From IMG/VR virus record IMGVR_UViG_3300043409_000787, positions 1-36,559 of that record: DNA of 36,559 nt; one strand, given 5' to 3'. This DNA is from a virus. Numbering within the stretch: the stretch's first letter is position 1; every line of letters begins with the position of its first letter. The position numbers and the translations under genes were made by a program. Below the pieces are notes generated by a model. The model was not told the DNA's origin, ran no database searches, and saw nothing but the letters and a program-made list of their open reading frames with translations. This document shows positions 1 through 36,559 of the stretch, in pieces.

Positions 1-2
1 GC

Positions 3-383
3 ACGCTGACGCACACGTACACGCCGATCCACGAAGAGTACGGCTGCGGCACCTACGCCCGCCAGATATTCATCCCGAAAGGGGCGCTCATCATCGGCAA
101 AATCCACCGGCACCAGCACCTGAACTTCATTCTGAAGGGCCGGGTGTCGGTTTCAACAGAATTTGGGCCAAAATTCTTTGAAGGCCCGTGCATGTTTGTG
201 TCCGAAGTCGGCCTTAAGCGCGCGGTTTACGCTGAAGAAGACACGATCTGGGTTACGGTTCACATGACCAAATTTACAGGCGAAGAAAACCTTGATAAGA
301 TGGAAGCCGAACTTATCGCGCCTACCTACGATGATATGGGCATGATCGCGTCGGTTGAGGAACTGAGAAGGATCGCACCATGA
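3..383 (+). CDS. Cupin-fold protein, 5' end outside the window
   Basis: The open frame runs in from the left edge, so the true start is missing; 126 residues are visible. A HxHxH cluster (HRHQH) followed about seven residues later by a glycine matches the first cupin motif of a small beta-barrel. The glutamate usually found after the histidines appears to be replaced by Asn. An aromatic and acidic second half ends in a helical tail. The stop overlaps the next start as ATGA, so the gene is translationally coupled to the ejection-type genes that follow and belongs to the late virion module. Cupin proteins occur in several phage structural clusters, but their role is not clear; a virion-associated metal- or sugar-binding protein is possible. 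The fold is likely, the function unknown. Confidence 0.6.
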   Translation, partial: TLTHTYTPIHEEYGCGTYARQIFIPKGALIIGKIHRHQHLNFILKGRVSVSTEFGPKFFEGPCMFVSEVGLKRAVYAEEDTIWVTVHMTKFTGEENLDKMEAELIAPTYDDMGMIASVEELRRIAP

Positions 384-1141
384 CTTTTGTTGCCTCAGCC
401 ATAGCCGCCAGTGCTGTTGTAGGCGCGGGCGCGTCCATTTACAGCTCAAGCAAAGCCGCTGGCGCGCAGAAGGCGGGCATTGACGCCTCCGCCGCCGCGC
501 AGCGCGAGATGTTCGACAAGCAGACCGAGCTTCAGGAGCCGTTCCGTCAGGGCGGCATCACGGCGCAGAACCGGCTGCTGACGGTTCTAGGTCTTCGCCC
601 TGCTGAAGGGTCTGGCGTCACCGTAGACCCAAACTCGCCCGACTTTGGTAAGTACGCTGGCGACTTCGGAATGAAAGACTTTCAAGCCGACCCAGGCTAC
701 GGTTTTCGTCTGTCTGAAGGCATGAAGGGCTTGCAGAACTCGGCGGCCGCGCGCGGTCTGCTGTCGTCCGGCTCAACGCTCAAGGGCATTACGGACTACG
801 GTCAGAACGCGGCGAGCCAAGAGTACGGCAACGCCTACCAGCGTTACCAGACCAACCGCGCCAATCAGCTCAATCCGCTGACCGGCATCTTGGGCATGGG
901 CCAGACGGCTATTAACAATGTGTCCAACGCGGCGGGGCAGCTAGGGCAAGGTCTGGGTCAGGCCGCAGCCGCGACGGGTGCTGCGAACGCCTCGTCCTAC
1001 ATAAACTCTGGAAACGCGCTCAACAACGCGCTGAGCGGCGGCGTAAATTCGTATATGAACTACAACAATATGCAGGGATACAACGCCCGCACTGCGGCGA
1101 TGAACGCTGGCGGTCAAACCCCCATCAGCGGGTACTACTAG
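380..1141 (+). CDS. Probable DNA-ejection / internal virion protein, P22 gp7-like position
   Basis: This 253-residue protein opens with a small, Ala/Gly-rich hydrophobic segment (about residues 4-22, 'GAGASIYSSSKAAGAQKAG'). An amphipathic Ala/Gln helix follows, then an Asn/Gly/Ala-rich C-terminal half with little charge. That composition fits the small ejection proteins of P22-like phages, which leave the capsid and help form the DNA conduit through the cell envelope. Context supports this: it starts the run of three ejection-type genes, lies before the lysis genes, and overlaps the cupin stop by 4 bases (ATGA). No enzymatic motif is seen. An alternative is a tail-associated structural protein. 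The role rests on composition and gene order, not on a catalytic signature. Confidence 0.6.
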   Translation: MTFVASAIAASAVVGAGASIYSSSKAAGAQKAGIDASAAAQREMFDKQTELQEPFRQGGITAQNRLLTVLGLRPAEGSGVTVDPNSPDFGKYAGDFGMKDFQADPGYGFRLSEGMKGLQNSAAARGLLSSGSTLKGITDYGQNAASQEYGNAYQRYQTNRANQLNPLTGILGMGQTAINNVSNAAGQLGQGLGQAAAATGAANASSYINSGNALNNALSGGVNSYMNYNNMQGYNARTAAMNAGGQTPISGYY

Positions 1142-1167
1142 CCCATTCATTTCTGAGGGTCTGACCA

Positions 1168-2739
1168 ATGGTTGACTACAACATCGCGATCCCCCAGCAG
1201 CAGCTCTTCCAAGCTCCTGACGTAATGCAGAACGCTATGCGTATGCAGCAGATGGAGCAGATGGGCGCGACTTCCCGCCTGCGCAACATGCAGGCGCAAA
1301 ACTTGCTCGCGGCGCAGCAGCAGACTGCCGCTGAACGCGCGCAGGCGGCAGCTATTGAAGAAGAAGCATCTGGCGCGGTGCGTGGGGGCGCATCTCCGAC
1401 CGAAGCCGCTCAAAATTTAACCCGCGAAGGCAAACTTGGTGCTGCAGCAAGAATTTCCGCGCATGGAGAAACTCTTTCCAAGGGCCAGCAAGCTGAACTG
1501 GATACAGTGGACAACACTCTTAAAGGGTTTGGGTACTGGTCCACGCATGTTAGGTCGCCAGAAGAAGCAGGGTCACTTGGCGCTGGCATGTTTAACACGT
1601 CTAGACTTCGCCCGTTTTTTGAGTCGATAGGTATTAAAACACCTGAACAAGCGGCGCAAAAATTTAGCACCGATTTTGCCACAGATGAAAACGCTTGGCG
1701 TACTGGGCTAGCAAAACTAGACGCGCCAACGCTTTTTTCCCTGCGCGCCGCTAAACAAGTTGAGCTTCCCGGCGGCGGGAAGGGGACAATAGACCCGAAC
1801 AGGCCGGGCGTTATTAACGAGTCTGTTATCCGCGAAGCGGGCGCGCAGGACACGTACCCGGTCAGCCCTACTCGTGTTGCGAATATGAACGCAGCCGCCG
1901 GGCGCACTGGTAACGCACCTATCGTACAAGACCGCGGCCAAGGGATGCGTGTGGCTATGGGTGGTCCTGCACCGGGCGAGCCCGTCAATGCGCTGGCTGC
2001 TGGGCAACGGCAGCAGCCCGCCGTGGTGGGTAACGCTATGGCTGCGCCGCCCGCCCCAGCGTCGCCTTACGGCGAGCTTGTACCGCTCCCCGCCGCGCGT
2101 GCCCCCGGCGTTGTCGGGTCTGGCGCGTTTGCGCAGCGCGTTGAAGAAAAGAAACTGGCGGAAGCTATTAAACAAGAAGGGCTTAAGACAGAAGCACGTG
2201 CGAAGGCTGAATTGAACGTGTCCGTTCCTGAAGCCCAGCGTTTAAAAGACATAGGCAAACAAGAGTTTCAAGGGTCTTTGGCCGCTATGGTGGACCAGTA
2301 CAAAGACCTCGGCAGACAAGGTGTACTTATTGAAAAAGCAACAAGCCTTGGTCAACGCGCGCTTACTTTTGCAGGCGCGCAAGCGCCGGGCATTGCGGGC
2401 GTTGTGTCCCCCGAAGCGGGCGGGCCAATGCAGACCCTTACGAACATGCGCAGCACACTCTTGACGGGGCTTATGGCCGCGACGGGCATGTCCTCCAAAC
2501 AGATCGACTCCAATAAGGAAATGCAGAACTATCTCGACGCGATGACATCGCCGGGGCAGACTGTGAAGACAATTACAGATACGTTCAACGAACTGAGCCG
2601 TAAATACGGCACGGGTCAAACGATCAAGCCGGAAGATATTTCTCCACCCAAATCTTCAAGCGGTATTCCTTCAGGCCGCAGATCGGCTGCGCCTGCCAAA
2701 CCGACCGAACGCCCGCCGCTTAGTTCATTTGGAGGATAA
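1168..2739 (+). CDS. Probable DNA-ejection / internal virion protein 2
   Basis: The 523-residue product has a Gln/Met/Ala-rich amphipathic N-terminus (residues about 8-65) predicted to be helical. A mixed middle follows, then a Pro/Ala-rich linker near residues 265-310 and a long charged helix around residues 325-390. The C-terminus is basic and Pro/Ser-rich. There is no membrane segment and no lysozyme motif. Size, helical composition and position between two other ejection-type genes point to an injected virion protein, comparable in role to P22 gp20 or gp16. A GAGGG sequence lies just upstream of the ATG. The base composition between about 1.4 and 1.8 kb is visibly less GC-rich than the neighbours, a patchiness often seen in recombined phage structural genes. 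Function is inferred from context. Confidence 0.55.
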   Translation: MVDYNIAIPQQQLFQAPDVMQNAMRMQQMEQMGATSRLRNMQAQNLLAAQQQTAAERAQAAAIEEEASGAVRGGASPTEAAQNLTREGKLGAAARISAHGETLSKGQQAELDTVDNTLKGFGYWSTHVRSPEEAGSLGAGMFNTSRLRPFFESIGIKTPEQAAQKFSTDFATDENAWRTGLAKLDAPTLFSLRAAKQVELPGGGKGTIDPNRPGVINESVIREAGAQDTYPVSPTRVANMNAAAGRTGNAPIVQDRGQGMRVAMGGPAPGEPVNALAAGQRQQPAVVGNAMAAPPAPASPYGELVPLPAARAPGVVGSGAFAQRVEEKKLAEAIKQEGLKTEARAKAELNVSVPEAQRLKDIGKQEFQGSLAAMVDQYKDLGRQGVLIEKATSLGQRALTFAGAQAPGIAGVVSPEAGGPMQTLTNMRSTLLTGLMAATGMSSKQIDSNKEMQNYLDAMTSPGQTVKTITDTFNELSRKYGTGQTIKPEDISPPKSSSGIPSGRRSAAPAKPTERPPLSSFGG

Positions 2740-2744
2740 CGCGC

Positions 2745-4502
2745 ATGGCGTTCGACATTGAAGGCGCGAAACAGGCGGGCTACAACGACGCCGAGATTGC
2801 CGACCATCTGGCAAAACAGTCAAACTTTGACCTCGCGGGCGCAAAGAAGGCCGGGTACAACGACGCGGAAATTCTGCAACATCTGACCGGCCCGCCGGGC
2901 GTTAAGAGCGAAACCGTCCCTGAAGACGGCCCGCGTCCGCTCACGATCCGTCGTGGCGAGCCGCGCGCTGCTGCGCCAACAGAGATGCCCCAAGCCGAAC
3001 CCGACACGTCGCTTACGCAGAACGCGGGCGTGCTCGCGCGCACCTTGGCCCCCTACGCTACGGCGGCGGGCGCTGGTGCGCTCATGGGTGCGCCTCTTGG
3101 TGGTGTCGGTGCGATACCTGGTGCTATTGCTGGCGTCGGCGCGCTGGGCCTTGGAAATTTGGCGACCGGCGCGTACAACCTTGCCGCGCCCATGTTTGGC
3201 GGTTCGCAGATCGCAAATCCGTCTGAGGCCATCCGCAACGCTTTTGCCGCTGGCGGCGTAGGCCGCAAGCCTGCCACGTCCGAACAGGCGCTGATGGCGG
3301 CGTCTATGGAGGGCGGCTTGGACGCGCTTTCATTGGCGGGCGCAGGGCGTACCCTTGGGGGCAAGATTGGCAACTTTTTCGCCGCGAAGCCCGCCGTTCA
3401 GGCGGCTGGCGGCGTTGGCGCGGCGGCGACGCCGGTCGCCATGCAGGAATACTACGGCGTTGAAGACCCGTACGCTCTCGCGGCGGGTAGCCTTATCGGC
3501 GGCATTGCGTCGGCTAGAACCGGAGCCAACGTAGCCGAGTCGGCCACGCGGCTGCGCGATCTGGCGAAACGCTACGTAGAGAAGTCCAACATATCGTCGG
3601 AAGCCCTCAAGCAGCGCGCCCAAGCAGGCTTCAACGCAACCGACGCCAGCGGCGTCGTGTACGACTCTGCGGCGCTTAACGGCCTTGGCACGCAGACGCG
3701 CCGGGATTTGGCTCAGTCCAATTACGACCCTACGTCGCCGCGATACACCGCCGTCAACGCTGCGCTCGCGCGTGTGGATGAATTGGCGCGCAACGCGCAG
3801 TCCATCGGCAATCTGCATAACCTACGACAAGATCTTGGGTTTTTTCGCAAGGGTGCCAGCCCTGACGAAGCCCGCATGATCGGCAAAATCATCAACAATC
3901 TTGATGAATTTGTTGCTGCGCCGAAGAACGCCACGTTTGCGGCGGCAACCGATGTTGCGGAAGCGGCCAATACGCTTAAATCATCCCTCACGGATTGGTC
4001 CCGATTGGTAAAGTCCGACCAGATTGAGACCGCAATCAGCCGCGCGTCTCTTATGGAAAGACCTTTTGCAGAAGCGTTGCAGTCTCAATTTAAGACCATT
4101 GTCAACAATCCTCGGAGGATTGCCCGCTTTAGTAAGGAAGAACAAGCCGCAATCCGCGCCATAGCCACAGGGCAAAACGAGTCTACGACGCTCAAACTTC
4201 TTAGCCAGTTAGCGCCCAGCCTTAAACTGCGCGACATTGTTCGCACGGGCGCGTCTGGCGTTGTGGGCGCTGCGGGCGCGTATACTGGGTCAATCCCGCT
4301 TATGGCAACGGCAGCAGGCATGAGCGCGGCGGGATTGGGTGCCCGCGCGGCGCGAAACGCCCTAGCTGGCGTGGAAGCCAACGCCCTAGCCGCAGCCATG
4401 CGACGCGGTGATGTCCGCGCGCCCATGAACGTAACCACGCAAGAAATGCTCCGCCGCGTGCCTCCGCAAATGCTTATGCAAGATCAACAATCCAACCAGT
4501 GA
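2745..4502 (+). CDS. Probable DNA-ejection protein 3, with N-terminal 25-residue repeats
   Basis: This 585-residue protein begins with two near-identical repeats of about 25 residues (residues 2-26 and 27-51), each built on F-D-x-x-G-A-K-x-A-G-Y-N-D-A-E-I-x-x-H-L. A proline-rich linker leads to a long Gly/Ala-rich hydrophobic stretch (about residues 98-160), with another near residues 215-260 and a third near 505-545. Large phage proteins with such membrane-active stretches and helical charged regions are typically ejected with the DNA to build the trans-envelope channel. The short tandem repeat is one I associate with phage ejection and tape-like proteins. A GGAGG site precedes the ATG. The stop overlaps a possible GTG start of the next gene. 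No transglycosylase motif was seen. Confidence 0.6.
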   Translation: MAFDIEGAKQAGYNDAEIADHLAKQSNFDLAGAKKAGYNDAEILQHLTGPPGVKSETVPEDGPRPLTIRRGEPRAAAPTEMPQAEPDTSLTQNAGVLARTLAPYATAAGAGALMGAPLGGVGAIPGAIAGVGALGLGNLATGAYNLAAPMFGGSQIANPSEAIRNAFAAGGVGRKPATSEQALMAASMEGGLDALSLAGAGRTLGGKIGNFFAAKPAVQAAGGVGAAATPVAMQEYYGVEDPYALAAGSLIGGIASARTGANVAESATRLRDLAKRYVEKSNISSEALKQRAQAGFNATDASGVVYDSAALNGLGTQTRRDLAQSNYDPTSPRYTAVNAALARVDELARNAQSIGNLHNLRQDLGFFRKGASPDEARMIGKIINNLDEFVAAPKNATFAAATDVAEAANTLKSSLTDWSRLVKSDQIETAISRASLMERPFAEALQSQFKTIVNNPRRIARFSKEEQAAIRAIATGQNESTTLKLLSQLAPSLKLRDIVRTGASGVVGAAGAYTGSIPLMATAAGMSAAGLGARAARNALAGVEANALAAAMRRGDVRAPMNVTTQEMLRRVPPQMLMQDQQSNQ

Positions 4503-4510
4503 CCGGTGAC

Positions 4511-4744
4511 ATGGAACCTCAAACGCTTATCAACATCGCCGGAGGTCTTACCCTTTCAATCGTGGGCTGGCTGGCCCGCGAGCTGTGGGGCGCGGTCAAG
4601 GACTTGCGCGAGGACATCCATCGGATTGAGATCGACCTGCCCAAGACCTACGTCCCCCGCGCGGACATTGACGCACGGATGAAGCACATCGAGGACATGT
4701 TCCAGCGCATCTACGACAAGTTAGACGCAAAGGCGGACAAGTAA
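4511..4744 (+). CDS. Small membrane-anchored coiled-coil protein in the lysis cassette
   Basis: Starting at the ATG at 4511 gives 77 residues. An in-frame GTG at 4499 that overlaps the upstream stop would add four. I prefer the ATG because family members I recall begin with the MEPQTLINIAGG-type sequence. Residues about 5-22 form one transmembrane helix; the rest is a charged coiled coil ending in a Lys/Asp-rich tail. It sits directly before the holin, with stop and start sharing a base (TAATG). That makes a lysis accessory protein, such as an antiholin or spanin-like component, plausible. No lipobox is present, so it is not an o-spanin. The exact function is not known. Confidence 0.65.
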   Translation: MEPQTLINIAGGLTLSIVGWLARELWGAVKDLREDIHRIEIDLPKTYVPRADIDARMKHIEDMFQRIYDKLDAKADK

Positions 4745-5136
4745 TGGCATTCGGCATCGACGACGCCATCGCTGCGGCGCTCAAGGTCCTCGACAAGTTC
4801 GTGCCCGACCCGCAGGCCAAGGCGAAGGCGGAGGGCGAGCTGCGCTCCAGCCTTCAGGCGTGGGACAAGAGCCAGACCGACGTCAACGTCGTTGAGGCGG
4901 CCAACCCGAACCTCTTCGTCTCCGGCTGGCGTCCCTTTATCGGCTGGGTCTGCGGCGCTGCGCTGGCCTACCAGTACGTTGCGGCTCCGCTGCTGATGTG
5001 GGTAGCCACCAGCCTGCACATCGCGCTGTCAGCCCCTCCCAAGCTCGATGGGATGCTATGGGAGCTGGTCTTCGCCCTCCTCGGCATGGGTGGCCTTCGC
5101 ACGCTGGAGAAGGTTAAGGGAGTGGCGTCCAAATGA
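4744..5136 (+). CDS. Holin of the 3-TM (GTA holin) family
   Basis: The 130-residue protein has an N-terminal amphipathic region with an Asp-Pro-Gln-Ala-Lys segment. The hallmark N-P-N-L-F-V-S-G-W-R-P-F-I-G-W motif of the 3-TM holins first described with gene transfer agents lies at about residues 53-68. Hydrophobic segments follow at about 64-80, 82-98 and 108-120, and the C-terminus is basic. The holin accumulates in the inner membrane and opens holes at a set time, releasing the endolysin encoded next. The gene is tightly coupled on both sides: TAATG with the gene before and a 4-base ATGA overlap with the lysozyme gene. Family assignment is strong. Confidence 0.88.
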   Translation: MAFGIDDAIAAALKVLDKFVPDPQAKAKAEGELRSSLQAWDKSQTDVNVVEAANPNLFVSGWRPFIGWVCGAALAYQYVAAPLLMWVATSLHIALSAPPKLDGMLWELVFALLGMGGLRTLEKVKGVASK

Positions 5137-5657
5137 AGTCCAACTTCGACCGTTCCTTGAAGATGATGCTGGCGCATGAGGGCGGCTACGTCTGCAATCC
5201 GAAAGATCCTGGAGGCATGACAAACCTCGGCGTCACCAAGGCGACGTGGGAATCCTACGTCGATTGCGACGTGACAGAGTCGCAGATGCGGGCGCTGACG
5301 CCCGCCAAGGTCGCGCCGCTGTACAAGGAGCGGTACTGGGACGCCGTGCGCGGCGATGACCTGCCAGCAGGCGTGGACTTCGCCATGTTCGACTTCGCGG
5401 TAAACTCCGGCTCCGTGCGCGCCATCAGGACGCTGCAATCGTCGCTGGCGGTCCCGACAGACGGCATGATCGGCCCGCGCACGTTGAAGGCCGTCAGCAT
5501 GATCGAGCCGGGCGTCGTCATCGACAACCTGTGCCGCGAGCGTGTGCAGTTCTTGGCCCGGCTCTCGACCTACAAGACCTTCGGGCGCGGCTGGATACGC
5601 CGCGTCAACGAAGTGGAAGTGCAGGCTAGGGAGATGGCTGCGCGGCCCGGAGTGTAG
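5133..5657 (+). CDS. Endolysin, glycoside hydrolase family 108 muramidase
   Basis: This 174-residue enzyme carries the GH108 signature near the N-terminus: an H-E-G-G-Y motif with the presumed catalytic Glu16, followed by N-P-x-D-P-G-G-x-T-N-x-G-V-T at about residues 22-35. The C-terminal half matches the predicted peptidoglycan-binding domain usually fused to GH108, including D-F-A-V-N-S-G and a D-G-x-I-G-P-x-T segment. It cleaves the glycan strands of the cell wall at the end of infection. No signal peptide or SAR domain is seen, so export depends on the holin. Length is normal for the family. Its 3' end overlaps a converging small gene on the other strand by 32 bases. Confidence 0.93.
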   Translation: MKSNFDRSLKMMLAHEGGYVCNPKDPGGMTNLGVTKATWESYVDCDVTESQMRALTPAKVAPLYKERYWDAVRGDDLPAGVDFAMFDFAVNSGSVRAIRTLQSSLAVPTDGMIGPRTLKAVSMIEPGVVIDNLCRERVQFLARLSTYKTFGRGWIRRVNEVEVQAREMAARPGV

Positions 5658-5829
5658 CGAGCAGCTCGTCACGCTCGCGCGTGGCCCGCAGGGACGTGAA
5701 CCGCTGATGCAGCCGCACGACGACGGTACCCCGGCGCATCCCGATTAGTTCGTCATGCAGCAACTGCTGGACCGCCGCTTCGGACAGCGACGGCAGCTTC
5801 TTGTTAAGATCGCGCCAATTAAGTGTCAT
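5626..5829 (-). CDS. Small hypothetical protein after the helicase gene
   Basis: This 67-residue basic protein is predicted mostly helical, with Leu/Arg-rich stretches. It starts 4 bases inside the end of the helicase gene (ATGA), which supports real translation by coupling. Its last 32 bases converge on and overlap the endolysin gene. I recognise no family. Its place at the end of the nuclease, methyltransferase and helicase operon suggests a DNA-associated accessory role, which is inference only. Confidence 0.6.
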   Translation of the reverse strand: MTLNWRDLNKKLPSLSEAAVQQLLHDELIGMRRGTVVVRLHQRFTSLRATRERDELLATLRAAQPSP

Positions 5830-7172
5830 GCTTTCAGTTCCTCTAGGGCTATGTCCGAGATCGCGCGCTTGTCGCGCAGGGCGGACCAGATCCGTTCGTC
5901 GATAGTCTTATTACAAAGCAGCAGGTAACACCAGACCGGCTGCGTCTGCCCGCCCCGGTGCAGGCGTCCGACCGTCTGCTCGTACAGCTCCAGCGACCAC
6001 GGCAGCGACACGAACACGATCTTGTTGCCGCCGTGTTGCAGATTGAGACCGTGGCCGGCAGACTTGGGGTGGATCAGCAGCAACTCGATCTGGCCCGCGT
6101 TCCAGCGTTCGATGGCGCGGGCGTCGTCAATCGTCTGGGCGTGCGGGAACCGGCGGCGCAACTCGGCCAACTCCTCCTTGTAGTTGTAGACGACGATGGT
6201 GTTGGCCCGCTGGTTCTCGTCCAGCAGCTCGGCCAGCCGGTCAAACTTGTGGCCGCTGATCCAGATCGCGCGCTTGTCCACGTCGAACTTGCCCGGCCTG
6301 TCGCTGGCGGTTGAGGTGCTGTGGTAAACGAACCCGGACGCCATCTGTTGCAGCTTGCTCGTCACGGCGGCCGCGTTGGCCGCAACGACCTGCGCCGATC
6401 CCAGCTCCAGCATCAAGTCGCGCTTCATGACGTTGTAGGGCTTGATGTCGGCCATGTCGCACGCCAGCTCGACCGTGTGGAGCGGCGGCAACTTGTCGGC
6501 GTAGACGCCCGGCTCCAGCACGAACGTGGCGGGCTTGATCGTCGCCATGATCTGCTCCAGCGATCCCTTGCGTGGCGACCACTCGCCAAAGTCGCGGTTG
6601 ATGCAGACGAAGTAGCGTTGCAGGAACGCGCCCTTGGACCGGCCCAGCAGCTTCTGGTCCACGATCTTGCACTGCCCGAACACGTCCTCCAGACCGTTGG
6701 ACGTGAACGACCCGGTCAAGCCCCAACGGTAGCGCACGCCCTTGAGAAGCTTCTCCAGCGCCTTGAACCGCTTCCCGCTGGGGTTCTTGACGCGCGTCAG
6801 CTCGTCGAACACCACGCCGTCGAAGCGGGCCATGTCGGCATCCGTCAGCGTCTGGATGTTGTCGTAGTTCATCACGACCACCTCCGCGTCGGACGCCAGC
6901 GCCGCCGCCCGCTGTGCCGGTGTGCCGACCGCCAGCGCCATCGTCAGCCTTGGCCCCCACTTGGGCCGCTCAACCGGCCACACGTCGGTGCAGACCCGCT
7001 TGGGCGCTAGGATCAGCCACCGCCGGGCGTAGCCGTCCGACACCGCCGCCGCCAGCGCCGTGAGCGTGATGGCGGTCTTGCCCGCGCCGACCGGCGCGAG
7101 GATCATGGCGGTGTCGTGCTCGAACAGGAAGTCTGCCGCGTCGTCTTGGTACGGTCTAAGGCGCAGCGTCAA
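5826..7172 (-). CDS. SNF2-like DEAD-box DNA helicase
   Basis: The 448-residue superfamily 2 ATPase has a Q-motif-like start (L-R-P-Y-Q-D-D-A). Walker A is P-V-G-A-G-K-T at about residues 27-33. Motif II is D-E-L-T at about 123-126, followed by R-V-K-N as in SNF2 proteins. Motif III is G-L-T-G-S at about 151-155. Motif VI near residue 405 reads Q-T-V-G-R-L-H-R-G-G-Q. It lacks the large inserts of chromatin remodellers, so it is the compact phage type. Such proteins are thought to translocate on DNA and to aid replication or recombination. The start overlaps the methyltransferase 3' end by 17 bases; the stop overlaps the 67-residue gene by 4. Domain assignment is firm, the precise role is not. 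Confidence 0.92.
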   Translation of the reverse strand: MTLRLRPYQDDAADFLFEHDTAMILAPVGAGKTAITLTALAAAVSDGYARRWLILAPKRVCTDVWPVERPKWGPRLTMALAVGTPAQRAAALASDAEVVVMNYDNIQTLTDADMARFDGVVFDELTRVKNPSGKRFKALEKLLKGVRYRWGLTGSFTSNGLEDVFGQCKIVDQKLLGRSKGAFLQRYFVCINRDFGEWSPRKGSLEQIMATIKPATFVLEPGVYADKLPPLHTVELACDMADIKPYNVMKRDLMLELGSAQVVAANAAAVTSKLQQMASGFVYHSTSTASDRPGKFDVDKRAIWISGHKFDRLAELLDENQRANTIVVYNYKEELAELRRRFPHAQTIDDARAIERWNAGQIELLLIHPKSAGHGLNLQHGGNKIVFVSLPWSLELYEQTVGRLHRGGQTQPVWCYLLLCNKTIDERIWSALRDKRAISDIALEELKA

Positions 7173-8223
7173 GGTACGCTCCTATGACTTCTGCCGCGAC
7201 TTGCGGGACGATGGCATTGCCGTAGGCGCGCAGGCGTCCCACTCTGGCGGGAACCCCATGAGCCAAGAGACAAACGCCGGATTTAACGCGCCTCGATTTT
7301 CCGTCTGCTCCGATGGCCCATTCCACACCGTCCGACCAAGCAGACCGTTCGTCTCCACGTTCGCGCAGAACGATCCGTCCTTGTGATCCCGACTCGTCGG
7401 CGTCGGCCACAAGTGAACCGCTTGCTTCAACGCCAGCCCACCCTGACGCCCCGGCGGTATCTTGTCGCCCGTGCCCTCGTTCGCGCGCGGAGTCGGCCAC
7501 ATCGAAATCGCCGCCGCCCATCCGAGCTTGTTCGGCGTTGTCCGACCGTCCCCCGAACAGGTCAGGTTCGTATCGTTCCCGGCGTGCGCCGATGTCGGCG
7601 TCGGCCACATTCCCTTGGCCACCTGTGAGAGATCGATCTGGATCTTCTTGCCGTTGTGATAGGGCGTGTTGCCCCGCCACTCGTCCGCGTGGGCTATTGA
7701 CCGGCCGCCATTGGGCAACGTTGGCGTTGGCCACAAACCACAGTCGATCTCTTCGGTGGGGCGCATTGACGGCACAAGCCGGAACAACGACCGCCCCGCA
7801 GGCGTAGCCGATGCCTTCCAAGTCAGTAGACACTCCGTCGAGCCAGTCCTTGCCAACCGCTGCCGCAACTTGTTCTCCCATGACGACAGGGGGCCGACAG
7901 GCTCTAATGAGGCCGAAGAAGACGGGCCAGAGGTGGCGCTCGTCCGCCGTGCCCTTTTGCTGACCGGCGGTGCTGAAGGGCTGGCAGGGGGCGCTTCCGG
8001 TCCACAGGGGCCGCTCGTCGGGCCATCCGGCGAGGCGGGCGGCAAGGCTCCAGCCGCCGATACCGGCAAAGAAGTGGCATTGTGTGAAACCGCGCAAGTC
8101 CGCAGAATCCACGTCAAGAATGGATCGCTCATCAACTTCCCCTTTGGCTATCAGACCTTTGTCTATGAGGTTACGCAGCCAATGGGCGGCGTAAGGCTCC
8201 ATCTCGTTGTAATACGCGCTCAC
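7156..8223 (-). CDS. DNA (cytosine-5)-methyltransferase
   Basis: This 355-residue Dcm-type enzyme shows motif I F-A-G-I-G-G at about residues 52-57. The catalytic motif IV is P-C-Q-P-F-S with Cys80. Motif VI is a variant G-E-Q-V at about 116-119, motif VIII is R-R-D-R-L-W-F-V near 158, and motif X is Y-G-N-A-I-V-P-Q near the C-terminus. Between motifs VIII and X lies a target-recognition stretch with several 'VANAN/VADAD/VADSA' segments. I chose GTG at 8223 because it overlaps the nuclease stop as GTGA and has GGGAG just upstream; another GTG lies at 8244. The enzyme probably modifies phage DNA against host restriction. No partner restriction gene is seen. A second long frame overlaps it. Confidence 0.92.
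   Translation of the reverse strand: MSAYYNEMEPYAAHWLRNLIDKGLIAKGEVDERSILDVDSADLRGFTQCHFFAGIGGWSLAARLAGWPDERPLWTGSAPCQPFSTAGQQKGTADERHLWPVFFGLIRACRPPVVMGEQVAAAVGKDWLDGVSTDLEGIGYACGAVVVPACAVNAPHRRDRLWFVANANVAQWRPVNSPRGRVAGQHALSQRQEDPDRSLTGGQGNVADADIGARRERYEPDLFGGRSDNAEQARMGGGDFDVADSARERGHGRQDTAGASGWAGVEASGSLVADADESGSQGRIVLRERGDERSAWSDGVEWAIGADGKSRRVKSGVCLLAHGVPARVGRLRAYGNAIVPQVAAEVIGAYLDAAP
7182..8132 (-). CDS. Possible overprinted protein with WPTPT repeats, inside the methyltransferase gene
   Basis: This frame is shifted by +1 relative to the methyltransferase and stays open for 316 residues. It has an ATG at 8132 preceded by AGGGGAAG. The translation is not random-looking: it holds at least four W-P-T-P-T/R segments, a T-W-K-A-S-A-T-P-A-G-R-S segment, and the ending L-N-P-A-F-V-S-W-L-M-G-F-P-P-E-W-D. 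From memory, proteins with this organisation occur in many prophages, annotated as hypothetical or as methylase fragments. Each W-P-T-P-T lies on the same DNA that encodes V-A-D-A-D in the methyltransferase frame. It could be a true second protein or a by-product of codon choice in a conserved methyltransferase. Translation is unproven. Confidence 0.45.
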   Translation of the reverse strand: MSDPFLTWILRTCAVSHNATSLPVSAAGALPPASPDGPTSGPCGPEAPPASPSAPPVSKRARRTSATSGPSSSASLEPVGPLSSWENKLRQRLARTGSTECLLTWKASATPAGRSLFRLVPSMRPTEEIDCGLWPTPTLPNGGRSIAHADEWRGNTPYHNGKKIQIDLSQVAKGMWPTPTSAHAGNDTNLTCSGDGRTTPNKLGWAAAISMWPTPRANEGTGDKIPPGRQGGLALKQAVHLWPTPTSRDHKDGSFCANVETNGLLGRTVWNGPSEQTENRGALNPAFVSWLMGFPPEWDACAPTAMPSSRKSRQKS

Positions 8224-8498
8224 AAGCCCGTCTCCCGCGCCCACTCGTTAATCTCTTCGCGCGACCACAGGCAGGCGTAGTCCTGCCCCAGCGCCAGCAT
8301 GTCAGCGGCAAACTTCGTCTGGAGCGGTGCCAGCCGCCCGCCCTTCTTCTTCAGCTCCACGAACCACGTCTGGCCGTTGGGCAGGCACGCCACTTGGTCC
8401 GACACGCCGCGCAGCGTGGGCGACTTGAACTTGTACGTCCGCCCGCCCATGCGGGCGACCGTCCAGATGAAATACGCCTCGATTTCTTTCTCAAGCAT
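8220..8498 (-). CDS. VRR-NUC domain nuclease
   Basis: Starting at the ATG at 8498, which has GGGAG upstream, gives 92 residues, the usual size of stand-alone phage VRR-NUC proteins. Key features are an N-terminal E-x-x-I-E helix, G-V-S-D-Q-V at about residues 31-36, and F-V-E-L-K-K-K-G-G at about 46-54. These supply the Asp and E-x-K residues of a PD-(D/E)XK nuclease; R-L-x-P-L-Q-x-x-F follows. Such enzymes cut branched DNA during replication or recombination. The frame stays open far upstream toward 8756, but that part is antisense to the DUF2800 gene and I exclude it. It is the first gene of the leftward operon and faces the replication operon. Confidence 0.88.
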   Translation of the reverse strand: MLEKEIEAYFIWTVARMGGRTYKFKSPTLRGVSDQVACLPNGQTWFVELKKKGGRLAPLQTKFAADMLALGQDYACLWSREEINEWARETGL

Positions 8499-8586
8499 TT
8501 TTCTGCTCCCGTTGCAAAAAAAGGTATTGCATGACTGCAAAGGATTGTCTAGTGTCCGTCTTGTCAAAAACACGAAAGGTTCACTG
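8499..8586. promoter_or_regulatory. Divergent promoter region between nuclease and replication operons
   Basis: These 88 bases separate two divergent operons and are AT-richer than their surroundings. An inverted repeat TTGCA-TGAC-TGCAA lies at 8527-8540. A perfect TTGACA hexamer occurs on the minus strand at 8562-8567, but I see no good -10 at standard spacing on either strand. The sequence GCATGACT at 8529-8536 resembles an element in the early promoters at 18.86 and 19.92 kb. Promoter activity is inferred from the divergent layout. Confidence 0.5.
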
Positions 8587-9717
8587 ATGGCCCAACACTC
8601 CACTATCGTCGGCGGTTCAACCGCCAAGCGCGTCATCGCTTGTCCTGGCTCGGTCAAGCTCGTCCAGCAGATGCCAGAAAAGCCGTCCAGCAAATACGCG
8701 GACGAGGGCACGCTGCTGCACAACGTCATCGCGGAGATCCTCACGACCGACCGCACGCCTGAGAGCTACCTCGGCACGGTCTACGAGGGTATCACGCTCG
8801 ACCAAGACCTGATCGACGCCAAGCTGCGCCCGGCGCTTGATGCGCTGGACGCGATCGACCCCGACAAGGAAATGACGTACGCCGTCGAGCAGGTCGTCGG
8901 CTTCGACACCGCGCTGCCGGGCGTGTTCGGCTCCGCCGACCTGATCGGCCGGCTGGGCAACCGCGCCATCGTCCTCGACTGGAAGTTCGGCTCTGGCGTC
9001 GCCGTGGACGTGGAGGAGAACGCGCAGGCGATGTTCTACGCCGCTGCCGCCATGCGCACGCCCGCCACGATGTGGGCGTTCCAAGGCGCGACCGAGATCG
9101 AGTGCATCATCGTGCAGCCGCCCTATGTCAAACGGTGGTTGACGTATCCGTCGCGCATCGCGTCGTTTGAGCGCGAGCTGATCTTCGCCGTGCGCGGCGC
9201 GATGCTTCCCGACGCCCCGTTGGCGTCTGGCGACCACTGCCGGTGGTGCGCGGCCAAGCCGACCTGCCCGCTTATGACCGGAGCTGTGGAAAGGGCGCTA
9301 AAAATTAAGTTGCACGCCATAGACGCGGGTCGAATTGGCGAGTATCTTAAAATGGCTGAACTGCTAGAGGCATGGATCAGCGGCGTGAACGAGTTGGCGT
9401 ACCAGATGCTGGACGAGGGGCTGTCGGTCCCCGGCTACAAGCTGGTCCCCAAGCGCGCCACGCGGAAGTGGATTGACGACGAGGTGGCGCTGCAAGCGTT
9501 GGAGCGTCTCGGTCTGGCTACAGAGGAATTGGTGGAGACTACGGTCGTCAGTCCGGCGAAGGCGGAGAAGCTGCTGAAGAAGCAGAAGGTTCCGCTGCCT
9601 GCTGACCTCGTGGTCGCCATCTCAACGGGCAACACGCTGGCAACCGAGGATGATCCTCGCCCGGCGGTGGTGCAGATCGGAAAGCAGCTCGCTTCCGCTC
9701 TTGGTAAACTCGTCTAA
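8587..9717 (+). CDS. DUF2800 protein, RecB/Cas4-like nuclease
   Basis: The 376-residue protein has the architecture of phage DUF2800 / RecB-family nucleases. A cysteine lies near the N-terminus (Cys19), with L-L-H at about residues 43-45. G-S-A-D (Asp118), D-W-K-F-G (Asp131, Lys133) and Q-A-M-F-Y near 147-151 form the PD-(D/E)XK site. A C-terminal cysteine group (C218, C221, C227), together with Cys19, resembles the iron-sulfur ligands of Cas4/AddB nucleases. It likely trims DNA ends in phage recombination or replication. The start at 8587 follows a GAAAGG site; a longer frame from 8299 would run through the divergent promoter and is rejected. It leads the replication operon. Confidence 0.87.
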   Translation: MAQHSTIVGGSTAKRVIACPGSVKLVQQMPEKPSSKYADEGTLLHNVIAEILTTDRTPESYLGTVYEGITLDQDLIDAKLRPALDALDAIDPDKEMTYAVEQVVGFDTALPGVFGSADLIGRLGNRAIVLDWKFGSGVAVDVEENAQAMFYAAAAMRTPATMWAFQGATEIECIIVQPPYVKRWLTYPSRIASFERELIFAVRGAMLPDAPLASGDHCRWCAAKPTCPLMTGAVERALKIKLHAIDAGRIGEYLKMAELLEAWISGVNELAYQMLDEGLSVPGYKLVPKRATRKWIDDEVALQALERLGLATEELVETTVVSPAKAEKLLKKQKVPLPADLVVAISTGNTLATEDDPRPAVVQIGKQLASALGKLV

Positions 9718-9729
9718 AGGAAGAACGTA

Positions 9730-10386
9730 ATGTCAAATCTCACTGTGTTCGGTTCTGCTAACCTTCCCTCCGCCGCCTCTCTGGCGGACTCCCTGCGCAG
9801 CATCAAGACCGGCGTGTCTGATGCAGGCGTTAACGTCATCCTCAAGATGGACAAGACCGGACACTGGGTGTTCGGCGCTGACCAGACCGAAGTCGAGGCC
9901 GACTCGACTTGGGCCATCAACCCGTTCTCGTTCGTCCACGGCTTTATTGCTTGGGGCGAGGGTGACGTGTTGGGCGAGAAGATGGTGCCGGTGTCGCAGC
10001 CGCTGCCAGAGCTTGACGCCGCCCCGGCGGGTGCCAAGCGTGGCTGGGAGACGCAGGTCGGCATGTCGCTGAAGTGCCTGTCTGGTGAAGACAAGGACAT
10101 GGAGGCCCGCTATACGGTCACGTCCGTTGGCGGTAAACGCGCTGTGCAGGCGCTCGCGCTTGCCATCGCTGGACAGGCCGAGAAGGACCAGGCCAAGTAC
10201 GTCCCGGTGATCGTGCTCAAGAAAGAGCATTACATGCACAAGTCCTATGGCCGCATTTACACCCCGCTGTTTGACGTGGTGGAATGGATGGCTATGGATG
10301 GTGGTTCGACCGAAGTTGATGCGCCTCCCGTCGCTGATGCTCCGGCTGAAGCTCCCGCCGATCCGCGTCGCCGTCGCCGCGCGTAA
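9730..10386 (+). CDS. Probable phage single-stranded DNA-binding protein
   Basis: This 218-residue protein has a mixed beta-rich body without catalytic motifs. It includes a G-H-W-V-F-G-A segment, a W-A-I-N-P-F-S-F stretch and a central W-E-T-Q-V-G-M segment. The C-terminus is an Ala/Pro-rich linker ending in five arginines, unlike the acidic tail of bacterial SSB. Genes in this place, between a DUF2800 nuclease and a family A polymerase, commonly encode the phage ssDNA-binding protein (DUF2815-like), which is the basis for the call. An AAGGAAG site precedes the ATG. The OB-fold cannot be confirmed by eye; a different replication cofactor is possible. Confidence 0.5.
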   Translation: MSNLTVFGSANLPSAASLADSLRSIKTGVSDAGVNVILKMDKTGHWVFGADQTEVEADSTWAINPFSFVHGFIAWGEGDVLGEKMVPVSQPLPELDAAPAGAKRGWETQVGMSLKCLSGEDKDMEARYTVTSVGGKRAVQALALAIAGQAEKDQAKYVPVIVLKKEHYMHKSYGRIYTPLFDVVEWMAMDGGSTEVDAPPVADAPAEAPADPRRRRRA

Positions 10387-10399
10387 GGGAGAGTGAAAG

Positions 10400-10433
10400 C
10401 GGGCGCTGGCTGTTCTCCCCCGGCCAGCGCCCG
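10400..10433 (+). other. Strong GC hairpin between the SSB-like and polymerase genes
   Basis: A perfect 11-base stem (10400-10410 with 10423-10433) encloses a 12-base loop. There is no run of T after it, so it is not a standard intrinsic terminator. In the transcript it would sit 19 bases before the polymerase start and could stabilise mRNA or lower polymerase expression relative to the upstream gene. Confidence 0.65.
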
Positions 10434-10452
10434 TGAGTAACTGAGAGACATC

Positions 10453-12420
10453 ATGACAACACTCTGGCTCGATTTCGAGACGCGCAGCCGCTGCGACCTT
10501 CGCTCGCGCGGCGTCTACAACTACGCGCAGGACCGCTCAACGTCCGTGCTGTGCATGTCCTACGCCTTTGACGACGACGAGGTCGTCACGTGGACGCCAG
10601 ACCAGCCGTTCCCGCGTCGCGTCGCGGAACACACAGGCCAGATCAGAGCACACAACGCCGCCTTCGAGCGGCTTATCTTTTGGTTCGTCCTGTGCCCCGA
10701 CCAAGGCATCCGCGAGCCGTCGCTGTCGCAGTTCTATTGCACCGCGACGCAAGCCCGCGCCAACTGCGCGCCCGGCTCGCTGGAGGACGTGGGCCGGTTC
10801 AGCGGCGCGACGATGAAGAAGGACCACCGCGGGTCGCAACTGATCCGCCTGCTGTCGGTTCCGCGCGCTGACGGGACGTTCAACGACGATCCGGCGCTGC
10901 TGGACGAGATGTACCGTTATTGTGACCAAGATGTCCGTGCCATGCGCGCCATCAGCCGCAGCCTGCGCGACCTGTCCGCCGAAGAGCTGGCCGACTACCA
11001 CGTCAACGAGCGGATCAACGACAGGGGCGTGCGCGTCGATCTCGCGCTGTGCAACGCAGCGGTCAAGTACGCCAGCGACGAGCTGGTGGAGATCCAGCAG
11101 ATCGTGGCCGAGGTGACGCAGGGGGCCATCACGAGCGTGCGCAGCCCGAAGATGCGCCAGTGGGTGCAGGACCGCGTGGGGCCGGAGGCGCTCAAGCTGA
11201 TGACCGTCATGAAGGACGGCGTCGCGAAGGTGTCCATCGACAAGAACGTCCGCGCCAACCTGCTGACGTTCGCCGCCGAGAACCCCGACGAGGTGCCGCC
11301 TGACGTGGCCGAGGTCATCCAGTGCGCTGACGACCTGTGGGCGTCCAGCGTGGCGAAGTTCAACCGGCTGGCGGCGCTGGCCGACGACGAGGACCACCGC
11401 GTCCGTGGTGCGTTCGTGTTCGCTGGCGGTGCTGCCACCGGGCGCGCGTCATCCTACGGCGCGCAGGTCCACAACTTCGCCCGCAAGTGCGCCAAGGAGC
11501 CAGCCGAGACACGCGAGGCGATGGTGCGCGGCCACAAGATCGTGCCGCTGTACGGCCGCCGCGTGACCGACGTGTTGAAGGGTATGCTACGCCCGGCGCT
11601 GCTGGCGAGCGATGGCAACTGGCTCGCCGTGGCCGACTGGTCGTCCATCGAGGCGCGCGTCAATCCTTGGCTGTCGGGCCGTGGCGACGCCAAGCTGGAG
11701 CTGTTCCGCAGCGGTCGCGATGTCTACAAGGTCAACGCGATGGCGACGTTCCGCGTTGAGTTCGACGACGTGACGCCTGACCAGCGTCAAGTTGGAAAAG
11801 TTCAAGAACTTGCGTGTGGCTTCGCTGGCGGTGTCGGCGCGTTCGCCGCCATGGGCCGCGTCTACGGTCTGGCGTTGCCAGAACCGGAGGCCAAGCGCAT
11901 GGTGGACGGCTGGCGCAAGGCGAACACTTGGGCCTTGCCGTTCTGGCAGGATCTGGAGGAGGCGTATACGCGCGCCATGCGCCACAAGGGTCACGAGTTC
12001 ACGGCTGGCCGGATTACCTACTTGTTTGACGGATCGCACCTCTGGTACGCTCTGCCTTCCGGCCGCGTGCTCTGCTATCCCTTCGCGCGGCTGGAGACCG
12101 AGGGCGTCACTTACGCCAAGGCGTCATGGAAACCCGCAGCAGATGCGAAGGAATGGCCCCGCGCCCGGCTCTGGAAGGGGCTGGCGTGCGAGAATGTGAC
12201 GCAAGCGACGGCCAACGACCTGTTGCGCTACTCGCTGCGCGAGTTGGACGCGGAGGGGTTCGAACCCGTGCTCCACGTCCATGATGAGATCGTCCTGGAG
12301 ACGGACGACCCCGACCGTACGGTCGAGGCGATGAAGCGGATCATGTGCTCCACACCGACGTGGGCCGAGGGGCTACCACTCGGCATTGAGGTGCACACGA
12401 TGAGACGTTACGGGAAGTAA
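10453..12420 (+). CDS. DNA polymerase I-type (family A) replicative polymerase
   Basis: The 655-residue enzyme has an N-terminal 3'-5' exonuclease domain: ExoI D-F-E at residues 7-9, A-H-N-A-A-F-E at 66-72 as ExoII, and Y-C-D-Q-D-V at 156-161 as ExoIII with Asp160. The C-terminal polymerase domain has motif A D-W-S-S-I-E (Asp395, Glu400), motif B around R445 and K449 (R-Q-V-G-K-V-Q-E), and motif C H-D-E at 610-612. Its length matches compact phage polymerases without the 5'-3' nuclease domain. Motif A reads S-S where Pol I often has S-Q. It would copy the phage genome with the downstream primase-helicase. A GAGAGAC sequence precedes the ATG. Confidence 0.95.
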   Translation: MTTLWLDFETRSRCDLRSRGVYNYAQDRSTSVLCMSYAFDDDEVVTWTPDQPFPRRVAEHTGQIRAHNAAFERLIFWFVLCPDQGIREPSLSQFYCTATQARANCAPGSLEDVGRFSGATMKKDHRGSQLIRLLSVPRADGTFNDDPALLDEMYRYCDQDVRAMRAISRSLRDLSAEELADYHVNERINDRGVRVDLALCNAAVKYASDELVEIQQIVAEVTQGAITSVRSPKMRQWVQDRVGPEALKLMTVMKDGVAKVSIDKNVRANLLTFAAENPDEVPPDVAEVIQCADDLWASSVAKFNRLAALADDEDHRVRGAFVFAGGAATGRASSYGAQVHNFARKCAKEPAETREAMVRGHKIVPLYGRRVTDVLKGMLRPALLASDGNWLAVADWSSIEARVNPWLSGRGDAKLELFRSGRDVYKVNAMATFRVEFDDVTPDQRQVGKVQELACGFAGGVGAFAAMGRVYGLALPEPEAKRMVDGWRKANTWALPFWQDLEEAYTRAMRHKGHEFTAGRITYLFDGSHLWYALPSGRVLCYPFARLETEGVTYAKASWKPAADAKEWPRARLWKGLACENVTQATANDLLRYSLRELDAEGFEPVLHVHDEIVLETDDPDRTVEAMKRIMCSTPTWAEGLPLGIEVHTMRRYGK

Positions 12421-12437
12421 ACGGGGAGAACGGGAAC

Positions 12438-14741
12438 ATGAGAGACTTTATCGAGTTCATCCAAGGACTGGCCGAGCACGGCGAGACCGCGCTGCTGGTG
12501 CGCCAGAAGCCGGTTATCCGAGACGGCGTGCATCAGTTGCACGGCGACGGGAAGCTCAAGTACACATATCCGGCGTATATGCCGACGCACACCATCAAAC
12601 CCGGCGAATCTTGGTATATGAATACCGGGTCTTTCATCCTTGATCGGTTTGAGAACGGACGCCCCAGCGCCACCGCAGCCAATTGCGAGTTCGTGCTATG
12701 CCTGATGCTGGACGACATCGGCACGAAGTCCAAGGAGCCGCCGTTGCCGCCGACGTGGGTCATCGAATCATCGCAGGGATCGTTTCAATGGGGCTACGCT
12801 TTCAGCGACCAACCGACCAAGGCCGAGTTCAGCGCCGCTGTTACCGCCATTGCCGAGGCGGGCTACACCGACCCCGGCGCGACCAACCCCGTGCGCAACT
12901 TCCGCATTCCGGGTTCAACTAACCTTAAACCCGGACGCGATGGGTTCAAGTCAAGGCTCGTTTCCTTTAATCCCGAACGCGAGTTTACCCTGCCGGGGAT
13001 CTGCGCCGCGCTTGGCGTGACGCCAGCCGAGGCCGACACGGCCAGAGTCATCAGCTTCCGCCTGCGCGACACCGGCAAGGACAGCGTCTTGGAGTGGCTG
13101 AACGACAAGGGGCTGGTGTTGTCCAACGTCAACGCCGAGGGCTGGATGGGCGTCGTCTGCCCGAACAACGCCCAGCATACGGACGGCCAGATCGAAGCGC
13201 GCTACAAGCCCCTCGACCGCTCGTTCTGCTGCTACCACGGCCATTGCGAGGACTTCAACAGCCGTGCCTTTCTCGGCTGGGTCTGCGATAATGGTGGGCC
13301 GCGCGTCAATCCCGGCCTGCGTGACGAGCTGTTGGCCGAACACATGAACAAGGCCTTGTCCAAGATGACGCCATCCGACATGTTTACCGACGACGCCGCC
13401 AAGGTCATCGCGGACGTGGAGCGCAAGGAGTTGGGCCGCGTCGAAAAGAAAGACTGGTATGAACGTTTCGCCTACATCTCCGACGACGACTCGTTCTTTG
13501 ACATCCGCGACTGTCGCGAGCTGGGCCGCACGACCTTTAACGCGATTTATCGCCACGTCCCCTGCCAATCAATCCACAATGGGCGCAAAGTCGAGGCGTC
13601 GATCTGCTTCGACGAGAACCGCCAAGCCATGAACGCCCGGCTGCTGCGCGGTGTCACCTACGCTGCTGGCGAGGCCGTGCTGGTCGCGCGCGACGGCGAG
13701 GTGTTTGGCAACCGCTGGCGCAACGCGCGGCCGGACGTATCGGGCGTGACGCCCGGTGACGTGACGCCGTGGCTGGACCACTGCCGACTGCTGGTGCCGG
13801 AGCCGGAGGAGCTGGAGCACACCCTCAACATGATGGCGTTCAAGGTGCAGAACCCCGGCATCAAGATCAACCACGCGGCCTTGCATGGTGGTGACGAGGG
13901 CTGTGGCAAGGACAGCATGTGGGCACCCTTCATCTGGGCCGTCTGCGGCCCCAATCTGCGCAACCGTGGCCTGATCGACAACGACAGCCTGTCCTCGCAG
14001 TGGGGCTATCAGCTTGAGAGCGAGATCCTGATCCTCAACGAGCTGAAGGAGCCGGAGGCGGCGCAGCGCCGCGCGCTCGCGAACAAGCTGAAGCCCGTCA
14101 TCGCCGCCCCGCCCGACATGATCGTCGTCAACCGCAAGGGGCTGCACCCCTACAACATGCTCAACCGCATGTTCGTCTTGGCGTTCACCAACGACCCGGT
14201 GCCGATCAGCATTCCCTCACAGGACCGCCGCTGGTTCTGCCTGTGGTCTAACGCGCCGAAGATGGAACCGGCGGATGCTGACCGTCTGTGGGGCTGGTAC
14301 AAGACGGGCGGCTTCGAGAAGGTCGCGGCGTGGATGTACGCCCGTGACGTGTCCAAGTTCAATCCGGCGGCCGCGCCGCCCTTTACCGAGTTCAAGGCGA
14401 ACCTGGTCGAGCATGGCATGAGCATCGCGGAGAGCTTCCTTGTAGACCTGATCCGCGTCAAGGCTGGCGAGTTCTCGCGCGGCGTGATCGGCTCGCCGTT
14501 CTTCTCGCTCTGCGACCGTCTGGTCGCGTCCGCTCCGGCGGGCGTCAAGATCCCGCAGGCCGCGCTGCTGCACGCGCTGAAGGAAGCCGGGTGGGTGGAC
14601 ATGGGGCGGCTGGCGTCTGCCTCGCACATGACGAAAAAGCACGTCTTCGCCACGCCTGACATGGCGCGCGACCACAGCAAGTCGGAGCTGCGCAACATGC
14701 TAGAGGCCCCGCCCGCGTCAGGCTTGAAGGTGGTCAAGTAG
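12438..14741 (+). CDS. Primase-helicase: AEP/RepB-like primase, zinc motif and SF3-like ATPase
   Basis: The 767-residue protein combines replication activities. The N-terminal part resembles archaeo-eukaryotic/RepB-type primases: an acidic L-D-D-I-G (Asp92, Asp93), an S-S-Q-G-S-F-Q-W strand near 111-118, and R-N-F-R-I-P-G-S-T-N at 153-162. A CHC-type zinc motif follows (C241, H247, C264/C265, H267, C270). The C-terminal ATPase has Walker A G-G-D-E-G-C-G-K-D at 484-492 and a Walker B-like L-I-L-N-E at about 531-535, as in DUF5906-type phage helicases. It likely primes and unwinds for the family A polymerase encoded upstream. GGGGAGAACGGG precedes the ATG. It ends the operon just before a terminator. 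Confidence 0.87.
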   Translation: MRDFIEFIQGLAEHGETALLVRQKPVIRDGVHQLHGDGKLKYTYPAYMPTHTIKPGESWYMNTGSFILDRFENGRPSATAANCEFVLCLMLDDIGTKSKEPPLPPTWVIESSQGSFQWGYAFSDQPTKAEFSAAVTAIAEAGYTDPGATNPVRNFRIPGSTNLKPGRDGFKSRLVSFNPEREFTLPGICAALGVTPAEADTARVISFRLRDTGKDSVLEWLNDKGLVLSNVNAEGWMGVVCPNNAQHTDGQIEARYKPLDRSFCCYHGHCEDFNSRAFLGWVCDNGGPRVNPGLRDELLAEHMNKALSKMTPSDMFTDDAAKVIADVERKELGRVEKKDWYERFAYISDDDSFFDIRDCRELGRTTFNAIYRHVPCQSIHNGRKVEASICFDENRQAMNARLLRGVTYAAGEAVLVARDGEVFGNRWRNARPDVSGVTPGDVTPWLDHCRLLVPEPEELEHTLNMMAFKVQNPGIKINHAALHGGDEGCGKDSMWAPFIWAVCGPNLRNRGLIDNDSLSSQWGYQLESEILILNELKEPEAAQRRALANKLKPVIAAPPDMIVVNRKGLHPYNMLNRMFVLAFTNDPVPISIPSQDRRWFCLWSNAPKMEPADADRLWGWYKTGGFEKVAAWMYARDVSKFNPAAAPPFTEFKANLVEHGMSIAESFLVDLIRVKAGEFSRGVIGSPFFSLCDRLVASAPAGVKIPQAALLHALKEAGWVDMGRLASASHMTKKHVFATPDMARDHSKSELRNMLEAPPASGLKVVK

Positions 14742-14749
14742 GCAATAAA

Positions 14750-14780
14750 AAACCCGGCTGATGAAGCCGGGTTTCTTTTT
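14750..14780 (+). terminator. Rho-independent terminator of the replication operon
   Basis: A perfect 10-base stem (14750-14759 with 14765-14774) closes a 5-base loop and is followed by TTTCTTTTT. It lies 9 bases after the primase-helicase stop. A run of A on the left side means it could also act on leftward transcripts. The last minus-strand gene ends at its edge (14779). Confidence 0.9.
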
Positions 14781-14925
14781 AGTGTTCGGTCTGTTTGCTC
14801 AGGAACTCCACCACGGCTTCCGCCGTTCGGGTACACGATCTGCACGGCCCGTCAGCGCAGGGCACGTCCTCGTCAATGGCGGCGCAGATCACCAACGCCA
14901 GCTCGTCCAGCTCATCGTCGGTCAT
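14779..14925 (-). CDS. Small acidic Cys-containing protein, last gene of the leftward operon
   Basis: The product has 48 residues, with an acidic N-terminus (MTDDELDELA) and three more widely spaced cysteines (V-P-C, G-P-C, R-S-C) that could bind a metal. The ATG shares a base with the upstream stop (TAATG), and GGAG lies 8 bases before it. The stop sits at the T-tract of the terminator, as expected for a last gene. No family is recognised. Confidence 0.7.
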   Translation of the reverse strand: MTDDELDELALVICAAIDEDVPCADGPCRSCTRTAEAVVEFLSKQTEH

Positions 14926-14992
14926 TAAACAGGCTCCACAGCAGCGCCGTCAGCACCACGATCATCGTTGCAACCAACAATATTTCCACCAT
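14912..14992 (-). CDS. 26-residue membrane peptide, nested out of frame
   Basis: The reading frame gives a peptide that is almost entirely one transmembrane helix (residues about 3-22) with a charged N-D-R-R end. A GGAG site lies 8 bases before its ATG. It overlaps the 3' end of the 88-residue gene in one frame and the start of the 48-residue gene in another. Phages often encode such membrane microproteins, but chance hydrophobic frames also occur; the ribosome site argues for translation. Confidence 0.5.
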   Translation of the reverse strand: MVEILLVATMIVVLTALLWSLFNDRR

Positions 14993-15191
14993 GATTTAAC
15001 TCCATTAGTTGCCGGCGCAGCTCGTTGCGCTGGTGGCGGACCCTTTCCAATTTTCTGCGCAAGTTCTCCGAGTAGTTCCGCGAGCTTGCGAGCTGCCGCT
15101 CGATGTACTCGATGTGCGCAGCGGCCAGCAGCGACGCCTTGCAGCCGTCTTCGGCTGCCAGCGCCCGCAGCGCCGCCTTATGGTCGATCAT
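14925..15191 (-). CDS. Small helical, arginine-rich coiled-coil protein
   Basis: From the ATG at 15191, preceded by GGGAGG, the product has 88 residues. It is helical, with an Ala-rich first third and a basic coiled coil at about residues 30-65 (repeated R-x-x-L/R-x-x-R). The last 25 residues are Gly/Asp-rich and unlike the rest. They coincide with the overlapping membrane-peptide frame, so this tail may be constrained by, or an accident of, the overlap. The first bases overlap the preceding gene by 14. No function is recognised. Confidence 0.6.
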   Translation of the reverse strand: MIDHKAALRALAAEDGCKASLLAAAHIEYIERQLASSRNYSENLRRKLERVRHQRNELRRQLMELNHGGNIVGCNDDRGADGAAVEPV

Positions 15192-15354
15192 GTGGCGGCC
15201 TCCCATTCTTGCGCGGTGGCGCGCCCGTGCGCCTCGCAATAATCCTGACGTGGCCCGGCGAGCGCAGCCCGAACAGGCGCATGATCTCGGTCAGTTTGCG
15301 CCCGGCGATGTAGTGCTGCGCGATCAACTTGTCGCGTGCTGCGAGTGCCTTCAC
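15178..15354 (-). CDS. Small helix-turn-helix DNA-binding protein
   Basis: The 58-residue basic protein reads as helices with a K-L-T-E-I-M-R-L-F-G-L-R-S segment (about residues 19-31), typical of a helix-turn-helix; the C-terminus is Arg/Pro-rich. The GTG at 15354 overlaps the upstream stop as GTGA and is preceded by AAGGAGAGG, which decides the start. Upstream in-frame codons belong to the previous gene. It may regulate early transcription, but its target is unknown. Confidence 0.65.
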   Translation of the reverse strand: MKALAARDKLIAQHYIAGRKLTEIMRLFGLRSPGHVRIIARRTGAPPRKNGRPPHDRP

Positions 15355-15695
15355 AGCCCCTCTCCTTCCTCGCAGTCGATCTCGACCTTCACACAAGCAA
15401 GGCGAGTGAAGCTAGAGTTGGCGTCAGCGGTCTTTCTGTCTACCCACCCCGCAAAGCCGTTTGAATACACATTCACCCACACCGTCTGCTGGATGCGCGG
15501 TTTTGCTTCAAAGAGGTCGTCATTACTTTGCAGGCTGGTCAGTGATTGCCCACAATTCCACCAACTTGCTTGCTGCCAATAGCCGCTACATGTTTTAATA
15601 GCGCCGTGAACTGCGGTGCCACCACGTCCATCCACCGCATAAATGCGAACCTCGCGGCCATCGCGTGTGTGGTACGTTTTATCGATATCAATCAT
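15351..15695 (-). CDS. Conserved phage protein of unknown function
   Basis: The chosen ATG at 15695 follows GGGAGG; five in-frame codons before it are less likely coding. The 114-residue product starts M-I-D-I-D-K-T-Y-x-T-R-D-G-R-E-V-R-I-Y-A, a beginning I recall in many small phage proteins. It contains a Trp-rich middle and an acidic C-terminus, and is predicted beta-rich with no membrane segment. It is coupled to the HTH gene by a GTGA overlap. Function is unknown. Confidence 0.7.
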   Translation of the reverse strand: MIDIDKTYHTRDGREVRIYAVDGRGGTAVHGAIKTCSGYWQQASWWNCGQSLTSLQSNDDLFEAKPRIQQTVWVNVYSNGFAGWVDRKTADANSSFTRLACVKVEIDCEEGEGL

Positions 15696-15696
15696 C

Positions 15697-15885
15697 TCAA
15701 ACCCTCCCAAAGGTCACATTCTTCTCGGCGCGGATGTCCTGATTGCGCCACGTCCAGCACTCGCCGTCATCCTGAAAAACCACCCAGCACAGGTCATGCT
15801 CGGCCCCATAATCAATCAAGACGTGCGCCAGCCCCTTGCCTTGCGGCGTCACGACGGGCAGGGGCGGATTAAGTTGCAGCATCAT
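15697..15885 (-). CDS. Conserved small phage protein of unknown function
   Basis: The 62-residue product has a P-L-P-V-V-T-P-Q-G-K-G-L-A-H segment, then I-D-Y-G-x-E-H-D-L-x-W-V, then E-C-W-T-W-R-N-Q-D-I-R. I recognise this pattern from small proteins in many proteobacterial phages, where it has no assigned role. GGGAGG precedes the double ATG. Its first 17 bases overlap the preceding gene. It looks like a compact beta-rich protein. Confidence 0.75.
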   Translation of the reverse strand: MMLQLNPPLPVVTPQGKGLAHVLIDYGAEHDLCWVVFQDDGECWTWRNQDIRAEKNVTFGRV

Positions 15886-16054
15886 CGGACGCCTCCCTTA
15901 GCGCCGCGCGGGCAATGTGGTGGCAGGCAAAATTTTCGGGCATCTCATCCATAATTTCCCGCAGCGCCTCCCGCAGCCGCTCGATCTCGTCGGCGGCTTC
16001 GTATTCTAGATTTGTAGCAAAGCCCTCACGCAGGCGTTCCACAAGATCATCCAT
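15869..16054 (-). CDS. Small coiled-coil protein, tandem paralogue 1
   Basis: The 61 residues begin M-D-D-L-V-E-R-L-R and contain A-A-D-E-I-E-R-L-R-E-A-L-R, the core of a family also encoded by the next two genes. It is helical throughout, acidic, and lacks a membrane segment. It overlaps both neighbours by a few bases. Members of this family are common as tandem copies in phage early regions and have no known biochemical role. Confidence 0.7.
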   Translation of the reverse strand: MDDLVERLREGFATNLEYEAADEIERLREALREIMDEMPENFACHHIARAALREASDDAAT

Positions 16055-16271
16055 CTTTCTTCACCCTGTAAATGATAGTGAACGTGTTATGCGCGATGCC
16101 ATGCCCATCAAGGATGTAGGCAATGTCGTCTTTAATCCGCCAAGCTTTCTCCAGCAGCTCTTTCTCCAGCAGCTCTTTCTCCAGCGCCTCAATACGGTCA
16201 GCAGCCGCGTCCATCAGATCGTTGTTTCCATCGCAGTATCCGCGCAGCCGCGCCACGATATCGTCAGTCAT
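16047..16271 (-). CDS. Small coiled-coil protein, tandem paralogue 2
   Basis: The ATG at 16271 follows GGGGAGAAG and gives 74 residues starting M-T-D-D-I-V-A-R-L-R. An A-A-D-R-I-E-A-L-E-K core follows, with an internal E-K-E-L-L repeat. The C-terminus (I-A-Y-I-L-D-G-H-G) differs from that of its paralogues. The start overlaps the preceding stop by 8 bases. It probably arose with its neighbours by tandem duplication; the function is unknown. Confidence 0.7.
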   Translation of the reverse strand: MTDDIVARLRGYCDGNNDLMDAAADRIEALEKELLEKELLEKAWRIKDDIAYILDGHGIAHNTFTIIYRVKKDG

Positions 16272-16488
16272 TGGCCTTCTCCCCTTCAAGCGCAACGCGG
16301 GCGATCAGCACCGCTTCCTCGTGACCGTCAGCGCAGTAGACCTTCCCGCACGGCGCGTGCGAGATCCGGCGCAGCGCGTCCCGCATCCGCTCAATCTCGT
16401 CTGCGGCTTCGGCGTAGACCCACGGATTATAGAAGGCGTCATCTAAATAAGCATAGGAGCGCAGTCGCGCTACGATGTCGTTAGGCAT
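16264..16488 (-). CDS. Small coiled-coil protein, tandem paralogue 3
   Basis: The ATG at 16488 with GGGGAGAAGAC upstream gives 74 residues. The start M-P-N-D-I-V-A-R-L-R and the core A-A-D-E-I-E-R-M-R-D-A-L-R match paralogues 1 and 2. The C-terminus contains a Cys pair around H-A-P-C-G-K-V-Y-C and ends A-L-E-G-E-K-A-N-D, an ending shared with the next upstream gene. The same ribosome binding sequence before paralogues 2 and 3 supports duplication of whole gene units. Confidence 0.7.
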   Translation of the reverse strand: MPNDIVARLRSYAYLDDAFYNPWVYAEAADEIERMRDALRRISHAPCGKVYCADGHEEAVLIARVALEGEKAND

Positions 16489-16702
16489 CTGTCTTCTCCC
16501 CTTCAAGCGCGGCGTCGGCTTCGTCGCGAAAAAAACCCCAATTTCCGTCTGCGTCTGTGTCGTGCTCTGCAATCGCCCGCAGCGCCGCGTCCTTGCGGGC
16601 GATCTCGGCCCGCAGCCGGTCAATCTCGTCCTTCATGCTGTCTCTCCCGTTCTTCGCGCCGTACATGTAGACGAGCGTCAGGTCGTCCAGATCCTCGATC
16701 AT
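16481..16702 (-). CDS. Small coiled-coil protein with YMYGAKNG motif
   Basis: The 73-residue product starts M-I-E-D-L-D-D-L-T-L-V-Y-M-Y-G-A-K-N-G, which I recall from small phage proteins. A D-E-I-D-R-L-R-A-E-I coiled-coil core and an A-L-E-G-E-K-T-D-A tail follow. Core and tail resemble the three paralogues downstream. The start is fixed by an ATGA overlap with the preceding gene. The function is unknown. Confidence 0.7.
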   Translation of the reverse strand: MIEDLDDLTLVYMYGAKNGRDSMKDEIDRLRAEIARKDAALRAIAEHDTDADGNWGFFRDEADAALEGEKTDA

Positions 16703-17031
16703 ATCTCGCCCCTTGCTTTCTTTGCTCGATAGTACTCCAACGCCCTAGCGCGCTTGCGCACGGCGCTCTCGAATTGCCGTCCGTCAAGCCAGGCATCCAG
16801 CGACTGCACGCCATGCCAGACCGTCGTCGGGTCGCGCCCGCCAGACCATGCGCCAAGCTGCGGGTAGGACACCAGCAGGCTATCGCGCGCTCGCCACCAT
16901 GCGAGGTGCCGGGCGGTGCTGGCGGCATGGACGCGTGACCGGCCATCGAACGTCGCCGTGTCGATCAGGCACTCAGCGCACGCCTCGCGCTTGAGCCGCT
17001 CGAACGCCGCCCGCGTCGCGTGCGGTCTCAC
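16699..17031 (-). CDS. DnaA domain IV-like DNA-binding protein
   Basis: This 110-residue basic protein resembles the C-terminal DNA-binding domain of DnaA. An R-S-R-V-x-x-A-S-T-A-R-H-L-A-W-W helix is followed by S-Y-P-Q-L-G-A-W-S-G-G-R-D-P-T-T-V-W-H-G-V. This parallels the DnaA signature, in which G-G-R-D-H-T-T-V recognises DnaA boxes; here the His is Pro. There is no AAA+ domain, so it cannot initiate alone. It could bind phage repeats or compete at host DnaA boxes. The GTG start overlaps the upstream stop as GTGA, and the stop overlaps the next ATG as ATGA. Confidence 0.75.
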   Translation of the reverse strand: MRPHATRAAFERLKREACAECLIDTATFDGRSRVHAASTARHLAWWRARDSLLVSYPQLGAWSGGRDPTTVWHGVQSLDAWLDGRQFESAVRKRARALEYYRAKKARGEI

Positions 17032-17450
17032 GCTGCGGCCGCGCCGTTGACGAGCGTCACCGTCACATCCCCGGCCCCATAGCGCGGCGCAGCCATCGCC
17101 GCCTCCAGCTCCGCCAGCGCCTCGGTTGCGGCCCGCTCGGCATGGCGTGCGCCACAGGCCCGCACGTACAGCGTCGCGTATCCCGCGATGTCATGCGCGT
17201 GGTCGTCATAGTCCACATCGCCAGCCATAATTCTGGCGGTCTTTGCGAGCCAGGCTTCGCACGCCTCGCGCTGCGCGTCGGACATGCGCCGGTAGCCTGT
17301 CGAGTTGCGCAGGATCTCCTTCATGAGTTGCGCGTACGCCGCCACGTCGGCGAAGTCGCCGTGCGTCGCCTCGCGGTCAGCCAAGGTCTGTTCGATCGTC
17401 TGCGGCGCGTCCTGCGCCAGTGGGTGTGCTTTATGCTTGTGCTTGCTCAT
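17028..17450 (-). CDS. DUF6378-like phage protein
   Basis: The 140-residue protein has a His/Lys-rich start, then L-A-D-R-E-A-T-H-G-D-F-A-D-V-A, then an all-helical part with Q-R-E-A-C-E-A-W-L-A-K-T-A-R-I. D-V-D-Y-D-D-H-A-H-D-I-A-G-Y-A follows. This layout matches a widespread phage family (DUF6378) that resembles all-alpha nucleotide pyrophosphatases in its acidic helices, although no activity is established. It overlaps the preceding gene by 20 bases. The Ala-rich C-terminus is probably disordered. Confidence 0.75.
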   Translation of the reverse strand: MSKHKHKAHPLAQDAPQTIEQTLADREATHGDFADVAAYAQLMKEILRNSTGYRRMSDAQREACEAWLAKTARIMAGDVDYDDHAHDIAGYATLYVRACGARHAERAATEALAELEAAMAAPRYGAGDVTVTLVNGAAAA

Positions 17451-17991
17451 CTGTCGTCCCCCATCGTCTGATGTAATACATGATCGTGCTATGGTCCCGG
17501 CCGCAAGCCTTGCCGATCGCGGTGTAGCTCCACCCCAACGCCAGCAGGCGGCGATACACCTCCAAGCGCGGCCGCAGGTGCGCAGCGCCCGGAGACCGGC
17601 CTACCAGCACGAGCCAGGTCGTCTTGTGCGCGGCTGTGATGTCCGCGCACAGCTCAGCGAGCTGCTCCTGCGTCAGCCGGTAGCTTGCCATGCGGGCGTC
17701 CATGCGGGCGCGCCGCGCGGCCTTGTCCGACAGCTTGGCCGCGCGGGCTTGGACGTGTGGCAACGCGGCGTGCTCGGCCCGCGTGAGCTTGATCCACGCG
17801 GTGTCGGTCTTATACAGCACGGGCGGATCTGCCGGCGGCGCTGGTGCCGGTGCTGGTGCCAGTGCCGGTGCCGGTGCCGGTGCCAGTGCCGGTGCCGGTG
17901 CCGGTGCCGCGCCGGGGCGTGGCCGCCCTGTCGCGATCCGCGCCTTAACGGCCGCGTAGTGCGCCGCCCACTGGTGTCGGGCGTCGGTCAT
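17431..17991 (-). CDS. DNA-binding protein with Ala-Pro linker and DnaA-like C-terminal helix-turn-helix
   Basis: In this 186-residue protein, residues about 1-25 form a basic helix and about 26-56 are an Ala-Pro repeat linker. The middle is helical and Arg/Ala-rich, and about residues 145-178 read L-x-L-G-W-S-Y-T-A-I-G-K-A-C-G-R-D-H-S-T-I-x-Y-Y. The G-R-D-H-S-T-I segment copies the recognition-helix signature of DnaA domain IV. It is the second such gene in this operon. The linker is encoded by a hexanucleotide repeat and so may vary in length between isolates. The ATG overlaps the previous stop (ATGA). A replication or regulatory role is inferred. Confidence 0.7.
   Translation of the reverse strand: MTDARHQWAAHYAAVKARIATGRPRPGAAPAPAPALAPAPAPALAPAPAPAPPADPPVLYKTDTAWIKLTRAEHAALPHVQARAAKLSDKAARRARMDARMASYRLTQEQLAELCADITAAHKTTWLVLVGRSPGAAHLRPRLEVYRRLLALGWSYTAIGKACGRDHSTIMYYIRRWGTTDEQAQA
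17841..17910. repeat. Hexanucleotide repeat encoding the Ala-Pro linker
   Basis: About eleven in-frame copies of a GGTGCC-type hexamer (variants GGTGCT, AGTGCC) lie head to tail. Slippage would add or remove Ala-Pro pairs without breaking the frame. Confidence 0.85.
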
Positions 17992-18173
17992 GCGCGACGC
18001 TCCGCCAGCATGGCCTGCGCGACGCGCTGGACCGTCCGGCCGTAGATGATCCGGCCGTCAGTCGTCACGCCCCGCCAGCGCCGCGCGAGCGTGGGCAGGT
18101 AACGCACGCGGGCGACGTGCCCCGCGAGGCTCCCGTCAGATGCGCGGATCTCGATAATCGGTGTCTGAGTCAT
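17988..18173 (-). CDS. Small basic hypothetical protein
   Basis: The 61-residue, Arg-rich product contains a short beta-like N-terminus (I-I-E-I-R-A-S-D-G) and a helical C-terminus (V-Q-R-V-A-Q-A-M-L-A-E-R-R-A). The stop overlaps the next start as ATGA, so the gene is probably translated. GGAG lies about 11 bases before the ATG. I recognise no family. Confidence 0.65.
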   Translation of the reverse strand: MTQTPIIEIRASDGSLAGHVARVRYLPTLARRWRGVTTDGRIIYGRTVQRVAQAMLAERRA

Positions 18174-18261
18174 TGGTGAGGTGCTCCCACAGGGCTGCTG
18201 CGCCGACTAGCGCGAAGGGAATAATGATGAACAGGACGAAGGCAATCGCGAGGTGCATCAT
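18136..18261 (-). CDS. 41-residue single-pass membrane protein
   Basis: The reading frame starts at the double ATG at 18261/18258, and its stop lies within the next gene. Residues about 3-24 (A-I-A-F-V-L-F-I-I-I-P-F) form a convincing transmembrane helix, followed by a charged tail rich in Asp. The start shares a base with the upstream stop (TGATG), indicating coupling. It overlaps the downstream gene by 38 bases. The role is unknown. Confidence 0.65.
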   Translation of the reverse strand: MMHLAIAFVLFIIIPFALVGAAALWEHLTNDSDTDYRDPRI

Positions 18262-18533
18262 CAGACGTCCAGCTCCTCTTGCAGGTATTCGTCGCGGGCG
18301 GTTTGCGCCAGTTCGTTCCAGTTGACATCAGACAAGAAGGCGAGCGCGAAGTCGCGCGCTAAGCTTGGCTGCGTCGCCTCTTCGATGATCTCGCCCACAT
18401 AATCTTTCATCCATCCGGCGAGTTCGGTTGTGTCAAGCATGTCAAGGCACCAATCGTCCAAGTCAAAATCGTTAAACACGTCAACTTTGACGCGCCATGT
18501 CGCGTAGTTCGCAAATCCATTGTGCCTAGTCAT
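18261..18533 (-). CDS. Acidic conserved phage protein, DUF7249-like
   Basis: The ATG at 18533 with GGGGAAAC upstream gives 90 residues. The start contains N-Y-A-T-W-R-V near residues 9-15, the hallmark of a small phage family I know as DUF7249. An acidic helical body follows (D-F-D-L-D-D-W, L-S-D-V-N-W-N-E-L-A). The family is common in early regions of phages and has no known function. It is translationally coupled to the small membrane protein gene downstream. Confidence 0.7.
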   Translation of the reverse strand: MTRHNGFANYATWRVKVDVFNDFDLDDWCLDMLDTTELAGWMKDYVGEIIEEATQPSLARDFALAFLSDVNWNELAQTARDEYLQEELDV

Positions 18534-18563
18534 GTCGTTTCCCCGTATCACGCACCCCTTGGC

Positions 18564-18598
18564 GCGCTATGAGACGGCCCGTGGGCCGTCCTTAGCGC
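18564..18598 (-). other. Imperfect long hairpin between early genes
   Basis: The outer stem GCGCTA/TAGCGC (18564-18569, 18593-18598) and the inner GACGGCCC/GGGCCGTC (18573-18590) form an extended hairpin between two genes. No T-run follows on the minus strand. It may process or stabilise the mRNA. Confidence 0.55.
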
Positions 18599-18603
18599 GT
18601 CTG

Positions 18604-18798
18604 TCAGGCCGACTCGATCTCTGTCACGATCAAGTCGTCGCCGTCTTCGCCTGATTCGCAAGCGTCGAAAAAATCTTCATAGCCCGCGTCGCGCGCCAGC
18701 GTGTCAAGCGCGTCGTCCTTGGACGTGCCTTCGTAGATGCCGAAGCATTGGCCGGAGCGCGCGTTGCTGATCGTGTAGCTCAAAATTTCGTTAGACAT
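18604..18798 (-). CDS. Small acidic hypothetical protein
   Basis: I take the ATG at 18798, which has GGGAGC about 9 bases upstream, over in-frame codons extending to 18846. The 64-residue product has a beta-like start (S-Y-T-I-S-N-A-R-S-G), a D-A-L-D-T-L-A-R-D-A-G-Y helix and an acidic tail. The layout suggests a small alpha/beta fold. A promoter-like sequence lies about 50 bases upstream. No function is recognised. Confidence 0.65.
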   Translation of the reverse strand: MSNEILSYTISNARSGQCFGIYEGTSKDDALDTLARDAGYEDFFDACESGEDGDDLIVTEIESA

Positions 18799-18845
18799 GT
18801 GCTGTGCTCCCGTTGTTGCGGCGCGCTCTTGCGCCGACCTGTTCA

Positions 18846-18874
18846 ACTTATCCCATGCTTTGCATGACCGTCAA
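18846..18874 (-). promoter_or_regulatory. Probable leftward promoter with GGTCATGC in the spacer
   Basis: On the minus strand TTGACG (18869-18874) lies 17 bases from ATAAGT (18846-18851). The spacer begins with GTCATGC; with the last G of the -35 this makes GGTCATGC, also present in the origin-like repeats. The coding start is about 48 bases downstream. Confidence 0.5.
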
Positions 18875-18937
18875 GAATTGATTTGCAAGCCGGACGAATT
18901 ATTTTTGCCCGGCTTGCATCACGTTCGCGTGACCGCG

Positions 18938-19591
18938 TCAGGCGGCGGCCGCGTCGGCTACGGGCGCCGCGTCCGGCCATGCGGCCATCGGCGCGCTCGC
19001 CCAGCTGTGATACGTGGCGTCCGTCCGGTCACGTATCGGCATCAGCACGCCAATAGCCTGAAAGCCGGTCCCGTACGCGAAGTCAACAACCGCCGGAGAT
19101 CCGCCATTGTAGCGCACGATTGGACTGGTGGTGCGGTCGCCGCCAAGCTCTTTACGGGCCTTGGCGAAGTCGGCCAGATAGATCGGGTCGTACTGCGCAG
19201 GCTTGCCATCAAGGTCGGTCGGCATCACGCGCCGGTAGTCCGGGAAGTTGCCATCGACACGCGCGCCGCCGTACGATTCGCCAGCATGTTCGAACGTCAA
19301 CTTGCCGTCGTCGCCAATCGTGAGCGTCGTTTCGTCCAAGGTCTTGAGTTTGACCTTGAGCTTGGCCACCAGATCGCGCGGCACGATCACTGACGCGTGG
19401 GCGCCCGTGGCCGCGTGCTCGCCGTAGGGCTGGCGTAGCACAATCATGCGGTGACCGTCCGTCGCGGCCATGACGACGCCGTCCGGTGTAAATTCCAAGT
19501 TGATGCCGTTCAGGTAGTAGCGTGTTTCCTCGGTCGAGACCGCGACCAGGACGGCGCGCAAGGCGCGGATATTGAGTGTGACCTTAAGCAT
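18938..19591 (-). CDS. Short DNA sliding clamp-like protein (DnaN family)
   Basis: The 217-residue product carries beta-clamp landmarks: R-Y-Y-L-N-G-I-N-L-E-F near residues 24-34, A-T-D-G-H-R-M at about 43-49, and I-V-P-R-D-L near 69-74. F-P-D-Y-R-R-V-M-P follows at about 116-124, and a late G-V-L-M-P-I-R resembles the clamp C-terminus. Bacterial clamps have three domains and about 370 residues; this one has room for two, so it probably forms a higher-order ring or is a specialised clamp. It would tether the phage polymerase or replace the host clamp. GGGGAGAAC precedes the ATG. The C-terminal 25 residues are Ala-rich and look disordered. Confidence 0.8.
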   Translation of the reverse strand: MLKVTLNIRALRAVLVAVSTEETRYYLNGINLEFTPDGVVMAATDGHRMIVLRQPYGEHAATGAHASVIVPRDLVAKLKVKLKTLDETTLTIGDDGKLTFEHAGESYGGARVDGNFPDYRRVMPTDLDGKPAQYDPIYLADFAKARKELGGDRTTSPIVRYNGGSPAVVDFAYGTGFQAIGVLMPIRDRTDATYHSWASAPMAAWPDAAPVADAAAA

Positions 19592-19629
19592 GTGATGTTC
19601 TCCCCGTTATCGAGCGAAGGCGCTCGCAT

Positions 19630-19653
19630 AAGCTGGCGCTTGTGCGCCAGCTT
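19630..19653 (-). other. Perfect 10-base hairpin between early genes
   Basis: A stem 19630-19639 / 19644-19653 with a 4-base loop, flanked by two smaller stem-loops, occupies the gap between the clamp gene and the gene before it. No T-run follows, so RNA processing or stability is more likely than termination. Confidence 0.6.
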
Positions 19654-19668
19654 AGACTTGCGTCTCGT

Positions 19669-19872
19669 TTACGCCGCGCGTTCCTGCGCAGGCGCTGGTT
19701 CCCATGCGACGCACTGGCGCGCCTCAGATCCGGTTGCGCGGCATTTGACGCAATAGCCGGAGCGAAACCCGCTTGAGCTTGTGCCGATCCATTGCGCGGG
19801 CTTGCCGCATTCGTGGCTGTATGTACCGGGGTTCGCGTTGTGGCGCTTGCCGTCAGTGGCGTAAGTGGTCAT
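19669..19872 (-). CDS. Small zinc-ribbon-like protein
   Basis: The 67-residue product has H-E-C-G-K-P-A-Q-W-I-G in the middle and Y-C-V-K-C about 18 residues later, so two cysteine groups could bind zinc. A further Cys lies near the C-terminus. AAAGGAAA precedes the ATG, and a promoter-like pair of hexamers lies 34-62 bases upstream. It may bind nucleic acid, but this is inferred from the zinc-ribbon layout alone. Confidence 0.65.
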   Translation of the reverse strand: MTTYATDGKRHNANPGTYSHECGKPAQWIGTSSSGFRSGYCVKCRATGSEARQCVAWEPAPAQERAA

Positions 19873-19905
19873 GATTGCGTTTCCTTTGCGTTTTTGACTT
19901 ATCCA

Positions 19906-19934
19906 AGATTAAGACGGGCCGCATGACTTGTAAA
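19906..19934 (-). promoter_or_regulatory. Probable leftward promoter embedded in a hairpin
   Basis: On the minus strand TTTACA (19929-19934) lies 17 bases from TAATCT (19906-19911), with AGTCATGC adjoining the -35. The -35 lies in the loop of a perfect 10-base inverted repeat (19914-19923 with 19944-19953) that could form a hairpin or cruciform. Confidence 0.5.
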
Positions 19935-19961
19935 GTCTTTTTGTGCGGCCCGTTGTCTTTT

Positions 19962-20744
19962 TTACGCCGCCAGTGCGGCCGGAGCGAAGCGGCGCGCCGT
20001 AGCGCCATGGGCCATGATTGCGATGTTCGCGCGGGCCTTGGCGCTTGTGCCGCCACAGGCCTTGCAGCTAGCGCAATTCGTCTTGACGCCAGCTTCCTTG
20101 GACGCGGGGCACATTATCTCTTTGGCCAAGAGCGGCGCATCGGCCGCGCGCACGCGGAAGGTACGCCAACCGGCCGCGCGTGCTTCCAGATAGTCGGCGC
20201 CGCTATCGCATGAAGCCATGCATAGCGCCTTGAACTCAGGAAACGCGCGCCATTGGTGCGAATAGCCGTTGCGCGCGGCCGCGCGGCTTGTAGCGTGTTG
20301 CCAGATCTGGAACGGTGCGGCCGCTGGATCTCCGTACGCTCCGAGACGGACCGTAGCGCCGTCGAATAGTTCTGGCAGGATTGCCGCGTCAAAGTCGACG
20401 CCAGGGCGTGCGTAGCGGCCGCGCACGTACGCGCCATATACCGCCATGACGGATCGGCCAACGTTGACATAGCAGGAACCATTGTTTGCTGGCCGATGCT
20501 GGCAATCACCGCATACGCTGGCGTCGGCGCCGCTCTTGAGCGCGTCCAAGGGCGTCACGTCGGCGCGAATAATGAAAGTCTGAACCATGGCGCCCGTTTT
20601 CGCATTCGTTGACGCGGCCGTGATACGATTCGCGATCACGACAATCGGCGCGCCATCGATCATCGATGGCCCTTCGTAAAGCACGACGCCGGTAAAGGCC
20701 TTGCGGCGTAGCGCCTTGGACATGTCCGATGCTGATTTGATCAT
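19962..20744 (-). CDS. Conserved phage protein, DUF7227 / gp88-like, Cys-rich
   Basis: The 260-residue protein shows landmarks of a phage/plasmid family I know as DUF7227 or gene product 88-like. These are L-Y-E-G-P-S-M-I-D-G-A-P-I-V-V-I-A near the N-terminus, G-A-D-A-S-V-C-G-D-C, C-Y-V-N-V-G, then V-R-L-G-A-Y-G-D-P-A-A-A-P. G-W-R-T-F-R-V-R and a C-terminal Cys cluster (C-P-A-S-K-E-A-G, N-C-A-S-C-K-A-C) follow. Several cysteines probably bind metal. Family members are widespread and have no established activity. AAAGGAC lies before the ATG. As one of the first genes after the early promoter, it may act in host takeover or replication, which is inference. Confidence 0.7.
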   Translation of the reverse strand: MIKSASDMSKALRRKAFTGVVLYEGPSMIDGAPIVVIANRITAASTNAKTGAMVQTFIIRADVTPLDALKSGADASVCGDCQHRPANNGSCYVNVGRSVMAVYGAYVRGRYARPGVDFDAAILPELFDGATVRLGAYGDPAAAPFQIWQHATSRAAARNGYSHQWRAFPEFKALCMASCDSGADYLEARAAGWRTFRVRAADAPLLAKEIMCPASKEAGVKTNCASCKACGGTSAKARANIAIMAHGATARRFAPAALAA

Positions 20745-20783
20745 AGTGAAGTGTCCTTTACTTATCCAATGCGCAGGGCGCGT

Positions 20784-20873
20784 TTATGGGTTCAGTGCGA
20801 TGGCGAGGCAGATCACGCCAGCGATAAACGCAGCGGCCGCCAAGGCGTCGAAGATGTCAGAGATAATACGCAT
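20784..20873 (-). CDS. 29-residue membrane peptide
   Basis: The short frame M-R-I-I-S-D-I-F-D-A-L-A-A-A-A-F-I-A-G-V ends in a hydrophobic I-C-L-A-I-A-L segment, giving one transmembrane helix at about residues 8-27. An excellent AAGGAGA site lies about 9 bases before the ATG. No antisense gene competes. The function is unknown. Confidence 0.6.
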   Translation of the reverse strand: MRIISDIFDALAAAAFIAGVICLAIALNP

Positions 20874-20887
20874 GGGTCTGTCTCCTT

Positions 20888-21079
20888 TTAGCGTTTGAAC
20901 GGATGCGGCAGCCATGCGCTGGCATAGCCGAGACGTGTGGCGCTGCGCGGATACCAAAAAAGCAGATACAGGCCCGCGCGGTTCGCGCCGTCGCGTGTGG
21001 GTTCGATCTTGACACCAAACCATTTGCCAACGCGCGCCGTCCAATAGTGCGGCAGTGTGTGGGTTACTTTCTTGAACAT
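20888..21079 (-). CDS. Small basic aromatic-rich hypothetical protein
   Basis: The ATG at 21079 is chosen because GGGAGC lies upstream in the same spacing seen for other genes of this operon. In-frame codons reaching 21172 would cross a strong hairpin. The 63 residues are basic and rich in Trp/Tyr (H-Y-W-T-A-R-V-G-K-W-F, L-F-W-Y-P-R). No membrane helix or known family is evident. Confidence 0.6.
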   Translation of the reverse strand: MFKKVTHTLPHYWTARVGKWFGVKIEPTRDGANRAGLYLLFWYPRSATRLGYASAWLPHPFKR

Positions 21080-21106
21080 GTGCGTGTGCTCCCGTTTGCG
21101 TGTGGT

Positions 21107-21128
21107 GGCCGGCGGTTTCCCGCCGGCC
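21107..21128 (-). other. Strong 9-base GC hairpin after the first early gene
   Basis: The stem 21107-21115 / 21120-21128 with a 4-base loop lies just after the stop at 21136 and before the next gene. It lacks a T-run and fits the pattern of hairpins separating early genes. Confidence 0.65.
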
Positions 21129-21135
21129 GTTGTTG

Positions 21136-21300
21136 CTACCAGTTCCAAGCCTTGAGGCCGCGCGCCTTGCAAATCTTGTTTGCCTCACGCTTGCCAGCGA
21201 CGGCGATCTTTTCGCCCGCCTGGTATTCTGCGCCGCCGCATGGCGCGTTGCAGATTGTCAGCTCATAGCCGGTCTTGGTCTTGTGCAAGTAAGCGATCAT
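21136..21300 (-). CDS. 54-residue basic protein, first gene of the leftward operon
   Basis: The frame gives M-I-A-Y-L-H-K-T-K-T-G-Y-E-L-T-I-C-N-A-P, followed by C-G-G-A-E-Y-Q-A-G-E-K-I and a Lys/Arg-rich end with one further Cys. GGGAGA precedes the ATG, and a near-consensus promoter sits about 30 bases upstream, making it the first early product. Three cysteines may bind metal. A host-takeover role would fit its position but is speculative. Confidence 0.7.
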   Translation of the reverse strand: MIAYLHKTKTGYELTICNAPCGGAEYQAGEKIAVAGKREANKICKARGLKAWNW

Positions 21301-21329
21301 GTGTCTGTCTCCCGTTTGCCTATGAACAG

Positions 21330-21358
21330 AATATGCGCCTGCGCTGCGCCCTTGTCAA
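21330..21358 (-). promoter_or_regulatory. Strong leftward early promoter
   Basis: On the minus strand a consensus TTGACA (21353-21358) lies exactly 17 bases from CATATT (21330-21335). Transcription would begin near 21322 and lead into the first early gene. It is the best sigma70-type promoter I found in the window. Confidence 0.75.
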
Positions 21359-21458
21359 GCGATCTTTTACAAGATTGTGCGAAAAAGTTTTTGGGTCATT
21401 TGCGTAGGTCGTTTGGGTCATGCTTAGGCATTGCAAATGGTCATGCGTGACCCAACGC

Positions 21459-21644
21459 TAAGTGCCTGTTTTCGCTCCCATTGTCGAGGGCGATAGGTAT
21501 TATTGTCATTGTTTTATGTTAAGTTAGAAAAGTTATAATATAGGTATATATTCCTATATAATATATATACAGAACTGAGGTTACCCTGAAAGCATGACCC
21601 AAATGACCAATAACCCTCTTTAATTCCGCGCAATCAGGCACTTA
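21459..21644. repeat. Distant inverted repeat flanking the AT-rich block
   Basis: TAAGTGCCTG at 21459-21468 and its exact complement CAGGCACTTA at 21635-21644 flank the AT-rich core almost symmetrically. A CGC triplet adjoins each arm, offset by one base on the right. It suggests a protein-bound bracketing site. Confidence 0.6.
21538..21559. other. AT-rich palindrome, possible DNA unwinding element
   Basis: ATATAGG (21538-21544) pairs with CCTATAT (21553-21559) around an 8-base loop. It lies inside a run from about 21490 to 21572 that is nearly all A and T, in a genome otherwise GC-rich. Confidence 0.6.
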
Positions 21645-21844
21645 CGCGTATTTTGCAATTGCCAATGTCATGACCCATGCACTACCCAAGCCATGACCCA
21701 AGCTTTTCCGCCCTCTACGCCAGCGCCGCCAGGCCGCGCACAATGTGCGACCCGCTTGGCAATGACAATACTGCCAATGATTGTTTGGGTCATTTGGGCA
21801 ACGCAAAAACAGATTGCCCAAATTGCCAATGCCATAACGCAATA

Positions 21845-21873
21845 GTTCACATGTAAACTGTTCACATGTAAAC
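21845..21873. repeat. Two tandem copies of a 14-base near-palindrome
   Basis: GTTCACATGTAAAC occurs at 21845-21858 and again at 21860-21873, a 15-base period. Each copy is almost its own complement around ACATGT, as expected for a dimeric regulator binding two adjacent sites on the same face or nearly so. Confidence 0.75.
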
Positions 21874-21877
21874 CATT

Positions 21878-21920
21878 TGCTGCACTGCACAATGCTGCAC
21901 TGCACAATGCTGCACTGCGG
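21878..21920. repeat. 15-base tandem repeat, 2.7 copies
   Basis: TGCTGCACTGCACAA occurs at 21878-21892 and 21893-21907, and a third copy matches for its first 11 bases from 21908. Period and position continue the 15-base spacing of the preceding repeat. Confidence 0.85.
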
Positions 21921-22005
21921 CATGGCGGGGGGGGAGGCCCCGACCGCGCCGGTCATCGGTCACGAAGGGTTTGCACAAACTTTTTTTTTAATTTAAAAAT
22001 AACGG

Positions 22006-22515
22006 ATGACCTGGCACTCCATTCCTCACGAACCGCGCAAACTGACCGCGACCGAGGCGCGGCTGGACGCAATCTATGACGCCGCCCGTCGTGGGCTTAA
22101 AGGCGATACGCTCGCCTTGGCGTCCGGCTTGCTGCCTACCGAGTACCGGCAACTCTGCCAATTCGACCCGCTCGCGGAGCTAGCCGAACTCAAGGGGCGC
22201 GCGGATGGCGAGATGGAGCTGTCGGGCCTCCTGCATGACGCCGCCCGTGGCGGGGACGCAAAGGCGGCGCTTGAGATCCTGAAGCACGTCCACGGCTGGG
22301 TCGCGAAGCAGCAGATCAGCGTGGATGTCGAGCAGCGCATCAGCATCACTGCTGCGTTGCAGGAAGCTAGCTCTCGCGTCATCAATGGATTTGTGATAGA
22401 TGATGCGGAGGCCGTAGACGCTGTAACGTCTTACGGCCCCCTAACGCACCAGATAGGAGCTGGCGGCTATGACGCAAATTACACAGAGCGAATTGATACG
22501 TCTAGTGACGTATGA
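22006..22515 (+). CDS. Terminase small subunit
   Basis: The 169-residue protein precedes the large terminase with one gene inserted. Residues about 14-60 read as a helix-turn-helix-like domain (A-T-E-A-R-L-D-A-I-Y-D-A-A, L-A-L-A-S-G-L). A helical oligomerisation region follows, with A-R-G-G-D-A-K-A-A-L-E-I-L-K-H-V-H-G-W, a pattern common in phage small terminases. It recognises phage DNA and loads the packaging motor. The last 47 bases overlap the HNH gene in another frame, so the C-terminal tail may have been altered by that insertion. Assignment rests on position and layout. Confidence 0.75.
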   Translation: MTWHSIPHEPRKLTATEARLDAIYDAARRGLKGDTLALASGLLPTEYRQLCQFDPLAELAELKGRADGEMELSGLLHDAARGGDAKAALEILKHVHGWVAKQQISVDVEQRISITAALQEASSRVINGFVIDDAEAVDAVTSYGPLTHQIGAGGYDANYTERIDTSSDV

Positions 22516-22951
22516 CGCGAACACAGGCGTAATTGCTTGGCGCGTGCAAAGAGGCCCAAACGCAGCGGGCCGCGTGGCAGACTGCCATGATTATCACGGG
22601 TACATTGTTGTCCGCGTAAATCGGGTGCTGTACAAAGCGCACCGCCTTGCGTGGCTGTACACTTACGGTGAATGGCCGGAAGACGAGCTTGACCACATAA
22701 ACCGTGTCCGCGACGATAACCGTATAGCTAATCTTCGGCTTAGCGACCGCGCGCGCAACCCTAAGAACACCGGAATGTTCTGCACCAACACCAGCGGCGT
22801 AAAAGGTGTGTCCTTTCATAAAGCTAGCCGGTTATGGCACGCGCGTATCTACGATAAGAACCGCTGCATCAGCCTAGGTTTTTACGATACTCTTGCCGCC
22901 GCCGCAGTCGCACGCGCTGCCGCCGAAGAAAAATACGGGTACAGAGCATGA
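22469..22951 (+). CDS. HNH homing endonuclease with AP2 DNA-binding domain
   Basis: The 160-residue protein has an N-terminal Y-D-A-N-T-G-V-I-A-W-R strand. The HNH core E-L-D-H-I-N-R-V-R-D-D-N-R-I-A-N-L-R lies near residues 75-92, and a C-terminal AP2-like domain reads S-G-V-K-G-V-S-F, W-H-A-R-I, L-G-F-Y-D-T. Such free-standing endonucleases cut related genomes lacking them and spread by repair. It lies between the terminase genes. AGGAG before its ATG sits inside the small-subunit gene, and its stop overlaps the large-subunit start (ATGA). It may be neutral to the phage or provide marker exclusion. Confidence 0.9.
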   Translation: MTQITQSELIRLVTYDANTGVIAWRVQRGPNAAGRVADCHDYHGYIVVRVNRVLYKAHRLAWLYTYGEWPEDELDHINRVRDDNRIANLRLSDRARNPKNTGMFCTNTSGVKGVSFHKASRLWHARIYDKNRCISLGFYDTLAAAAVARAAAEEKYGYRA

Positions 22952-24471
22952 AAACAATCGTTTACAGCCCGGATGAAGAACAGCGGCTTATGTCGCTTCT
23001 TTGGTCAAAACAGATCAAAGACGACCCATTGGCGTTTGTAAGGTTTAATTTTCCTTGGGGTAAGCCCGGCACGCCTTTGGAACATTTTTCTGGCCCGCGT
23101 AAATGGCAGCGCGAAGTTCTTGGCGATCTTGCGGACCACATACGCGAAAATAACGGTAAGATAGATTTTAACACGTTGCGTATGGCCGTAAGCTCCGGGC
23201 GCGGCATTGGCAAATCGGCGTTGGTCAGTTGGCTGATACTTTGGTTTATGTCCACGCGGTTAGGGTCCACAACCATTGTTTCGGCTAACAGCGAGGCCCA
23301 GCTCCGGTCAGTTACTTGGGCCGAAATAACCAAGTGGCTAAGCATGTCAATGAACAGCCATTGGTTTGAAATTTCGGCTACCCGCGTCATGGCGGCTAAA
23401 TGGCTGTCTGAATTGGTTGAACGCGATCTAAGCAAAGGTACTCGGTATTGGTACGTGGAAGGCCGACTTTGGTCTGCGGAGAACCCGGACGCTTACGCGG
23501 GCGCGCACAACGTAGATGGTATGATGCTGGTGTTCGACGAAGCGTCGGGCATTGACGACGCCATCTGGTCGGTGGCCGCAGGATTTTTTACGGAGAACAC
23601 GCCCAATCGGTTCTGGTTGGCGTTTTCCAACCCGCGCCGCAACAGCGGGTACTTCTACGAGTGCTTCAACTCCAAGCGGGACTTTTGGCGCAACAAGATC
23701 GTGGACGCCCGGTCGGTCGAGGGGACCGACAAGCAGGTCTACCAGCAGATCATTGACGAGTACGGCGCGGATAGCAGCCAGGCGCACGTCGAGGTGTACG
23801 GTCAGTTTCCCAACGCCTCGGATGACCAGTTCATCGGGTCGGTCACGGTGGACGAGGCCATGCGCCGCGAACGAGCCAAGGACCTGTCAGCACCCATCGT
23901 GATTGGCGTGGACCCGGCGCGGTTCGGGTCCGACAGCACGGTCATCGCCGTGCGGCAGGGCCGCGACATCATTGCGATCAAGCGGCACAAGGGCGACGAC
24001 ACCATGGAGACCGTGGGACGGGTCATAGAGGCCATCGAGGAGTACAAGCCAGCCATGGTCGTCGTGGACGAGGGAGGGCTGGGGGCGGGCGTCGTAGACC
24101 GCCTGAAGGAGCAACGGTACAAGATCAGGGGCGTAAACTTTGGGACGAAGTCGAAGAACCCGCTCATGTGGGGCAACAAGCGTGCCGAGATGTGGGGAGA
24201 GATGCGCGAGTGGCTCAAGACGGCCAGCATCCCGAACGACCGCTACCTGAAGAGCGACCTCATCGGGCCTATGATGAAGCCCGACTCGCGGGGTACGATC
24301 TTCTTGGAGAGCAAGAAGGACATGAAGTTGAGGGGGCTGGCGTCACCCGACGCGGCGGACGCCATCGCGGTGACGTTCGCGTTTCCGGTGGCCCGGCGCG
24401 AGGCCATTGACCGCAACCCGCGCAGAGGGTACTCTGCCGCTGGAATTTCGACTTCTTGGCTAGGAGCCTGA
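22948..24471 (+). CDS. Terminase large subunit
   Basis: This 507-residue packaging motor has an ATPase domain with Walker A S-S-G-R-G-I-G-K-S (82-90) and Walker B M-M-L-V-F-D-E (192-198). The C-terminal RNase H-like nuclease has V-D-P-A-R-F-G-S-D (Asp322), V-V-V-D-E-G-G (Asp374) and S-P-D-A-A-D-A near residue 470. It translocates DNA into the procapsid at the portal and cuts the concatemer. Length is typical. The 5' third of the gene uses more A/T at third positions than the 3' two thirds, perhaps from recombination or conversion near the neighbouring HNH gene. Confidence 0.95.
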   Translation: MKTIVYSPDEEQRLMSLLWSKQIKDDPLAFVRFNFPWGKPGTPLEHFSGPRKWQREVLGDLADHIRENNGKIDFNTLRMAVSSGRGIGKSALVSWLILWFMSTRLGSTTIVSANSEAQLRSVTWAEITKWLSMSMNSHWFEISATRVMAAKWLSELVERDLSKGTRYWYVEGRLWSAENPDAYAGAHNVDGMMLVFDEASGIDDAIWSVAAGFFTENTPNRFWLAFSNPRRNSGYFYECFNSKRDFWRNKIVDARSVEGTDKQVYQQIIDEYGADSSQAHVEVYGQFPNASDDQFIGSVTVDEAMRRERAKDLSAPIVIGVDPARFGSDSTVIAVRQGRDIIAIKRHKGDDTMETVGRVIEAIEEYKPAMVVVDEGGLGAGVVDRLKEQRYKIRGVNFGTKSKNPLMWGNKRAEMWGEMREWLKTASIPNDRYLKSDLIGPMMKPDSRGTIFLESKKDMKLRGLASPDAADAIAVTFAFPVARREAIDRNPRRGYSAAGISTSWLGA

Positions 24472-24472
24472 C

Positions 24473-24889
24473 ATGGCTAACTCAAAATCAATCGGCGTCG
24501 CGTTTCTGGATCAGGACATCATCGGCGCAGATTACGTCTACGCTGCTGGCGAGATCGGCTACAGCGCAGCCGGTCAGGGCACGGTCACGCAGGCCACCAG
24601 CAAGTCAACCGGCGTCACGCTGAACAAGTCGGCTGGTCAGATCACGATGAACGGCGCGGCGCTCGCTGCGGCCACCAACGTGACGTTCACGCTGACAAAC
24701 TCAACGCTCAGCACCAAGGACGTGCTGATCCTCAACGTGTCTGGCGCGGCAACCTCTGGCGCGTACAACTGCTGGGTTAGCAGCATGTCTGCTGGTTCGG
24801 CTACCATCACGCTGCGCAACATCACGGCGGCGACCTCGCTGTCGGAAGCGGTTGTGATCAACTTTGCGATTATCCACGGCGCTCCGTAA
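24473..24889 (+). CDS. Beta-rich virion protein, possible head decoration
   Basis: The 138-residue product is Ala/Ser/Thr/Asn-rich with alternating hydrophobic residues. It contains V-T-Q-A-T-S-K-S-T-G-V-T-L-N-K-S and G-Q-I-T-M-N-G-A-A-L near residues 37-65, a module I recall from phage head genes placed after the large terminase. It is probably a beta-sandwich on the capsid. The gene starts just after the terminase stop. There is no catalytic motif, and the role is inferred from context. Confidence 0.6.
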   Translation: MANSKSIGVAFLDQDIIGADYVYAAGEIGYSAAGQGTVTQATSKSTGVTLNKSAGQITMNGAALAAATNVTFTLTNSTLSTKDVLILNVSGAATSGAYNCWVSSMSAGSATITLRNITAATSLSEAVVINFAIIHGAP

Positions 24890-24890
24890 C

Positions 24891-25052
24891 ATGCCGCTGG
24901 TCAAATCGTCCTCCAAAGGTGCCTTCCGCAGCAACATCAAAGCGGAAGTGGCGGCTGGCAAGCCGCTGAAACAGGCATTAGCCATTGCGTACTCAACCAA
25001 GCGCGCGGCGGAATCCCCGAAAGCAAAGCCTACGGCCAAAAAGGGCAAATAA
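24891..25052 (+). CDS. Small basic conserved protein before the portal gene
   Basis: Starting at the ATG at 24891 gives 53 residues beginning M-P-L-V-K-S-S-S-K-G-A-F. A helix E-V-A-A-G-K-P-L-K-Q-A-L-A-I-A-Y-S and a Lys-rich tail follow. Small proteins of exactly this pattern precede portal genes in many podovirus-like phages. The stop and the portal start share a base (TAATG). It may be a minor head protein or bind DNA; neither is proved. Confidence 0.75.
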   Translation: MPLVKSSSKGAFRSNIKAEVAAGKPLKQALAIAYSTKRAAESPKAKPTAKKGK

Positions 25053-27277
25053 TGGCTGCGAACGACGTAGAAGCTGCCGGTAAGGTCTCCGAAGCTGACG
25101 ACCACGACCGTCTGGCGACTATGCGCTCGCGGTTTACGATGGCGTTGTCGGCTTATTCGGACAGCCGCGAGGACGAGCTGGACGACCTGCGCTTTATGGC
25201 AGGCTCGCCCGACAACCAGTGGCAATGGCCCGCTGACGTGCTGGCAACCCGTGGCTCCGTACAGGGCCAGACGATCAACGCGCGGCCGTGCCTGACGATC
25301 AACAAACTGCCGCAGCACGTCCGTCAGGTGACGAACGAGCAGCGCCAGAACCGGCCAACCGGCAAGGTCATCCCGGCGGACGACAAGGCCGACGTGGCTG
25401 TGGCGGAAATCTTCGACGGCATGGTGCGGCACATTGAGTACATCTCGGACGCCGATGTGGCCTACGACACCGCGTGCGACAACCAGGTCACCTACGGCGA
25501 GGGCTACATCCGCCTGCTGACGGAATACTGCCGCGAGGACAGCTTCGATCAGGATCTGAAGATTGGCCGCGTCAGGAACTCGTTTTCGGTCTACATGGAC
25601 CCCACGATCCAAGACCCGTGCGGCTCGGACGCCAAATGGTGCTTCCTGACGGAAGACCTGACTAAAGAAGAATACGAGCGCATGTTCCCGAACGCCTCGC
25701 CCATCAGCTCCATGATGTCGCAGGGCGTGGGCGACCAGTCGTTGAGCCAATGGTTAAGCGAGGACACGGTCCGCATAGCGGAATACTTCTACATTGAGCA
25801 CAAATCGGCCAAGCTCAACCTGTACCCGGATAACGTGACCGCTATCGACGGCACGCCGCAGGACAAACAGCTCAAATTGATGTTCCAGAAGCCGATACGC
25901 AGCCGGAATGTCGATAAAAAGCAAGTGAAATGGCTAAAAACCAACGGATTTGAGGTCTTGCAAGAGCAGGACTGGGCCGGAAAGTGGATTCCGGTCATTC
26001 GCGTTGTCGGAAACGAGTGGGAAGTGGACGGGCAGCTCTACGTGTCCGGTCTGGTGCGCAACGCCAAGGACGCGCAGCGCATGTATAACTATTGGGTGAG
26101 CCAAGAAGCCGAAATGCTGGCTTTGGCCCCCAAAGCGCCGTTTATTGGTTACGGCGGGCAGTTTGAAGGCTACGAAAACCAGTGGAAGACGGCCAATACA
26201 ACCAATTGGCCCTACCTTGAGGTCAATCCCGATGTCACAGACGGCGCAGGATCGGCTCTACCGCTGCCGCAGCGTGCTGCACCGCCGCTCGCTCAGACTG
26301 GCCTTATACAGGCTAAGATGGGTGCTTCGGACGACATCAAGGCCACCACGGGTCAGTACGACAGTTCTCTTGGCGCGGCCAGCAACGAACGGTCAGGCCG
26401 AGCCATTCTGGCTCGTGAAAAACAGGGCGATACGGGTACGTATCACTACGTAGACAACCTCTCGCGGGCCATCCGCTACGTCACGCGGCAGCTCGTGGAC
26501 ATTATTCCCAAAATCTACGACACCGAGCGTGTCGCGCGCATTGTTGGCCTCGACGGCGAAGTCGGCATGGTCAAGGTCAACCCACAGCAGCCGGAGCCTG
26601 TCAAGTCCATCGTGGACCAGACGGGCATCGTGATGGAGAAGGTCTACAACCTGTCGGTCGGCGTGTACGACGTGTGCGTCACGACCGGGCCGGGCTACAT
26701 GACCAAGCGTCAAGAGGCGTTGGACGCCATGTCGATGCTGCTTCAGTCAAACCCGGACCTTTGGAAGGTTGCTGGCGACCTGTTCATCAAGAACATGGAC
26801 TGGCCGGGCGCGCAAGAGATGGCCGCACGGTTTGCCAAGATCATTGACCCGAAGGTCATGGAAGGCGAAGATCAGTCCCCTGAGATGCAGCAGGCCAAGC
26901 AGCAAATTGAGGCCATGACGCAGCACATGCAGCAGATGGAAGGCATGTTGAAGCGCGTTGAGCAGTCAATGGAAGCCCAACAGCTTGACATCAAGCGGTT
27001 CGACTCGGAAGTGAAGGCATATGATGCTGAAACTAAGAGAATTTCTGCGGTGCAGGCTTCAATGTCTGAAGAGCAGATACATGACATCGTCATGGGGACA
27101 ATCCACGCAGCGATTGATACAGGCGATCTGGTCAGCGGTATGCCCCCTCGTAGCCAGCTGGAACAGAACGAAATGGGCGCGGCACCTGAAGCTCCTCCTC
27201 AGATGGGTCAGCCGCCTATGGGTGAGCCGCCTGCTGGACCGCCTCCGCAGCCTGAAATGATGGGACAAGGCCAATGA
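25052..27277 (+). CDS. Portal protein, P22 type
   Basis: The 741-residue product matches P22-type portals in length and layout. An N-terminal R-x-R-F-x-x-A-L segment and D-N-Q-W lead to P-C-L-T-I-N-K-L near residue 80 and N-E-Q-R-Q-N-R-P near 94-101. Y-G-E-G-Y-I-R follows, with a long core, and then a C-terminal Gln/Met-rich coiled coil (about 610-680) that would build the barrel. The last 35 residues are Pro/Gly/Met-rich. Twelve copies form the DNA entry channel and bind the terminase and then the gp4-like protein. It overlaps the next gene by 4 bases. Confidence 0.92.
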   Translation: MAANDVEAAGKVSEADDHDRLATMRSRFTMALSAYSDSREDELDDLRFMAGSPDNQWQWPADVLATRGSVQGQTINARPCLTINKLPQHVRQVTNEQRQNRPTGKVIPADDKADVAVAEIFDGMVRHIEYISDADVAYDTACDNQVTYGEGYIRLLTEYCREDSFDQDLKIGRVRNSFSVYMDPTIQDPCGSDAKWCFLTEDLTKEEYERMFPNASPISSMMSQGVGDQSLSQWLSEDTVRIAEYFYIEHKSAKLNLYPDNVTAIDGTPQDKQLKLMFQKPIRSRNVDKKQVKWLKTNGFEVLQEQDWAGKWIPVIRVVGNEWEVDGQLYVSGLVRNAKDAQRMYNYWVSQEAEMLALAPKAPFIGYGGQFEGYENQWKTANTTNWPYLEVNPDVTDGAGSALPLPQRAAPPLAQTGLIQAKMGASDDIKATTGQYDSSLGAASNERSGRAILAREKQGDTGTYHYVDNLSRAIRYVTRQLVDIIPKIYDTERVARIVGLDGEVGMVKVNPQQPEPVKSIVDQTGIVMEKVYNLSVGVYDVCVTTGPGYMTKRQEALDAMSMLLQSNPDLWKVAGDLFIKNMDWPGAQEMAARFAKIIDPKVMEGEDQSPEMQQAKQQIEAMTQHMQQMEGMLKRVEQSMEAQQLDIKRFDSEVKAYDAETKRISAVQASMSEEQIHDIVMGTIHAAIDTGDLVSGMPPRSQLEQNEMGAAPEAPPQMGQPPMGEPPAGPPPQPEMMGQGQ

Positions 27278-27636
27278 AACCCGCTGAATTCATCGGTTGC
27301 ATGTTCTTGGCGCGGGATGTGGCCCATTCCGTCCACTTGAACACGCGCAGCTATGCCAAACACATGGCCTTGAACACCTTCTACGACGAGATTGTCGGTC
27401 TGGCCGATACTTTTGCCGAGGCGTATCAGGGCCGACACGGGCTGGTCGGCCCCATCACGTTGCATTCGGCCAAAAAGACATCTAATATCGTGGAGTTCCT
27501 GACCGACAGCCTGGCTGAGCTTGAAGACGCCCGGTATAAGGTTTGTAACAAGGACGAGACGGCCATCCAGAACATCATCGACGAGATCGTCGGTCTGTAC
27601 CTGACGACCCTTTACAAACTTCGCTTCTTGGCGTGA
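27274..27636 (+). CDS. DUF5856-like helical protein
   Basis: The 120-residue all-helical protein reads F-I-G-C-M-F-L-A-R-D-V-A-H, then H-L-N-T-R-S-Y-A-K-H-M-A-L, then F-Y-D-E-I-V-G-L-A-D and E-A-Y-Q-G-R-H-G. A helix ending L-Y-K-L-R-F follows. The His/Asp/Glu pattern across four helices resembles ferritin-like bundles, and I know such phage proteins as DUF5856. It is coupled to the portal gene (ATGA). A virion-associated or Dps-like role is possible but not shown. Confidence 0.7.
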   Translation: MKPAEFIGCMFLARDVAHSVHLNTRSYAKHMALNTFYDEIVGLADTFAEAYQGRHGLVGPITLHSAKKTSNIVEFLTDSLAELEDARYKVCNKDETAIQNIIDEIVGLYLTTLYKLRFLA

Positions 27637-27645
27637 GGCTCTGAT

Positions 27646-27951
27646 ATGGAACTTTTGAACCCGCTTATTGGCGACCAGTTTGTAGCGCGGTCGGTGTCCT
27701 TCACCGGCACCGCTGGCTCGACTGGCACTTGGCCCGCTGGCCCACAGGGCGTCGTCGTCTGGTCCGATCAGGCGTGCTACATCTTGGTCGGCGAGGGCGT
27801 GACCGCCACGACAGCCAACGGCACACCGCTTCCGGCCAACACGCCGGTTCCCTTTGTCGTGCCTAGCGGCACGGGCGCGCCTTGGCGCGTCAGCGCCATT
27901 CAGGTCAGCACGGGCGGCACGCTGTACGCGAAGCCGATTAACATCCGATGA
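27646..27951 (+). CDS. Small beta-rich virion protein
   Basis: The 101-residue product contains V-V-V-W-S-D-Q-A-C-Y-I-L-V-G-E-G-V-T-A, then T-P-V-P-F-V-V-P, and A-P-W-R-V-S-A-I-Q-V-S, an alternating beta pattern with a conserved feel to me from phage structural clusters. It probably decorates the head or neck. No catalytic residues are evident. The stop overlaps the next ATG (ATGA). Confidence 0.65.
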   Translation: MELLNPLIGDQFVARSVSFTGTAGSTGTWPAGPQGVVVWSDQACYILVGEGVTATTANGTPLPANTPVPFVVPSGTGAPWRVSAIQVSTGGTLYAKPINIR

Positions 27952-28118
27952 GCTTTGGCATCCCCGTCCGAAACGGCCTTGGGCTTGGTTTGCTGGCGTC
28001 CACGACGCTGGCAACCGGGCGCATTGCGTTTGGCCCCGGTCCCACGGGCAACGGCCTCGTCTGGGGCGCGGGCAACTACCTTGTCTGGGACACCGGCAAC
28101 TTCTTGACTTGGGGTTAA
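27948..28118 (+). CDS. Small Gly-rich virion-cluster protein
   Basis: The 56-residue product starts M-S-F-G-I-P-V-R-N-G-L-G-L-G-L-L, a beginning I recall from small genes in podovirus structural regions. It ends with three spaced W-D/W-G motifs (L-V-W-G, L-V-W-D, L-T-W-G) that look like a short internal repeat. It is coupled to its neighbour by ATGA. The function is unknown. Confidence 0.7.
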   Translation: MSFGIPVRNGLGLGLLASTTLATGRIAFGPGPTGNGLVWGAGNYLVWDTGNFLTWG

Positions 28119-28121
28119 CAC

Positions 28122-29114
28122 ATGACGGACATCAACCTTAAAACCCTCTCGCCCGATACGTCGCTGCCGACGACGGGGTTCCTCTTCGGCGCGGACAGTC
28201 AGGCGTCCACCAACCCGTCCGTCTACTCGACCCAGACTGTCGCCACGACGCTGCTGGGGTCCACGTCGCTGACGGGTGACACGCTGACGGCTGACGCTCC
28301 GGTCCTGAACTTGGCGCAGACGTGGAACAACGGTGCGGTTACGTTTACTGGGCTAAAGTACAACGCGACTAGCACTGCGTCGGGCGCGTCGTCGTTGCTG
28401 ATGGACCTTCAAGTTGGGGCGACAAGCAAATTTAAGATTGATAAAGCCGGAAATGCGTTTGTAGGAAACCCAGCAGCCGGGTTTAGCAATACGGGCATTA
28501 TAGCCTTGGGGGCTGCATTTGGCACGGCTGGCGGAAGTTCCAGCGTTATTGCGGGTGAGCAGTTAGTCGTTTACTCTTCCAGCGCAAAAGTTGGGGAATA
28601 TATTTTTGGCACACGGCTAAAAAACAACAGCGCGTTTACATATGAGTGGTCCAGCACCAGCTTGGCTTCGGGTGCTACAGACCTCACACTTTCCCGCAAG
28701 GGAGCCGCCAACCTCCGCTTTGGAGCCGCAGACGCAGCCTCGCCCATAGCCCAGACACTCTCCGTTCAGTCTGTTGTAGCGGGAACCACTGACGGCGCTG
28801 GTCAGAACTTCACGTTCACCGGCTCGCAGGGCACTGGCTCGGGCGCTGGTGGCAGCATCATCTTCCAAGTTGCCCCGGCTGGTAGTGCTGGCTCGGCGCA
28901 GAATGCGTTGGCTACGGCCATGGTCATTGACAGCGTCAAAACTGTCCGTCTTGGCACTGGCTACACGGTCGCCACGCTTCCAGCGGCTGGAACGGCTGGC
29001 CGTCGCACCTATGTAACGGACGCTTTGGCGCCAACATTTCTTGGGGCTTTGACCGGCGGCGGCGCTGTCGTCTCCCCTGTTTTTGACAACGGAACTGCAT
29101 GGGTCTCAGCCTAA
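28122..29114 (+). CDS. Probable tail fibre or head-fibre-like protein
   Basis: The 330-residue product is Ser/Thr/Ala/Gly-rich and low in charge, as in fibrous beta proteins. The N-terminus (I-N-L-K-T-L-S-P-D-T-S-L-P) resembles virion attachment regions. The middle holds G-A-T-S-K-F-K-I-D-K-A-G-N-A-F-V-G, a beta-helix-type repeat common in fibres. The end has V-A-T-L-P-A-A-G-T-A-G-R-R-T-Y-V-T-D-A, frequent at the C-terminus of phage fibre proteins. It may bind the host or form head fibres. There is no chaperone domain. The AT-richer middle suggests recombination. Confidence 0.6.
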   Translation: MTDINLKTLSPDTSLPTTGFLFGADSQASTNPSVYSTQTVATTLLGSTSLTGDTLTADAPVLNLAQTWNNGAVTFTGLKYNATSTASGASSLLMDLQVGATSKFKIDKAGNAFVGNPAAGFSNTGIIALGAAFGTAGGSSSVIAGEQLVVYSSSAKVGEYIFGTRLKNNSAFTYEWSSTSLASGATDLTLSRKGAANLRFGAADAASPIAQTLSVQSVVAGTTDGAGQNFTFTGSQGTGSGAGGSIIFQVAPAGSAGSAQNALATAMVIDSVKTVRLGTGYTVATLPAAGTAGRRTYVTDALAPTFLGALTGGGAVVSPVFDNGTAWVSA

Positions 29115-29127
29115 AATGGAACCTAAC

Positions 29128-29292
29128 ATGATCACGCTCAACCTCACCAACGAAGAAGCCAACGCCCTCGGAGCCCTGCTGGACGCTGCGGTCAAGGCTT
29201 CTGGCATTCAGGGGGCCAAGGCCGCAGTTATCCTTTTTGAGAAACTTGAACAGGCCGCGAAAGCAGCCCAGACCGTGGAGCCGACAGAATGA
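29128..29292 (+). CDS. Small helical protein between fibre and HNH genes
   Basis: I choose the ATG at 29128, with GGAAC seven bases upstream; an ATG at 29116 lacks a ribosome site. The 54-residue product is a helical acidic/Ala-rich protein (L-T-N-E-E-A-N-A-L-G-A-L-L-D-A-A). Similar short proteins are frequent in phage structural clusters. It overlaps the HNH start by 4 bases. Function unknown. Confidence 0.65.
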   Translation: MITLNLTNEEANALGALLDAAVKASGIQGAKAAVILFEKLEQAAKAAQTVEPTE

Positions 29293-29813
29293 CAAAGCCT
29301 CTTCTGACACAGGAGCGGGTTTTGGCGCTGTTTGAGTACCTCGAAGGTGTCCTGATATGGAAACCCAGACCCTTGTCTGATTTCGTTTCAGTTCGTGGCT
29401 ATCGGATTTGGAACACAAAATTTGCGTGTAAAGTTGCCGGGTCGCGTAAAGCTGTCTATGCGGTCGTGGCGATTGATGCAATTAACTACCTTCAGCATCG
29501 CGTAATATTTCTAATGCATCATGGGTATGTGCCAGAGTTCCTTGACCACATTGACCATGATCCCAAAAACAACAGGGTGGAAAATCTTCGTCCTGCGGAT
29601 AAGTCTCAAAACAACATGAACAGGCCGGTTCAGAAAAATTCGCCTTCAGGTCATAAAAATGTACACTGGAACAAGCAGCATGAAAAATGGATGGTTCGCG
29701 TCCAAAAAGATGCCGCTGTAGTTTTTGGCGGGTTATTCTCATCTGTTGAAGCGGCGGCTGAACGTGCGGCGCAGCTTCGTGGTCAAATTCACGGACAGTT
29801 TGCAAGGGGCTAA
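29289..29813 (+). CDS. HNH homing endonuclease
   Basis: The 174-residue protein has L-T-Q-E-R-V-L-A-L-F-E-Y near the start. The HNH core F-L-D-H-I-D-H-D-P-K-N-N-R-V-E-N-L-R lies near residues 83-100, and a C-terminal AP2-like part reads S-G-H-K-N-V-H-W-N and W-M-V-R-V. Base composition is clearly more A/T-rich than adjacent genes, consistent with recent transfer. It is the second HNH gene in the virion cluster, placed between small virion genes without breaking them. Confidence 0.9.
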   Translation: MTKPLLTQERVLALFEYLEGVLIWKPRPLSDFVSVRGYRIWNTKFACKVAGSRKAVYAVVAIDAINYLQHRVIFLMHHGYVPEFLDHIDHDPKNNRVENLRPADKSQNNMNRPVQKNSPSGHKNVHWNKQHEKWMVRVQKDAAVVFGGLFSSVEAAAERAAQLRGQIHGQFARG

Positions 29814-29815
29814 CA

Positions 29816-30184
29816 ATGGCAAATCAGTTTTTTTGGGCCGTGAACTCCATGACGGCGTACCCGGAGCACGCAGGCGAAACCAACGTCGTCTTCCAGATCG
29901 CTTGGGTCGTGTCAGCCACGGACGGCACGTACAACTCCGCCGCCTACGGCTCGGTTGACACGACTTACGTCGCCGGGACACCGTTTACCCCGTACGATCA
30001 GTTATCGCTCGATCAGGTCAACGGCTGGGTCGCCACCGCGCTTGGCCCGGACGGTATCGCCAAGGCTCAGGCCGACTGCGACGCGGCCATAGCCGCCCAG
30101 CAGGCACCCGACTTGCCCATCACGCCGCCCCTGCCGTGGAACATCCCGACGCCCGCGCCGGAGCCTGTGCCGCCGGTCGTCTGA
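29816..30184 (+). CDS. DUF7936-like protein with Pro-rich tail
   Basis: The 122-residue product has F-F-W-A-V-N-S-M-T-A-Y-P near the start and V-V-F-Q-I-A-W-V-V-S-A-T-D-G-T-Y, a beta-sheet pattern I associate with the phage family DUF7936. A helical stretch (A-K-A-Q-A-D-C-D-A-A-I) and a proline-rich tail follow. It is likely a minor virion or fibre-associated protein. The start lies 2 bases after the HNH stop. Confidence 0.7.
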   Translation: MANQFFWAVNSMTAYPEHAGETNVVFQIAWVVSATDGTYNSAAYGSVDTTYVAGTPFTPYDQLSLDQVNGWVATALGPDGIAKAQADCDAAIAAQQAPDLPITPPLPWNIPTPAPEPVPPVV

Positions 30185-30271
30185 TTATTGACGCCGACGA
30201 CGCCTTGTCGTAATGTCAAGCCCTAACCGTACTGGTGAGGTTTACCAGGTATCCGAAAGGACACATAGCAT

Positions 30272-31060
30272 ATGGGCGATGAAGCTCTAGACCTACCAGC
30301 GGATAACACCGCGCCGGTTGCAGAAGCCACGGCAGCTCCTGTTTCTGTTGATACCCCGCCGGATGAATCCACGACGGAAGCCTCAAAGTCTTTCACACAG
30401 GAAGAACTTGACGCCATTGTCGGAAAGCGTCTTGCACGCGAACAGCGTAAGTGGGAACGAGAGCAGGCCCAGCGCGTTGCGGACTTTGAGGCCCGAAAGG
30501 CCGTCTCAGTCACACCGCCCGACGTTAACGATTTTGACAATGCACAGGCTTACGCGGAAGCGTTGGCGGAACGCAAAGCTCAAGAGATGTTGGCCCGGCG
30601 CGAGACAGCAAAGCAGCAAGCTCAGCTTCTGGATGTCTATCACGAAAAGGAAGAGGACGCGCGGGTCCGCTACGACGACTTTGAACAGGTCGCGTACAAC
30701 CCAAACCTCCCCGTCACGGACGTGATGGCCCAGACGATCCAGTCTTCGGACAACGGCCCCGATGTCATCTATTGGCTTGGGTCCAACCCGAAGGAAGCTG
30801 GCCGTATCGCTGCCCTTCCGCCCATTCTGCAAGCGCGAGAGATCGGTCGAATTGAAGCCAAACTGGCTGCAAGCCCTCCGATTAAAAAGACCTCAAATGC
30901 TCCCGCGCCTATTAATCCGATTGCAAACGCCAGATCGTCTGGCAAGCAGGTTTACGATACCACCGACCCCCGTTCCATGAAGAACATGAGCACGTCGGAG
31001 TGGATTGAAGCCGAGCGTATGCGTCAGATTAAGAAGCAGGAAGCGCAGCGCAACCGCTAG
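30272..31060 (+). CDS. Capsid scaffold protein
   Basis: The 262-residue product is highly charged and almost entirely helical after an acidic Ala/Pro-rich N-terminus. It has F-T-Q-E-E-L-D-A-I-V-G-K-R-L near residues 41-54, long Glu/Lys/Arg/Gln helices, and a basic end (M-R-Q-I-K-K-Q-E-A-Q-R-N-R). P22-type scaffolds bind the coat through a basic C-terminal helix. Its location between portal and coat supports this role: it would guide procapsid assembly and leave during packaging. An 87-base gap precedes it and may hold a promoter. Its stop converges on the HNH gene by 4 bases. Confidence 0.85.
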   Translation: MGDEALDLPADNTAPVAEATAAPVSVDTPPDESTTEASKSFTQEELDAIVGKRLAREQRKWEREQAQRVADFEARKAVSVTPPDVNDFDNAQAYAEALAERKAQEMLARRETAKQQAQLLDVYHEKEEDARVRYDDFEQVAYNPNLPVTDVMAQTIQSSDNGPDVIYWLGSNPKEAGRIAALPPILQAREIGRIEAKLAASPPIKKTSNAPAPINPIANARSSGKQVYDTTDPRSMKNMSTSEWIEAERMRQIKKQEAQRNR

Positions 31061-31683
31061 GAAATGACCTCATAGTCGGGGAAGTTCTTAGAAAGACACC
31101 GCTTACGGACAGTGAACCGATGAACGCTTGTACCTTCGGAAGCCTCGGCAAACGAGCGATACTCAACCCCCAGCACGCGGCAGCGTGTGTTTCGGGTGTG
31201 GGTTTCGCTGCGTTGTTTGCGCGACTCTTCCGAGTGTGCAGCGCGAGCAAAATACGGCCGCTTGCGGCCAAGGAGCGCAGCCCGCTGTTTCTCTTTGGTC
31301 TCTTCGGACGTAATCCGGCCCAACCTGTATTTTCGGATTTTGCTCCGCGTTTCTTCGGATCTAGCATACCGGCCCAGTCTGTACATGGCTTCAGCATGGC
31401 GCTCCAAAAGGTGCTCTCTTGCTGTAAGGCACTCCAGATTTTCCAGTCTGTTGTCCGTTTTTACCTCGTTAACGTGATGTATCTGTTTGCGTGGGTCAAA
31501 AGTCTCCATCCAACATTGTGCTACAATGCGATGGACCAATTTGTGCCCCACAACCAGATAACCCAAAGGGTGCGTTTTCGGAGCGTAAGGTCGGTATTTT
31601 CTAAGGACTTTCCCGCAACGCGATACAGCGTAAAGGTGGTTATAAGCACGGTACTCAATACCGTCCATCGTAAAGCTGATCAT
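31057..31683 (-). CDS. HNH homing endonuclease with NUMOD3-like repeats, opposite strand
   Basis: The 208-residue protein carries an HNH core Q-I-H-H-V-N-E-V-K-T-D-N-R-L-E-N-L-E near residues 67-84. Repeats of S-E-E-T-R-S-K-I-R and S-E-E-T-K-E-K-Q-R follow (NUMOD3-type DNA-binding modules), and then a NUMOD1/HTH-like C-terminus (F-A-E-A-S-E-G-T-S-V-H-R-F). It is oriented against all neighbours, between the scaffold and coat genes. Its A/T-rich, differently used codons mark it as an insertion. It shares 4 bases with the scaffold 3' end, so expression must come from its own or antisense transcription. Confidence 0.9.
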   Translation of the reverse strand: MISFTMDGIEYRAYNHLYAVSRCGKVLRKYRPYAPKTHPLGYLVVGHKLVHRIVAQCWMETFDPRKQIHHVNEVKTDNRLENLECLTAREHLLERHAEAMYRLGRYARSEETRSKIRKYRLGRITSEETKEKQRAALLGRKRPYFARAAHSEESRKQRSETHTRNTRCRVLGVEYRSFAEASEGTSVHRFTVRKRCLSKNFPDYEVIS

Positions 31684-31745
31684 GTTGCGCCCTTCAGGGT
31701 GGTTACGGGAATCATTGTCTAACCTCTCTTAACAGGAATGTCAAC

Positions 31746-32960
31746 ATGAGCAATTCGCTCCTAACAATTGATATGATCACCCGGAAGTCTCTCGAAATCC
31801 TTGAGAACAACCTGGTGATCACCCGCAACGTCAACCGCCAGTACGACGACTCGTTCGCCGTTGAAGGCGCCAAGATCGGCTCAACCCTCCGCATCCGCCT
31901 GCCCGACCGCGCTCTGGTCACGGACGGCGCTGCGCTTCAGGTTCAGGACGACAACGAACAGTACACGACCCTGACCGTCTCCTCGCAGAAGCACATCGGC
32001 GTGAACTTCACGTCCGCTGAGCTGACGATGCAGCTTGACGATTTTGCGGAACGTGTTCTCAAGCCGCGTATCTCGCAGCTCGCCTCCAGCATCGACGCCG
32101 ACGTCGCCAACTCGTTCCAGTCGATCTACAATTCGGTTGGCACGCCCGGCACCGTCCCGTCCACTTCGCTTGTCCTGCTTCAGGCCCAGCAGAAGCTGAA
32201 CGAGTTCGCCACCCCGATGTCCCCGCGCTACGCGACGGTCAACCCGGCTGCGAACGCTGGCCTCGTTGAGGGCATGAAGGGCCTCTTCAACCCGACCTCC
32301 ACCATCAGCCGCCAGTTCAAGAACGGCATGATGGGCGAAGGCATCCTCGGCCTTGAGGAAGTCAACATGTCCCAGTCGATCCGTCAGTTCCTGACCGGCT
32401 CGGCCGTGCGTACCGACTCCCTCGCCGTCAAGACCACCCTGTCCACGCAGGGCACCAACACGATCACGTTCAAGTCGGCCACCAACGCGAAGACCCTCGT
32501 CCCCGGCGATGTCTTCACGATCGCCAACGTGTACGCGGTCAACCCGCAGGTTCGTGAGTCCACTGGTTCGCTCCAGCAGTTCGTTGTGACCAACACGGTC
32601 ACCTCGGCCAGCACCGAGTTTGCCAGCGTCACGTTCTTGCCGGCAATCTACACCTCAACCAACGCCCTCGCGACTGTGGACTCGTTCCCCGTCGCCGATG
32701 CTGCCGTCACCCTGCTTGGTTCGGCCAGCACCTACTACCCGCAGAACCTTGTGTACCACAAGGACGCGATCACCTTCGCCACTGCCGACCTTCTGCTTCC
32801 GCAGGGTGTCGATATGGCCTCGCGTCAGGTCCACAACGGCATCTCGCTCCGCATTGTGCGCCAGTACGACATCAACAACGACCGTATGCCGTGTCGTATT
32901 GACGTGCTGTACGGCTTCAACACAATCCGTCCGCAGATGGCTACGCGCCTCTGGGGCTAA
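31746..32960 (+). CDS. Major capsid protein, P22 coat type
   Basis: The 404-residue protein matches P22-like HK97-fold coats. It starts with an M-I-T-R-K-S-L-E-I-L-E-N-N-L segment and then S-F-A-V-E-G-A-K-I-G-S-T-L-R-I-R-L-P. V-N-F-T-S-A-E-L-T-M near residues 84-95 and P-R-I-S-Q-L-A-S-S-I-D-A-D helices follow. A beta-rich insertion around residues 220-310 is followed by a P-domain-like end with R-I-D-V-L-Y-G. It forms the capsid shell. Codon use is strongly biased to C/G endings, consistent with high expression. An AGGAATG site precedes the ATG. Confidence 0.92.
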   Translation: MSNSLLTIDMITRKSLEILENNLVITRNVNRQYDDSFAVEGAKIGSTLRIRLPDRALVTDGAALQVQDDNEQYTTLTVSSQKHIGVNFTSAELTMQLDDFAERVLKPRISQLASSIDADVANSFQSIYNSVGTPGTVPSTSLVLLQAQQKLNEFATPMSPRYATVNPAANAGLVEGMKGLFNPTSTISRQFKNGMMGEGILGLEEVNMSQSIRQFLTGSAVRTDSLAVKTTLSTQGTNTITFKSATNAKTLVPGDVFTIANVYAVNPQVRESTGSLQQFVVTNTVTSASTEFASVTFLPAIYTSTNALATVDSFPVADAAVTLLGSASTYYPQNLVYHKDAITFATADLLLPQGVDMASRQVHNGISLRIVRQYDINNDRMPCRIDVLYGFNTIRPQMATRLWG

Positions 32961-32970
32961 CCTAACCCGC

Positions 32971-32990
32971 CCCCCGGCCAACGCCGGGGG
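32971..32990 (+). terminator. Hairpin after the coat gene, possible partial terminator
   Basis: An 8-base GC stem (32971-32978 / 32983-32990) with a CAAC loop lies 10 bases after the coat stop, followed by a T/C-rich but imperfect tract. It may lower downstream transcription or protect the coat mRNA. Confidence 0.6.
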
Positions 32991-33018
32991 CACCTCCTTT
33001 TCTTGAAAGGCTCTTATC

Positions 33019-33435
33019 ATGGCTCTCCCTTCTGTTGGCGGCGGCTATCAGCTTAATGATGGCAACCTGAATGAAGTTAAATTCACCGTTGCCCTTGTAC
33101 CGACTACGGCGGCTGACAGCGCCACGCTGACTGCTGCTCAGTTGCTCAACGGCATCATCATCGGCACACCGACGACGACGGCGGCCTACACGCTGCCTTT
33201 GGCGACCGACCTCGACGCCGTGCTGACAAACTCCAAACCGGGCTCTACGTTTGACTTCCGCGTCATCAACACGACGACGGCGGGCGTTATCACCGTGACC
33301 ACCAACACTGGCTGGTCCATCGGCAGCAGCGGCTCGCAGGGTCTCATGACCGTTGCGGCCACGGCTGGCACCACACGCGGCTTCCGCGCGCGTAAGACTG
33401 CTGACGGCGCTTGGGCGCTTTACGCTCTCTCGTAA
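33019..33435 (+). CDS. Beta-rich capsid-associated protein, possible decoration
   Basis: The 138-residue product follows the coat gene. It is rich in Thr/Ala/Gly, with A-A-Q-L-L-N-G-I-I-I-G-T-P, then Y-T-L-P-L-A-T-D-L, and F-D-F-R-V-I-N-T-T-T-A-G-V-I-T-V, a clear beta-barrel pattern. Proteins of this sort after a coat gene often decorate or cement the shell. GAAAGG precedes the ATG. It lies between two hairpins, suggesting separate expression control. The role is inferred. Confidence 0.65.
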   Translation: MALPSVGGGYQLNDGNLNEVKFTVALVPTTAADSATLTAAQLLNGIIIGTPTTTAAYTLPLATDLDAVLTNSKPGSTFDFRVINTTTAGVITVTTNTGWSIGSSGSQGLMTVAATAGTTRGFRARKTADGAWALYALS

Positions 33436-33442
33436 GCAAACC

Positions 33443-33464
33443 GGCCCCTGCTTCGGCAGGGGCC
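33443..33464 (+). terminator. UUCG-capped hairpin after the decoration-type gene
   Basis: A perfect 9-base stem (33443-33451 / 33456-33464) is capped by TTCG, a very stable RNA tetraloop. The following sequence has only a short T-run, so it may act as a 3'-end stabiliser or weak terminator rather than a full stop. Confidence 0.6.
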
Positions 33465-33483
33465 AACCTTTACAGGAAATTCT

Positions 33484-33699
33484 ATGCACATCTATCTGCG
33501 CCACCCGGACCACGGCACCAAGGTTGCCACGATGGACCTTGAAGCGATTTATGATGAAGAGAACGGCTGGACGCGCTATACTCCCGGCCAGCCTGCGGTA
33601 AATGCGTCGGCTAACGAATTGGTCTCCAGACGGCGCGGGCGTCGTCCTTCGGTTGAGGAAGTAGCGGCAGATGACAACGACAGCGGGCGATCAGATTAA
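33484..33699 (+). CDS. Small conserved protein upstream of the gp4-like gene
   Basis: The 71-residue product has H-I-Y-L-R-H-P-D-H-G-T-K-V-A near the start, then G-W-T-R-Y-T-P, and a basic/acidic tail (R-R-R-G-R-R, E-E-V-A-A-D-D). I recall this type from podovirus clusters at the same place. AGGAA precedes the ATG. Its last 29 bases overlap the next gene, implying coupling. It may be a small head-tail joining component; not proved. Confidence 0.7.
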   Translation: MHIYLRHPDHGTKVATMDLEAIYDEENGWTRYTPGQPAVNASANELVSRRRGRRPSVEEVAADDNDSGRSD

Positions 33700-34384
33700 T
33701 GGCGCGCTTCGTCTCCTCGGCGTCCTAGCCGAAGGCGAAACCCCGTCTGCGGCCACGTCGCAGGATGCGTTGAACGCGCTCAACCAGATGATTGACTCGT
33801 GGAACACCGAGCGACTGGCCGTGTTCTCCACGCAGGACCAGGTGTTTAGTTGGTTGCCCGGCCTCATCTCGCGCACGCTGGGGCCGACTGGCAACTTTGT
33901 CGGCAACCGTCCAATCCTGCTGGACGACTCCACCTACTTCAAAGACCCCGCCAGCGGCATCTCCTACGGCATCAAAATCATTAACCAACAGCAGTACGAC
34001 GGCATCGCCGTCAAGACTGTTACCAGCACCTACCCGCAGGTGATCTGGATCAACATGAGCTACCCCGACATCGAGATGTACATCTATCCGGTGCCGACCA
34101 AGGTGCTGGAATGGCACTTCGTCTCGGTTGAGGAGCTGACGCAGCCCGCGTTGCTGTCCACCGCGCTGTCCTTCCCGCCGGGCTACCTCCGCGCGTTCCG
34201 CTACAATCTGGCCTGCGAGTTCGCACCGGAGTTCGGCGTTGAGCCGTCGCCTACGGTGTCGCGCATTGCAATGGCGTCCAAGCGCAACCTGAAGCGCATC
34301 AACAACCCTGACGACATCATGGCGCTGCCTTACACTATCGTCGGAACCAGGCAAAGGTTCAACATCTATAGTGGTAACTACTAA
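33671..34384 (+). CDS. Head-completion / tail accessory protein, P22 gp4-like
   Basis: The 237-residue product has A-L-R-L-L-G-V-L-A-E-G-E-T-P-S near the N-terminus, A-L-N-A-L-N-Q-M-I-D-S-W-N next, and then a beta part with P-D-I-E-M-Y-I-Y-P-V-P. A helical region with P-P-G-Y-L-R-A-F-R-Y-N-L-A completes it. This matches the P22 gp4 family, which binds under the portal after packaging and prepares for gp10. No muramidase motif was seen. The gene order coat, gp4-like, gp10-like is that of P22. It shares 4 bases with the opposing HNH gene. Confidence 0.87.
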   Translation: MTTTAGDQINGALRLLGVLAEGETPSAATSQDALNALNQMIDSWNTERLAVFSTQDQVFSWLPGLISRTLGPTGNFVGNRPILLDDSTYFKDPASGISYGIKIINQQQYDGIAVKTVTSTYPQVIWINMSYPDIEMYIYPVPTKVLEWHFVSVEELTQPALLSTALSFPPGYLRAFRYNLACEFAPEFGVEPSPTVSRIAMASKRNLKRINNPDDIMALPYTIVGTRQRFNIYSGNY

Positions 34385-34923
34385 CCATGTTTAATTTTAG
34401 CATACTCACTGCGCGGCCCGGCTCGTTTGCCCTTCGGCAAATGCGTGCGCTCGGCTGCGTACAGGGCGTGCGCATGATTGACATTTTCGCGGTGCGTAAG
34501 CAGCTCCAAATTCTCAAGCCGATTATCGTCGCGCTTAAGATTTTTGTGGTTGACTTCAAGCCTGTCGGGTATTGGGCCGTTAAAAGCTTCCCACACCGCG
34601 CGGTGAACGGATTTATTCCTGTACACGCCGTCAACACACGGCGCAAAAATCATATACGACTGCCTATTGAACCTTGGGTTAACAAGCCGAAACTCTTCGT
34701 TGCCCACCCAAGTTTTGCCGGTTTTGATAGCAGACGCAGTGGCAATGCTGGTATTCAAAAACGCCGCAATTTCGCGCAACTTCGCACCTTGCGTCAGCAT
34801 CTGTTTGGCTTCTTTTACCTGATCGGCAGTAAACAGCTTGCCGCGCGCCACTCGACGAACGCGACCAAGATTGCTAACCTCATAAACGCCTTCGTAGCCA
34901 AGAACCGGTTTCCATTCTTCCAT
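34381..34923 (-). CDS. HNH homing endonuclease with NUMOD4 motif, opposite strand
   Basis: The 180-residue protein starts with a NUMOD4-type E-W-K-P-V-L-G-Y-E-G-V-Y-E-V-S-N-L-G-R-V. An inserted helix-turn-helix part follows (T-A-D-Q-V-K-E-A-K-Q and L-R-E-I-A-A-F-L-N-T-S). The HNH core is E-V-N-H-K-N-L-K-R-D-D-N-R-L-E-N-L-E. It lies antisense between the gp4-like and gp10-like genes and is less GC-rich than they are. It is the fourth HNH gene; the placement mirrors that of the one between scaffold and coat. Confidence 0.92.
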   Translation of the reverse strand: MEEWKPVLGYEGVYEVSNLGRVRRVARGKLFTADQVKEAKQMLTQGAKLREIAAFLNTSIATASAIKTGKTWVGNEEFRLVNPRFNRQSYMIFAPCVDGVYRNKSVHRAVWEAFNGPIPDRLEVNHKNLKRDDNRLENLELLTHRENVNHAHALYAAERTHLPKGKRAGPRSEYAKIKHG

Positions 34924-34982
34924 AGGGTGCCTCCTTCAATGTTGATGCAGTCTAACCCTATAGTTGTTTGGAGTCAATCCTG

Positions 34983-36413
34983 ATGCAGACGCCCATCCTC
35001 GGCTCCGCGTACGTAGCCCGCAGCGTCAACGCTGCGGACAACCGTATGGTCAATCTCTTTCCAGAGATCGTGCCGGAGGGCGGCAAGCAGCCTGCGTTCC
35101 TCCAACGCGCCCCCGGCCTGCGTCGGTTGGCGACGGTGGGCCTTGGTCCTATCAGAGGACTGCACGCCTACGGCAACTACGCCTACGTCGTGTCCGGCAA
35201 CGAACTCTACCGCATGGACCCGGCGTACAACATCGTGCTGCTCGGCACGGTCGCCAACGACGGTCCGGTGTCGATGGCCGACAACGGCATCCAGCTCTTC
35301 ATCGCGTGCAGCGGCCCCAGCTACATCTACAACAACAGCACGCTGGCGTTTGGCCCGATCACCGACCCGGACTTCCCCGGCGCACTGACCGTCTCGTATC
35401 TGGCTGGCTATTTCGTCTTCATTGAACCCAACAGCCAGAAGGTGTGGGTTACGCAACTTTTGGACGGCACGTCGATTGACCCGCTGGACTTCGCTAGCGC
35501 CGAAGGCGACCCGGACGGCCTGATCTCGTCCATTGTGGATCACTCCGAAGTGTGGCTTTTTGGCACCAACTCGGTTGAGGTCTGGTACAATTCCGGTGCG
35601 GCCGCGTTCCCGCTCCAGCGCATCCAAGGCGCGTTCAACGAGATCGGCTGCGCCGCGACGTTCTCGGTCGCCAAGCTCGACAACGCCCTGTTCTGGCTGG
35701 GCGCTGACGCGCGCGGCAAGGGCATCGTCTACCGGGCCAACGGCTACACGGGCGTGCGCGTCAGCACGCACGCCGTCGAGTGGCAAATCCAGCAGTACCC
35801 CAACATCGCTGACGCCACGGCCTACACCTACCAGCAGGACGGTCACGCCTTTTACGTGCTGTCGTTCCCGTCCGCCAACGCGACGTGGGTCTACGATGTC
35901 GCGACACAGGCGTGGCATGAGCGGGCGGGCTTCAACGATGGGGCCTTCACCCGCCAGCGGGCGTCCATGCAGATGTTCTTCAGCGACGAGACCATCGTGG
36001 GCGACTACCAGAACGGCAAGCTCTACGCTTACGATCTGGCGCTGTACGCCGACGACGACCAGACGCAGCGGTGGCTGCGCTCGTGGCGGGCGCTGCCGAC
36101 CGGTCAGAACAACCTCAAGCGCGTCGCCAACCACACGTTGCAACTCGACTGCGAGTCGGGCGTGGGCCTCAACGACGGGCAGGGCAGCGACCCGCAGGTT
36201 ATGATGCGCTTCTCTGACGATGGTGGGCATACCTGGAGCCGCGAGCGTTGGTCCTCGATGGGGGCCATCGGCACGTACGGCAAGCGCGTGTTCTGGCGCA
36301 GGCTGGGCATGACGCTGAAGATCCGCGACCGCGTGTACGAGATATCCGGGACGGACCCGGTGCCGATCTACATCATGGGCGCGGAGCTGATCGCGAGCGG
36401 CACCAATGCTTAG
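34983..36413 (+). CDS. Packaged DNA stabilisation protein, P22 gp10-like
   Basis: From the ATG at 34983, which has GGAG about 9 bases upstream, the product has 476 residues; a TTG at 34968 would add five. It begins M-Q-T-P-I-L-G-S-A-Y-V-A-R-S and has N-R-M-V-N-L-F-P-E at about 20-28, A-P-G-L-R near 45, and many short beta repeats. C-terminal M-R-F-S-D-D-G-G-H-T-W-S and K-R-V-F-W-R-R-L-G-M follow. This is the P22 gp10 family, a tail component that seals the portal after packaging. Length and order fit. Confidence 0.9.
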   Translation: MQTPILGSAYVARSVNAADNRMVNLFPEIVPEGGKQPAFLQRAPGLRRLATVGLGPIRGLHAYGNYAYVVSGNELYRMDPAYNIVLLGTVANDGPVSMADNGIQLFIACSGPSYIYNNSTLAFGPITDPDFPGALTVSYLAGYFVFIEPNSQKVWVTQLLDGTSIDPLDFASAEGDPDGLISSIVDHSEVWLFGTNSVEVWYNSGAAAFPLQRIQGAFNEIGCAATFSVAKLDNALFWLGADARGKGIVYRANGYTGVRVSTHAVEWQIQQYPNIADATAYTYQQDGHAFYVLSFPSANATWVYDVATQAWHERAGFNDGAFTRQRASMQMFFSDETIVGDYQNGKLYAYDLALYADDDQTQRWLRSWRALPTGQNNLKRVANHTLQLDCESGVGLNDGQGSDPQVMMRFSDDGGHTWSRERWSSMGAIGTYGKRVFWRRLGMTLKIRDRVYEISGTDPVPIYIMGAELIASGTNA

Positions 36414-36559
36414 CGACAGCCAAATCCCGGCCCCGCGAGTTCCGATAACCGAGAAGGAAGGTGGGCTGATCACCCGCGAATGGTTTCGGTTCTTCAACTT
36501 CGTCTACGAACAGATCTTGCGGCTGACCTCGTTTGCTTACGGGACGTTTAGCGGGTTTG
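36406..36559 (+). CDS. Structural-cluster protein, 3' end outside the window
   Basis: The ATG lies within the last codons of the gp10-like gene (8-base overlap). The 51 visible residues read M-L-S-D-S-Q-I-P-A-P-R-V-P-I at the start, then G-L-I-T-R-E-W-F-R-F-F-N-F-V-Y. Short phage proteins with this beginning and a W-x-R-F-F motif are common after gp10-like genes. The gene leaves the window at the right edge, so its length and role cannot be judged. Confidence 0.65.
   Translation, partial: MLSDSQIPAPRVPITEKEGGLITREWFRFFNFVYEQILRLTSFAYGTFSGF

Follow-up and report, generated by a model that had tools for sequence, protein, structure and literature searches.

What function could be served by a 705-bp stretch without genes, lodged between two divergent operons of a podovirus genome? 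The question arises from IMG/VR virus record IMGVR_UViG_3300043409_000787 (36,559 bp, analyzed in full and hereafter called the window), relatives of which include MW202483.1 and OR003940.1, and in which a sequence-only reading had singled out positions 21301–22005 as a candidate replication origin with iterons and an AT-rich melting site. From the sequence comparisons presented here, we lean toward reading this gap as an oriC-like podovirus replication origin, formed by a DnaA-box-type array with diverged boxes.

Genomic Context of the Gap

The gap indeed holds no credible gene, and it does separate the leftward early operon (from ~21.3 to 14.9 kb) from the rightward packaging genes (terS then terL, from 22.0 kb), the two operons diverging on either side. 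A 104-aa antisense ORF (21642–21956) is not credible as a gene, since it crosses boxes and tandem repeats and its region carries insertions and deletions in close relatives. At 8.4–14.7 kb, rightward genes encode a DUF2800/PD-(D/E)XK nuclease-like protein, polymerase A, and a primase-helicase. Among bacterial assemblies, the closest TerL relatives lie on contigs assigned by binning, perhaps wrongly, to Rhodoferax and other proteobacteria; Rfam and tRNA searches returned no matches. The beta-clamp-like gene of the leftward operon (table 1) shares this operon with two genes for DnaA domain-IV proteins, which echoes the dnaA–dnaN neighborhood of bacterial oriC. Adjoining the array, 19962–20744 (minus strand) encodes a 260-aa cysteine-containing protein of unknown function (phrog_2554), with relatives in some related phages, not all. 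On the minus strand elsewhere in the window, a 362-aa frame with a C5 cytosine methyltransferase match (7156–8244) and a 317-aa frame (7182–8135) overlap, possibly through a frameshift or an overprinted gene.

A Box Array around an AT-Rich Core

Positions 21391–21830 very probably form an array of DnaA-box-type sites (table 1). At least five exact repeats in both orientations had been noted in the gap, and five exact copies of TTGGGTCAT were found (three on the plus strand, two on the minus strand), all within 21391–21793, when 0.22 would be expected in the whole window; with no further copy in the window, this 9-mer is not common genome-wide. Its extent had been under-described, in that the exact copies are part of a degenerate box, [AG][TC][TG][GA]CC[CA]A, with 15 sites in 21392–21829. 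In the 9-mer form A[TC][TG][GA]CC[CA]A[AT], 12 sites compare with 0.41 expected (maximum 4 in 1,000 shuffles of the region), and three exact tandem pairs occur at 9-bp spacing. No canonical DnaA box, strict or loose (TTWTNCACA/YWRTCCACA), is present in the window.

The AT-rich palindromic core was recovered, with 86% AT over 50 bp beside the boxes, as expected of the AT-rich element of an oriC. The distant inverted repeat said to surround it exists, but not as an exact one: there are two pairs, the main one of 19 nt (95%; 21407–21425/21590–21608) and a second one (88%), neither exact over its full length. In the relative L087, both arms of the second repeat are altered together, to TAAGTGCTTG/CAAGCACTTA, as read from the alignment.

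Table 1. Features of the gap and associated genes, in window coordinates.
Feature	Position	Strand	Remarks
Protein A, 110 aa, standalone DnaA domain-IV-like	16699–17031	-	PF08299 37.2 bits, cut-off 31.5
Protein B, 186 aa, C-terminal DnaA domain-IV-like	17431–17991	-	PF08299 sub-threshold alone
Beta-clamp-like protein	18938–19591	-	Leftward operon; PF02767 8e-18
Sigma-70-like promoter, leftward early operon	21330–21358	-	TTGACA, 17 nt, CATATT
Box ATGACCCAA	21391–21399	-	Exact copy and degenerate pattern
Box ATGACCCAA	21413–21421	-	Exact copy and degenerate pattern
Box GTGACCCAA	21447–21455	+	Degenerate pattern
Second inverted repeat, flanking core	21459–21475/21628–21644		88%; arms TAAGTGCCTG/CAGGCACTTA
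AT-rich palindromic core, candidate unwinding element	about 21515–21575		Alignable in L087 and L006
Tandem box pair ATGACCCAA + ATGACCAAT	21594–21611	+	9-bp spacing (21594/21603)
Box ATTGCCAAT	21658–21666	+	Degenerate pattern
Box ATGACCCAT	21670–21678	+	Degenerate pattern
Box ACTACCCAA	21681–21689	+	Degenerate pattern
Box ATGACCCAA	21693–21701	+	Exact copy and degenerate pattern
Box ATTGCCAA	21756–21763	-	Degenerate pattern
Box ACTGCCAAT	21770–21778	+	Degenerate pattern
Tandem box pair ATGACCCAA and GTTGCCCAA	21785–21802	-	9-bp spacing (21785/21794)
Tandem box pair ATTGCCCAA + ATTGCCAAT	21813–21830	+	9-bp spacing (21813/21822)
Near-palindrome GTTCACATGTAAAC, two copies	21845–21873		15-bp period; separate operator-like element
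TGCTGCACTGCACAA tandem repeat	21878–21918		15-bp period; 2.7 copies
Small terminase subunit (terS)	22006–22515	+	Right-hand neighbor of array; named by position and OR003940.1

Box Arrays at the Same Place in Related Phages

We compared the DNA upstream of terS in about 100 distinct relatives, counting words in place of an EM motif search, which was drawn to base composition. Many related phages carry box arrays near an AT-rich core at this place, and most relatives show one or two over-represented 8-mers there; the location is thus shared, but the box sequence differs by lineage. Once aligned by hand, the lineage words have a common prefix (ATTG, ATGA, ACTG, ACTA, or ATTA) and lineage-specific suffixes (CCCA, CCTAG, CCGA, CCCTA, CTAA, CCAT, CCAA, and TCCACA), the last of which defines one clade whose word is the canonical DnaA box TT[AG]TCCACA. 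A cluster of canonical boxes, as found in oriC and absent from the window, exists in five of these sister arrays, counted in long records (copies in the region/elsewhere in the record: L120 9/0, L143 5/2, L140 5/1, L100 4/1, and L145 3/0), and a contig binned as Rhodoferax holds 10 copies. Both the TTA and the TTG forms of the canonical box occur in sister arrays, and L118 has a mixed array in which TTGTCCACA and TGACCCACA alternate in tandem.

Boxes on the same strand most often lie 9 bp apart (110 pairs), a peak that both the diverged and the canonical groups show. Of 532 boxes, 412 are oriented away from the AT core, with a majority so oriented in 55 of 63 loci; these counts ignore relatedness and use box patterns picked after viewing the first set of loci. 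New loci, of which 33 lineages were left after removal of near-duplicates, served as a held-out check. The top-word test, fixed beforehand, gave no more than a weakly positive result, with 10 of 30 significant top words matching the prefix pattern against a background of 16% (p 0.018), and this weakness is largely due to another word, CACTAACTTAG, which dominates one clade. In these held-out loci, T[TG][AG][CT]CCACA was present in 25 of 28 regions, with 101 copies against ~2 expected from flanking DNA.

Between close relatives, the boxes switch. In the alignment, equivalent positions read TGACCCA in the window, L087, and L006, and TTGCC[A/C]A in L009 and L086, the window itself being a mosaic of both forms. 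Across this switch, the early -35 hexamer is conserved, as is the terS leader where it is present in the aligned pieces. Such a change suggests that the array as a whole has a trans-acting reader. A search for an early gene whose sharing would explain the switch in close relatives found none, Pfam yielding no more than a MarR-like protein, encoded by a single phage with diverged boxes.

Phage-Encoded Domain-IV Proteins as Candidate Readers

The leftward operon encodes two proteins, A and B (table 1), which are standalone domain-IV proteins, not DnaA. The family profile of A matches DnaA chains 8btg (1e-12) and 1j1v (1.6e-10), and that of B matches DnaA chain 3pvp (6.6e-8); designed helical proteins also rank high for the B profile, but as repeats of which no single stretch is significant. 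DnaA structures are the top Foldseek matches of the AlphaFold models (pLDDT 91 for A, 83 for B), among them domain IV bound to DnaA-box DNA; the probability is 1.00, but the E-values are only 1e-3 to 3e-2. Profile and fold thus both indicate domain IV, the box-binding domain, in A and B, for which DNA binding is predicted. The likeness to DnaA domain IV on a DnaA box (1j1v, 3pvp) extends to a GRD[HP][ST]T motif; unlike DnaA, A and B stand alone without the AAA+ ATPase (neither matches domain III, for which 110 and 186 aa are too short), and in A a proline replaces the histidine of GRDHTT. A literature search of openly accessible papers, such that prior work may exist, returned nothing direct on phage-encoded DnaA domain-IV proteins at phage origins.

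Across 42 related records, which may be fragments and whose groups are phylogenetically clustered, PF08299 was detected in 16. No PF08299 domain-IV gene was found in the canonical-box records, themselves possibly fragments, and none was detected in five diverged-box phages (L121, L131, L107, L016, and L046), where another reader or an unusual host DnaA would be needed. A repeat search of 20 relatives with profile A1, run without a positive control, gave no match.

Whether the array is read by the phage's own A and B is, in our view, a matter of slightly less than even chance. A one-to-one covariation of boxes with A/B contact residues fails at the TGACCCA/TTGCC[CA]A switch, as the DNA-binding domains of A and B in L009 are practically the same as those of the window and L087, though the first half of the box differs. 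A DnaA-like reader therefore fits only if variation at the first box positions is tolerated. In this regard, published DnaA boxes vary most at positions 1–3, as in epsilonproteobacterial boxes, and DnaA contacts bases through a basic loop (R399 in Escherichia coli), helix 4, and helix 5 (PMC5043019). If A or B accepted both TGACCCAA and TTGCCCAA, reading by these proteins would be reconciled with the box switch.

A Putative Origin and Its Rivals

Judging from its oriC-like anatomy and from the canonical boxes of sister arrays, the site probably functions as a replication origin. The architecture that the sequence-only reading had proposed is supported by the concentration of the boxes, the AT-rich core, the conserved location in relatives, and the canonical sister arrays, but a diverged DnaA-box-type array fits better than a wholly unknown set of iterons. 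To these lines of evidence for an oriC-like origin can be added the shared prefix, the mixed array, the 9-bp spacing, the box orientation, the held-out loci, and domain IV in A and B. Against it stand the lack of a canonical box in the window, box switching despite nearly identical A/B DNA-binding domains, the diverged-box phages without a detectable domain-IV gene, and the weak top-word test. Cumulative GC skew in 20 genomes, which had been suggested as a check, shows no consistent extreme at the site, and neither supports nor excludes origin function.

With bacterial oriC, the gap shares 9-mer boxes clustered close to an AT-rich element, the first box positions being the most variable, and its phage sisters hold exact TT[AG]TCCACA boxes; it differs from oriC in that its own boxes are diverged, none being canonical, that the phage has no full DnaA gene, and that the origin is a putative one. 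Iteron origins of plasmids and lambdoid phages likewise have short repeats adjoining an AT-rich stretch, but those of the window flank the core in both orientations and do not form a single direct array. Among the window proteins scanned against Pfam, there was no recognized Rep or O initiator, the primase-helicase having a weak RepB_primase match.

The main rival of the origin reading, which we hold to be improbable, is a transcription control region. On that view, A, B, or another regulator would use the boxes as operators or activator sites to control the divergent early and packaging operons, and the AT core would be promoter DNA. DnaA-type proteins in bacteria regulate transcription as well, the array sits between divergent operons, and promoter-like sites occur in and near it. 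However, the early promoter, which is conserved, is not part of the array, the nearest box being ~30 bp upstream of its -35 hexamer, and simple operator control would hardly need ~15 boxes spread over 440 bp to the left and right of a melted-type core. Somewhat less probable still is an iteron origin for an unrelated initiator, be it the C-terminal winged-helix-like domain of the primase-helicase or an unidentified phage or host protein, with a likeness to DnaA boxes that would be due to convergence. Such an initiator would suit the diverged-box phages without a domain-IV gene, and nearly every family genome examined encodes the primase-helicase, but the exact canonical boxes in TTA and TTG forms of sister arrays, together with the mixed array of L118, favor a DnaA-type reader, and the C-terminal primase domain, when compared by eye, does not sort by box type. 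Very improbable, finally, is a role in packaging, in which the small terminase subunit would read the array as a pac site. The array does abut terS in many lineages, and the TerS helix-turn-helix has a very weak resemblance to the domain-IV profile, but this helix-turn-helix is nearly identical between phages with different boxes (L086/L087, L061/L075, and L047/L040), such that box specificity does not follow the DNA-binding residues of TerS.

If the gap is an oriC-like origin, box-bound proteins would assemble on both arms flanking the core, the AT core would melt, and the phage polymerase A, primase-helicase, and clamp-like protein would start at the melted core. Host DnaA would bind the boxes in the canonical-box clade, when in the window's clade A and B, alone or with host DnaA, would most likely read the diverged ones. 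A bolder and rather unlikely extension is that of a privatized oriC. In that case, host DnaA would originally have read the origin, whose boxes then drifted apart by lineage and came to be recognized by standalone domain-IV proteins of the phages; phage replication would thereby have become partly free of host DnaA, and the boxes would change together across the array between close relatives. In bacteria, the specificity of DnaA boxes is strongly conserved, which makes its evolution hard to study. Here, a natural series at one genomic place, from canonical through mixed to strongly diverged boxes, in phages of which some encode DnaA-type DNA-binding proteins and others do not, makes a change of initiator specificity directly testable. 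The same holds for the question of whether an origin can be served by the DNA-binding domain of DnaA when its ATPase is missing.

Other Signals and Repeats near the Array

The early promoter has 10 of 12 consensus matches, a signal weak on its own, as three such sites were found when 1.2 occur in shuffles; its TTGACA is kept in four relatives in the alignment. Both tandem repeats of 15-base period that had been described were found (table 1). The copy number of TGCTGCACTGCACAA varies among close relatives, from 2.7 in the window to ~4 in L009 (1–240) and none in L087 and L006. Palindromic repeats of the GTTTACAT/GTTTACGT type are present in ~8 copies upstream of terS in L002, L060, and L080, and, together with GTTCACATGTAAAC, resemble an operator family of their own. 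Another repeated word, CACTAACTTAG/CTAAGTTAGTG, is found upstream of terS in L294–L297, L304–L306, L312–L314, L326, L331, and L339, where it has ~10 copies next to the DnaA-like boxes and is almost absent from the rest of the locus.
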